Part shown: positions 1 through 40,597 of the stretch, piece by piece
Position numbering within the stretch: the stretch's first letter is position 1
Layout: each line of letters begins with the position of its first letter
NCBI GenBank assembly: GCA_019636175.1
Contig: JAHBYC010000025.1
Span: 1-40,597 of the forward strand
Length of the DNA: 40,597 bases
Direction of reading: 5' to 3'
Source: Caulobacter sp.
Lineage (GTDB): Bacteria; Pseudomonadota; Alphaproteobacteria; Caulobacterales; Caulobacteraceae
Translations under genes and position numbers: made by a program
The notes under the pieces: generated by a model
The model's input: the letters and a program-made list of their open reading frames with translations, nothing else
Database searches by the model: none
What the model was told of the DNA's origin: nothing

Positions 1-1572
<1,572 letters not shown>

Positions 1573-2721
1573 TCAGTCGTCCAGAACAGTCAGGCCGGTC
1601 GGCTCCACGCGGATGCCTAGGGCCTGACCCTTGAAGGGGTCGAACAGCGAAGCGTCGGTGCCGGTGAGAAACACCTGCAGACCCAGCGCCGAGATTTCGT
1701 CCGCCAGGGCGGCCCGTCGAAACGGGTCCAGGTGGGCGGCGACTTCGTCCAGCAACAATACAGGATTCGGCGCGGAAAAGGCACGCGAAAGTCGCGCCGC
1801 CTGGGCCAAAACCAGGTTCAGAATCAAGGCTTTCTGCTCGCCGGTGGAACATTCCGCCGCCGGACGGTCCTTTTCCGCGTGAACCACGGCCAGATCACCC
1901 CTGTGGGGGCCCGTCAAACCCCGGCCGGCGGAAGCGTCGCGCACCCGAGAGGCGGCCAGGGCCTCGGCCAGCCTGGCCTCGATCGCCGCCTCCTCGACGC
2001 CCTCGGCGGCCATCCGCTCCCATTCGCCGGTCAGGGACAGGATCGCCCGGGGAAAGGGCCGGTCCCGGCGGCTGTCGATCTCGCCCTGGAGATCGGCCAG
2101 GGTGGCGGCCCGCGCCCTCGCCATCGCTGCCCCATGCTCGGCCATCCGGGCCTCCAGGGCGGTGAGCCAGACCGGGTCGGGCGCGCCGCCCTCGTCGGTC
2201 AGCAGCCGCATCCGCTCGCGGAGCGCCTTGTCATAGGCCGAGGCATGGGCCGCGTGCAGCGGCTCGGCGGCGAACACCAGACGGTCGAAGAAACGACGCC
2301 GGTCGCCGGCCGCCTCGAGGAACAGGCGGTCCTGGGCCGGGGTCAGCCAGACGGGGCGGATGTGGTCGGTCAGCCGGCCGGGCGGCACGCTGGCCCCCTC
2401 GACCCGGGTCAGGCGTCGCGAGGAGCCGGGCGTGTCGGTGCCGGTGCCCAGCTGCACCTCGTCCTCGCCGTCGGAAACGCGGGCGGCGACGGCCCAGGCC
2501 CGGCCGGTCTTCTCTCCGGGCTGGCGGCGTCCCACCTCGGCCAGGCCGGCGCCTCTCAAGCCCCGGCCCGGCGACAGCAGGGAGATGGCCTCCAGCAGAT
2601 TGGTCTTCCCCGCGCCGTTGGGTCCGGCCAGCCAGACGCTGCGCCCGGCCGGCTCGAGCTGGCCAAGGGCGTAGGACCGGAAATCGGTCAGGGTCAGGGA
2701 AGTCAGGGCGGAGGTGGGCAA
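1573..2721 (-). CDS. recF: DNA replication and repair protein RecF
   Basis: SMC-like ATPase that helps load RecA at single-strand gaps with RecO and RecR. 382 residues, normal for the family. Walker A GPNGAGKT is at residues 33-40, an ABC-type signature region CSTGEQKA follows late in the protein, and Walker B/D-loop [11 protein letters not shown] is at 322-332. The start is TTG: an in-frame TGA lies a few codons upstream, so no ATG start is available, and the sequence [16 protein letters not shown] right after it is a typical RecF N-terminus. It lies directly upstream of gyrB with no gap. An inverted-repeat element (2745-2910) sits upstream, between this gene and the small secreted protein, so recF may have its own promoter, although none is obvious. 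Confidence 0.96.
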
Positions 2722-2744
2722 AGAGGCTCACAGGTCGGAGGAAA

Positions 2745-2910
2745 CCTCTCCCTCAAGGGACAGGTTGGTCCTGCGCTGCGGGACCGGGTGAGGGTTTACG
2801 GTGGTTAAGCCGGAACCACAAAAGAGAACAGCGCCAGGAGCACCCGGCGCCGTAAACCCTCACCCTCCCACGCCTTCGGCGCGGGCCCCGCCCCCTTCCT
2901 CAGGGAGAGG
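2745..2910. repeat. Nested intergenic inverted repeat
   Basis: Three nested pairs of arms: outer CCTCTCCCT 2745-2753 with AGGGAGAGG 2902-2910; middle, perfect 16 bp, 2786-2801 with 2850-2865; inner GTGGTT 2801-2806 with AACCAC 2814-2819. As RNA this folds into a long branched hairpin on either strand. It fills the gap between the stop of the small secreted protein and the TTG of recF. It could act as a terminator for the upstream gene or be a REP/MITE-type dispersed repeat. No protein-coding signal. Confidence 0.8.
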
Positions 2911-2915
2911 GAATC

Positions 2916-3260
2916 TTACGGCGCGGCCTTGCGCACGGCGTTCCAGTTGAACAGGAAATTGCGGTGCTCGGCCCAGGTCTGGCCGACCGCCTGATCGCCC
3001 ACCAGGCAGACGCTGGTGTGATAGGGGCCGGCGCCGTCGGTGGTGCGAAAGCTGACGCAGGTGCGGCCCCGCGCCGTCTTCCAGCGGCCGGCGAGGATCT
3101 CGCTTTCGTAGAAGCTGCCTGACACCGTGCCGTCGGCATTTAGGGTCAGACTCATCGGCTTTGTGTAGGGCTCATTGGGGCTGGAGGACAGGTCGACGGT
3201 CCAGTCGCCGGCAAGGGAGGGCTCGGCGGTCAGGGCGAGAGCAAGGACAAGGGCGATCAT
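2916..3260 (-). CDS. Small secreted protein of unknown function
   Basis: 114 residues. Residues 1-17 look like a signal peptide (short hydrophobic run ALVLALAL, then SLA before GDWTVDL), so the mature part of about 97 residues should be periplasmic. The mature sequence has alternating polar and hydrophobic stretches, DWTVDL, TLNADGTVSGSFYES and LAGRWKT, as in small beta-barrel or lipocalin-like proteins; this fold is an inference. Two cysteines (TCVSF and SVCLVG) could form a disulfide. It has the same orientation as dnaN and recF, 65 bp after the membrane protein downstream of dnaN. I do not recognise the family and assign no function. Confidence 0.75.
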   Translation of the reverse strand: MIALVLALALTAEPSLAGDWTVDLSSSPNEPYTKPMSLTLNADGTVSGSFYESEILAGRWKTARGRTCVSFRTTDGAGPYHTSVCLVGDQAVGQTWAEHRNFLFNWNAVRKAAP

Positions 3261-3325
3261 CGGCGGCTCCAGATCGTTTGATCAGGAACTGGAGCAAAGC
3301 CGCCGCCCGGCAAGAGTGGGTTCGG

Positions 3326-3670
3326 CTAGACGACCACCGGAGGGAAATTCACTTTACCGGCGCGCAAGTCCGCGAGGTCCTGAGCCTCCGCCTCGGCGGC
3401 GATTTCCTCATCCCGACGCTTACGACCGTATCGTATGCGGAGCGAGTCATGCAGTCGGCCGGCCATCACCGTTATCCCGATGGCGAGCAAGATTCTGAAC
3501 CACAAGGGGGCTGCGTCCGGTATCAGCTGCTGGACCATGAGGTTGACCGCCGCGAACAGGAGCAGTTGGCCGATGAGTTCCAGCAGGTAGAGCGCGTTGC
3601 TGCTACGCGCCCGCACGTCGGCCGCCCGATCGAACGGGGACTCGACGATGCGGATGGCGGCCCGCTCCAA
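3326..3670 (-). CDS. Small membrane protein of unknown function downstream of dnaN
   Basis: 114 residues with two hydrophobic segments (about 26-48, YLLELIGQLLLFAAVNLMV, and 55-72, PLWFRILLAIGITVMAG), a basic stretch RIRYGRKRRDEE, and a charged, probably cytoplasmic C-terminal tail. The start taken is TTG at 3668-3670, 2 bp after the dnaN stop; the frame stays open upstream into dnaN, so an overlapping start is possible. The tight spacing implies co-transcription and translational coupling with dnaN. No recognised domain. The family is not known to me; a role in replication cannot be inferred from position alone. Confidence 0.68.
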   Translation of the reverse strand: MERAAIRIVESPFDRAADVRARSSNALYLLELIGQLLLFAAVNLMVQQLIPDAAPLWFRILLAIGITVMAGRLHDSLRIRYGRKRRDEEIAAEAEAQDLADLRAGKVNFPPVVV

Positions 3671-3672
3671 GG

Positions 3673-4794
3673 CTACACCCGCAGCGGCATTAGGACGTAC
3701 TTCACACCGGCGTCGGTCGGGTCGAGCACCAGGGTCGGGCTGGCCGGGTCGGCGAAGCGGAACTCGGCGATCTCACCGTTGATCTGGCCGGCGACGTCGA
3801 GCAGGTAGCGGGCGTTGAAGCCGATTTCGAAGGGCTCGCCGTCGTAGTCGATCTCCAGCTCCTCGACGCCCTGGCCGGCCTCCATGTTGCGCACCGTCAG
3901 GGTCATGCGGCCGGTCTCGATGGCCAGCTTCACCGAGCGGCTCTTCTCGGCGGAGATGGTGGCGACGCGGTCGACGGCCTTGGCGAACAGGTCGGCGTCG
4001 ACCGTCATGATCCGCTGGTTGTCGCGCGGGATGACCCGCAGATAATCCGGGAAGCTGCCGTCGATGACCTTGCTGGTCAGGGCCGAGGCGCCGGCGAACT
4101 CCAGCCGCACCTTCTGGGCGCTGACCTGGAAACCGACCGATTCGCCGGCGTCTTCCAGCAGGCGGCGGGCCTCGTTGATGGTCTTGCGGGGGATGATCAC
4201 GCCGGGCTGTCCGGCGGCGCCCTCGGGGGCCGGCATCTCGGCCAGGGCCAGGCGGTGGCCGTCGGTAGCCACGGCGCGGAGCTTGGCCTCGCCGCCATCC
4301 ATCACCGTGTGGACGTAGAGACCGTTGAGATAGTAGCGGGTCTCTTCGGTAGAGATGGCGAAACGGGTCTTGTCGATCAGGCGGATCAGCTCGCCGGCGT
4401 CGATCTGGATGTGGCCCGACAGGCCATCGGCGCTCATCACCGGGAAATCGCCGGCCGGCAGAACCGGCAGGTTGAACTTCGACCGGCCGGCCGAGATCAT
4501 CAGCCGGGGATCCTCGCCCGAATAGGTCAGGGAGACGTCGGCGCCTTCCGGCAGCTTGCGGACGATTTCATAGAGAGTGTGCGCGGGGGCCGTGATCTGG
4601 CCGGGCACATCGACCTGGGCCGCGCCCTCGTCGACGATCTCCATGTCGAGGTCGGTGGCCGAAAAGCTGACCTGCTCACGGTCAGCCGACAGCAGCACAT
4701 TCGACAGGATCGGGATGGTGTTGCGGCGCTCGACGACGCTCTGCACGTGGCCCAGGGCCTTCAGCAGCGCGGCGCGCTCGATGGTCAGCTTCAT
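3673..4794 (-). CDS. dnaN: DNA polymerase III beta subunit (sliding clamp)
   Basis: Ring-shaped processivity clamp that tethers Pol III and many repair proteins to DNA. 373 residues, full length. It starts MKLTIERAALLKALGHVQSVVERR, has the NTIPILSNVLL strand of domain I, and ends with the conserved C-terminal VKYVLMPLRV that forms part of the binding pocket for clamp-binding peptides. ATG at 4792-4794. About 149 bp separate it from grpE upstream; that gap holds a hairpin likely to end grpE transcription, so dnaN should have its own promoter, but I see no convincing -35/-10. Confidence 0.98.
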   Translation of the reverse strand: MKLTIERAALLKALGHVQSVVERRNTIPILSNVLLSADREQVSFSATDLDMEIVDEGAAQVDVPGQITAPAHTLYEIVRKLPEGADVSLTYSGEDPRLMISAGRSKFNLPVLPAGDFPVMSADGLSGHIQIDAGELIRLIDKTRFAISTEETRYYLNGLYVHTVMDGGEAKLRAVATDGHRLALAEMPAPEGAAGQPGVIIPRKTINEARRLLEDAGESVGFQVSAQKVRLEFAGASALTSKVIDGSFPDYLRVIPRDNQRIMTVDADLFAKAVDRVATISAEKSRSVKLAIETGRMTLTVRNMEAGQGVEELEIDYDGEPFEIGFNARYLLDVAGQINGEIAEFRFADPASPTLVLDPTDAGVKYVLMPLRV

Positions 4795-4891
4795 GTCTCG
4801 TCCGGCGTCGGGGCGAATCGGCCATAGCGGGCCGGCTCGCCATCAAGGGTGGCCGGAGACATTAGCGGAAACCACGCGGCGGGGAAGAGCG

Positions 4892-4930
4892 GGCGGGCCT
4901 CCACGCGCCGGAAACGCGCGCCGGCCCGCC
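4892..4930 (-). terminator. Putative terminator after grpE
   Basis: Stem GGCGGGCC (4892-4899) with GGCCCGCC (4923-4930), plus inner CGCGC (4904-4908) with GCGCG (4916-4920). It begins 14 bp beyond the grpE stop in the direction of transcription. The stem is strong, but the following T-run is weak, so it may be an imperfect intrinsic terminator. Confidence 0.55.
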
Positions 4931-4943
4931 TTCCGCGGCCCTG

Positions 4944-5567
4944 TCAGGCCTTGGTGTCGAGGGCTTCGCCGCTGTGGTCGTCGTCATGGCTGTAGGGATT
5001 GGCGCCGCCGGCGGCCGGTTCCGCGGCGGCCGCCCCGGAGCCCTTGGCCGCGACCACCACCATGGCCGGCCGCACCAGACGGCCGAACAGCGAATAGCCG
5101 GCCTGCAGGGTCTTGATCACCGTTCCGGCGGCGGCCTCGGTGGAGTCCTGCTCCATCATCGCCTGATGGAGATGGGGGTCGAACTTCTCGCCAAGGCCGG
5201 GATCGACCTTCTTCAGGCCATTGCGCTCGAAGGCTTCCAGCAGCTTCTTCTCGGTCATCTCGACCCCGACCACGAAGGTCTTCACCGCCTGGTCCTCGGC
5301 GTCGCGGGGGGCGAAGGCGGTGGCCTGGCCGAGATTGTCGGCGGCGTCGAGCAGATCGCGGGCGAACTTGGTGATGGCGTAGGCCCGGGCGTCGTTCATT
5401 TCGCGCTCGGCGCGGCGCTTGGTGTTCTCGGCCTCGGCGGCGTAGCGCAGGGCCTGGTCCTTGAGGGCGGCGACCTCGGCCTTCAGCGCCTCGACCTCGC
5501 TGTCGAGGGCGCCGACGTCGATGGTGTCGTCATCCTGGATTTCGTTGGGCGCCTGTTCGTCACTCAT
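4944..5567 (-). CDS. grpE: Nucleotide exchange factor GrpE (DnaK co-chaperone)
   Basis: Releases ADP from DnaK in the Hsp70 folding cycle. 207 residues: acidic N-terminus, long coiled coil (about 25-75, EVEALKAEVAALKDQALRYAAEAENTKRRAERE), then the family signature region FVVGVEMTEKKLLEAFERNGL and the C-terminal beta domain with FDPHLHQAM and IKTLQAGYSLFGRLVRPAMVVVA. The C-terminal ~35 residues are low-complexity (Ala/Gly, then acidic). It is 7 bp downstream of hrcA and clearly in the same operon, so it shares the heat-shock-type promoter at 6692-6717. Confidence 0.97.
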   Translation of the reverse strand: MSDEQAPNEIQDDDTIDVGALDSEVEALKAEVAALKDQALRYAAEAENTKRRAEREMNDARAYAITKFARDLLDAADNLGQATAFAPRDAEDQAVKTFVVGVEMTEKKLLEAFERNGLKKVDPGLGEKFDPHLHQAMMEQDSTEAAAGTVIKTLQAGYSLFGRLVRPAMVVVAAKGSGAAAAEPAAGGANPYSHDDDHSGEALDTKA

Positions 5568-5574
5568 ACCTGTC

Positions 5575-6645
5575 TCATCCGTCCATCATCTGGCCCAGCA
5601 CCCTGGCGGTATAGTCCACCAAAGGGATGACCCGGGCATAGTTGAGCCGCGCCGGACCGATCACGCCGATCGCGCCCAGCACCTTCTGTTGGCCCGACAT
5701 ATAGGGAGCCGCGATCACGGCGGAACCCGAAAGTGAAAACAGGCGGGTTTCGGCGCCGATGAAAATGCGCACCCCCTCCGCCTCCTTGACCCCGTCCAGC
5801 AGGCCGATCAGCTGTTCCTTCTGTTCCAGGTCCTCGAAGAGCCGGCGAATCCGCTCCAGATCCTCGGCCGCCCCGGCGTCGATCAGATTGGCCTGGCCGC
5901 GCACGATCAGGGCCCGGGCGTCCTCGCCGCCGCCGCCCCAGGCGGCCAGACCGTCCTCGACCAGGCGGGCGGCGACCGCGTCCAGCTCGCGCCGGGCCCG
6001 GTCCAGCTCGCCGCGCATCTCGTTGCGGGCCTCGCCAAGGGTGCGTCCCCGCAGGCGGGCGGCGAGGAAGTTGGAGGCCTCGGCCAGGGCCGCCGGGGTG
6101 ATGCCGGGCGAGAGCCGCATCAGGCGGTTCTCCACCGCCCCGTCCTCCAGCACGATCACCACCAGGGCCCGGTCAGGACCCAGGGCGACAAACTCGACGT
6201 GCTTGACCCCGGCCTCGCGGGCGGGGGTCACCACCACCCCGGCCCCGCCGGCCAGGCCCGAGAGGATGGCGCTGGCCTCATTGAGGGCCTCCTCCATCGA
6301 GCTTCCGCGGGTCTTCAGCCGTCCTTCGATGGCGTTGCGCTCGGCCTCGCCGACGTCTCCGACCTCCAGCAGGCCGTCGACGAACAGCCGCAGGCCGGCA
6401 TGGGTGGGCATGCGTCCGGCGCTGACGTGCGGGGCGTTCAGAAGGCCAAGGGTGGCCAGGTCCTGCATGGTGTTGCGGATCGAGGCGGGCGACAGATGCA
6501 CCCCGCCCTTGGAAATGGTGCGCGAGCCGACCGGCTCTCCGGTCTCCAGATAACTCTCGACGATCCGGCGGAAGATGTCCCGCGCCCGGCTGTCGAGGTC
6601 GGACAGGCTGGGAGACTGGGAAAGGCCGGGAATAAGGGCGCTCAT
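5575..6645 (-). CDS. hrcA: Heat-inducible transcription repressor HrcA
   Basis: Repressor that binds CIRCE operators, classically in front of groESL. 356 residues from the ATG at 6643-6645 ([12 protein letters not shown]). The frame stays open further upstream, but that extension is not HrcA-like and would cover the promoter. The N-terminal winged helix (about 15-85) includes [29 protein letters not shown] and [13 protein letters not shown]; the rest is the GAF-like dimerisation and insert region. No CIRCE repeat is present upstream, so this operon does not look autorepressed. An hrcA-grpE operon is known from Caulobacter crescentus. Confidence 0.95.
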
Positions 6646-6691
6646 GGGGTCCTGATCCTGGCGCCGGTGGACGCGGCCGCCAGCATACAGG

Positions 6692-6717
6692 ATAAGCCGC
6701 CAACCTTCGGGCGCAAG
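6692..6717 (-). promoter_or_regulatory. Heat-shock (sigma-32-type) promoter of hrcA-grpE
   Basis: On the minus strand: CTTG (6714-6717), 17 bp, CTTAT (6692-6696), followed by CCTG. This fits the alphaproteobacterial heat-shock consensus CTTG-N17/18-CYTAT, with a departure at the next conserved T. Predicted transcription start is about 35-40 bp before the hrcA ATG. Confidence 0.55.
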
Positions 6718-6748
6718 GCGCGCCCGCTCCGAGCCCAGAGAGATGCCC

Positions 6749-7465
6749 ATGCGCCCGTCACAACGCCAGCCCGACCAGCTTCGCGACGTCACCCTGGAAA
6801 CGGCGGTCAACCGCTACGCCGAGGGCAGCTGCCTGATCACCGCCGGCCACACCAAGGTGCTGGTAACCGCCAGCGTCGAGACCGGGGTGCCGGGCTGGAT
6901 GCGCGGCAAGGGCGCCGGCTGGGTCACCGCCGAATACGGCATGCTGCCCCGCGCCACCCACACGCGCGGGCGCCGCGAGGCCGCCCAGGGCAAACAGTCG
7001 GGCCGGACCCAGGAAATCCAGCGGCTGATCGGCCGCTCCCTGCGGGCGGTGGTCGACATGAAGGCGCTGGGCGAGCGGCAGATCGTGCTCGACTGCGACG
7101 TGGTCCAGGCCGACGGCGGCACCCGCACCGCGGCCATCACCGGATCCTGGGTCGCCCTGCGGCTCGCGACCAAATACCTGCTGGACGAGGGGGTGCTGAC
7201 CACCGATCCGATCCTCGACCAGGTGGCGGCGGTGTCCTGCGGCGTGTTCGAGGGGACCCCGGTGCTGGACCTGGACTACGACGAGGACAGCAATGCCGAG
7301 GCCGACAGCAATTTCGTGCTGACCGGCAACGGCGACATCGTCGAGATCCAGGCCACCGGCGAGAAGCGCGGCTTCACCCGGGCCGAGTTCGAGACCCTGT
7401 ACGGGCTGGCGGAAAAGGGCATCGGCGAGCTGTTCGCCCTGCAGCGCGCGGCCTGCGGTCTGTAA
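6749..7465 (+). CDS. rph: Ribonuclease PH
   Basis: Phosphate-dependent 3'-5' exoribonuclease that trims tRNA 3' ends. 238 residues, the family's normal length, when started at the second ATG (6749): the AGAGAG just upstream is correctly spaced for that ATG but touches the first one (6743). It begins [12 protein letters not shown] and shows the RNase PH signature with [16 protein letters not shown], the [19 protein letters not shown] helix, [18 protein letters not shown] and a C-terminal [14 protein letters not shown]. It is divergent from hrcA and converges with uppP, leaving 11 bp between the stops. Confidence 0.96.
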
Positions 7466-7476
7466 GGCGCGCGCGG

Positions 7477-8280
7477 TTAGGTCAGGGTCAGCAGCGCCAG
7501 ACCCGCCGCGCCGACGATGATGCGCCAGACGCCGAACGGGGCCAGGCCGTAGCGGTCGATGAAGCCCAGCATCAGCTTGATGACCACGGCGCCGGCGAGG
7601 AAGGACACCACGAAGCCGATGGCGATGACCCCCAGGCCGTCGGCGTGGGCGAAGATCTGGTCGCGGCTCTTGATCAGGTCCAGGGCGAAGGCGCCGACCA
7701 TGGTCGGGATGGCCAGGAAGAAGCTGAACTCGGCCGCCGCCCGCTTTTCCATCCGCATCAGCATGCCGCCGACGATGGTGGCGCCGGAGCGGGAGACGCC
7801 GGGGATCATCGCCAGGCATTGCAGAAGGCCGACGCCCAGCGCGGTCCACAGCGGGGTCTTCATGGCGTCGGGAAAGCGCGGTTCGGGCCGCCAGCGGTCA
7901 ATCACCAGCAGAACCACGCCGCCGACAACCAGCGACCAGCAGACGATCATCGGGTCGAACAGCACCTGCTTGATGAAGTCGTGGAAGGCCAGGCCCAGCA
8001 CCACCGCCGGCAGGAAGGCGATCAGCACGCTGAGGACAAAGCGGCGGTCTTCCGGCCGGCTCGGCAGGCCGATCAGCACCTTCCACAGCCGCTGGAAGTA
8101 GAGGACCACCACCGCCAGGATCGCGCCCAGCTGGATCATCACCGCGAAGGTGTCCCAGAAGCCGTCCTCAAGTCCGAGAACCCGGTTGGCCAGCAGCAGG
8201 TGACCGGTCGAGGAGACCGGAATGAACTCGGTCAGGCCCTCGACCAGGCCGAGGATGATTGCGGACAGCCAGTCAGGCAT
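7477..8280 (-). CDS. uppP: Undecaprenyl-diphosphatase (BacA/UppP)
   Basis: Integral membrane phosphatase that dephosphorylates undecaprenyl diphosphate to recycle the lipid carrier for peptidoglycan and O-antigen; overexpression of this family gives bacitracin resistance. 267 residues, about eight hydrophobic segments. The two family motifs are intact: EGLTEFIPVSSTGH at residues 14-27 and PGVSRSGATI at 160-169. ATG at 8278-8280. It diverges from gltD across 271 bp; no clear promoter was assigned for it there. Confidence 0.96.
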   Translation of the reverse strand: MPDWLSAIILGLVEGLTEFIPVSSTGHLLLANRVLGLEDGFWDTFAVMIQLGAILAVVVLYFQRLWKVLIGLPSRPEDRRFVLSVLIAFLPAVVLGLAFHDFIKQVLFDPMIVCWSLVVGGVVLLVIDRWRPEPRFPDAMKTPLWTALGVGLLQCLAMIPGVSRSGATIVGGMLMRMEKRAAAEFSFFLAIPTMVGAFALDLIKSRDQIFAHADGLGVIAIGFVVSFLAGAVVIKLMLGFIDRYGLAPFGVWRIIVGAAGLALLTLT

Positions 8281-8405
8281 CGAGCGACCCTTGTTGAAGC
8301 GTTGATCCCGCTTGTCACGGGATGCGCCTTCGCTTGCAAGAGCGGCGCCGTCGCAGGCGGTGAAAACGCCGAAAAATCGCTATAGTCCACAAACAGGACA
8401 ATAAT

Positions 8406-8432
8406 TGCCTTGAGGCAGATCAATTTGTGCCT
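8406..8432. promoter_or_regulatory. TGCCT/AGGCA repeats upstream of the gltD promoter
   Basis: Three units, TGCCT (8406-8410), AGGCA (8413-8417) and TGCCT (8428-8432), form two overlapping inverted pairs about 45-70 bp before the predicted sigma-54 core. Sigma-54 promoters need an activator bound upstream, so this could be such a site, but it does not match the known NtrC box (GCAC-type half-sites) well. Speculative. Confidence 0.25.
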
Positions 8433-8475
8433 CTGTCGGCGGCGCCGGCCTGATAATCGTCAACAAATTAGACGA

Positions 8476-8491
8476 TGGCATTCTTGTTGCG
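8476..8491 (+). promoter_or_regulatory. Sigma-54 (RpoN) promoter of gltDB
   Basis: TGGCAT-TCTTG-TTGCG. The -24 GG (8477-8478) and -12 GC (8489-8490) are exactly 10 bp apart, and the sequence matches the consensus TGGCAY-N5-TTGC closely. It lies 61 bp before the gltD ATG, giving a predicted transcription start near 8502. Nitrogen-assimilation genes are typical RpoN/NtrC targets. Confidence 0.7.
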
Positions 8492-8551
8492 TGGCCAAGG
8501 CTCTATGAGGCCTTTCGCGCAATTTTAGACCCCTGAAGGCACGAAAGCCCC

Positions 8552-9991
8552 ATGGCCGAGCGGATGCTGAAGTTCACCGTGATCGATCGCCGCACGCCGG
8601 AGAAGCGTGACGCGACGAGCCGCAGCCAGGACTTCCACGAAATCTACGCCGACTTCATCGACGCCAAGGCGACCGAGCAGGCCTCGCGCTGCTCGCAATG
8701 CGGCATTCCCTTCTGTCAGACCCATTGCCCGCTGCACAACAACATCCCCGACTGGCTGCGGATGACGGCGGCCGGCAGGCTGGAGGAAGCCTATCAGCTG
8801 TCGCAGGCGACCAACGCCATGCCCGAAATCTGTGGCCGCATCTGCCCGCAGGACAGGCTGTGCGAGGGCAATTGCGTGATCGAGCAGTCGGGCCACGGCA
8901 CGGTGACCATCGGCGCCGTGGAGCGCTACCTGTCCGACAAGGCCTGGGAAGAGGGCTGGGTCGAACCGCTGCGGCCCCTGGCGCGGCGCGAACAGTCCGT
9001 CGGCATCGTCGGCGCCGGGCCCGCCGGCCTGGCCGCGGCCGACCGCCTGCGCGCCCTGGGCTACGAGGTCACCGTCTATGATCGCCACGACCGCGCCGGC
9101 GGCCTGCTCATCTACGGCATTCCCGGATTCAAGCTGGAAAAGGACGTCGTCGCCCGTCGCACCCGCCGCCTCGAGGAGGGCGGGGTGGTCTTCCGGCTGA
9201 ACTTCGAGGTCGGTCGCGACGCCACCCTGCCGGAGCTGCAGGCCAGACATGACGCGGTGCTGCTGGCCACCGGGGTCTATGCGGCCAAGGATCTTCCGGT
9301 GCCCGGCGCGGGCGCGAAGGGCGTGGTCGCGGCCCTCGACTATCTGACTGCCTCGAACCGCAAGGACCTTGGCGACGAGGTCGCCGCCTTCGACAGCGGC
9401 GAACTGGATGCCCAGGGCAAGAAGGTGGTGGTGATCGGCGGCGGCGACACCGCCATGGACTGCGTGCGCACGGCGGTTCGCCAGGGGGCGACTTCGGTGA
9501 CCTGTCTCTATCGCCGCGACCGCGAGAACATGCCCGGCTCCCTGCGCGAGGTCGCCAACGCCGAGGAGGAGGGGGTGATCTTCGACTGGCTGGCCGGTCC
9601 CCGGGCCATTCTCGGCGGCGCCGGCATGGCCGAGGGCGTGCGCGCCAGCCGGATGCGGCTGGGTCCGGCGGATTCCTCGGGTCGCCAGAGCCCCGAGCCG
9701 GTGGAGAACGGCGACTTCGACCTGAAGGCCGATCTGGTCATCAAGGCCCTGGGCTTCGATCCCGAAGACCTGCCGACCACCCTCGGCGCCGCGGACCTGG
9801 ACGTCAGCCGCGCGGGAACCGTGAAGATCGACCGCCGCAGCAAGCAGACCAGCCTGCCGGGCGTCTATGCGGCCGGCGACATCGCCCGGGGCGCCTCCCT
9901 GGTGGTCTGGGCCATTCGCGACGGCTTCGACGCCGCCGCGGCGATCCACAAGCAGTTGTCGGCGGCGCCGGCCCTGGTCGCGGCGGAGTGA
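8552..9991 (+). CDS. gltD: Glutamate synthase (NADPH) small subunit
   Basis: Beta subunit of GOGAT: oxidises NADPH on FAD and passes electrons to GltB for glutamate formation. 479 residues. The N-terminal Fe-S domain has cysteines at 47, 50, 55 and 59 (CSQCGIPFCQTHC) and 94, 98, 104 and 108 (CGRICPQDRLC). The FAD Rossmann motif GAGPAG starts at residue 154, and a second dinucleotide motif VVVIGGGDTAMDC binds NADPH. It ends with GVYAAGDIARGASLVVWAI. It precedes gltB by 214 bp that contain a long inverted repeat; the gltD-gltB order is reversed compared with E. coli. A sigma-54-type promoter precedes it. Confidence 0.97.
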   Translation: MAERMLKFTVIDRRTPEKRDATSRSQDFHEIYADFIDAKATEQASRCSQCGIPFCQTHCPLHNNIPDWLRMTAAGRLEEAYQLSQATNAMPEICGRICPQDRLCEGNCVIEQSGHGTVTIGAVERYLSDKAWEEGWVEPLRPLARREQSVGIVGAGPAGLAAADRLRALGYEVTVYDRHDRAGGLLIYGIPGFKLEKDVVARRTRRLEEGGVVFRLNFEVGRDATLPELQARHDAVLLATGVYAAKDLPVPGAGAKGVVAALDYLTASNRKDLGDEVAAFDSGELDAQGKKVVVIGGGDTAMDCVRTAVRQGATSVTCLYRRDRENMPGSLREVANAEEEGVIFDWLAGPRAILGGAGMAEGVRASRMRLGPADSSGRQSPEPVENGDFDLKADLVIKALGFDPEDLPTTLGAADLDVSRAGTVKIDRRSKQTSLPGVYAAGDIARGASLVVWAIRDGFDAAAAIHKQLSAAPALVAAE

Positions 9992-10018
9992 GGGGAATGG
10001 TTGCTCCGGACTCAACCC

Positions 10019-10170
10019 CCGCTCATCCCGGCGAATGCCGGGATCCATCCGCCAGAGCGCTGATCTCGGCGATTGGAAGCTGGGCGCCGGCCTCTCCAGC
10101 CTTGAGTGGTGAGCTCCCGGCGGCCATCGAGATCACGCGGATGGGTCCCGGCCTTCGCCGGGATGAGCGG
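10019..10170. repeat. REP-like inverted repeat between gltD and gltB
   Basis: 34-bp arms, 10019-10052 and 10137-10170, are inverted copies differing at 2 positions; both contain the core TCATCCCGGC (or its complement). Each arm is itself a small hairpin (CCCGGC-GAAT-GCCGGG). The 84 bp between the arms show no coding signal. Located inside the presumed gltDB transcript, it could stabilise the gltD mRNA or attenuate gltB. This looks like a dispersed intergenic repeat; compare 29683-29807. Confidence 0.8.
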
Positions 10171-10205
10171 AATATGGGCCCTTGTTGGATTGCGGAGGCA
10201 TGCTG

Positions 10206-13200
10206 ATGTCTGAAGTCGAACTCTATCTCCGCAACCGCCAGGCCCTGATCGACGGTCACGCCTATGACCCCTCGACGGAGCGGGACAACTGCGGTGTCGG
10301 CCTGGTCTGCGCCATCGACGGCAAGCCGCGTCGCGAGGTGGTCGAGCTGGCGATCAAGGCCCTGAAAGCCATCTGGCACCGGGGCGCGGTCGACGCCGAC
10401 GGCAAGACCGGCGACGGCGCCGGGATCCTGGTTTCGGTGCCGGGCGCCTTCTTCGAGGAGCAGGTGGCCAGCACCGGCCACAAGCTGCGCCCCGGGCCGA
10501 TCGCCGTCGGCCAGGTCTTCCTGCCGCGCACCGACCTGCGCGCCCAGGAAGCGGCGCGGACCATCGTCGAGAGCGAGGCCCTGCGCTTCGGATTCTACAT
10601 CTACGGCTGGCGCCAGGTGCCGGTCGACACCTCGGTGATCGGCGAGAAGGCCAACGCCACCCGGCCCGAGATCGAGCAGATCATGCTCTCACCCCCGCCC
10701 GGACTGGAGGGCGAGGCGCTGGAGCGGGCCCTGTTCCTGGCCCGCAAGCGGATCGAGCGGCGGGTCGCCGCCGCGGCGATCCAGGACTTCTACCTCTGCT
10801 CCCTGTCGGCGCGGTCGCTGATCTACAAGGGCATGTTCCTGGCCGAGAGCATCGACGCCTTCTATCCCGACCTGCGCGACGACCGCTTCGAGGCGGCGGT
10901 GGCCATTTTCCACCAGCGCTATTCGACCAACACCTTCCCGCAATGGCGCCTGGCCCAGCCGTTTCGCATGCTGGCCCACAACGGCGAGATCAACACGCTG
11001 AAGGGCAACCGAAACTGGATGCGGAGCCATGAGATCCGCATGGCCGCCCAGGCCTTTGGCGAGTTCGGCGACGACATCCGTCCGGTGATCCAGGCCGGCG
11101 GCTCGGACAGCTCGGCGCTGGACAACACCTTCGAGGTGCTGGTGCGGGCCGGCCGCGACGCGCCGATGGCCAAGGCCCTGCTGGTGCCGGAAGCCTGGAA
11201 CACCAAGAGCGAGGCCCAGATGAAGGCCTCGCACAAGGCCCTCTACTCCTATTGCAACGCGGTGATGGAGCCCTGGGACGGTCCCGCCGCCCTGTGCGCC
11301 ACCGACGGCCGCTGGGTGGTCGCCGGCAAGGATCGCAACGGCCTGCGCCCCCTGCGGGCGGCGATGACCGACGACGGCCTGCTGATCGTCGGCTCCGAGG
11401 CCGGGATGTGCGGCGTGCCCGACGAACGGATCAGCCGCAAGCTGACCATTCACCCCGGCCGGATGATCGCCGTCGACCTGACCGAGGGCCGGATGTTCGG
11501 CGAGGATGAGATCATCGACGAGCTGGCCGGACGCCATCCGTATACGGAATGGCTGGGCAACATGGTCAACCTGGAGGAACAGATCGCCCCGGGGCCGGAG
11601 CCGCGCCGATGCGGCCGCGAGGAGCTGACCCGGCGCCAGACGGCGGCCGGCTACAGCCTCGAGGACCTGGAAATGGTCCTCGCGCCGATGGTCGAGGACG
11701 GCAAGGAAGCCGTCGGTTCGATGGGCGATGACGCGCCGCTGGCGGTGTTGTCGGACCAGTACCGGCCGCTCAGCCATTTCTTCCGCCAGAACTTCAGCCA
11801 GGTGACCAATCCGCCGATCGATCCCCTGCGCGAAACGGGGGTGATGAGCCTCAAGACGAGGTTCAAGAACCTCGGCAACATCCTGGCCCAGGACGAGACC
11901 CAGACCGACGTCTATGTCCTCGACAGCCCGGTGCTGACCACCGGGATGTACGAGCGCATCCTCGGCTACATCGGCGAGAAGAACCTCGCGGTCATCGACT
12001 GCACCATGCCGCTGCCGGCCGCCGACGCCCGTCCCGGCGACGCGCTGCGGGCCGCCCTGGACCGGGTCAAGGCCGAGGCCGAGGACGCCGCCCTGCGCGG
12101 TTGCGCCACCATCGTTTTGACCGACACCGAAAGCGGTCCCGACCGCGCGGGCCTGCCGATGATCCTGGCCACCGCCGGGGTCCACGCCCACCTCGTCGAC
12201 AAGGGTCTGCGCTCCTACGTCTCCATCATCGTCCGCTCGGCCGAATGCATGGACACCCATTATTTCGCGGTGCTGGTCGGGGTCGGGGCCACGGCGGTCA
12301 ACGCCTGGCTGGCCCAGGAGAGCTTCCAGGACCGTCTCGAGCGCGGCCTGATGGGCGAGCTGACCCTTCGCGACGTCTGCATCAACTTCAAGACGGCGAT
12401 CGAGCAGGGCCTGCTGAAGATCATCTCCAAGATGGGCATCGCGGTGATCTCCAGTTACCGCGGCGGCTACAACTTCGAGGCCATGGGCCTGTCGCGGTCG
12501 CTGGCCGACGAGTTCTTCCCGGGCATGCCGTCACGCATCTCCGGCATCGGCCTGGCCGGCATCGAGGCCAAGTCGGTGGAAATCCATCGCCGCGCTTGGG
12601 AACAGTCGGCCATCGCCCTGCCGGTCGGCGGTTTCTACAAGGCGCGGCGCTCGGGTGAGGCCCACGCTTTCGAGGCGCGTCTGGTCCATACCCTGCAGCT
12701 GGCCTGCGACACCGGCGACTACGAGGCCTACCGCCGCTGGAGCGCCGGCCTGGCGCGGCAGAAGGCCAGCCAGCCGCGCCATCTGCTGGACTTCCGGTCG
12801 GGCCGTTCAGCGGTCGATCTGGATGAGGTCGAAAGCGTCAACGAGATCCGCAAGCGCTTCGTCACCCCGGGCATGAGCCTGGGCGCCCTGGGGCCGGAGG
12901 CCCACGGCATGCTCAACATCGCCATGAACCGCATCGGGGCCAAGTCGGTCTCCGGCGAGGGCGGCGAGGATCGCGCGCGCTATCGGCCGCTGCCCAACGG
13001 CGACAATCCCAACAGCGCCATCAAGCAGGTGGCGTCGGGCCGGTTCGGCGTCACCGCCGAATATCTGAACGAGTGCCGCGAGATCGAGATCAAGGTGGCC
13101 CAGGGCGCCAAGCCCGGCGAGGGCGGCCAGCTGCCCGGGTTCAAGGTCACCGAAATGATCGCCCGGCTGCGCCACGCGACGCCGGGGGTGATGCTGATCA

Positions 13201-14741
13201 GCCCGCCGCCGCACCACGACATCTATTCGATCGAGGACCTGGCGCAGCTGATCTACGACCTCAAGCAGATCAACCCCGACGCCCGGGTGACGGTCAAGCT
13301 GGTGTCGATGACCGGCATCGGGGCCATCGCCGCCGGGGTGGCCAAGGCCAAGGCCGACGTCATCCTGATCGCCGGCAATGTCGGCGGCACCGGGGCCAGC
13401 CCGCAGACCTCGATCAAATACGCCGGCTCGCCCTGGGAGCTGGGCCTGAGCGAAGCCAATCAGGTCCTGACCCTGAACAATCTGCGGCACCACGTCACCC
13501 TGCGGACCGACGGCGGCATCCGCACCGGGCGGGACATCGTCATGGCCGCGATGCTGGGCGCCGAGGAGTTCGGCATCGGCACCGCCTCGCTGGTGGCGAT
13601 GGGCTGCATCATGGTGCGTCAGTGCCATTCCAACACCTGCCCGGTCGGGGTCTGCACCCAGGACGAGGCCCTGCGCGCCAAGTTCACCGGCACGCCGGAG
13701 AAGGTCATCAACCTGTTCACCTTCATCGCCGAGGAGGTGCGGGAAATTCTCGCCGAACTGGGCTTCCGCTCGCTGCTGGAGGTGGTCGGCCGCACCGACC
13801 TGCTGACCCAGATCAGCCGCGGCGGCGAACACCTCGACGACCTCGACCTCAATCCGCTGCTGGTGCGGGCCGACCCGGGCGCCAATCCGCCCTATTCGAC
13901 CGTGGCCGGCCGCAATGAGGTGCCCGACACCCTGGACGCCCAGATCGTCCGCGACGCCGCGCCTCTGCTGACCCGCGGCGAGAAGATGCAGCTGACCTAC
14001 ACGGTGCGGAACACCGCCCGGGCGATCGGCGCGCGCATCTCCAGCCACATCGTCCGCAAGTTCGGCATGAGCGCCCTGCCGGCGGGTCACCTGACCCTGG
14101 AACTGAAGGGTTCGGCCGGCCAGAGCCTGGGCGCCTTCGCGGTTCGCGGCCTGCGCATCGTCCTGACCGGCGAGGCCAACGACTATGTCGGCAAGGGCCT
14201 TTCCGGCGCCACCATCATCATCAAGCCGTCGCGTCACCTGGTGGCGCCGGAAACCAACATCATCCTCGGCAACACCGTGCTCTATGGCGCCACCGCCGGC
14301 CGGCTGTTCGCCGCCGGCCAGGCCGGGGAGCGGTTCGCGGTGCGCAACAGCGGGGCGACGACCGTCGTCGAGGGCGTCGGGTCCAACGGCTGTGAATACA
14401 TGACCGGAGGCACGGCGGTGATCCTGGGGCCGGTGGGCGACAACTTCGCCGCCGGCATGACCGGCGGCATGGCCTTCGTGCTGGACTTGGCCAACCGTTT
14501 CGAGACCTGCGTCAATCCCGAGAGCGTGGTGTTCCAGCGGCTGGCCTCGCCCCATTGGGAAGAGGTGCTGCGCAAGCTGGTGCGGGAACACGCCCATGAA
14601 ACCGGATCGGCCTTCGCCGAGGGCTTGCTGCGGGACTGGGACAGGGTGCGCGGCGCCTTCTGGCAGGTCTGTCCCAAGGAGATGGTCAGCCGCATCGATC
14701 ATCCGCTGACGGCGGACGAGCCGGTTCCGGAACGAGCCTGA
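10206..14741 (+). CDS. gltB: Glutamate synthase (NADPH) large subunit
   Basis: Alpha subunit of GOGAT: a class-II glutaminase releases ammonia, which is channelled to the FMN site to convert 2-oxoglutarate to glutamate. 1511 residues from the ATG at 10206, chosen because GGAGG (10194-10198) lies 7 bp before it; an ATG at 10200 is too close. The catalytic Cys29 follows a 28-residue propeptide (RDNCGVGLV) that should be cleaved. The 3Fe-4S ligands are Cys1134, Cys1140 and Cys1145 (CIMVRQCHSNTC). The FMN-domain run GEGGQLPGFKV and the C-terminal beta-helix of G-rich repeats (GGTAVILGPVGDNFAAGMTGG) are present. It converges with the HTH-citrate synthase, 23 bp between stops. Confidence 0.98.
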   Translation: MSEVELYLRNRQALIDGHAYDPSTERDNCGVGLVCAIDGKPRREVVELAIKALKAIWHRGAVDADGKTGDGAGILVSVPGAFFEEQVASTGHKLRPGPIAVGQVFLPRTDLRAQEAARTIVESEALRFGFYIYGWRQVPVDTSVIGEKANATRPEIEQIMLSPPPGLEGEALERALFLARKRIERRVAAAAIQDFYLCSLSARSLIYKGMFLAESIDAFYPDLRDDRFEAAVAIFHQRYSTNTFPQWRLAQPFRMLAHNGEINTLKGNRNWMRSHEIRMAAQAFGEFGDDIRPVIQAGGSDSSALDNTFEVLVRAGRDAPMAKALLVPEAWNTKSEAQMKASHKALYSYCNAVMEPWDGPAALCATDGRWVVAGKDRNGLRPLRAAMTDDGLLIVGSEAGMCGVPDERISRKLTIHPGRMIAVDLTEGRMFGEDEIIDELAGRHPYTEWLGNMVNLEEQIAPGPEPRRCGREELTRRQTAAGYSLEDLEMVLAPMVEDGKEAVGSMGDDAPLAVLSDQYRPLSHFFRQNFSQVTNPPIDPLRETGVMSLKTRFKNLGNILAQDETQTDVYVLDSPVLTTGMYERILGYIGEKNLAVIDCTMPLPAADARPGDALRAALDRVKAEAEDAALRGCATIVLTDTESGPDRAGLPMILATAGVHAHLVDKGLRSYVSIIVRSAECMDTHYFAVLVGVGATAVNAWLAQESFQDRLERGLMGELTLRDVCINFKTAIEQGLLKIISKMGIAVISSYRGGYNFEAMGLSRSLADEFFPGMPSRISGIGLAGIEAKSVEIHRRAWEQSAIALPVGGFYKARRSGEAHAFEARLVHTLQLACDTGDYEAYRRWSAGLARQKASQPRHLLDFRSGRSAVDLDEVESVNEIRKRFVTPGMSLGALGPEAHGMLNIAMNRIGAKSVSGEGGEDRARYRPLPNGDNPNSAIKQVASGRFGVTAEYLNECREIEIKVAQGAKPGEGGQLPGFKVTEMIARLRHATPGVMLISPPPHHDIYSIEDLAQLIYDLKQINPDARVTVKLVSMTGIGAIAAGVAKAKADVILIAGNVGGTGASPQTSIKYAGSPWELGLSEANQVLTLNNLRHHVTLRTDGGIRTGRDIVMAAMLGAEEFGIGTASLVAMGCIMVRQCHSNTCPVGVCTQDEALRAKFTGTPEKVINLFTFIAEEVREILAELGFRSLLEVVGRTDLLTQISRGGEHLDDLDLNPLLVRADPGANPPYSTVAGRNEVPDTLDAQIVRDAAPLLTRGEKMQLTYTVRNTARAIGARISSHIVRKFGMSALPAGHLTLELKGSAGQSLGAFAVRGLRIVLTGEANDYVGKGLSGATIIIKPSRHLVAPETNIILGNTVLYGATAGRLFAAGQAGERFAVRNSGATTVVEGVGSNGCEYMTGGTAVILGPVGDNFAAGMTGGMAFVLDLANRFETCVNPESVVFQRLASPHWEEVLRKLVREHAHETGSAFAEGLLRDWDRVRGAFWQVCPKEMVSRIDHPLTADEPVPERA

Positions 14742-14764
14742 CAAGCTGCTGGCGGGGGGGCGGG

Positions 14765-15922
14765 TCAGCCCGGCCCGCCGACGGCCGGTCCCACATAACG
14801 GGCCCGGGGCCGGATCAGACGGCCGCCGGCGCCTTCCTCAACGGCATGGGCGATCCAGCCGGCGGTGCGGGCGACCGCGAACAGCAGGAAGGGCGCGTCG
14901 GAGGGCAGGCCGAGCGCCTCCGACATGGCCACCAGGGCGAAATCGATATTGGCCCGCTCGCCCGTCCCCGCCTCGACGGCCTGTCGCAGGGCGGCCAGGT
15001 CCGGGGTCGGCGGACAGATCGCCAGCAGGGCGGCGGCGCGGGGATCGCCCTCCGGATAGAGGGGGTGGCCAAAGCCGGGCGTCGGCGCCGCCCGCGCCCG
15101 GCGGCCCGCCACCGTGGCCGTAGGTCCGATGCGCCGGGACTCCTCGATCAGGTTGTCCACCCGCGCGGCCATGCCGCCATGCAGGGGTCCGCTGAGGGCG
15201 CACAGCCCGGCCAGGGCCGCCGCCGACAGGCCCGCCCCCGTCGAGGCGGCCACCCGGGCGGCGAAGGTCGAGGCGTTAAGCTCGTGATCGGCCAGCAGGA
15301 CCAGGGCGGCGCGGAGGATTTCGCCCGCCGCCTCATCGCGCCCCCAGGCTCTGGACAGCCGCTGATGAATGGGCCCCGCGCCGCTCTCGCCGGCGACCGC
15401 GTCGGCGACCAGATCCAGCAGGCTCGCGCCTTCCATGGCCAGGGCCAGGGGCGCCCGTCCGCCGGCCGGGGGCTCCTCCGCCGCCCGGGCCGACAGGGCG
15501 GCGAACAACCGGGCCCGGCCGGACGCCAGGGGCGGCGGCGGGGTGCGGCTGATGGTCTTGAGGGCCGCGCCATGGCCTCCGCGCAGCAGCCGGGCGACCG
15601 CCTCCAGGGTCTGGGTCCGGGCCAGCTCGGCGGCGTCGCGGCCGCGATACCATAGCCGTCCGCCGGCGATGGTGGTGATGGCGCTGGACAGCACCGGCTC
15701 GCCCCAGGCGATGGCGCCCTCCGCGACCGCCGAGGCCTTGCGGCCCCGGGCCCGGCGTTCCGCGAGACCGCCGATGTCGGCGGCGCGATAGAGGCTGCGG
15801 CGCGGGTCGGAGGGATCGCCCCGGGCCTCGATCCGGCCCCGGCTGACATAGGCGTAGAGGGTCTGGGGCCTGACCCCAAGCCGCGCCAGCGCTGCTTCCC
15901 GGCTGATCCAGTCTTCAGACAT
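14765..15922 (-). CDS. Citrate synthase-family protein with N-terminal helix-turn-helix
   Basis: 385 residues. Residues 5-35 (WISREAALARLGVRPQTLYAYVSRGRIEA) form an excisionase/MerR-like helix-turn-helix, followed by a basic linker (about 41-62) and a citrate synthase fold from about 70 on. The catalytic residues of the fold are kept: His248 (GPLHGG), His286 (GFGHPLY) and Asp327 (NIDF), plus the DHELNAST motif. So it may be an active enzyme, a metabolite-sensing transcription factor, or both; the regulator reading is inference. It is divergent from a second citrate synthase-like gene, with phased ATTGA repeats between them. The first ATG (15920-15922) gives the whole HTH. Genes of this type are annotated in other proteobacteria but I know of no worked-out function. 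Confidence 0.85.
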   Translation of the reverse strand: MSEDWISREAALARLGVRPQTLYAYVSRGRIEARGDPSDPRRSLYRAADIGGLAERRARGRKASAVAEGAIAWGEPVLSSAITTIAGGRLWYRGRDAAELARTQTLEAVARLLRGGHGAALKTISRTPPPPLASGRARLFAALSARAAEEPPAGGRAPLALAMEGASLLDLVADAVAGESGAGPIHQRLSRAWGRDEAAGEILRAALVLLADHELNASTFAARVAASTGAGLSAAALAGLCALSGPLHGGMAARVDNLIEESRRIGPTATVAGRRARAAPTPGFGHPLYPEGDPRAAALLAICPPTPDLAALRQAVEAGTGERANIDFALVAMSEALGLPSDAPFLLFAVARTAGWIAHAVEEGAGGRLIRPRARYVGPAVGGPG

Positions 15923-15945
15923 TGATTATATTGATCAAGATTGAC
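15921..15945. promoter_or_regulatory. Phased ATTGA repeats, candidate operator between the two citrate synthase genes
   Basis: Three ATTGA direct repeats start at 15921, 15930 and 15940, spaced 9 and 10 bp (about one helical turn), and include the palindrome TTGATCAA (15931-15938). The patch is AT-rich against GC-rich flanks and touches the start codon of the HTH protein, whose own HTH domain is the obvious candidate binder. Confidence 0.45.
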
Positions 15946-16006
15946 GGTCCGCTCATTGGGCGCGATCTGACCGGCACACGCAAGAGGGAAAGAGAAGGAA
16001 ATACAC

Positions 16007-17092
16007 ATGTCCGAAGGTCTGGATGACGTGGTCGCCGCCCGCACGGTCCTGTCCGAGGTCGACGGCCAGGCCGGCCGCCTGGTGATCCGCGGCTGGACGC
16101 TGGACCAGCTGGTGGGACGCACCCGCTTCGAGGAGGTGGTCCGTCTGCTGTTCGACGGCTTCTTCGAGGATCTGCCGGAAGACCTGACCGCCGCCCTCGG
16201 GGCCGCCCGGGCCGAGGTCTTCGCCGAGGTGGGGGCCATCGACGACCGGCTGCTGGATCTGGACCCGGTGGAGGCGATGCGGGCTCTCACCGCCCGTCTG
16301 CCCGATGGCGACGATCTGTCCACTGCCCTGCGCCTGCTGGCCGCGCCGGCGGTCTTCACCCCGGCCATTCTGCGGCTGCAGTCGGGCGACTCGCCGGTCG
16401 CCCCGGACCCGTCGCTGGGCCATTCCGCCGACATCCTGCGCATGCTGCACGCCCGCCCCGCGACGGCCGGGCAGGCCGAGGCCCTGGACGCCTATCTGGT
16501 GACCGTCTGCGATCACGGTCTCAACGCCTCGACCTTCGCTGCCCGGGTGGTGGCCTCGACCCGCGCCGGATTGACCAGCGCCGTTCTGGCGGGAATTTCG
16601 GCCCTGAAGGGTCCGCTGCACGGCGGCGCGCCGGGACCGGTGATCGAAATGCTGGACGCCATCGGCAGTCCGCCCAACGCCCGGCCGTGGATCGAGGCCG
16701 CCCTGGCGCGCGGCGACCGGCTGATGGGCTTTGGCCATCGCATCTACCGGGTGCGCGATCCGCGCGCCGATGCGCTGAAGGGCGCCGTGCGGCGCCTGGC
16801 CGATCAATCCAGCAGCCTGCCGGGCCGGATCGCCTTCGCCGAGGCCGTCGAGGCCGCCGCCCTGGCCATCCTCAAGGCCCATCGCCCGGACCGGCCGCTG
16901 GACGTGAACGTGGAGTTCTTCACCGCCCTGCTGCTGGAGGCCCTGTCCTTCCCGCCGGCCGCCTTCACCGCCGTCTTCGCCATGGGACGCACCGCCGGCT
17001 GGCTGGCCCACGCCCGTGAACAGCTGGCGGGCGGGCGGCTGATCCGGCCGCAATCGGTCTATGTCGGCCCGACCCCGTTGAAGGCGGCCTGA
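16007..17092 (+). CDS. Citrate synthase / 2-methylcitrate synthase-like protein
   Basis: 361 residues, shorter than a typical GltA (about 430) and of the CitA/methylcitrate synthase size class. Catalytic His205 (KGPLHGG) and His244 (GFGHRIY) are present, but the third catalytic acid is Glu303 (LDVNVEFF) where most citrate synthases have Asp (NVDF). DHGLNAST (169-176) matches the family. AAGGAA precedes the ATG. It is divergently paired with the HTH-citrate synthase, which shares its C-terminal pattern (GRTAGWLAHA, RLIRPQSVYVGP), so the pair likely arose by duplication and may form a hetero-oligomer. The substrate (oxaloacetate with acetyl- or propionyl-CoA) cannot be told from sequence; it is probably not the main TCA enzyme. 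Confidence 0.85.
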   Translation: MSEGLDDVVAARTVLSEVDGQAGRLVIRGWTLDQLVGRTRFEEVVRLLFDGFFEDLPEDLTAALGAARAEVFAEVGAIDDRLLDLDPVEAMRALTARLPDGDDLSTALRLLAAPAVFTPAILRLQSGDSPVAPDPSLGHSADILRMLHARPATAGQAEALDAYLVTVCDHGLNASTFAARVVASTRAGLTSAVLAGISALKGPLHGGAPGPVIEMLDAIGSPPNARPWIEAALARGDRLMGFGHRIYRVRDPRADALKGAVRRLADQSSSLPGRIAFAEAVEAAALAILKAHRPDRPLDVNVEFFTALLLEALSFPPAAFTAVFAMGRTAGWLAHAREQLAGGRLIRPQSVYVGPTPLKAA

Positions 17093-17144
17093 TCGCGAGT
17101 CGTTCGCGCTGGGGAAAGGCCGCGGGACTGGCTAAAGCAGGGTC

Positions 17145-18110
17145 ATGAGCGCGCACCATCACGCCAACGGCTCCCTGCCCGAGACCCTGCTGCTGACCCG
17201 GCGGATCACCACCCTGTCAGTGGCGGTGGCGGCGGTGCTGATCGTCGCCAAGGCGGTGGTCTGGGTGATGAGCGGTTCGGTCGCCCTGCTGGCGTCCCTG
17301 GCCGATTCCGGGCTCGACCTGGTGGCCTCGCTGATCACCTTCTATGCGGTGCGCTACGCGGCCGAGCCGCCGGACGCCGAGCACCGCTTTGGCCACGGCA
17401 AGGCAGAGGCCTTTTCCAGTCTGGTGCAGGGTGGACTGGTGTTCGCCTCGGCCGCCCTGGTCGGCCAGGAGGCGGTCACCCATCTGCTGGCCCCCAGGCC
17501 CGTCGAGGCCGGCGGCTGGGCGATGGCGGTGATGGCCCTGTCGATGGTCATGACCCTGATCCTGATCCAGGCCCAGACGGCGGTGCTGCGCAAGACCAGT
17601 TCGGTCGCCGTCTCGGGGGACCGCGCCCACTATGCGGCGGACCTGGCCGGCAACGGCGTGGCGCTGGTCGGCATCGCCGGGGCCAGCCTGCTGGGCCTGC
17701 CGATCCTGGATGCGGTCGCCGGCCTGCTGGTGGCGCTCTGGCTGCTGTGGGGCGCGATCGGGGTGTTCCGCGACGCCTCGCGCCAGTTGATGGATCACGA
17801 ACTGCCCGACGCCGATCGCAACCGCATCAGGACGCTGATGCTGTCGGACCCCGGCGTGCGAGGCGTCCATCAGCTTCGCACCCGCGCCTCGGGGCCCTAC
17901 GTCCATATCCAGATGCACGCCGATCTCGACCCCGACCTCAGCCTCGAGGCCGCGCACCAGATCATGGTCGCCGCCGAGAACCGGGTTCTGGAGGCCTACC
18001 CGGCGGCCGACATCATCATCCATCCCGATCCGCGCGGCCGGGCCGAGCCCCACGGCGGGGCCTTCGGCGAAAAGAAGATCGAGGAATCGGCGAACGCCGC
18101 AACGCGGTAA
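17145..18110 (+). CDS. Cation diffusion facilitator (FieF/YiiP-type Zn/Fe efflux)
   Basis: Proton-driven export of divalent metal ions across the inner membrane. 321 residues: six transmembrane segments between about 22 and 215 and a cytoplasmic C-terminal metal-binding domain (HQLRTRASGPYVHIQMHADLDPD). The transport-site residues known from YiiP are visible: Asp54 and Asp58 (ADSGLDL) and His162 and Asp166 (AHYAADL). The His-rich N-terminus (MSAHHHANG) could also bind metal. It is first in a run of three same-strand genes with the GST-like and queG genes (gaps of about 25 bp). Zn, Fe, Mn or Cd specificity is not resolved. Confidence 0.92.
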   Translation: MSAHHHANGSLPETLLLTRRITTLSVAVAAVLIVAKAVVWVMSGSVALLASLADSGLDLVASLITFYAVRYAAEPPDAEHRFGHGKAEAFSSLVQGGLVFASAALVGQEAVTHLLAPRPVEAGGWAMAVMALSMVMTLILIQAQTAVLRKTSSVAVSGDRAHYAADLAGNGVALVGIAGASLLGLPILDAVAGLLVALWLLWGAIGVFRDASRQLMDHELPDADRNRIRTLMLSDPGVRGVHQLRTRASGPYVHIQMHADLDPDLSLEAAHQIMVAAENRVLEAYPAADIIIHPDPRGRAEPHGGAFGEKKIEESANAATR

Positions 18111-18135
18111 ACGCGGCCTTAATCCGACCGGGCGC

Positions 18136-18858
18136 ATGAGCAACGATGATTCGCCCACCCCCGGCACAGCCATGAGCGTCGAACGCGTCCTCTATCACTT
18201 TCCCCTCGACCCGGCGTCCCGCCAGGTGCGGCTGGCGCTTGGCGAAAAGCGCCTGTCCTTCAGCGACCACATCGTCCGCTACTGGGAAGGGCCCGACGAT
18301 CTGATGGCCCTCAACCCGTCAGGGGTGCCGCCGGTCCTGATCGAGACGGGGCCGAAGGGCCGGCTGGTGGTCTGCGAGGCGCGGGCCATTCTGGAGCATC
18401 TCGAGGAAACCTCGCCCGAGCCGCCCTTGCTGGGACGCGATCCCGCGGAACGGGCCGAGGCGCGCCGGCTGATGCAGTGGTTCGACCGCAAGTTCGACTT
18501 CGAGGTCGCGGGCCTGCTGCTGCATGAGAAGATGGAAAAGCGCCTGCTGGGCCTGGGCGCCCCCGCCCTGGCCAATCTGCGGGCGGGCCGCGACGGGCTG
18601 CGCAATCACCTGAAGTATCTCGAGATCCTGCTGCGGGACCGCGACTGGCTGGCGGGCCGCCGCGTCAGCCTCGCCGACTTCGCCGCCGCGGCCTACATCT
18701 CGGTGATCGACTATTTTGGCGATGTGCCCTGGCGGGACTTCCCGGCCGCCGGCACCTGGTACATGAAGCTCAAGTCCAGGCCCTGTTTCCGGCCGCTGCT
18801 GGCCGACCGCTGGCCCGGCATGGCGCCGGCGGCCCACTACGACGATCTGGACTTCTGA
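18136..18858 (+). CDS. Glutathione S-transferase family protein
   Basis: 240 residues from the first ATG; an ATG at 18172 (MSVERVLYHFPL) begins the recognisable thioredoxin-like domain and may be the true start, since neither has a good ribosome-binding site. The N-terminal domain has LYHFPLDPASRQVRLALGEK and the cis-Pro motif SGVPPVLIE followed by EARAILEHLEE (glutathione-binding site pattern). The all-helical C-terminal domain has the usual N-capping motif in WLAGRRVSLADFAAAAYISVIDYF. A cytoplasmic conjugating or thiol-transfer role is expected; the substrate is unknown. Lies 25 bp after the CDF gene and 26 bp before queG. Confidence 0.88.
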   Translation: MSNDDSPTPGTAMSVERVLYHFPLDPASRQVRLALGEKRLSFSDHIVRYWEGPDDLMALNPSGVPPVLIETGPKGRLVVCEARAILEHLEETSPEPPLLGRDPAERAEARRLMQWFDRKFDFEVAGLLLHEKMEKRLLGLGAPALANLRAGRDGLRNHLKYLEILLRDRDWLAGRRVSLADFAAAAYISVIDYFGDVPWRDFPAAGTWYMKLKSRPCFRPLLADRWPGMAPAAHYDDLDF

Positions 18859-18884
18859 GCCCGCACCCGTCTTAAGGACGGCCC

Positions 18885-19994
18885 ATGGCCGACCCGGTTT
18901 CCCTGATCAGACAGCGCGCCGCGGGCATGGGGTTCGATGTCTGCGGCTTCGCGCCGGCCGCCGCGCCCTGGCCGGCGGGTGAGCGACTGGAGACCTTCGT
19001 CGCCGAGGGCCGGCACGGATCGATGGTCTGGATGGAAGAGACGCTGGAGCGGCGGCGTCACCCGACCGGCATGTGGCCGCAGGCCCGGACGGCGGTGATG
19101 CTGGGGCTCAACTACGGGCCGGAGGGCGATCCGATGGCGGGGCTGGCCCGCCGCGACCGGGGGCTGATCAGCGCCTATGCGAGGGGCGACGATTATCACC
19201 CGCTGATCAAGGGCCGCATCAAGCAACTGGCCGGCTGGATGAAGGCCAGGTTCGGCGGCGAGGTGAAGGCCTTCGTCGACACCGCCCCCCTGATGGAAAA
19301 GCCCCTGGCTCAACTGGCCGGGCTGGGCTGGCAGGGCAAGCACACCAACCTGGTCTCACGGGAGCTCGGCAGCTGGCTGTTTCTCGGCAGCGTGCTGACC
19401 ACCCTCGACCTGCCGCTCGACACGCCGGAGGAGGATCGCTGCGGCAGCTGCCGGGCCTGTCTCGACATCTGCCCGACGGCGGCCTTCCCCGCCCCCTATC
19501 AGCTCGACGCCCGGCGCTGCATCTCCTACCTGACCATCGAGCACGAGGGCCCGGTCGAGCCGGCGCTGCGGCCCGCGCTCGGCAACCGCATCTACGGCTG
19601 CGACGACTGCCTGGCGGTCTGTCCGTGGAACAAGTTCGCGGCCCTGTCGGGCGAGGCCCTGCTGCATGCCAGGGCCGAACTGGACCAGCCGGCGCTTGCC
19701 GATCTGGTCGTCCTCGACGACCGGGGCTTTCGGGCCCTGTTCAGGCGCAGTCCGATCAAGCGGATCGGCCGGGACCGCTTCGTCCGCAACGTTCTCTACG
19801 CCCTGGGCAACAGCGGCGACGCCGGCCTGGTTCCTGCGGTCGAGGCGCGCCTGTCCGACGCCTCGCCCCTGGTGCGGGGGGCGGCCGTCTGGGCGTTGCG
19901 ACGACTGGACCCCGCCCGCGCGGCGACCCTGCGGCCAGCGGGAGAGACACACCCGGACGTGCTGGCGGAATGGACGGCGGCCCCGTCGGTCTGA
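18885..19994 (+). CDS. queG: Epoxyqueuosine reductase QueG
   Basis: Last step of queuosine synthesis in tRNA (reduction of epoxyqueuosine, cobalamin-dependent). 369 residues. Catalytic-region motif VDTAPLMEK (131-139); two [4Fe-4S] clusters supplied by Cys186, 189, 192 and 196 (CGSCRACLDIC) and Cys212, 239, 242 and 246 (YGCDDCLAVC). The C-terminal part has HEAT-type repeats (FVRNVLYALGNSGDAGLVPAVEARL, VRGAAVWALRRLD), as in the longer QueG form. Third of the CDF-GST-queG run. A long hairpin (20013-20068) follows its stop and probably terminates transcription. Confidence 0.96.
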   Translation: MADPVSLIRQRAAGMGFDVCGFAPAAAPWPAGERLETFVAEGRHGSMVWMEETLERRRHPTGMWPQARTAVMLGLNYGPEGDPMAGLARRDRGLISAYARGDDYHPLIKGRIKQLAGWMKARFGGEVKAFVDTAPLMEKPLAQLAGLGWQGKHTNLVSRELGSWLFLGSVLTTLDLPLDTPEEDRCGSCRACLDICPTAAFPAPYQLDARRCISYLTIEHEGPVEPALRPALGNRIYGCDDCLAVCPWNKFAALSGEALLHARAELDQPALADLVVLDDRGFRALFRRSPIKRIGRDRFVRNVLYALGNSGDAGLVPAVEARLSDASPLVRGAAVWALRRLDPARAATLRPAGETHPDVLAEWTAAPSV

Positions 19995-20012
19995 CGGGCC
20001 TCGCTGCCGCCC

Positions 20013-20068
20013 TCTAGACCCTTTCAGGTTTTGATGTACGCATCAAAACCTGATCAAAAGGGTCTAGA
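20013..20068. terminator. Long hairpin after queG, probable two-way terminator
   Basis: Left arm 20013-20036, TACG loop 20037-20040, right arm 20041-20068. The arms pair over 24 bp, interrupted by a single 4-nt bulge (ATCA, 20053-20056). It sits between the ends of queG and the convergent NDUFA9-like gene. Its AT-rich sequence contrasts with its surroundings, and it ends with TCTAGA on both sides, like a discrete dispersed element. Confidence 0.75.
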
Positions 20069-20078
20069 ATCAAACATT

Positions 20079-20130
20079 TAGAGCATGTCCGGGCGGGCGA
20101 ACCGCGTACACTTCGCCCTGACATGCTCTA
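20079..20130. repeat. Second palindromic element containing the stop codon of the NDUFA9-like gene
   Basis: Arms TAGAGCATGTC 20079-20089 and GACATGCTCTA 20120-20130 are perfect; inner arms GGGCGAA 20095-20101 and TTCGCCC 20112-20118 give a two-part stem. The right arm's last three bases are the TAG stop of the minus-strand gene ending at 20128. Only 10 bp separate it from the preceding hairpin. Confidence 0.75.
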
Positions 20131-21090
20131 GTAGGCGCCTTCGGGCGTGGCCGCGAACTGGCCGCCCTTGCGGTAGCGGGCCAGGTAGGCCGGAACCATG
20201 GCCTCGATGGCCCTGGGCGTCAGGCCGAAGGCCTCCAGACCCTCGGCGCCGGGCGAGACGACATTGTCATGCCGCAGCATCTCGACCTGATCGCGGGTGA
20301 TGGGCGGCGGCAGCAGGATGGAGACGACATCGCCGGCGAGGCCCATCAGGCTCGCCAGGGGGAAGGGAACCGGAGCCAGGATCCGGGAACGGCCGGTCTC
20401 GGTCAGGATGAAGGCCATCAGGTCGCGGAAGCTGTAGACGGCCGGTCCGCCCAGTTCGAAGGTGCGGCCGGCGTAGGCGTCATCGGCGGCGGCCAAGGCG
20501 ACGGCGGCGGCCACGTCGCCGACATAGACCGGCTGCATCCGGGTCTTTCCGCCGCCGATCAGGGGCAGGGCGGGGCTGATCGCGGCCATCTGGCCAAAGC
20601 GGTTGAAGAAGCTGTCTTCCTGTCCGAACACGATGGAGGGACGGATGATGGTCGCCGTGGGGAACGCCTCGCGCACGGCGGCTTCGCCCTCGGCCTTGGT
20701 CCGGGCGTAGCGGGCCGTGGCCTCGGGGTCGGCGCCGATGGCGGAAACCTGCACCAGACGGCGGACGCCAGCCGCGGCGGCGGCCCGGGCGACGGAGCCG
20801 GCCCCTTCCGCATGGACATCGGCAAAGCGCTGACGGCCACTTTCGTACAGCAGGCCGACCAGATTGACACAGGCCTCAGCGCCGTCGAGGGCGCGGGCGA
20901 TCGAGGCGTCGTCACGGATATTGGCCTGGACGACTTCGATCTGGCCGACGTCGCCCAGCATCCGCAGGCGATAGCCGCGGCCCGGCTGGCGCACGGCGAC
21001 GCGAATCCGCAGGCCCTTGCGGGCCAGGGCGCGAACCACCTGACGACCGATGAATCCCGTTCCGCCGAAAACCGTAACCAGACCCTGCAT
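20128..21090 (-). CDS. NAD(P)-binding protein, complex I NDUFA9-like
   Basis: 320-residue short-chain dehydrogenase/epimerase-like Rossmann protein. The glycine motif GGTGFIG is at residues 9-15. Following motifs fit the atypical SDR family that includes the NDUFA9 accessory subunit of complex I: VNLVGLLYESG, VQVSAIGADPEATARYARTKAEGE (Tyr/Lys pair in YARTKAE), TIIRPSIVFGQEDSFFNRF and MQPVYVGDVAAAV. In alphaproteobacteria these genes are usually not in the nuo operon; here it stands alone between queG and tRNA-Leu. Role: NAD(P)H-binding factor linked to complex I by family, not by local evidence. Its TAG stop lies in a palindromic repeat. Confidence 0.88.
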   Translation of the reverse strand: MQGLVTVFGGTGFIGRQVVRALARKGLRIRVAVRQPGRGYRLRMLGDVGQIEVVQANIRDDASIARALDGAEACVNLVGLLYESGRQRFADVHAEGAGSVARAAAAAGVRRLVQVSAIGADPEATARYARTKAEGEAAVREAFPTATIIRPSIVFGQEDSFFNRFGQMAAISPALPLIGGGKTRMQPVYVGDVAAAVALAAADDAYAGRTFELGGPAVYSFRDLMAFILTETGRSRILAPVPFPLASLMGLAGDVVSILLPPPITRDQVEMLRHDNVVSPGAEGLEAFGLTPRAIEAMVPAYLARYRKGGQFAATPEGAY

Positions 21091-21223
21091 GGCGCTCTTT
21101 GTCCCTTGTAACGGCCCGGGCTTAGACGACCCGGAGGTTTATCGCAATCTCGGCCATTGACCGGCTCCCGATGAGGCCATATGAAGCGCGCCTTCGCGGC
21201 GATCCGGATGCGGATCGAGGCGG

Positions 21224-21310
<87 letters not shown>

Positions 21311-21386
21311 CCCCTGAACAATCTGATCCGGTTGGCGTGAGACGGCGGTCGTCCCCGTGCGCCGCACGAACGGCCGCGAGCGCCTG

Positions 21387-21405
21387 ACTTTCCATTCTGG
21401 AAACT
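21387..21405. promoter_or_regulatory. Operator site 1 of the CPBP cassette
   Basis: ACTTTCCA-TTC-TGGAAACT, a 19-bp dyad with one mismatch to the perfect site 3. Lies upstream of the -35, centre about 53 bp before the centre of site 3. Confidence 0.7.
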
Positions 21406-21409
21406 CTTC

Positions 21410-21428
21410 ACTTGCCAATCTGGAAAGT
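21410..21428. promoter_or_regulatory. Operator site 2 of the CPBP cassette
   Basis: ACTTGCCA-ATC-TGGAAAGT, one mismatch to site 3. The mismatch creates the -35 hexamer TTGCCA (21412-21417), so a protein bound here would block RNA polymerase. Confidence 0.72.
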
Positions 21429-21441
21429 GACGGCCTATAAC
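21412..21441 (+). promoter_or_regulatory. Sigma-70 promoter of the CPBP cassette
   Basis: TTGCCA (21412-21417), 18 bp, TATAAC (21436-21441). The predicted start near 21448 lies inside operator site 3. GAAAGG (21459-21464) is the ribosome-binding site for the ATG at 21473. Confidence 0.65.
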
Positions 21442-21458
21442 TTTCCACATTGGAAAGT
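21440..21458. promoter_or_regulatory. Operator site 3 of the CPBP cassette
   Basis: ACTTTCCA-CAT-TGGAAAGT, a perfect 8+3+8 palindrome overlapping the end of the -10 and the predicted transcription start. Site centres are 23 and 30 bp apart (21396, 21419, 21449). Confidence 0.78.
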
Positions 21459-21472
21459 GAAAGGTCGCGTCA

Positions 21473-22237
21473 ATGCTCCCTCCCCTGATCCTTGCTCTGG
21501 TGATGCTGGTTCTCATCGTCTGGAACCGTTTCGAACTGCGCGACTACGCGGCGTTCAAGCGCGTAGCCGACAGCCGACAGCGACGGGGGTTCTACTGGCG
21601 CTGGACCCTGACCAGTTTTGTGATCCTGGGCCTGGGGGCGCTTCTGGTGCTGCTGGCGCTGGGCCGGCTGGACAGCCTGACCGTCTTTCCGGCCGAGTTT
21701 GCAGCCCTGCCGTTACCCAAGACGCCGGGCGGAGAGCGCGCCGCGATGAGCAACGCCACCCTGATCGGCATGGCGGTGGGCGCCGGCGTTGGACTGATCC
21801 TGTTCGCGGTGGTCTGGGTCTGGCGCCTGCGCAAGATGACCCAGCCGGTGATTGGCGACGTCGAGCCGATGATCCCGCGCAATCGCCGCGAGTTGCTGGC
21901 CGCCCTGCCCCTGGCGATCAACGCCGGCGTCAGTGAGGAGCTGTTCTTTCGCCTGATGCTGCCGCTGCTTATTACCCTGGTCACGGGCTCGGCCCTGCTT
22001 GGCCTTGGCCTTTCGGTGATCGTGTTTGGCCTGGTGCACTGGTACCAGGGGTGGAAGGGGGTGCTGGCGGTGACCATGGTGGGCGCCTTCCTGACCTGGC
22101 TTTACCTCACCTCCGGGTCGCTGCTGAAACCCATGGTGATCCACGCCCTGATCGACATCGTGGCCCTGGTCGTCCGCCCCGCCATCAGCCTCTGGATGGG
22201 TCGCGATCGGCCCGGATCGCCGGCGGCCGCCCTATGA
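21473..22237 (+). CDS. CPBP-family intramembrane metalloprotease
   Basis: 254-residue polytopic membrane protein of the CAAX-protease/bacteriocin-processing (Abi) family. All three active-site motifs are intact: EELFFR (Glu155, Glu156, Arg160), FGLVH (His189) and HALID (His224, Asp228). About six hydrophobic segments: 1-18, 47-64, 97-117, 160-188, 196-214, 221-240. Family members cleave membrane substrates or confer self-immunity to peptide bacteriocins; the substrate here is unknown. First gene of a three-gene unit with a 4-TM protein and a winged-helix regulator, read from the promoter at 21412-21441. ATG with GAAAGG 8 bp upstream. Confidence 0.87.
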   Translation: MLPPLILALVMLVLIVWNRFELRDYAAFKRVADSRQRRGFYWRWTLTSFVILGLGALLVLLALGRLDSLTVFPAEFAALPLPKTPGGERAAMSNATLIGMAVGAGVGLILFAVVWVWRLRKMTQPVIGDVEPMIPRNRRELLAALPLAINAGVSEELFFRLMLPLLITLVTGSALLGLGLSVIVFGLVHWYQGWKGVLAVTMVGAFLTWLYLTSGSLLKPMVIHALIDIVALVVRPAISLWMGRDRPGSPAAAL

Positions 22238-22280
22238 GCCGGGTCGAAACCAAAGGACGGAGCAGAAACGGAGACAGGAC

Positions 22281-22739
22281 ATGAATCAGGATCCCATCCG
22301 CACCCAGGAGGCCCGCGAGGCGCTGGAGGCCATGCAGGCGACCAGGAGCCAGTTGGCCAACCTCGGGTCCTGTCCGCCCTGGCGACACGCCGCATTCGGC
22401 GGCGTCATGGCGCTGCTGAACTTCTCGCTCTGCTTTGGCCAGCCGATCCAGGTCGCCCTGTTCGTCCTGTCGATGGCCGGGGTGGCGCTGATCGCCGCCT
22501 GGGACCGCCGGCGCTATGGCGTCTTCGTCAACGGCTACCGCCGCGGCCGGACCCGGATGTTCACCTTCGGCCTGCTGGCGGTCATGCTGCTTCTCCTGGC
22601 CCTGCAGGTCTGGCTGCGAGGGCGTGGCGTGTCGATCTGGATTGGCCTCTCGGTCTCGGCCGCGACCTTTGTCATCGCCACCGTCGCCAGCGTGTTCTGG
22701 AACAGGATCTTCCGGGCGGAGATGGAGCAGGGTGCGTGA
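22281..22739 (+). CDS. Four-helix membrane protein of the CPBP cassette, unknown function
   Basis: 152 residues. A polar N-terminal ~35 residues with helical heptads (EAREALEAMQATRSQLANL) is followed by four hydrophobic segments, at about 38-56, 58-74, 92-111 and 119-139. A basic loop RRRYGVFVNGYRRGRTR separates the two hairpins. AGGA precedes the ATG. Its stop overlaps the start of the regulator gene by 4 bp (GTGA), which implies coupled translation and a functional partnership: pairs of small membrane protein and small repressor, such as the Bacillus SdpI/SdpR pair, are known for sequestering the repressor at the membrane. No named family is recognised. Confidence 0.8.
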   Translation: MNQDPIRTQEAREALEAMQATRSQLANLGSCPPWRHAAFGGVMALLNFSLCFGQPIQVALFVLSMAGVALIAAWDRRRYGVFVNGYRRGRTRMFTFGLLAVMLLLLALQVWLRGRGVSIWIGLSVSAATFVIATVASVFWNRIFRAEMEQGA

Positions 22740-23044
22740 CGACGGGCTTTGATCCAGTGCTGCATCCGCCCGCCCGGCTGCAGATCGCAACGGTGCTGGC
22801 CAATGTCGACACGGTGGAGTTCTCGAAGCTGCGGCAGATCACCGGGGTCAGCGATTCGGTCCTGTCGAAGCATCTGTCGGCCCTGAGCGAGGTCGGCTAC
22901 ATCGCCCTGAAGAAGGCGGCGCTGGACGGGCGGCAACGCACCTGGGTAAGCTTCACCCGGCCCGGCCGCAAGGCCTTCGCCGCCCATGTTCAGGCCCTGA
23001 ACGAGCTGGTGCGCCACGCCGAACAGGCGATCAGCGGCCAATAG
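22736..23044 (+). CDS. Winged-helix transcriptional regulator (ArsR/MarR-like), last gene of the CPBP cassette
   Basis: 102 residues, essentially one winged helix-turn-helix: helices in PPARLQIATVLANVDTVEFSKLRQITGV, recognition helix SDSVLSKHLSALSEVGYI, beta-wing ALKKAALDGRQRTWVSFT, then a C-terminal helix for dimerisation. It has no extra ligand-binding domain and no ArsR-type metal cysteines. GTG start overlapping the upstream stop by 4 bp. It is the most likely binder of the three ACTTTCCA/TGGAAAGT sites, making the unit self-regulating; this is inferred from arrangement only. Confidence 0.87.
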   Translation: MTTGFDPVLHPPARLQIATVLANVDTVEFSKLRQITGVSDSVLSKHLSALSEVGYIALKKAALDGRQRTWVSFTRPGRKAFAAHVQALNELVRHAEQAISGQ

Positions 23045-23087
23045 CGGGCGGCGGGCTCCCAATACCGCGTCGAAAGCCCTATGTGGT

Positions 23088-23732
23088 ATGACGCGCGACC
23101 GGAGACTGCTGACCTTGGCCAATCACCTGCATAAGGGCGACCTGCCCGACGGACTGTTCGCCGGCGTGGACAGCGTCGCCATCGATTCCGAGACGATGGG
23201 GCTGCTGTATCGCCGCGATCGGCTGTGCCTGGTGCAGATTTCGGCCGGCGACGGCGACGCGCACATGGTGCAGCTGGATCGGGCGACCTATGACGCCCCC
23301 AATCTGAAGGCCCTGCTGACCGATCCGAAGATCACCAAGATCTTCCACTTCGGCCGCTTCGACATCGCCATGTTCGAGCTGCATCTGGGGGTGATCACCA
23401 CCCCGGTGTGGTGCACCAAGATCGCCAGCAAGCTGGCCCGCACCTACACCGACCGTCACGGCCTGAAGGACGTGGTCAAGGAAACCGTCGGCGTCGACCT
23501 GTCGAAAGCCCAGCAGAGCAGCGACTGGGGCGCCGAGACCCTGACCCCCGAACAGCTGGCCTATGCCGCCTCCGATGTTCTCTACCTGCACGGCGCCAAG
23601 GCGAAGCTTGAGATGATGCTGGAACGCGAGAGCCGCATGGCGCTGGCCCAGGCCTGTTTCGACTTCCTTCCGGTCCGCTCGAGCCTGGATCTCGCCGGCT
23701 GGGACGAGATCGACATCTTTGCCCACAGCTGA
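23088..23732 (+). CDS. RNase D-like 3'-5' exonuclease (DEDDy)
   Basis: 214 residues, covering only the exonuclease domain; the HRDC domains of E. coli RNase D are missing, as in other short alphaproteobacterial versions. Catalytic residues: Asp33 and Glu35 (IDSETMG), Asp92 (HFGRFDIAM), Tyr159 and Asp163 (YAASDVLYL). Expected to trim 3' ends of tRNA or other structured RNA in the cytoplasm. It sits 10 bp before lptC and probably shares a transcript with the lpt genes; this neighbourhood is common in alphaproteobacteria though no functional link is known. Confidence 0.93.
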   Translation: MTRDRRLLTLANHLHKGDLPDGLFAGVDSVAIDSETMGLLYRRDRLCLVQISAGDGDAHMVQLDRATYDAPNLKALLTDPKITKIFHFGRFDIAMFELHLGVITTPVWCTKIASKLARTYTDRHGLKDVVKETVGVDLSKAQQSSDWGAETLTPEQLAYAASDVLYLHGAKAKLEMMLERESRMALAQACFDFLPVRSSLDLAGWDEIDIFAHS

Positions 23733-23742
23733 GGAAGCGACG

Positions 23743-24357
23743 ATGACCGCGGCCGCCGAGCCCATGCCCCGATCCAAGGACCCGATGGCCGCCTGGCGAC
23801 GTCGGTCGGCGGTGATCGGCGTGCTGCGCTGGGCGCTGCCGGCGCTGATGGGGGCGCTGGTCGTGGCGCTGGCGGTGTTCTTCACCCTCAGCTCGATCGC
23901 CGCCAGCAAGCTCAAGCCCCGCGAGACCTCGACCGAAATCCGCCTGCTGGGCGCGCGGTTCATGGGCCGGATGGAGGATGGCCGCAGCTATCTGATCGGG
24001 GCCGGCGTGGCGATGCGCAGCGACACGGTCATGCAGCAGGTGGTGCTGACCAACCCGATCCTGACCCTCGGCGGCGAGACCGGCGCGCCATCGCGGATGA
24101 CCGCCCGGCGGGGCGTCTATGACGAGAAGACCCGCATCCTGCGGCTGAGCGGCGATGTGCGGATCGACGACGGGGGCGGTCAACGTGTCGCCACGGATGA
24201 CGCCATAATCGACACCCGCACCGGCAAGATCAGCGGTGACCAGGGGCTTGTCGGCGACGGGCCGCTTGGCCAGATGCAGGCGAAGTCCTATGACGTGGAT
24301 CGCGACAGCGGCCGCGTCACCATGAAGGGCGGCGTTCGGGCGAGAATCGAGAAGTAG
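23743..24357 (+). CDS. lptC: LPS export protein LptC
   Basis: Bitopic inner-membrane protein that hands LPS from the LptBFG transporter to LptA. 204 residues from the ATG at 23743, chosen because GAGGAA (23731-23736) is well placed. One transmembrane segment at about 26-48 (GVLRWALPALMGALVVALAVFF), then a periplasmic beta-jellyroll with TARRGVYDEKTRILRLSGDVRI and AKSYDVDRDSGRVTMKGGVRARI, typical of the LptC/OstA fold. Flanked by the RNase D-like gene (10 bp) and lptA (12 bp). Confidence 0.9.
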   Translation: MTAAAEPMPRSKDPMAAWRRRSAVIGVLRWALPALMGALVVALAVFFTLSSIAASKLKPRETSTEIRLLGARFMGRMEDGRSYLIGAGVAMRSDTVMQQVVLTNPILTLGGETGAPSRMTARRGVYDEKTRILRLSGDVRIDDGGGQRVATDDAIIDTRTGKISGDQGLVGDGPLGQMQAKSYDVDRDSGRVTMKGGVRARIEK

Positions 24358-24369
24358 GCGAAGCAGACG

Positions 24370-24888
24370 ATGCGCAAGGTGAAGATGATGGCGGCCCTGG
24401 CCGCCCTGACAGGCGCGATGGCCTTCGCCGGCGGCGCGATGGCGCAGATCGCGCCGCGCTCCAACGCGCCAATCGACATCGCCGCCGACCAGTCCGAGGC
24501 CTTCACCAAGGAGTGCCGGGTGGTGTGGAGCGGCGACGTCGAGGCCCTGCAGGCCCGCACCCGCCTGCGCGCCCAGAAGCTGAGCGTCTTCTCCGCCCGC
24601 AACGGCGAGGACTGCGGCGCCACCGAGCGCATGGAGGCCGTCGGCCAGGTCTACTACGTCGAGGCCGACCGCACTGTCCGCGCCGACAGCGCCACCTATT
24701 CGGCCTCCAGCGAGACCATCACCCTCAGCGGCGGCGTGGTCGTGGTGCAGGGCCGCAGCGTGGCCCGGGCCGACCGGGTGGTCATCGACCTGAAGTCGGG
24801 CCAGTCGCAGATGTTCTCGGCGACCAAGGGCCGCGGCAGCGCCCAGCGGGTGCGCGGCATCTTCTATCCCAGCGGCCAGCCGAACTAG
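24370..24888 (+). CDS. lptA: LPS transport periplasmic protein LptA
   Basis: Periplasmic bridge protein that carries LPS between LptC and the outer-membrane LptD. 172 residues with a signal peptide ending at about AMAQ (residues 1-26). The mature protein has the OstA-like repeated strands (IDIAADQSEAF, CRVVWSGDVEALQ, LRAQKLSVFSA, VEADRTVRADSATYSASSETITLSGGVVVVQG). Two cysteines (KECRVV, GEDCGA) may form a disulfide. Stop followed after 2 bp by the lptB ATG. Confidence 0.93.
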   Translation: MRKVKMMAALAALTGAMAFAGGAMAQIAPRSNAPIDIAADQSEAFTKECRVVWSGDVEALQARTRLRAQKLSVFSARNGEDCGATERMEAVGQVYYVEADRTVRADSATYSASSETITLSGGVVVVQGRSVARADRVVIDLKSGQSQMFSATKGRGSAQRVRGIFYPSGQPN

Positions 24889-24890
24889 GG

Positions 24891-25718
24891 ATGGCCCGCA
24901 AGACCATGGCCAGGGACAGCGACAAGGCGCCCGGTGCGGCGGCGACCGCTTCGGGCGCGGCCCCCGCCGGTCCGGCGTCGGGAGGCGTCGGCCTGGTGGT
25001 CGAGAGCATCGGCAAGCGGTTTGGCGATCGCCAGGTGGTCAAGAACGTCAGCCTGAGACTGGAGCGGGGCGAGGTCGCCGGACTGCTGGGCCCCAACGGC
25101 GCGGGCAAGACCACCTGCTTCTACATGGTCACCGGCCTGATCCCGGTCGACAACGGCCGCATCCTGCTGGACGGGGCCGACATCACCGCCCTGCCGATGT
25201 ACCAGCGGGCGCGACTGGGCGTCGGCTATCTGCCGCAGGAAGCCTCGATCTTTCGCGGCCTGACCGTCGAGCAGAATGTCATGGCCGTGGTCGAGATGCG
25301 GATCGACAATCCGGCCGAGGCGGCCAAGGCGACCACCGGTCTGCTGGAAGAACTTCACATCGCCCATCTGCGGGCGGCGCCGGCCATTTCCCTGTCGGGC
25401 GGTGAGCGGCGGCGCGTGGAAATCGCCCGCGCCCTGGCCAGCGAGCCGGCCTTCATGCTGCTGGACGAGCCCTTCGCCGGCATCGATCCGCTGGCCATCG
25501 CCGACATCCGCGAGGTGATCGGCTATCTGAAAAAGCGCGGCATCGGCATCCTGATCACCGACCACAATGTCCGCGAGACGCTGGACATCATCGATCGCGC
25601 CTCGATCATCCATGCCGGAGAGGTGCTGTTCGAGGGCTCGCCGCAGCAGATCGTCGATGATCCCGAGGTGCGGCGCGTCTATCTCGGCCAATCCTTCGGC
25701 CAGCCGAGCCACGTCTGA
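24891..25718 (+). CDS. lptB: LPS export ABC transporter ATP-binding protein LptB
   Basis: Cytoplasmic ATPase that powers LPS extraction by LptFG. 275 residues from the ATG 2 bp after lptA; the conserved part starts at about residue 33, preceded by an unusual Ala/Gly/Pro-rich N-terminal extension (E. coli LptB is about 241). Walker A GPNGAGKT 67-74, Q-loop YLPQEASIF, signature LSGGE 168-172, Walker B FMLLDEP 188-194 with catalytic Glu193, and H-loop TDHN. In many proteobacteria rpoN and hpf follow lptB; here a hairpin and a convergent gene follow instead. Confidence 0.95.
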   Translation: MARKTMARDSDKAPGAAATASGAAPAGPASGGVGLVVESIGKRFGDRQVVKNVSLRLERGEVAGLLGPNGAGKTTCFYMVTGLIPVDNGRILLDGADITALPMYQRARLGVGYLPQEASIFRGLTVEQNVMAVVEMRIDNPAEAAKATTGLLEELHIAHLRAAPAISLSGGERRRVEIARALASEPAFMLLDEPFAGIDPLAIADIREVIGYLKKRGIGILITDHNVRETLDIIDRASIIHAGEVLFEGSPQQIVDDPEVRRVYLGQSFGQPSHV

Positions 25719-25722
25719 TAGC

Positions 25723-25743
25723 CCCTCCCCTTGAAGGGGAGGG
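25723..25743. terminator. Bidirectional hairpin between lptB and the SWIM gene
   Basis: CCCTCCCC (25723-25730), loop TTGAA, GGGGAGGG (25736-25743): a perfect 8-bp GC-rich stem in the 31-bp gap between two convergent genes, so it can serve both strands. No long T-run. Confidence 0.6.
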
Positions 25744-25749
25744 AGGCGG

Positions 25750-26166
25750 CTAGCCCTCAAGCTCTTTCAGCAGCGCCGGATCGCGGCGCGCGCGGACGGC
25801 CAGGTCCTCGGCGTCGTCGCGGCCGTCCATCTCCAGCATGTCGACCAGCCGAGGCAGGCGCTGGGCGGCCTCGCGCAGGGACGGCTCGTCGGCGGCGTTG
25901 ACCTTGAGGGCGGTGGCGACGATGTGCTTGCAGCGCAGCCCGCTGTCCTCGAAGTCGGGGCAGGTGCAGCGGGCGTCGCGGCCGTCGGCGGCCTTCATCT
26001 CGACCACATAGGCGATGCCCCGCTCGCCCATCACATGGGCCAGCACCCCGGCCGGCCCGATCGCCACCAGATCGACCCAGCCATGGGCGAAGTAGTTCTC
26101 ACCGCGCTGGACCCGGGCCTCGGGCATGTCGTCGGTCAGGGCGGGGATGTCGAACATCTGGCTCAT
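25750..26166 (-). CDS. SWIM zinc-finger protein
   Basis: 138 residues. The SWIM motif C-x-C-x(n)-C-x-H is Cys67, Cys69, Cys79 and His81 (CTCPDF...RCKHI), a zinc-binding fold used for DNA or protein contacts. The N-terminal part (ARVQRGENYFAHGWVDLVAIGPAGVLAHVMG) is the usual lead-in of small SWIM proteins. No ATPase domain is attached, unlike SWIM proteins joined to SNF2 helicases. Lies 22 bp after the metallopeptidase gene, probably one operon. Function unknown. Confidence 0.85.
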   Translation of the reverse strand: MSQMFDIPALTDDMPEARVQRGENYFAHGWVDLVAIGPAGVLAHVMGERGIAYVVEMKAADGRDARCTCPDFEDSGLRCKHIVATALKVNAADEPSLREAAQRLPRLVDMLEMDGRDDAEDLAVRARRDPALLKELEG

Positions 26167-26188
26167 GGGACGAATCTAGCCGATTCGT

Positions 26189-26593
26189 TCACCCTTCGTC
26201 CTCGGCCCGGTGCATGTCGTCGTCGCTGAGGCCGAAATGGTGGCCGATCTCATGGACCAGGACATGGGTGATCAGTTCGCCCAGGGTGACATCGCCGCGC
26301 TCGGCCCATTCATCGAGGATCGGCCGGCGATAGAGAAAGATGCGCGGCGGCATCGGGGCCGGTCCCAGCACCGAGCGCTCGCCGAGATCGACACCGTGAT
26401 ACAGGCCTGACAGCTCGAAAGGCTCGGTGATCCCCAGGGCGTCCAGGGTTTCGTCATCGGCGAAATCGTCGATGCGGACGACGGCCTCCGCGGCCAGGCC
26501 GCGGAACGGTTCGGGCAGGGCGTCGAAGGCGGCCTGGGCCAGGACGGCGAAATCATCGAGGCTTGGCGCGGCGGCGTGGGTCCAGTCGGTCAT
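26189..26593 (-). CDS. Metallopeptidase family protein (minimal zincin)
   Basis: 134 residues with zinc-protease motif HEIGHHFGLSDDDM (HExxH at 114-118) near the C-terminus, preceded by VTLGELITHVLV. This matches the small 'zincin-like metallopeptidase' family often called acetylglutamate kinase-like or DUF1025 in older annotation. LYRRPILDEWA is another conserved stretch. No signal peptide, so cytoplasmic. Substrate unknown. It diverges from divL across 167 bp rich in GANTC sites. Confidence 0.88.
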   Translation of the reverse strand: MTDWTHAAAPSLDDFAVLAQAAFDALPEPFRGLAAEAVVRIDDFADDETLDALGITEPFELSGLYHGVDLGERSVLGPAPMPPRIFLYRRPILDEWAERGDVTLGELITHVLVHEIGHHFGLSDDDMHRAEDEG

Positions 26594-26670
26594 GGGTCAG
26601 ATATGGCGGCGGGCGCGGCCTTGCGCCAGCGGCGCGCGGCCGCGCCGGAAAATTCGGCAAGAAGGGTCTG

Positions 26671-26752
26671 GAATCATGGCCTTGTCGCGAATCGGCGGCG
26701 GAAACCGGTCTCCACTTTCGCCGCGCCCGCTCTATGGTGAATCAGCTGATTC
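26671..26752. promoter_or_regulatory. Cluster of four GANTC (CcrM) sites upstream of divL
   Basis: GAATC at 26671 and 26689, GAATC at 26739 and GATTC at 26748; the last two form the perfect 14-bp palindrome at 26739-26752. Four sites in 82 bp is far denser than expected in GC-rich DNA. CcrM-methylated GANTC sites control GcrA-dependent cell-cycle promoters in Caulobacter. The palindrome ends just before the divL ribosome-binding site (GAGGGG, 26753-26758). Confidence 0.5.
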
Positions 26753-26760
26753 GAGGGGCG

Positions 26761-29085
26761 ATGGCCTTGGGCCCGACCGACCTGACACTCACCGCGGCGG
26801 CCGGATCGGTCTGTCTGGCGGTTTGCGCGACGCTCTGGGCCGTGGCCCAGCGCAGGGCGGGTGACGCGCGCGCGGCGGTTCTGGAAAGCCGGATCGACCG
26901 GTTGACCGCCGCCGCGGCGGCCGCACGGGCCTCGGCGGAGGCCTTTGACTGCGCCCTGGTGGTGATCGACAGCGGGGCCGCGCGCTTGGCCTCGGGCGAG
27001 GAGGCGCTGGCCGCCTGCGCCGCCGCCTTCGACCGCGAGGAGGATGACGCCCAGGGGCTGATGGAGGCGATGATCGCCGCCGACCCGGACCACGCCCGCC
27101 GCCTGCGGGCCCTGACCGAACAGGGGGAGGCCTGCGCCTTCGAGGCGCGGGGCCCCTTCGGCGCCATCTCGGTCGAGGGCCGCGCCGCCGGGGCTCAGGC
27201 CTGGCTGCGGCTGACCGCCCTGGCGACCAATGAGGCGGCGCTGCCCACCGCCGCGCGGCTGGCCTCCTTCCTCGACGGTCAGGGCGAGCCGGCCTGGATC
27301 GCCGCCGCCGACGGCGCCGTGCAATGGGGCAATCGGCAGTGGCTGGAAGCGGTCGGCGCGCAAAGCCTGGCCGACGCGGTCGCCCGCAAGCTGAGCTTCG
27401 ATCCCGAGGCTGACGACCTGGCCCGGGAGGCCGCCGAGAGCGGCGAACGGCGCGAGACGGTCAAGCGCATCACCATCCTGGGCCGCCGCCGCGCCTTCCG
27501 GGTGCGGGCCGTGCCGCTGGAGGGGGGCGATGTGGCCCTGACCGCCCGCGACCTGACCGAGGCGGAAGACATCCGCGAGACCCTCAAGCGCCATGTCGCG
27601 GCGCATGACGAGACCCTCAACCATATCGCCGAGGCGGTGGCCATCTTCAGCCAGAACCGCCGGCTGTCCTTCCACAACGCCGCCTTCGCCCAGCTCTGGG
27701 CCCTGGAGCCGGCCTGGCTGGCCGAACATCCGACCCACGGCGAAATCCTCGACCGCCTGCGTCAGCGGCGACGTCTGCCGGAGACGGCGGACTATGCCGG
27801 ATGGAAGGCGGCCGAACTGGCGCGATACGAGTCGCTGAAGGCCCAGCCGGACGATCTGTGGAGCCTGCCCGACGGGCGGACGCTGCGGGTGGTGCACCAG
27901 CCCCATCCGCTCGGCGGAGTGCTGCTGCTGTTTTCCGACATCACTGACGAGCTCAAGCTGAAGGCTCGCTACAACGCCTTCATCCAGGTGCAGCAGGCGA
28001 CGCTGGACAAGCTGAACGATGCGGTGGCGGTGTTCGGCTCCGATGGGCTGATGCGGCTGCACAACGAGGCCTTCGCCAATTTCTGGAACATTCCGGTCGA
28101 GGATCTGAACGGCGCCGTGGATTTCGAAGGCGTCGCCGAGCGCTGCCTGCCGAGGCTGCATGACCAGGTGTTCTGGACCGAACTGAAGGGGCGCATCGCC
28201 GATCCCGATCCCAAGGCCCGGGCCCCGGCCTCCGGCGAGGTGCGGACCAGCGACGGCCGCATCGTCGCCTGGCAGTCGCGGCCCCTGCCCGACGGCGCCA
28301 CCCTGATCGCCTTCGCCGACATCACCGACACCCGGCAGCTGGAAAGCGCCCTGGCGGCGCGGGAGTCGGCGCTGGACGAGGCCGAGCGGCTGAAGCGGGA
28401 ATTCGTCGGCAACGTCTCCTATGAACTGCGCACGCCGCTGACCACCATCATCGGCTATTCGGAGCTGCTGGAGCGGATGGGCGAGGCCCTGCCGGAACGG
28501 GCCCGCGGTCACCTGGCGGCGGTGCGGGCGGCGGGGGCGCAGCTGGGCCGGTCGATCGACGACGTGCTGGACATCGCCGCCATCGACTCCGGCGAGATCG
28601 CCCTTGAGGTGGCCGACGTGCGGGTCTGCGACCTGCTGGCCGAGACCGCCGAGCGCTGGAGCCGGCACGCCGAGAGCGGCCAGATCATCCTCAGCGTCGA
28701 TTGCGGCGACCAGGTCGGCCTGATCCGTGGCGACCCGCGCCGCTTCGCCCAGGTGCTCGACCATCTGGTGGAGAACGGCGTGCGGCAGACCCCCCCCGGG
28801 GGAACCGTCACCCTGACGGCCGAACGGGCCCTGGGCGAGGTGCGCATCAGCGTCGCCGACACCGGCCGGGGCATCCCCTTCCATGTCCAGGCCCACATCT
28901 TCGACCGCTTCGTCGGCCGCGACCGGGGCGGACCGGGCCTTGGCCTGGCCCTGGTCAAGGCCCTGGTCGAGCTGCATGGCGGCTGGGTGGCGCTGGAAAG
29001 CGAGCCCGGCGCCGGATCGGTCTTCACCTGCCACCTGCCGGAGGCGGCGCAGATCGACAGCGGACAGCGGGAGCTGGGGCTGTAG
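26761..29085 (+). CDS. divL: DivL-like atypical sensor kinase (tyrosine in the H-box)
   Basis: 774 residues from the ATG at 26761, which has GAGGGG just upstream; an earlier ATG at 26734 lacks one. N-terminal transmembrane segment (about 7-28), then PAS-type sensory repeats (around FLDGQGEPAWIAAADG, HVAAHDETLNHIAEAVAIF and TLDKLNDAVAVFGSDG), then a kinase core. The normal histidine of the H-box is Tyr554 (NVSYELRTPL), the hallmark of Caulobacter DivL (Tyr550 there, total 769). The ATP domain is kept: Glu671/Asn672 in the N-box, DTGRG at 700-704 and GGPGLGLAL. In Caulobacter DivL binds DivK and controls CckA and so CtrA at the cell poles. Assignment as DivL rests on the Tyr, length and layout. 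Confidence 0.9.
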   Translation: MALGPTDLTLTAAAGSVCLAVCATLWAVAQRRAGDARAAVLESRIDRLTAAAAAARASAEAFDCALVVIDSGAARLASGEEALAACAAAFDREEDDAQGLMEAMIAADPDHARRLRALTEQGEACAFEARGPFGAISVEGRAAGAQAWLRLTALATNEAALPTAARLASFLDGQGEPAWIAAADGAVQWGNRQWLEAVGAQSLADAVARKLSFDPEADDLAREAAESGERRETVKRITILGRRRAFRVRAVPLEGGDVALTARDLTEAEDIRETLKRHVAAHDETLNHIAEAVAIFSQNRRLSFHNAAFAQLWALEPAWLAEHPTHGEILDRLRQRRRLPETADYAGWKAAELARYESLKAQPDDLWSLPDGRTLRVVHQPHPLGGVLLLFSDITDELKLKARYNAFIQVQQATLDKLNDAVAVFGSDGLMRLHNEAFANFWNIPVEDLNGAVDFEGVAERCLPRLHDQVFWTELKGRIADPDPKARAPASGEVRTSDGRIVAWQSRPLPDGATLIAFADITDTRQLESALAARESALDEAERLKREFVGNVSYELRTPLTTIIGYSELLERMGEALPERARGHLAAVRAAGAQLGRSIDDVLDIAAIDSGEIALEVADVRVCDLLAETAERWSRHAESGQIILSVDCGDQVGLIRGDPRRFAQVLDHLVENGVRQTPPGGTVTLTAERALGEVRISVADTGRGIPFHVQAHIFDRFVGRDRGGPGLGLALVKALVELHGGWVALESEPGAGSVFTCHLPEAAQIDSGQRELGL

Positions 29086-29156
29086 GGGGGGCATTCGGGC
29101 TTCCGCATTTGGCCAAGCGGGCCGCCCTGGCCCCCTCCCTTCCGTCACCCCGCTTT

Positions 29157-29189
29157 TGATTGACAATCATAAAATATTACGCGCTTAAT
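29157..29189 (+). promoter_or_regulatory. Promoter and overlapping palindrome upstream of exbD
   Basis: Perfect -35 TTGACA (29160-29165), 18 bp, CTTAAT (29184-29189; 4 of 6 to TATAAT) in an AT-rich patch. The palindrome TGATT-GAC-AATCA (29157-29169) covers the -35, so a bound protein would block it. An iron regulator would make sense for an ExbD gene, but the match to a Fur box is not good enough to claim one. Confidence 0.45.
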
Positions 29190-29229
29190 CTCATATCGAG
29201 CCGCGCGGTGCGGTCAATGGGAGAGGGAC

Positions 29230-29673
29230 GTGGGCGCGAAACTGGCCGGGGCCGCGGGCGGCCGACACAGCATTCCTCAGAACGCCGACATCAATGTCAC
29301 GCCATTCGTCGATGTGATGCTGGTGTTGCTGATCATCTTCATGGTCGCCGCACCGATGGCGACGGTGTCCATCGCCCTTGATCTGCCACAGGCCGACGCG
29401 ACCGCGCCGCCGCCGCCGAACGGGCCGACCTATGTCTCGATCCAGACCTCGGGCGCGCTGTTCATCGGCGATCAGGCCACCAGCCTGCCGTCGATCGGCG
29501 GAGACCTGGCGCGGGTCATGGCCGCCAAGGGCGTGGTCGGCAACGCCCATGCGGAGAGGATCTATGTCCGGGGCGACTCAGCCATCCGCTATGGTCAGTT
29601 CATGGCGGTGATGAACCGGTTGCAGGACGAGGGCTACTACCGGGTCGGTCTGATCGCCGAGGAAACGGAGTAG
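29230..29673 (+). CDS. ExbD/TolR-family biopolymer transport protein
   Basis: 147 residues: short cytoplasmic N-terminus, one transmembrane helix (about 25-44, PFVDVMLVLLIIFMVAAPM) with the essential aspartate Asp28, then a periplasmic domain (TYVSIQTSGALFIGDQATS, RIYVRGDSAIRYGQFMAVMNRLQDEGYYRVGLI). It works with ExbB-type motor proteins to energise TonB-dependent uptake or TolA. No exbB, tonB or tolQ is next to it, so it is an orphan here and must use a partner encoded elsewhere. GTG start with GAGAGG upstream. Confidence 0.9.
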   Translation: MGAKLAGAAGGRHSIPQNADINVTPFVDVMLVLLIIFMVAAPMATVSIALDLPQADATAPPPPNGPTYVSIQTSGALFIGDQATSLPSIGGDLARVMAAKGVVGNAHAERIYVRGDSAIRYGQFMAVMNRLQDEGYYRVGLIAEETE

Positions 29674-29682
29674 AACAACCTT

Positions 29683-29807
29683 CGTCATCCCGGCCGCAGC
29701 AGCGAAGCTGCGGAGCGCCGGGGCCCAGGGGTGCAAAATCTCGCTGATTCAACAGCCCGTGCGCGCCGCCCTGGGTCCCGGATCGCCTTGCGGCGTCCGG
29801 GATGACG
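29683..29807. repeat. REP-like inverted repeat after exbD
   Basis: Outer arms CGTCATCCCGG (29683-29693) and CCGGGATGACG (29797-29807); inner arms around GGGCCCAGGG (29721-29730) and CCCTGGGTCCC (29769-29779) pair with one mismatch. The outer arms share the TCATCCCGG core with the element at 10019-10170. Probably also ends exbD transcription. Confidence 0.7.
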
Positions 29808-29833
29808 GTTGCTCTCTCGAGAGTCGGGCGCGA

Positions 29834-29917
29834 TTTGATGGACCCAAACCGCGCGGCTCCAGGTTCCTGTTGTCGCGCGATTAGTCCGCCAGCCGGATCC
29901 GCTTATCGGAAAACGCG

Positions 29918-29920
<3 letters not shown>
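29834..29920. repeat. Possible second dispersed element abutting the ferredoxin stop codon
   Basis: Non-coding stretch ending in AAAACGCGCTAG; the CTA at 29918-29920 is the TAG stop of the ferredoxin gene. The sequence around GATCCGCTTATCGGAAAACGC resembles, from memory, common alphaproteobacterial intergenic repeats. Only one copy is in the window, so this is a weak call. Confidence 0.3.
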
Positions 29921-30268
<348 letters not shown>

Positions 30269-31528
30269 CTATGCGGCGACCTCTTTCATGGAAATCGAGG
30301 AATCCGCAAGTCTCTCGCGAGAAACGGGCTTGCGGCCGCCGATCAGGATCTTGCCCATCATGAACTCGGGCGGTGAATTGACGGCCTCCACGGCCTGGAC
30401 CAGGTCGCCCTTCAGATGGAAGACGGCGAACTTCGCGGTCGCCGGATCGCCGCGCACCAGGATGGTGTCGGCGTCGAAGGGCATGCCGGCGATCTGTAGC
30501 TTGAGATCATACTGGTCGGACCAGAACCACGGCACCTCCGGCGCCGGGGCCGGGCGGCCGACGATGGCGCAGGCGACCTGCTTGGCCTGCTCCAGGGCGT
30601 TGGGCACGCTTTCCAGGCGGAACATGCGGTCATAGAGCGGCAGGGGGCGATGCGTAACGTCGCCGATGGCGAAGATCGCCGGATCGGCGGTGCGGGCCTC
30701 CAGATCGACGACCACGCCGTTGATGCATTCGAGACCGGCGTCCTGGGCCAGGGCGTCATTGGGAATGGCGCCCACCCCGACCAGGGCCGCGTCGCAGGGC
30801 AGGACCCGCCCGTCGGCCAGCCTCACGCCGGTCACCTGGCCATTCTCGCCCTCGAACCCCTCGACCCCGGCCGACAGCTCGAAGACCACGCCGCGTTCGC
30901 TGTGATAGCGGGTGAAGAAGTCGGAGAGCTGCTGGCAGGCCACCCGGGCCAGAACCCTGGGCTCGCGCTCCAGCACCACGGCCTCCGCGCCGAGCGCCCG
31001 GGCCGACGCGGCCGCTTCCAGCCCGACGTAGCCGCCGCCGACAACGGCCAGATGCTTGCCCGGCCCCAGGGCGGCCTTCAGCTGCTCGGCGTCCGCGGCC
31101 GTGCGCAGGGCCATCACCCCCTTCAGCTCCGCCCCCGGCAGCGGCAGGGTGCGGGCGCGGGCGCCGGTGGCCAGGACCAGGACGTCGTAGTCGACGACCT
31201 CGCCGGTCGACAGGGTTACCTGCCGGGCGCCGCGATGGATGGCGGTGGCGCTGGCCTCGAGAACCAGGCGGCAGTTGTTTTCGGCGTACCAGTCGGCCGG
31301 TTTGAGGGCCAGGCTGTCGGCGTCGGCCTCGCCCTTGAGCCAGGCCTTGCTGAGCGGCGGGCGCTGATAGGGAACCAGCGGCTCGTCGCCGATCAGGGTG
31401 ATCGGGCCCGTGTGGCCATACTGGCGCAGGAAGGCGGCCGCCGAGCCGCCGGCATGACCGGCGCCGATGATCACCACCCTCGCGTTCAGATCAGGGCCCC
31501 CTGGATTGGCCAAACCGTTTCCCCTCAT
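30269..31528 (-). CDS. FAD-dependent ferredoxin reductase
   Basis: 419 residues from the ATG at 31526-31528 (GGCGGAA upstream). The frame extends to a GTG at 31558, and a TTG a few codons downstream also has a good AGGGG, so the start is uncertain. FAD motif VVIIGAGHAGGSAA, NAD motif LAVVGGGYVGLEAA, second FAD motif IFAIGDVTHRPLP, and the C-terminal reductase domain (PWFWSDQYDLKLQIAG). Belongs to the putidaredoxin/rhodocoxin reductase class; pairs with the ferredoxin 30 bp downstream. The dyad TGACG-ACTG-CGTCA (31544-31557) just before the ATG could be an operator or leader hairpin. Confidence 0.92.
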   Translation of the reverse strand: MRGNGLANPGGPDLNARVVIIGAGHAGGSAAAFLRQYGHTGPITLIGDEPLVPYQRPPLSKAWLKGEADADSLALKPADWYAENNCRLVLEASATAIHRGARQVTLSTGEVVDYDVLVLATGARARTLPLPGAELKGVMALRTAADAEQLKAALGPGKHLAVVGGGYVGLEAAASARALGAEAVVLEREPRVLARVACQQLSDFFTRYHSERGVVFELSAGVEGFEGENGQVTGVRLADGRVLPCDAALVGVGAIPNDALAQDAGLECINGVVVDLEARTADPAIFAIGDVTHRPLPLYDRMFRLESVPNALEQAKQVACAIVGRPAPAPEVPWFWSDQYDLKLQIAGMPFDADTILVRGDPATAKFAVFHLKGDLVQAVEAVNSPPEFMMGKILIGGRKPVSRERLADSSISMKEVAA

Positions 31529-31661
31529 GTGTTCCGCCAAAAATGACGACTGCGTCACCTTTGTGCAAGTCCAACCTCGATCGATCCGGGCCGGTCGTCA
31601 CAAGCCATAGAACATCATCCGGTCCGGCGAAAAGGCGACATTCGGTCTTTGCCGTAACGGA

Positions 31662-31694
31662 AAGGGGGCCGGCGCGCGATGCGCCGGCCCCCTT
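31662..31694 (-). terminator. Terminator of creD
   Basis: Perfect 14-bp stem (31662-31675 with 31681-31694) around loop GCGAT, 22 bp after the creD stop in its direction of transcription, followed on that strand by TTTCC. A strong GC stem with a modest T-run. Confidence 0.75.
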
Positions 31695-31716
31695 GGCCCG
31701 GGTCGGGCCGGGTCCG

Positions 31717-33108
31717 TCAGGCCGGATCGACCGATCCTCCGGGGCCGCCAAAGGCCTGGGCGTGGGCGGGGAAGGGCGCGGGGGCGGCGGCGCCGTACCA
31801 GTCCATTCGCCGGGTGAAGAACATCGCCGCCGCGATGGCCGCGAAGCTGGTCAGGGCCCCGATCAGGAGCGCCAGATCCTCAAGCCGCATCAGGCCGTAG
31901 ATCAGGACATAGAGCAGCGAGAAGGCGCCCAGCGCGATGAGACCCTGGCGGCGACTGGCGAACACCGCCGTCGAATAGGCCGAGATCAGGATCACCGTGG
32001 CCCCGGCGGCGATCAGGAAGGCCAGGTCGAAGCCGATCCGCTCGGCGATCGACAGCAGCAGAAGGTAGAAGACGATCTGGGCCAGGCCGATCAGCACATA
32101 CTGGGCCGGATGCACGCGGCGTCCGGTGGTGGTCTCGAAGATGAAGAAGGCCAGGAACACCAGGCCCATGAACATCGGCGCATATTTCAGCGAGCGGCCG
32201 ACCGACTGATAGGGATTGGTCAGTTCGACGAAGGACACCCCCAGGGCGCCGGAGGCCAGCTGGCTGATCAGCGACAGCTCGCCCTCGGCCGGGGCCCCCC
32301 GGGCGATGAAGGGCACCTTCCAGACGGCCTGGAAACCTTCTGGGCTGACCTGGCGGCTGACCGGCAGGAAGCCGCCGTCGAAACTGGGATGGGGCCAGTC
32401 GCCGCGCGCCTTGAAGACGGTGGTCTTGCCCCAGGGCAGGACCGACAACCTCTGGGCGCCGGAGAAGGCGAGGCGGGCGGAAACGACCATCGGCGCGGCG
32501 CCGGGCTCAAGGCCGGGAGCCGGCGCGGCCAGCAGGCTGAGGCCGGTGCGCCCCCGGTCGTCGTCGAGGGCCAGTTTGGAGGCGGGCGCCAGGGCGCGGC
32601 TCTGGCCGGCGATGTCGATCACCGCGTCCGAACGGGCGCCGCGAGGGTCGGACACCCCGACCAGATACCGCGCGCGGCTCCAGTCCAGTTGCGCCCGGGC
32701 CGGAGCCAGGGCGCCGGCGTCCGTCAGGTCGAAGGTCGATGTCAGGGTCAGGTCGGCGGTCCAGACGGGCACCTTGAACAGCGAGCGGCGGCGCACCTCC
32801 GAGCGGCTGGCGGCCGAGGCCTCGGCCTGGACCGGGAAGATGACGTGGGTTCCGAACGTCGCCTTTTCGTCCTTGTCGGCGGCGGGAATGACATAGGGCA
32901 CGGCCAGAACCGGTCCCATGAAGGCCTGCCGTCCGCCGACCACCTGGCCGATTTCCTCGCTGACCTGTTCGGCGCGATGGGTGCGGTCGTAGAGCAGCAG
33001 GAACACGAACAGGGCGGCCAGGCTCATGACAAAGCCCAGCACGCAGACCAGCAGCAGTTTCAGCCCCATCGAACGGCGCGGAATGCGCGCCATCAAGGTA
33101 TCGGCCAT
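31717..33108 (-). CDS. creD: Inner-membrane protein CreD
   Basis: 463 residues. One N-terminal transmembrane segment (about 15-40, GLKLLLVCVLGFVMSLAALFVFLLLY), a periplasmic domain of about 260 residues (VGGRQAFMGPVLAVPYVIP at its start), then five or so transmembrane helices from about 318 on (YAPMFMGLVFLAFFIFE, YVLIGLAQIVFYLLLLSIAE, AFLIAAGATVILISAYST). RRVHPAQYVLIGLAQIVFYLLLLSIAER is the typical CreD core. CreD is linked to envelope integrity, colicin E2 tolerance and beta-lactam response, under CreBC control; no creB or creC is nearby. The C-terminal tail is Pro/Ala/Gly-rich. Confidence 0.93.
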   Translation of the reverse strand: MADTLMARIPRRSMGLKLLLVCVLGFVMSLAALFVFLLLYDRTHRAEQVSEEIGQVVGGRQAFMGPVLAVPYVIPAADKDEKATFGTHVIFPVQAEASAASRSEVRRRSLFKVPVWTADLTLTSTFDLTDAGALAPARAQLDWSRARYLVGVSDPRGARSDAVIDIAGQSRALAPASKLALDDDRGRTGLSLLAAPAPGLEPGAAPMVVSARLAFSGAQRLSVLPWGKTTVFKARGDWPHPSFDGGFLPVSRQVSPEGFQAVWKVPFIARGAPAEGELSLISQLASGALGVSFVELTNPYQSVGRSLKYAPMFMGLVFLAFFIFETTTGRRVHPAQYVLIGLAQIVFYLLLLSIAERIGFDLAFLIAAGATVILISAYSTAVFASRRQGLIALGAFSLLYVLIYGLMRLEDLALLIGALTSFAAIAAAMFFTRRMDWYGAAAPAPFPAHAQAFGGPGGSVDPA

Positions 33109-33284
33109 GGAAAGTCCTCCCGGCGCCCGGCATGGGCGGCACGGCCATCCTGCGTTTGCCGCCGTGCAGATGTCGCGCAGGGCCGGTCGCGGTTCAACAT
33201 GATATCGGCGGGCGGCCAGGGCCGGCGCCTTACCGCGAGTTCACTGGAGGCGTCCCGAGGCCCTGACTATGGTCCGCCCCGAAC

Positions 33285-33303
33285 GCCGTCTGGTGAAGAC
33301 GGC
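33285..33303 (+). promoter_or_regulatory. Hairpin in the leader of the DUF5694-type gene
   Basis: GCCGTCT (33285-33291), loop GGTGA, AGACGGC (33297-33303): a perfect 7-bp stem 21 bp upstream of the ATG and just before the purine-rich GGGGAGAGAG. It could affect translation; no riboswitch class is recognised. Confidence 0.35.
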
Positions 33304-33324
33304 CCTGGGGAGAGAGTCCGGAAT

Positions 33325-34419
33325 ATGCGTCTGCGACAGTTTGCGATCACCGGGCTGGCGGCCCTGGCCCTGGCGCTTCCGGCGGCGGCCCAATCCGGCG
33401 CCCCGACCTTCGATCCCCGCGGCGAAAAGGCCGGCATTCCAGGCGAGCCGACGCAGGTGCTGGTGCTGGGAACCCTGCATCTGGGCCAGACCTCCAAGGC
33501 CTTCAAGGCCGAATGGCTGGAGCCGCTGCTGGGCCGGCTGCAGGCCTGGGGGCCGCAGATCATCACCATCGAGGGCGTTTCCGGCGAGGGCTGCGCGGCG
33601 ATGAAGGCCTATGAGGCCGTCTATGCCGAGGCGGTGGCCGACTACTGCCCCCGCACCCTGGCCATCGCGGCGCTCGGCCAGACCGCCACCGGCCTGACGA
33701 TGCCGCAGGCCTGGGCAAAGGCCATGGGGATGCTGGCGGACTGGCCGGCGGCGCCCACGGCGGCCCAGCGCCGGACCCTGGCGGCCACCTTCGCCGCGGC
33801 CGGCGAGATCGATTCGGCCCTGGTGCAGTGGCTGCGACTGGCCCCGGAGGAGCGCCATGTCGGGGACGGACTGGACGAACCGCTGGTCGAGGCCCTGAAC
33901 AGGCTGATGATCCGCAAGAACGAGAACAACCTGATCGCCGCGACCCTGGCCGCGCGGCTGGGGCTGGAGCGGGTCTATGCGGTGGACGACCACTCCTCCG
34001 ACCAGATCGCCCTGTCGCGACCGCAGGCCTGCAACGCTGAAATCCAGGCGGTGTGGGACCGGATCGACGCGCCGGAGGTCAAGACCATGTCGACGCTTGA
34101 GGCCGGCCTGTCGGACGGCGAGGGCCTGCTGGCCTACTACCGGTTCCTGAATGCGCCCAAGACCCAGCTCGCCTTCATCGGCGCCGACCAGCTGGCCAAT
34201 ATGCGCGCGCCCTCTGCGGACCAGTGCGGTCGCCAGTACATGGCCTGGTGGGAGACCCGGAACCTGCGCATGGTCGCCAACATCCGCGCCGCCTTCGGCC
34301 CGACGCCGGGGGTCAGGGTGCTGTCGGTGGTGGGCTCCAGCCACAAGCCCTATTTCGACGCCTACCTCGACATGATCCACGAGGTGCGGGTGGTGGACGC
34401 CGAAGAGGTCCTTCGCTGA
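33325..34419 (+). CDS. Secreted DUF5694-type protein
   Basis: 364 residues from the ATG at 33325; the frame runs much further upstream but that part is antisense to creD. Signal peptide about 1-23 (FAITGLAALALALPAAAQS), so periplasmic. Conserved-looking motifs VLVLGTLHLGQT, ITIEGVSGEGC, RKNENNLIAATLAARLGLERVYAVDDHSSD, LAFIGADQLANM and VRVLSVVGSSHKPYFDAYL. The GTLH strand, the IEG loop and the late G-S-S-H recall the TraB/PrgY/ChaN-like metalloprotease fold; this likeness is my inference. No neighbour suggests a role. GGGGAGAGAG upstream may be the ribosome-binding site. Confidence 0.8.
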   Translation: MRLRQFAITGLAALALALPAAAQSGAPTFDPRGEKAGIPGEPTQVLVLGTLHLGQTSKAFKAEWLEPLLGRLQAWGPQIITIEGVSGEGCAAMKAYEAVYAEAVADYCPRTLAIAALGQTATGLTMPQAWAKAMGMLADWPAAPTAAQRRTLAATFAAAGEIDSALVQWLRLAPEERHVGDGLDEPLVEALNRLMIRKNENNLIAATLAARLGLERVYAVDDHSSDQIALSRPQACNAEIQAVWDRIDAPEVKTMSTLEAGLSDGEGLLAYYRFLNAPKTQLAFIGADQLANMRAPSADQCGRQYMAWWETRNLRMVANIRAAFGPTPGVRVLSVVGSSHKPYFDAYLDMIHEVRVVDAEEVLR

Positions 34420-34475
34420 CCAGGGACGGTTCGGGCGGGTTACAGGCGCGAGCCCATTTCCGCTCGCCCATTCCC

Positions 34476-34590
34476 GCTCTCCCCGACGCAAGTCGGGGCC
34501 CAGCTGGCAACCTGCATAAGGTCAGCGCAATTCGGCGCAGCCGCACCCGACCCCTGTGAACACTGGACCCCGACTTGCGTCGGGGAGAGC
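34476..34590. repeat. Inverted repeat between the DUF5694-type gene and sdhB
   Basis: 28-bp arms, 34476-34503 and 34563-34590, inverted copies with one mismatch; each arm contains its own hairpin (CCCCGAC-GCAA-GTCGGGG). 59 bp lie between them. It separates the ends of two convergent genes and could terminate both. The shape resembles a MITE/REP pair; no target duplication is obvious. Confidence 0.8.
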
Positions 34591-34628
34591 GGCGGAGAGG
34601 GACCCCCACACCGCCCGCGCAACCTCTG

Positions 34629-35411
34629 TCAGACCATCCGCTCCGCGAGCATCAGCTTGATCTCGGCAATCGCCTTGGCCGGGTTGAGGCCCTTGGGGCA
34701 GACCTGGGCGCAGTTCATGATGGTGTGGCAGCGGTACAGCTTGAAGGGGTCTTCCAGCGCGTCCAGCCGGTCGCCGGTGGCCTCGTCGCGGCTATCGATC
34801 AGCCAGCGGTAGGCGTGCAGCAGGGTGGCGGGGCCGAGATACTTCTCGCCGTTCCACCAGTAGCTGGGGCAGCTGGTCGTGCAGCAGGCGCAGAGGATGC
34901 ACTCGTAGAGGCCGTCCAGCTTTTCCCGGTCTTCGGGGGCCTGACGCCATTCCTTCTGCGGCATCGGCGTCTCGGTCTGCAGCCAGGGCTCGATCGAGGC
35001 GTACTGGGCGTAGAACATGGTCAGGTCGGGGACCAGGTCCTTGACCACCGGCATGCTGGGCAGCGGGGCGATGGTGACTTCCTTGCCGGGAACCTCTTCC
35101 CAGCCATGGGTGCAGGCCAGGGTGTTGCGGCCGCCGATGTTCATGGCGCAGCTGCCGCAGACGCCCTCGCGGCAGGAGCGGCGGAAGGTCAGGGTCGGGT
35201 CGATGTTGTTCTTGATGTGGATCAGCACATCCAGAAGCATCGGGCCGCAGGCGTCGACATCGACGTCATAGCTGTCCCAGCGCGGGTTCTCGAGGCCCTC
35301 GGGGTCATAGCGGTAGATCTTGAAGGTCTTGACCCGGCTCGCGCCCGCCGGCGCGGAGAAGCGGCGGCCGTTGCCGACGCGGGAGTTCTTCGGAAGGGTG
35401 AGCTGGACCAT
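34629..35411 (-). CDS. sdhB: Succinate dehydrogenase iron-sulfur subunit
   Basis: Electron-transfer subunit of complex II. 260 residues. [2Fe-2S] ligands Cys80, 85, 88 and 100 (CREGVCGSC...LAC); [4Fe-4S]/[3Fe-4S] ligands within [11 protein letters not shown] (171-181) and [15 protein letters not shown] (Cys228, 234, 238). Last gene of sdhC-sdhD-sdhA-sdhB; 57 bp after sdhA. ATG at 35409-35411. The N-terminal ~25 residues ([13 protein letters not shown]) are a short extension. Confidence 0.98.
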
Positions 35412-35468
35412 TTGGCTTGGTTCCCGGGGGCGGTCGGACAGGCGGGCGGCGGGCGGGGCTTGCGGCCC

Positions 35469-37292
35469 CTAGTAGACGCGGGCCTTGGGCGGAATGTAGT
35501 CGATCTCGTCGCTCATGGTGTAGCTGTGGACCGGGCGGTAGTCGAAGCGCACCTTGCCGGTGGCGTCGTCGAACCAGGCCAGGGTGTGCTTCATCCAGTC
35601 GGCGTCGTTGCGGTCCGGATAGTCTTCCCGGGCATGGGCGCCGCGGCTTTCGGGGCGGTTGAGCGCCCCGCCGACGGTGACGGCGGCCTGGATCACCAGG
35701 TTGTCGAACTCCAGGGTCTCCATCAGGTCGGTGTTCCACACCATGCCGCGGTCGCTGACCTTGATGTCGCCGCGACGGGCGATGACCTTGTCCACCCGCT
35801 CGACACCCGACTGCAGGGTCTCGCCGGTGCGGAAGACGGCGGCGTCCTCCTGCATGGCCCGCTGCATGTCCAGGCGCAGCTCGGCGGTGGAGCTGGAGCC
35901 GTTGGCGTTGCGGAAGCGGTCCAGGCGGGCCAGGTGGCTGTCGGTGAAGCTGTCCTTCATCTCCGGCTGGGTGGCCCCGATCTTCAGGGTCTCGGCGCAG
36001 CGCAGGCCGACGGCGCGGCCGAACACCACCAGGTCGATCAGGCTGTTGGAGCCCAGGCGGTTGGCCCCGTGAACCGAGACGCAGGCCGCCTCGCCGACGG
36101 CCATCAGTCCGGGGACCGGGGTGTCGGGGTTGCCGTCCTTCAGGGTCAGGACCTCGCCATGGTAGTTCGTCGGGATGCCACCCATGTTGTAGTGGACGGT
36201 CGGCAGCACCGGGATCGGCGCCTTGGTCACATCGACCCCGGCGAAGATCTTGGCGGTCTCGGAGATGCCGGGCAGGCGCTCGGCCAGCACGGCGGGATCG
36301 AGGTGATCCAGGTGCAGGAAGATGTGGTCCTTGTTGGGACCGACCCCGCGCCCCTCGCGGATCTCGATGGTCATGGCCCGGCTGACCATGTCGCGCGGCG
36401 CCAGGTCCTTCACGGTCGGGGCATAGCGCTCCATGAAGCGCTCGCCCTCGGAGTTGGTCAGATACCCACCTTCACCTCTGGCGCCTTCCGTGATCAGGCA
36501 GCCGGCGCCGTAGATGCCGGTCGGGTGGAACTGCACGAACTCCATGTCCTGCAGCGGCAGGCCGGCCCGCGCCACCATGCCGTTGCCGTCGCCGGTGCAG
36601 GTGTGCGCCGAAGTGGCGGAGAAGAAGGCGCGGCCGTAACCGCCGGTCGCCAGCACGACCATCTTGGCGGAGAAGCGGTGGATGGTGCCGTCGTCGAGGT
36701 TCCAGGCGACGACGCCGGTGCAGCGGCCGTCTTCGACGATCAGGTCGAGGGCGAAATATTCGACGAAGAACTGGGCCGAATGCCTGAGCGACTGGCCGTA
36801 GAGCGTGTGCAGGATGGCGTGGCCGGTGCGATCTGCCGCCGCGCAGGTGCGCTGCACCGGCGGGCCGTCGCCGAAATTCTGCATGTGACCGCCGAAGGGG
36901 CGCTGGTAGATCCTGCCGTCCTCGGTGCGGGAGAAGGGCACGCCGTAATGTTCGAGTTCGTAGACGGCGGCGGGCGCCTCGCGGGCGAGATATTCCATCG
37001 CGTCGACGTCGCCCAGCCAGTCGGAGCCCTTCACGGTGTCGTAGAGGTGCCACTGCCAGTGGTCGGGGCCCATGTTGCGCAGCGAGGCGGCGATGCCGCC
37101 CTGCGCGGCGACGGTGTGCGAGCGGGTCGGGAAGACCTTGGTGATGCAGGCCGTCTTCAGGCCCTGTTCGGCCATGCCGAGCGTGGCGCGCAGCCCGGCG
37201 CCGCCGGCGCCGACGACGACGACGTCGAACTTGTGATCGACATAGGTATAGGCCCTGCCGTTGGCCGCGGGTGAGGAGGATGCCTTGGCCAA
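35469..37292 (-). CDS. sdhA: Succinate dehydrogenase flavoprotein subunit
   Basis: Catalytic subunit of complex II: oxidises succinate to fumarate on covalent FAD. 607 residues. Dinucleotide motif VVVGAGGAG (28-33), covalent FAD at His59 ([10 protein letters not shown]), active-site stretch with [13 protein letters not shown] and the capping-domain run [12 protein letters not shown]. The start is TTG (37290-37292): the sdhD stop lies in the same frame two codons upstream, so no earlier start exists. A run of rare codons occurs near 36464-36490 within the GARGEGGY motif. C-terminus [22 protein letters not shown] is normal. Confidence 0.97.
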
Positions 37293-37295
37293 GTT

Positions 37296-37688
37296 TCAGA
37301 CTCCGAAAGCGATCTTGAGAAGCGAGAAGGCGCAAATGGCGCCGATTGCGATGCAGAAGAAGGTGTTGAGGATCAGCAGGCCGTATTTCGAGGCTTCGCC
37401 GTGCGCATAGTCGAGCAGGATGTCCTGCATGCCGAGCCACATGTGGTAGAGGCTCGCGCCGATCGTCGCCAGGAGCATCATGCTCACCAGCGGATTGCCG
37501 AGGATCGACCGCATCTCGGCATAGCCCGCGCCGTTGAGCGCGAAAAGCAGGCCGACCACGAAAAAGGTCAGCGGAACCAGTGCGATGGAGGTCAGCCGGA
37601 TCGCCCAGAAATGGCCGGTGCCCTCGCGGGCGGCACCCAGTCCCCGGACACGGCCGAGCGCGGTGCGCATGTCGGACGATTTCTTCAT
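37296..37688 (-). CDS. sdhD: Succinate dehydrogenase membrane anchor SdhD
   Basis: 130 residues from the ATG at 37686-37688 (GAGGA upstream), overlapping the sdhC stop by 4 bp. Three transmembrane helices, at about 28-50, 65-85 and 103-126. His82 (SLYHMWLGMQDILLDYAH) is a candidate haem/quinone-site residue, and Asp93-Tyr94 matches the conserved D-Y of the quinone pocket. Shares the promoter in front of sdhC. Codon choice (CTC/CTT for Leu, more GCG) differs from genes to the left. Confidence 0.93.
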   Translation of the reverse strand: MKKSSDMRTALGRVRGLGAAREGTGHFWAIRLTSIALVPLTFFVVGLLFALNGAGYAEMRSILGNPLVSMMLLATIGASLYHMWLGMQDILLDYAHGEASKYGLLILNTFFCIAIGAICAFSLLKIAFGV

Positions 37689-38095
37689 GCTGCGCTCCTC
37701 ATCGCGACGACGGCGGCCCAGACCGCGAGCGTCAGCACGATCGATCCGATCATGGTTGCGATCGCGAGCTTCGTGGCGGTGTGCTTCTCCATGTAGGAGC
37801 CGGTGTCCCAGATCAGATGACGGATGCCGCCGAGCAGGTGGAACATGAGCGCCCAGCTGAAGCCGAACAGGACGAGCTGACCGAACCAGGATCCGACGAT
37901 ACCGCTCACCCAGTCGAAATAGCTCTCGCTGCCTGCCGCCGCGCTCACCCACCACGCGACAAGGAGGGTGCCGACATAGAGCGCACCGCCGGTGATGCGA
38001 TGCAGGATCGACATGACCATCGTCGGTATCGGCTTGTAAATCTGCAGATGTGGCGATAGCGGCCGAGGCTTGAGGCGGGTGGCTGGTGCGGACAT
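37685..38095 (-). CDS. sdhC: Succinate dehydrogenase cytochrome b556 subunit SdhC
   Basis: 136 residues; three transmembrane helices (about 28-50, 68-92, 108-132). Family motifs RPLSPHLQIYKP (11-22), SILHRITG (29-36) and the haem-ligand region FHLLGGIRHLIWD with His86 as the expected axial ligand. First gene of sdhCDAB; the promoter is at 38172-38200. Uses codons rare on the left side of the window (GCA, CCA, CTA near the start). Confidence 0.95.
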   Translation of the reverse strand: MSAPATRLKPRPLSPHLQIYKPIPTMVMSILHRITGGALYVGTLLVAWWVSAAAGSESYFDWVSGIVGSWFGQLVLFGFSWALMFHLLGGIRHLIWDTGSYMEKHTATKLAIATMIGSIVLTLAVWAAVVAMRSAA

Positions 38096-38171
38096 GGCTC
38101 CCCCGAGGGCGGCTTGGCCTTATCCCGCGGGCGGCATCAGGCTGGCCGAAATGCGACTTTTTCGTGCCAGC

Positions 38172-38200
38172 GTTCTAGTGCGGTTTTTGCAGCGCGTCAA
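38172..38200 (-). promoter_or_regulatory. Sigma-70 promoter of sdhCDAB
   Basis: Minus strand: TTGACG (38195-38200), 17 bp, TAGAAC (38172-38177). The predicted start near 38165 leaves a leader of about 70 nt before the sdhC ATG. Good match with ideal spacing. Confidence 0.65.
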
Positions 38201-38247
38201 AGCCGGAAAAGCGTGGCAAGTGCGGTATTTAGTACATGAAAAGTGAT

Positions 38248-38280
38248 GCCGGGAGCTTCAATCGATTGAAGATTTCCGGC
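38248..38280 (-). terminator. Terminator after the MliC-like gene
   Basis: Perfect 16-bp palindrome CTTCAATCGATTGAAG (38256-38271) inside GCCGG (38248-38252) and CCGGC (38276-38280), followed on the minus strand by ATCACTTTTC. It begins 13 bp after the stop. Confidence 0.6.
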
Positions 38281-38292
38281 CTCCGGCGGTTG

Positions 38293-38724
38293 TCAGCGCC
38301 TGCAGGTGGCGGGCGCCGCCTTGGGGCGGAAGAAAAGCGCTTCCGTGCCGTCGAAGACGAAGGCGTACTGATCCTTGACATAGCGGGTGTGCGAATCGGC
38401 CGGAGAGGCCGGCAGTTCCATCACCGAGCCGTCGGAAAGGCCGAGCACCACCTGCGTGACCGTGTTGTTCACCTCGAGGCTTTCGCCGTTGTCGCAACGA
38501 TAGATCGACCGGCCGGCATAGAGCGCGTTGTCCTCGTAGGCGACGGTCCCCGCCGCGTCGGCGCCAGCGTCCGCAATGTCCGCGGCGGATGCGGATGCAC
38601 CCGGCAGCAATGACGCGGTCGGCGCGGACGTGCCGTCCGATGCGCAGCCGCCCAGCAGACACGCCGAAACCAGCGCTGCCGCAAGGTAGGCCCCGTGCGA
38701 GCTCTTTCGGAACAATGCCCCCAT
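38293..38724 (-). CDS. MliC-like lipoprotein (C-type lysozyme inhibitor family)
   Basis: 143 residues. Lipoprotein signal peptide with lipobox LLGGC (Cys27). After an Ala-rich linker (about 30-60), the C-terminal ~75 residues fit the MliC domain: YRCDNGESLEVNNT, VVLGLSDGSVMELPASPADSHTRYV, FVFDGTEALFFRP and the closing Cys near the end, giving the usual Cys-Cys bond. MliC proteins in the envelope block c-type lysozymes. The S-x-G/A-x-K/R-Y loop is altered (SPADSHTRY), so inhibition is not certain. Confidence 0.78.
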   Translation of the reverse strand: MGALFRKSSHGAYLAAALVSACLLGGCASDGTSAPTASLLPGASASAADIADAGADAAGTVAYEDNALYAGRSIYRCDNGESLEVNNTVTQVVLGLSDGSVMELPASPADSHTRYVKDQYAFVFDGTEALFFRPKAAPATCRR

Positions 38725-38775
38725 CGCGTCAGCTAGCCTCCTGTCGGGATGTTTTTCAAGCCGGCGCGCGTCTCG

Positions 38776-38783
38776 TTAACCAT
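38776..38783. promoter_or_regulatory. CtrA half-site
   Basis: TTAACCAT, identical to the known CtrA half-site of Caulobacter, 55 bp from the full site at 38831. It lies between the divergent MliC-like and small exported protein genes, so it could serve either. Confidence 0.45.
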
Positions 38784-38830
38784 GTTTCTCAATCGGCGCG
38801 CCGCGGACCACCGCCAAGCCGTGACAAAGG

Positions 38831-38845
38831 TTAATAATTGGTTAA
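38831..38845. promoter_or_regulatory. CtrA box upstream of the small exported protein
   Basis: TTAA-TAATTGG-TTAA, an exact fit to the CtrA consensus TTAA-N7-TTAA. It is 48 bp before the ATG at 38894, a normal position for a CtrA-controlled promoter. Confidence 0.65.
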
Positions 38846-38893
38846 TCCTTGTCTTAGGAAACGGCTCGGGCCCTTGCCCGGAAAGGACAGGCC

Positions 38894-39250
38894 ATGCGTT
38901 CGATCGCGAAACACCTGCGCGCCCTGCCGCTCGCGGCGGGATTGTTCGCCGCCGCCGCGCCGGCAGTAGCCGGAGACCCGTATGGCGAGAGGTATCATGC
39001 CGATTCGTTCGGCAATCTGATCGTCTACAGCCCGGCGGGCTACAAGCGCATCATCGTTGGCCAGGGCCATGTCCTTGCGGAGTATGAGGCACAGGCCGCC
39101 GCCGAACCCCAGCTCTATGAGGACGACGGCCCGGCTGTCGAGGCCTACCGCCACTGCTACACCGTGCCCGGCATCTTCAAAGGCCGCAGCTACATGTACG
39201 GGCTGCCGGACGGAGTGGTGCCGACCCCGGCGCGCCGGGTATGCGACTGA
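38894..39250 (+). CDS. Small exported protein of unknown function, likely CtrA-controlled
   Basis: 118 residues. Signal peptide about 1-26 (LRALPLAAGLFAAAAPAVAG). The mature ~92 residues have two cysteines (RHCYTVPG and RVCD at the very end) that may pair, and are Tyr-rich (YGERYHADSFGNLIVYSPAGYKRIIVGQG). No family recognised. AAAGGACAGGCC gives the ribosome-binding site. A perfect CtrA box and a half-site lie upstream, hinting at cell-cycle-timed expression of an envelope protein. Converges with the diguanylate cyclase, 15 bp apart. Confidence 0.75.
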   Translation: MRSIAKHLRALPLAAGLFAAAAPAVAGDPYGERYHADSFGNLIVYSPAGYKRIIVGQGHVLAEYEAQAAAEPQLYEDDGPAVEAYRHCYTVPGIFKGRSYMYGLPDGVVPTPARRVCD

Positions 39251-39265
39251 GCTGAGCCCCGCAGG

Positions 39266-40483
39266 CTATCGCTTGTCCCGGAACGCGCGGCGGTTTTGTG
39301 CGCCGTTGCCGTTGCCGCTCGGGTGGACCATCGGCGGAGCAACCCGAACGCAATCGCGCCCGGCGTTCTTCGCCTCGTAAAGGGCCAGGTCTGCCCGGCG
39401 CAGCAGTTCGTCGTAGGTCTCGCTGCCGTGACGCTGGGCGACGCCGAAGGTCGCCGTACAGCCGTCGCCCGACGCCAGGCCGCCGATCACGGACTGCGAG
39501 AACGCGACCCGGGCGCCTTCGGCGATGAGGCGGGCGGTCGCGAGCTCTGTGCCGGAAAGCAGGATCGCGAACTCGTCGCCGCCGATCCGGCCGATGATAT
39601 TGTCCCCCGCCACCTGCCTCATCACGTCGGAGAACACCTGGACGACCCGATCGCCCGCCTCGTGGCCATAGGTGTCGTTCACCGCCTTGAAGCGGTCGAT
39701 GTCGGCGAGCACGAGTGTCACCGGGCCGCCGGAGCGGTCGGCGATGCGCAACGTCTCGTCGGCCCGCTCGACGAATCCGCGGCGGTTGAGAAGACCCGAC
39801 AAGGTGTCCGTCGCGGATCTCAAGTTCGCATCCGACAGCATGCGGCCGACATAGACGGCCAAGGTCATCAGCGCGACAGCGACCGCCAGGATGATGCCTG
39901 TGGACTGGGAGAGCAGCGCGTAGGCCGTGTTGAGATAGGACGCGGGCGACGAGCCGGGCCCTCCGATCTCGACCGCGATGAGAGGTTTGATCACGAAATA
40001 CGCGGCACTCAGGGCGAGTATGCCCAGCAATGACTTGTCGAGAGCATCCAGTCTGCGGGCGCGCAGCAATATCCATACGGAGACCGCCTGCAGCACGCCG
40101 TAGGGCGCCTGCCAGAGGACATTGCGTGAGATCAATTCGCGCGGCAGAGTCTGCGTGTAGAGATTCAGCAGCACCGAGGCGACCAGGAGGAGGCCGAGCA
40201 GGCGCCAAGGCGGCCTGACGTCGTATTTTCGCGCGACGCCGACGGAATAGGATGCCAGCGCCAGGAGAAGAGACGTGTAGGCCGTGGTCGCCACTATTGT
40301 CGATGTCGGCCAATACGATATGAGGAGTTCGAAACCGGAGTAGGCGATGCCGAATGCATAGGCGGCGCTGATCCAGCGAGCGGAAGCCAGGGACCTGTCA
40401 TAGGTGGCGATGGCCAGGAATGCGATCGCCAGCAGCGCCGAAACGCTGAGATTGGTCATCAGAATGAAAGCGGCGCTGGTCAT
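39266..40483 (-). CDS. Membrane-bound diguanylate cyclase (GGDEF)
   Basis: 405 residues. About six or seven transmembrane helices in residues 8-215, then a GGDEF domain from about 222: TLSGLLNRRGF, metal-binding Asp261 (LADIDRFKAVND) and an intact GGDEF at 301-305, so it should make cyclic-di-GMP from GTP. The usual product-inhibition site RxxD five residues before GGDEF reads AGDN, so feedback control is probably lost. No EAL domain. The N-terminal sensor is a MASE-like membrane module of unknown ligand. ATG at 40481-40483 with AGGA upstream. Codon choice is less biased than in the left part of the window. Confidence 0.94.
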   Translation of the reverse strand: MTSAAFILMTNLSVSALLAIAFLAIATYDRSLASARWISAAYAFGIAYSGFELLISYWPTSTIVATTAYTSLLLALASYSVGVARKYDVRPPWRLLGLLLVASVLLNLYTQTLPRELISRNVLWQAPYGVLQAVSVWILLRARRLDALDKSLLGILALSAAYFVIKPLIAVEIGGPGSSPASYLNTAYALLSQSTGIILAVAVALMTLAVYVGRMLSDANLRSATDTLSGLLNRRGFVERADETLRIADRSGGPVTLVLADIDRFKAVNDTYGHEAGDRVVQVFSDVMRQVAGDNIIGRIGGDEFAILLSGTELATARLIAEGARVAFSQSVIGGLASGDGCTATFGVAQRHGSETYDELLRRADLALYEAKNAGRDCVRVAPPMVHPSGNGNGAQNRRAFRDKR

Positions 40484-40597
40484 GGCATCCTGTACTTCGA
40501 TTCCGTTCTAGAACCGCGCCGACGAACATCCGGTTAACTGCCGGCAGGAACCACAAAGAGGGGCTGGCAGTTCCCAACCTCATTCAGGAGAAAAGTA

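What the first reader, a model, noticed from the sequence alone, without database searches (positions are those of the whole stretch)
21387..23044. Self-contained CPBP protease / 4-TM protein / winged-helix regulator cassette under a triple palindromic operator
Three near-identical 19-bp dyads (ACTTTCCA-N3-TGGAAAGT) flank and overlap one promoter: site 2 carries the -35, site 3 the -10 edge and start. They control an intact CPBP protease, a four-helix membrane protein and a single-domain winged-helix protein whose gene overlaps the previous one by 4 bp. The set resembles the logic of Bacillus SdpR/SdpI (repressor held at the membrane by an immunity protein), here with an added intramembrane protease that could release the repressor or cleave an invading peptide. 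I know of no described system with this exact set.
Basis: partly seen in the sequence, partly recalled or inferred. Interest (0 to 1): 0.78.

Follow-up and report, generated by a model that had tools for sequence, protein, structure and literature searches.

The report
Self-controlled membrane-protein operon with optional proteases
A small switch protein and a four-helix membrane protein form a conserved, self-regulating bacterial gene pair that in some lineages has picked up its own membrane protease, probably as a local alarm-and-defence circuit against something that attacks the cell membrane.

Summary
Three 19-bp dyads (21387, 21410, 21440) precede a CPBP glutamic protease, a four-helix membrane protein (4TM) and a single-domain winged-helix regulator (HTH_34). 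Among 80 loci chosen by similarity to the regulator, 57 have three or more dyads and 20 have two. Spacing is nearly fixed (23 bp, then 25-31 bp): 213 dyads lie in the promoter zones, none in the other 541 kb.

The trio is not the unit. The core is operator + 4TM + regulator. CPBP was found beside 15 of 80 modules: 7 as first gene, as here, and 8 divergent across the same operator. These proteases form one clade apart from six off-module homologues. One relative has a TraB/PrgY/GumN protein in the slot instead. In 28 of 30 genus loci examined the site between tRNA-Leu and the next gene is empty, so the cassette looks acquired. Dyads elsewhere in module genomes are near background: a closed circuit.

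Best reading: an autorepressed membrane-defence module. The regulator shuts its own promoter; the 4TM protein is output and possibly sensor/anti-repressor; proteases destroy or process a peptide. SdpRI-like logic is plausible but untested, and no SdpI relationship was found.

The parts
21387..21405 (.). operator dyad, site 1
   Evidence: lies 23 bp before site 2, as in 64 of 66 loci with three sites at up to 4 mismatches
21410..21428 (.). operator dyad, site 2; fifth base is G (ACTTG) in 89% of 64 triple-site loci, against T in 98% and 100% at sites 1 and 3, as expected if it also serves as the -35
21412..21417 (+). -35-like TTGCCA inside site 2
   Evidence: sequence; inference
21436..21441 (+). 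-10-like TATAAC overlapping the first bases of site 3 (spacer 18)
   Evidence: sequence; strict scan negative; at this place TA occurs in 56 and TAT in 29 of 64 triple-site loci
21440..21458 (.). operator dyad, site 3; covers the expected start of transcription and ends 14 bp before the first start codon
21473..22237 (+). CPBP (Rce1-like, PF02517) glutamic intramembrane protease, optional part of the module
22281..22739 (+). 4TM membrane protein, core part; conserved cytoplasmic loop (about 75-92) and C-terminal tail
22736..23044 (+). winged-helix (HTH_34) regulator, GTG start, recognition helix VSDSVLSKHL
21224..21310 (+). tRNA-Leu (CAG), left edge of the acquired segment
23088..23732 (+). 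conserved flanking gene (ribonuclease-D-like; the name is recalled), adjacent to the tRNA-Leu in relatives without the module here

Best explanation
A horizontally acquired, autorepressed membrane-defence operon. Step 1 (strongly supported by conservation, not by binding data): a dimer of the winged-helix protein binds three 19-bp dyads, of which site 2 contains the -35 and site 3 the -10 edge, start and leader, and so silences its own operon. Step 2 (supported): the regulon is essentially this operon alone, so the purpose of the switch is to make the 4TM protein, plus the protease where present, on demand. Step 3 (inferred): the 4TM protein, which has almost no periplasmic loops and a conserved basic cytoplasmic loop and tail, feels a membrane-active agent or bilayer disturbance. 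It binds the repressor at the membrane, relieving repression until enough 4TM protein has accumulated. Step 4 (inferred): the optional first gene, CPBP here and TraB/PrgY/GumN in one relative, destroys or processes the peptide that caused the signal.
For: 80 loci: 213 dyads in 84.5 kb of promoter zone, 0 in 540.8 kb of flank; 57 loci with 3 or more sites, 20 with 2, 2 with 1, and 1 (L067) with none, whose contig starts 393 bp before the regulator. Site-2-specific G. A 137-173 aa ORF directly precedes the regulator in all 79 loci parsed; 78 of 79 match the 4TM profile, including 16 of the 17 rows not used to build it. Of 119 family genomes, 27 hold the 4TM; all 27 hold dyads and the regulator. 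Of 3 further regulator genomes, 2 have a 4TM ORF and dyads, the third is a paralogue type without dyads. In 37 module genomes (of the 80 loci), 91 dyads: 81 at modules, 10 elsewhere, against 6 for the reversed control. All 30 dyad-module regulators in alignment A2 carry VSDSVLSKH; two in-genome paralogues (TDGNLSAH, TQGNLSIH) have no dyad. N-terminal helix, cytoplasmic loop and tail are more conserved than the membrane part (2.40 against 1.84 bits, p 0.0002; loop net charge +4.5). Module CPBPs form one clade apart from six off-module homologues, 98/99. TraB/PrgY/GumN in the slot. Empty site in 28 of 30 loci.
Against: No binding, expression or phenotype data. Nothing computed shows contact between the 4TM protein and the regulator; none of the 79 pairs is fused (each 4TM ORF has its own stop). 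The basic cytoplasmic loop is also what the positive-inside rule predicts. No CPBP was found beside 65 of 80 modules, and TraB/PrgY/GumN was seen once. No peptide or toxin gene was seen linked. A -10-like TAT is present in only 29 of 64 triple-site loci. 20 of the 92 family genomes without a 4TM hit also hold a dyad at up to 2 mismatches, though only G029 shows a cluster and the reversed control gives 41 hits in the 119 genomes. The 80 loci were chosen by similarity to the regulator and include near-copies (L024 and L077, 93-94% identical DNA).
Confidence: 0.45

Rival explanations
1. Same autorepressed operon, but the winged-helix protein itself binds a small ligand or senses a change and falls off DNA; the 4TM protein is only an effector (immunity or membrane-protecting protein), as in ordinary MarR/PadR-like repressor-effector pairs.
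For: The regulator fold matches MarR/PadR-like proteins (1ub9, Rv3488, ytfH); such proteins often sense ligands (established knowledge).
Against: It is a bare 102-residue wing and dimer helix with no extra domain; the most conserved parts of the 4TM are cytoplasmic, where a partner could bind; regulator and 4TM travel together.
Confidence: 0.3
2. SdpRI-type system in the strict sense: the 4TM protein is an immunity protein that binds one toxin and pulls the repressor to the membrane; the toxin is made elsewhere.
For: Same logic of autorepressor plus membrane protein as described for SdpR/SdpI and for the regulator-membrane pair yizB-yitQ, where YitQ gives resistance to the YIT toxin (PMC6818787, passages; SdpI description in PMC11995493, passages).
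Against: No SdpI family hit for P0002 at E up to 1, and none among the 25 families listed of 41 for 64 aligned sequences; 4 helices instead of 6; gene order 4TM-regulator; no toxin gene seen nearby.
Confidence: 0.12
3. Toxin-antitoxin-like pair: the 4TM protein is a membrane toxin and the cytoplasmic regulator is its antitoxin and autorepressor.
For: Two small adjacent or overlapping genes, tight autoregulation, patchy distribution and an empty site in relatives.
Against: The slot gains proteases and an extra 4TM copy, which fits dosage of a useful product better than a toxin.
Confidence: 0.08
4. CPBP is a site-2-like protease that cuts the 4TM protein to release the regulator.
For: A dedicated CPBP subfamily lies at the same operator in two orientations.
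Against: No adjacent CPBP was found for 65 of 80 modules, which keep the regulator and (L067 apart) the operator. In 38 module genomes the 12 places at E of 4.9e-34 or better are all at modules, and only six weaker copies (E up to 1e-12) lie elsewhere.
Confidence: 0.05

Closest known systems
Bacillus subtilis SdpR/SdpI (and SdpC)
   Same: autorepressor in one operon with a multi-pass membrane protein; closed circuit
   Different: SdpI has 6 helices and its own family; here 4 helices with no family or fold match, order reversed, three phased dyads, optional proteases, no toxin gene seen
Bacillus subtilis YizB/YitQ
   Same: predicted regulator plus membrane protein without SdpI similarity; the membrane protein gives resistance (PMC6818787, passages)
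   Different: beside its toxin genes in Bacillus; no sequence comparison was made here
CPBP/Abi proteins of bacteriocin loci
   Same: PF02517 with EExxxR and FxxxH; reported roles in immunity or peptide processing (PMC9298176, abstract and Introduction)
   Different: the examples read are from Gram-positive loci; here a separate clade tied to the dyad module; the two were not compared by tree
TraB/PrgY/GumN (TIKI-like) proteins
   Same: PF01963 in the slot in one relative; PrgY is thought to degrade a peptide pheromone (PMC7117660, passages)
   Different: seen once; activity not tested
CdzI of Caulobacter crescentus
   Same: small membrane immunity protein in a related host (PMC5380434, passages)
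   Different: three predicted helices, linked to its toxin genes; the word repressor does not occur in that paper's main text; sequences were not compared

Membership tests
PF13601 HTH_34 winged-helix regulators | profile match over the curated cut-off and winged-helix fold | tested here: met
   78.9 bits against 27; fold 1ub9, TM 0.80. HTH_5 (ArsR) also passes its cut-off, 23.7 against 22
CPBP/Rce1-like proteases (PF02517) | profile match and the residues EExxxR, FxxxH, H | tested here: met
   62.8 bits against 22.4; E155, E156, R160, F185, H189, H224 invariant in 14 module CPBPs
SdpI family | SdpI sequence family in the membrane protein | tested here: not met
   no such hit for P0002 at E up to 1; not among the 25 families listed of 41 for the 64 sequences of A1 (the other 16 were not shown)
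SdpR/SdpI-type signalling | repressor autoregulates its operon | tested here: inconclusive
   conserved operators over the promoter support it; no binding assay
SdpR/SdpI-type signalling | membrane protein sequesters the repressor when toxin is present | not testable with these tools
   only indirect: conserved cytoplasmic parts
Known anti-phage defence systems | PADLOC model for the core proteins | tested here: not met
   no hit for P0001 or P0002; for P0003 Csa3 (1.5e-6), CARF and CasR models, through the HTH region

The most novel reading that the evidence does not exclude
A new, cross-phylum class of one-operon membrane surveillance circuit. A 4TM protein without a known family or fold match acts as intramembrane sensor and anti-repressor of a dedicated winged-helix repressor with a hard-wired three-dyad promoter. 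The operon has an interchangeable slot for peptide-destroying enzymes (CPBP, TraB/PrgY/GumN), giving toxin-free immunity cassettes that move between alphaproteobacteria.
Probability: 0.3. Interest if true: 0.8.

Novelty: new variant of a known kind. Interest (0 to 1): 0.62.

Why it matters
It would give Gram-negative bacteria a repressor-plus-membrane-protein alarm like those known from Bacillus, with a regulon of one operon, a clear operator to test, and a natural set of variants (no protease, CPBP in two orientations, TraB/PrgY/GumN, doubled 4TM). It also assigns one CPBP subfamily, a group of uncertain function in bacteria, to a defined genetic circuit whose substrate can be sought.

Tried and rejected
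The trio as an obligate unit: rejected, CPBP found adjacent in 15 of 80 loci. A wider regulon: off-module dyads are near background (10 against 6 control). A second site at the start of a greA-like gene (gene name recalled; G000:C11:26724, also G119:C8:57840): its right arm is the start of the coding sequence, so probably chance. Other recurrent accessory genes: neighbours were clustered; of ten frequent neighbour ORFs scanned, four gave ThiC, a carboxyl transferase, an amidohydrolase and a lycopene cyclase, and six gave nothing. None is tied to the operator across lineages as CPBP is; this is my reading of positions. Fold of the 4TM protein: nothing at E of 0.001 or better in PDB or BFVD. Defence library: nothing for CPBP or 4TM. 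PHROGs: none for P0002 or P0003. More TraB-type modules: 385 class genomes searched with that regulator gave 5 hits; for the four other than the window, the distances leave no room for an extra gene. Literature: searches (20 of 46 papers listed; 25 of 80 listed) and 78, seen as listings, gave no paper on this pair or this dyad; most subscription papers are not held, so this is weak.

Full report
Observation. The three dyads are at the stated places, are the only matches in the 40.6-kb window at up to three mismatches, and exceed chance. The three ORFs are as described. Pfam gives Rce1-like/CPBP for the first, nothing over cut-off for the second and HTH_34 for the third; NCBIfam gives no hit over its cut-offs. 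In the whole genome the dyad occurs at this operon, at one 2-mismatch site over the start of a greA-like gene (name recalled), and at one 3-mismatch place.

Conservation of the operator. Scanning those 80 loci for the dyad gives 213 hits at up to 3 mismatches in the promoter zones (84.5 kb) and none in the remaining 540.8 kb. 57 loci have three or more sites, 20 two, 2 one and 1 none; the last, L067, begins 393 bp before the regulator gene, so its promoter is not on the contig. Sites 1 and 2 start 23 bp apart in 64 of 66 loci with three sites at up to 4 mismatches; sites 2 and 3 are 25-31 bp apart. In the 64 loci, position 5 is G in 89% of site 2 copies, against T in 98% (site 1) and 100% (site 3). 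This is what a -35 TTG inside the operator would require. Just before site 3 a TA occurs in 56 and a TAT in 29 of the 64, so the -10 is weaker evidence than the -35. The first start codon mostly lies 26-34 bases after the first base of site 3 (the script took an early in-frame start after the site, so this is partly by construction). Binding there would cover -35, -10, start and ribosome site: a repressor operator. This last step is inference.

Who belongs to the unit. An ORF of 137-173 aa directly precedes the regulator in all 79 loci parsed, ending between 41 bases before and 4 bases after the start of the regulator match, and none is fused. 78 of the 79 match the 4TM profile; 62 of the rows were used to build it, and of the 17 that were not, 16 match and L069 does not. 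In 119 genomes of the family, the 4TM was found in 27 and the regulator in 30, which include all 27. Of the other three, G017 and G029 have a 4TM ORF matching the profile (2e-17 and 1.9e-6) and dyads; G058 is a different paralogue (TQGNLSVH) without the dyad. All 27 genomes with the 4TM have dyads. 20 of the 92 others also have one at up to 2 mismatches, clustered only in G029, while the reversed control gives 41 hits over the 119 genomes. The window genome has two further pairs of HTH_34 regulator and membrane protein with TDGNLSAH or TQGNLSIH helices and no such dyad, whereas all 30 dyad-module regulators aligned carry VSDSVLSKH. Recognition helix and dyad thus go together.

The protease. 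A CPBP of one subfamily lies beside the module in 15 of 80 loci: as first gene in 7 and divergently across the operator in 8. The window makes an eighth co-directional case and a Sphingomonas insulae plasmid a ninth divergent one. In 38 module genomes the 12 best CPBP places (E of 4.9e-34 or better) are all at modules; six weaker ones are not. Module CPBPs are separated from those six with support 98/99. On a quick tree of 77 regulator+4TM pairs the co-directional label needs 5 changes and the divergent one 1, so the protease has been gained, lost or moved repeatedly. In relative G029 the first gene under three dyads is instead a TraB/PrgY/GumN protein (PF01963, 3.3e-46) whose N-terminus reads as a signal peptide (the signal peptide is judged by eye). 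L073 carries two 4TM genes; L086 has a similar extra ORF, not checked further. PrgY is thought to degrade a peptide pheromone outside the cell (PMC7117660, passages), and CPBP proteins have been tied to bacteriocin immunity or peptide processing (PMC9298176, abstract and Introduction; in that paper's own case, SilX, an immunity role was not supported). Two unrelated protease-like families in one slot point to a peptide substrate; the second rests on one locus.

Closed circuit. In 37 module genomes (of the 80 loci) 91 dyads at up to 2 mismatches were found against 6 for the reversed pattern; 81 lie at modules, leaving 10, near background. The regulator therefore seems to control only its own operon.

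The 4TM protein. The AlphaFold2 model (pLDDT 92.9, 64 sequences) has helices 5-27, 33-51, 54-79, 90-114 and 119-151, with outside turns of only a few residues. Conservation is concentrated in the loop 75-92 (2.92 bits, net charge +4.5) and the tail 140-149 (2.51 bits), against 1.66-2.29 in the membrane helices. The inside-out assignment follows the positive-inside rule. No PDB or BFVD match reaches E of 0.001, and no one Pfam family covers its homologues (at most 4 of 64 share a weak hit). Such a protein can hardly bind a periplasmic ligand through loops; it more likely responds within the membrane and speaks to a cytoplasmic partner. This is inference.

Origin and spread. In 28 of 30 genus loci examined (30 loci fetched from 41 genomes) the tRNA-Leu and the following gene are neighbours with no module between them; the window genome and G022 have it. 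At least one of the 28 genomes, G077, has the module elsewhere. On the tree the window sits with one Caulobacter MAG inside a 37-row set (97) that is otherwise sphingomonad apart from two rows named only as Alphaproteobacteria, so transfer from that side is likely. The pair also exists outside the class: G162 (another class of the phylum) has two perfect dyads before its 4TM gene (profile 7e-7). A Planctomycetota MAG has the pair with two dyads. A Nocardioides MAG has the regulator, two dyads and a membrane-type ORF that does not match the profile. Of five actinobacterial plasmid loci opened, an Arthrobacter (one dyad) and a Streptomyces (two) have dyads at the 4TM start codon and three have none; the 4TM profile matches four of the five. 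One IMG/VR contig carries the module, with three dyads, beside phage head and tail genes.

Comparison with the known. The logic resembles SdpR/SdpI and YizB/YitQ of Bacillus (passages). Membership in the SdpI family was tested by Pfam and not met; whether it works like SdpRI is open. I found no paper on this pair or dyad in the searches named under Tried and rejected.

Noticed in passing
L242:1154-2131 (G029:C5): TraB/PrgY/GumN gene in place of CPBP between the three dyads and the 4TM gene.
   Followed up: partly
L005, L006 (G000:C89 and C1): Two further HTH_34 regulator plus multi-pass membrane protein pairs in the same genome, without the dyad; the first has a different imperfect palindrome ACTTTACAATGCAAAGT upstream.
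   Followed up: partly
G000:C11:26724-26742 (L004); G119:C8:57840: A dyad-like site (2 mismatches) overlapping the start codon of a greA-like gene in the window genome, and the same site sequence in one related genome; the right arm is coding, probably chance.
   Followed up: partly
L029 and L046 (same contig, G133:C46): One Sphingobium genome carries two CPBP-4TM-regulator modules about 22 kb apart.
   Followed up: no
L252: Module with three dyads next to phage head, tail and adaptor genes on an IMG/VR contig, possibly a prophage or gene-transfer-agent cluster.
   Followed up: partly
L077: Record titled Arthrobacter sp. TPD3018 is 93-94% identical in DNA over the 8-kb locus to Sphingomonas aquatilis (L024); the title may be wrong.
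   Followed up: partly
L189, L190: In two actinobacterial plasmid members a dyad covers the start codon of the 4TM gene, suggesting leaderless mRNA with the operator inside the gene start.
   Followed up: no
L009:4304-5209 and its cluster, 18 loci of the set: A convergent gene resembling an outer-membrane MipA/OmpV protein (name recalled, not scanned) follows the module in 18 loci under 11 genus names or titles.
   Followed up: no
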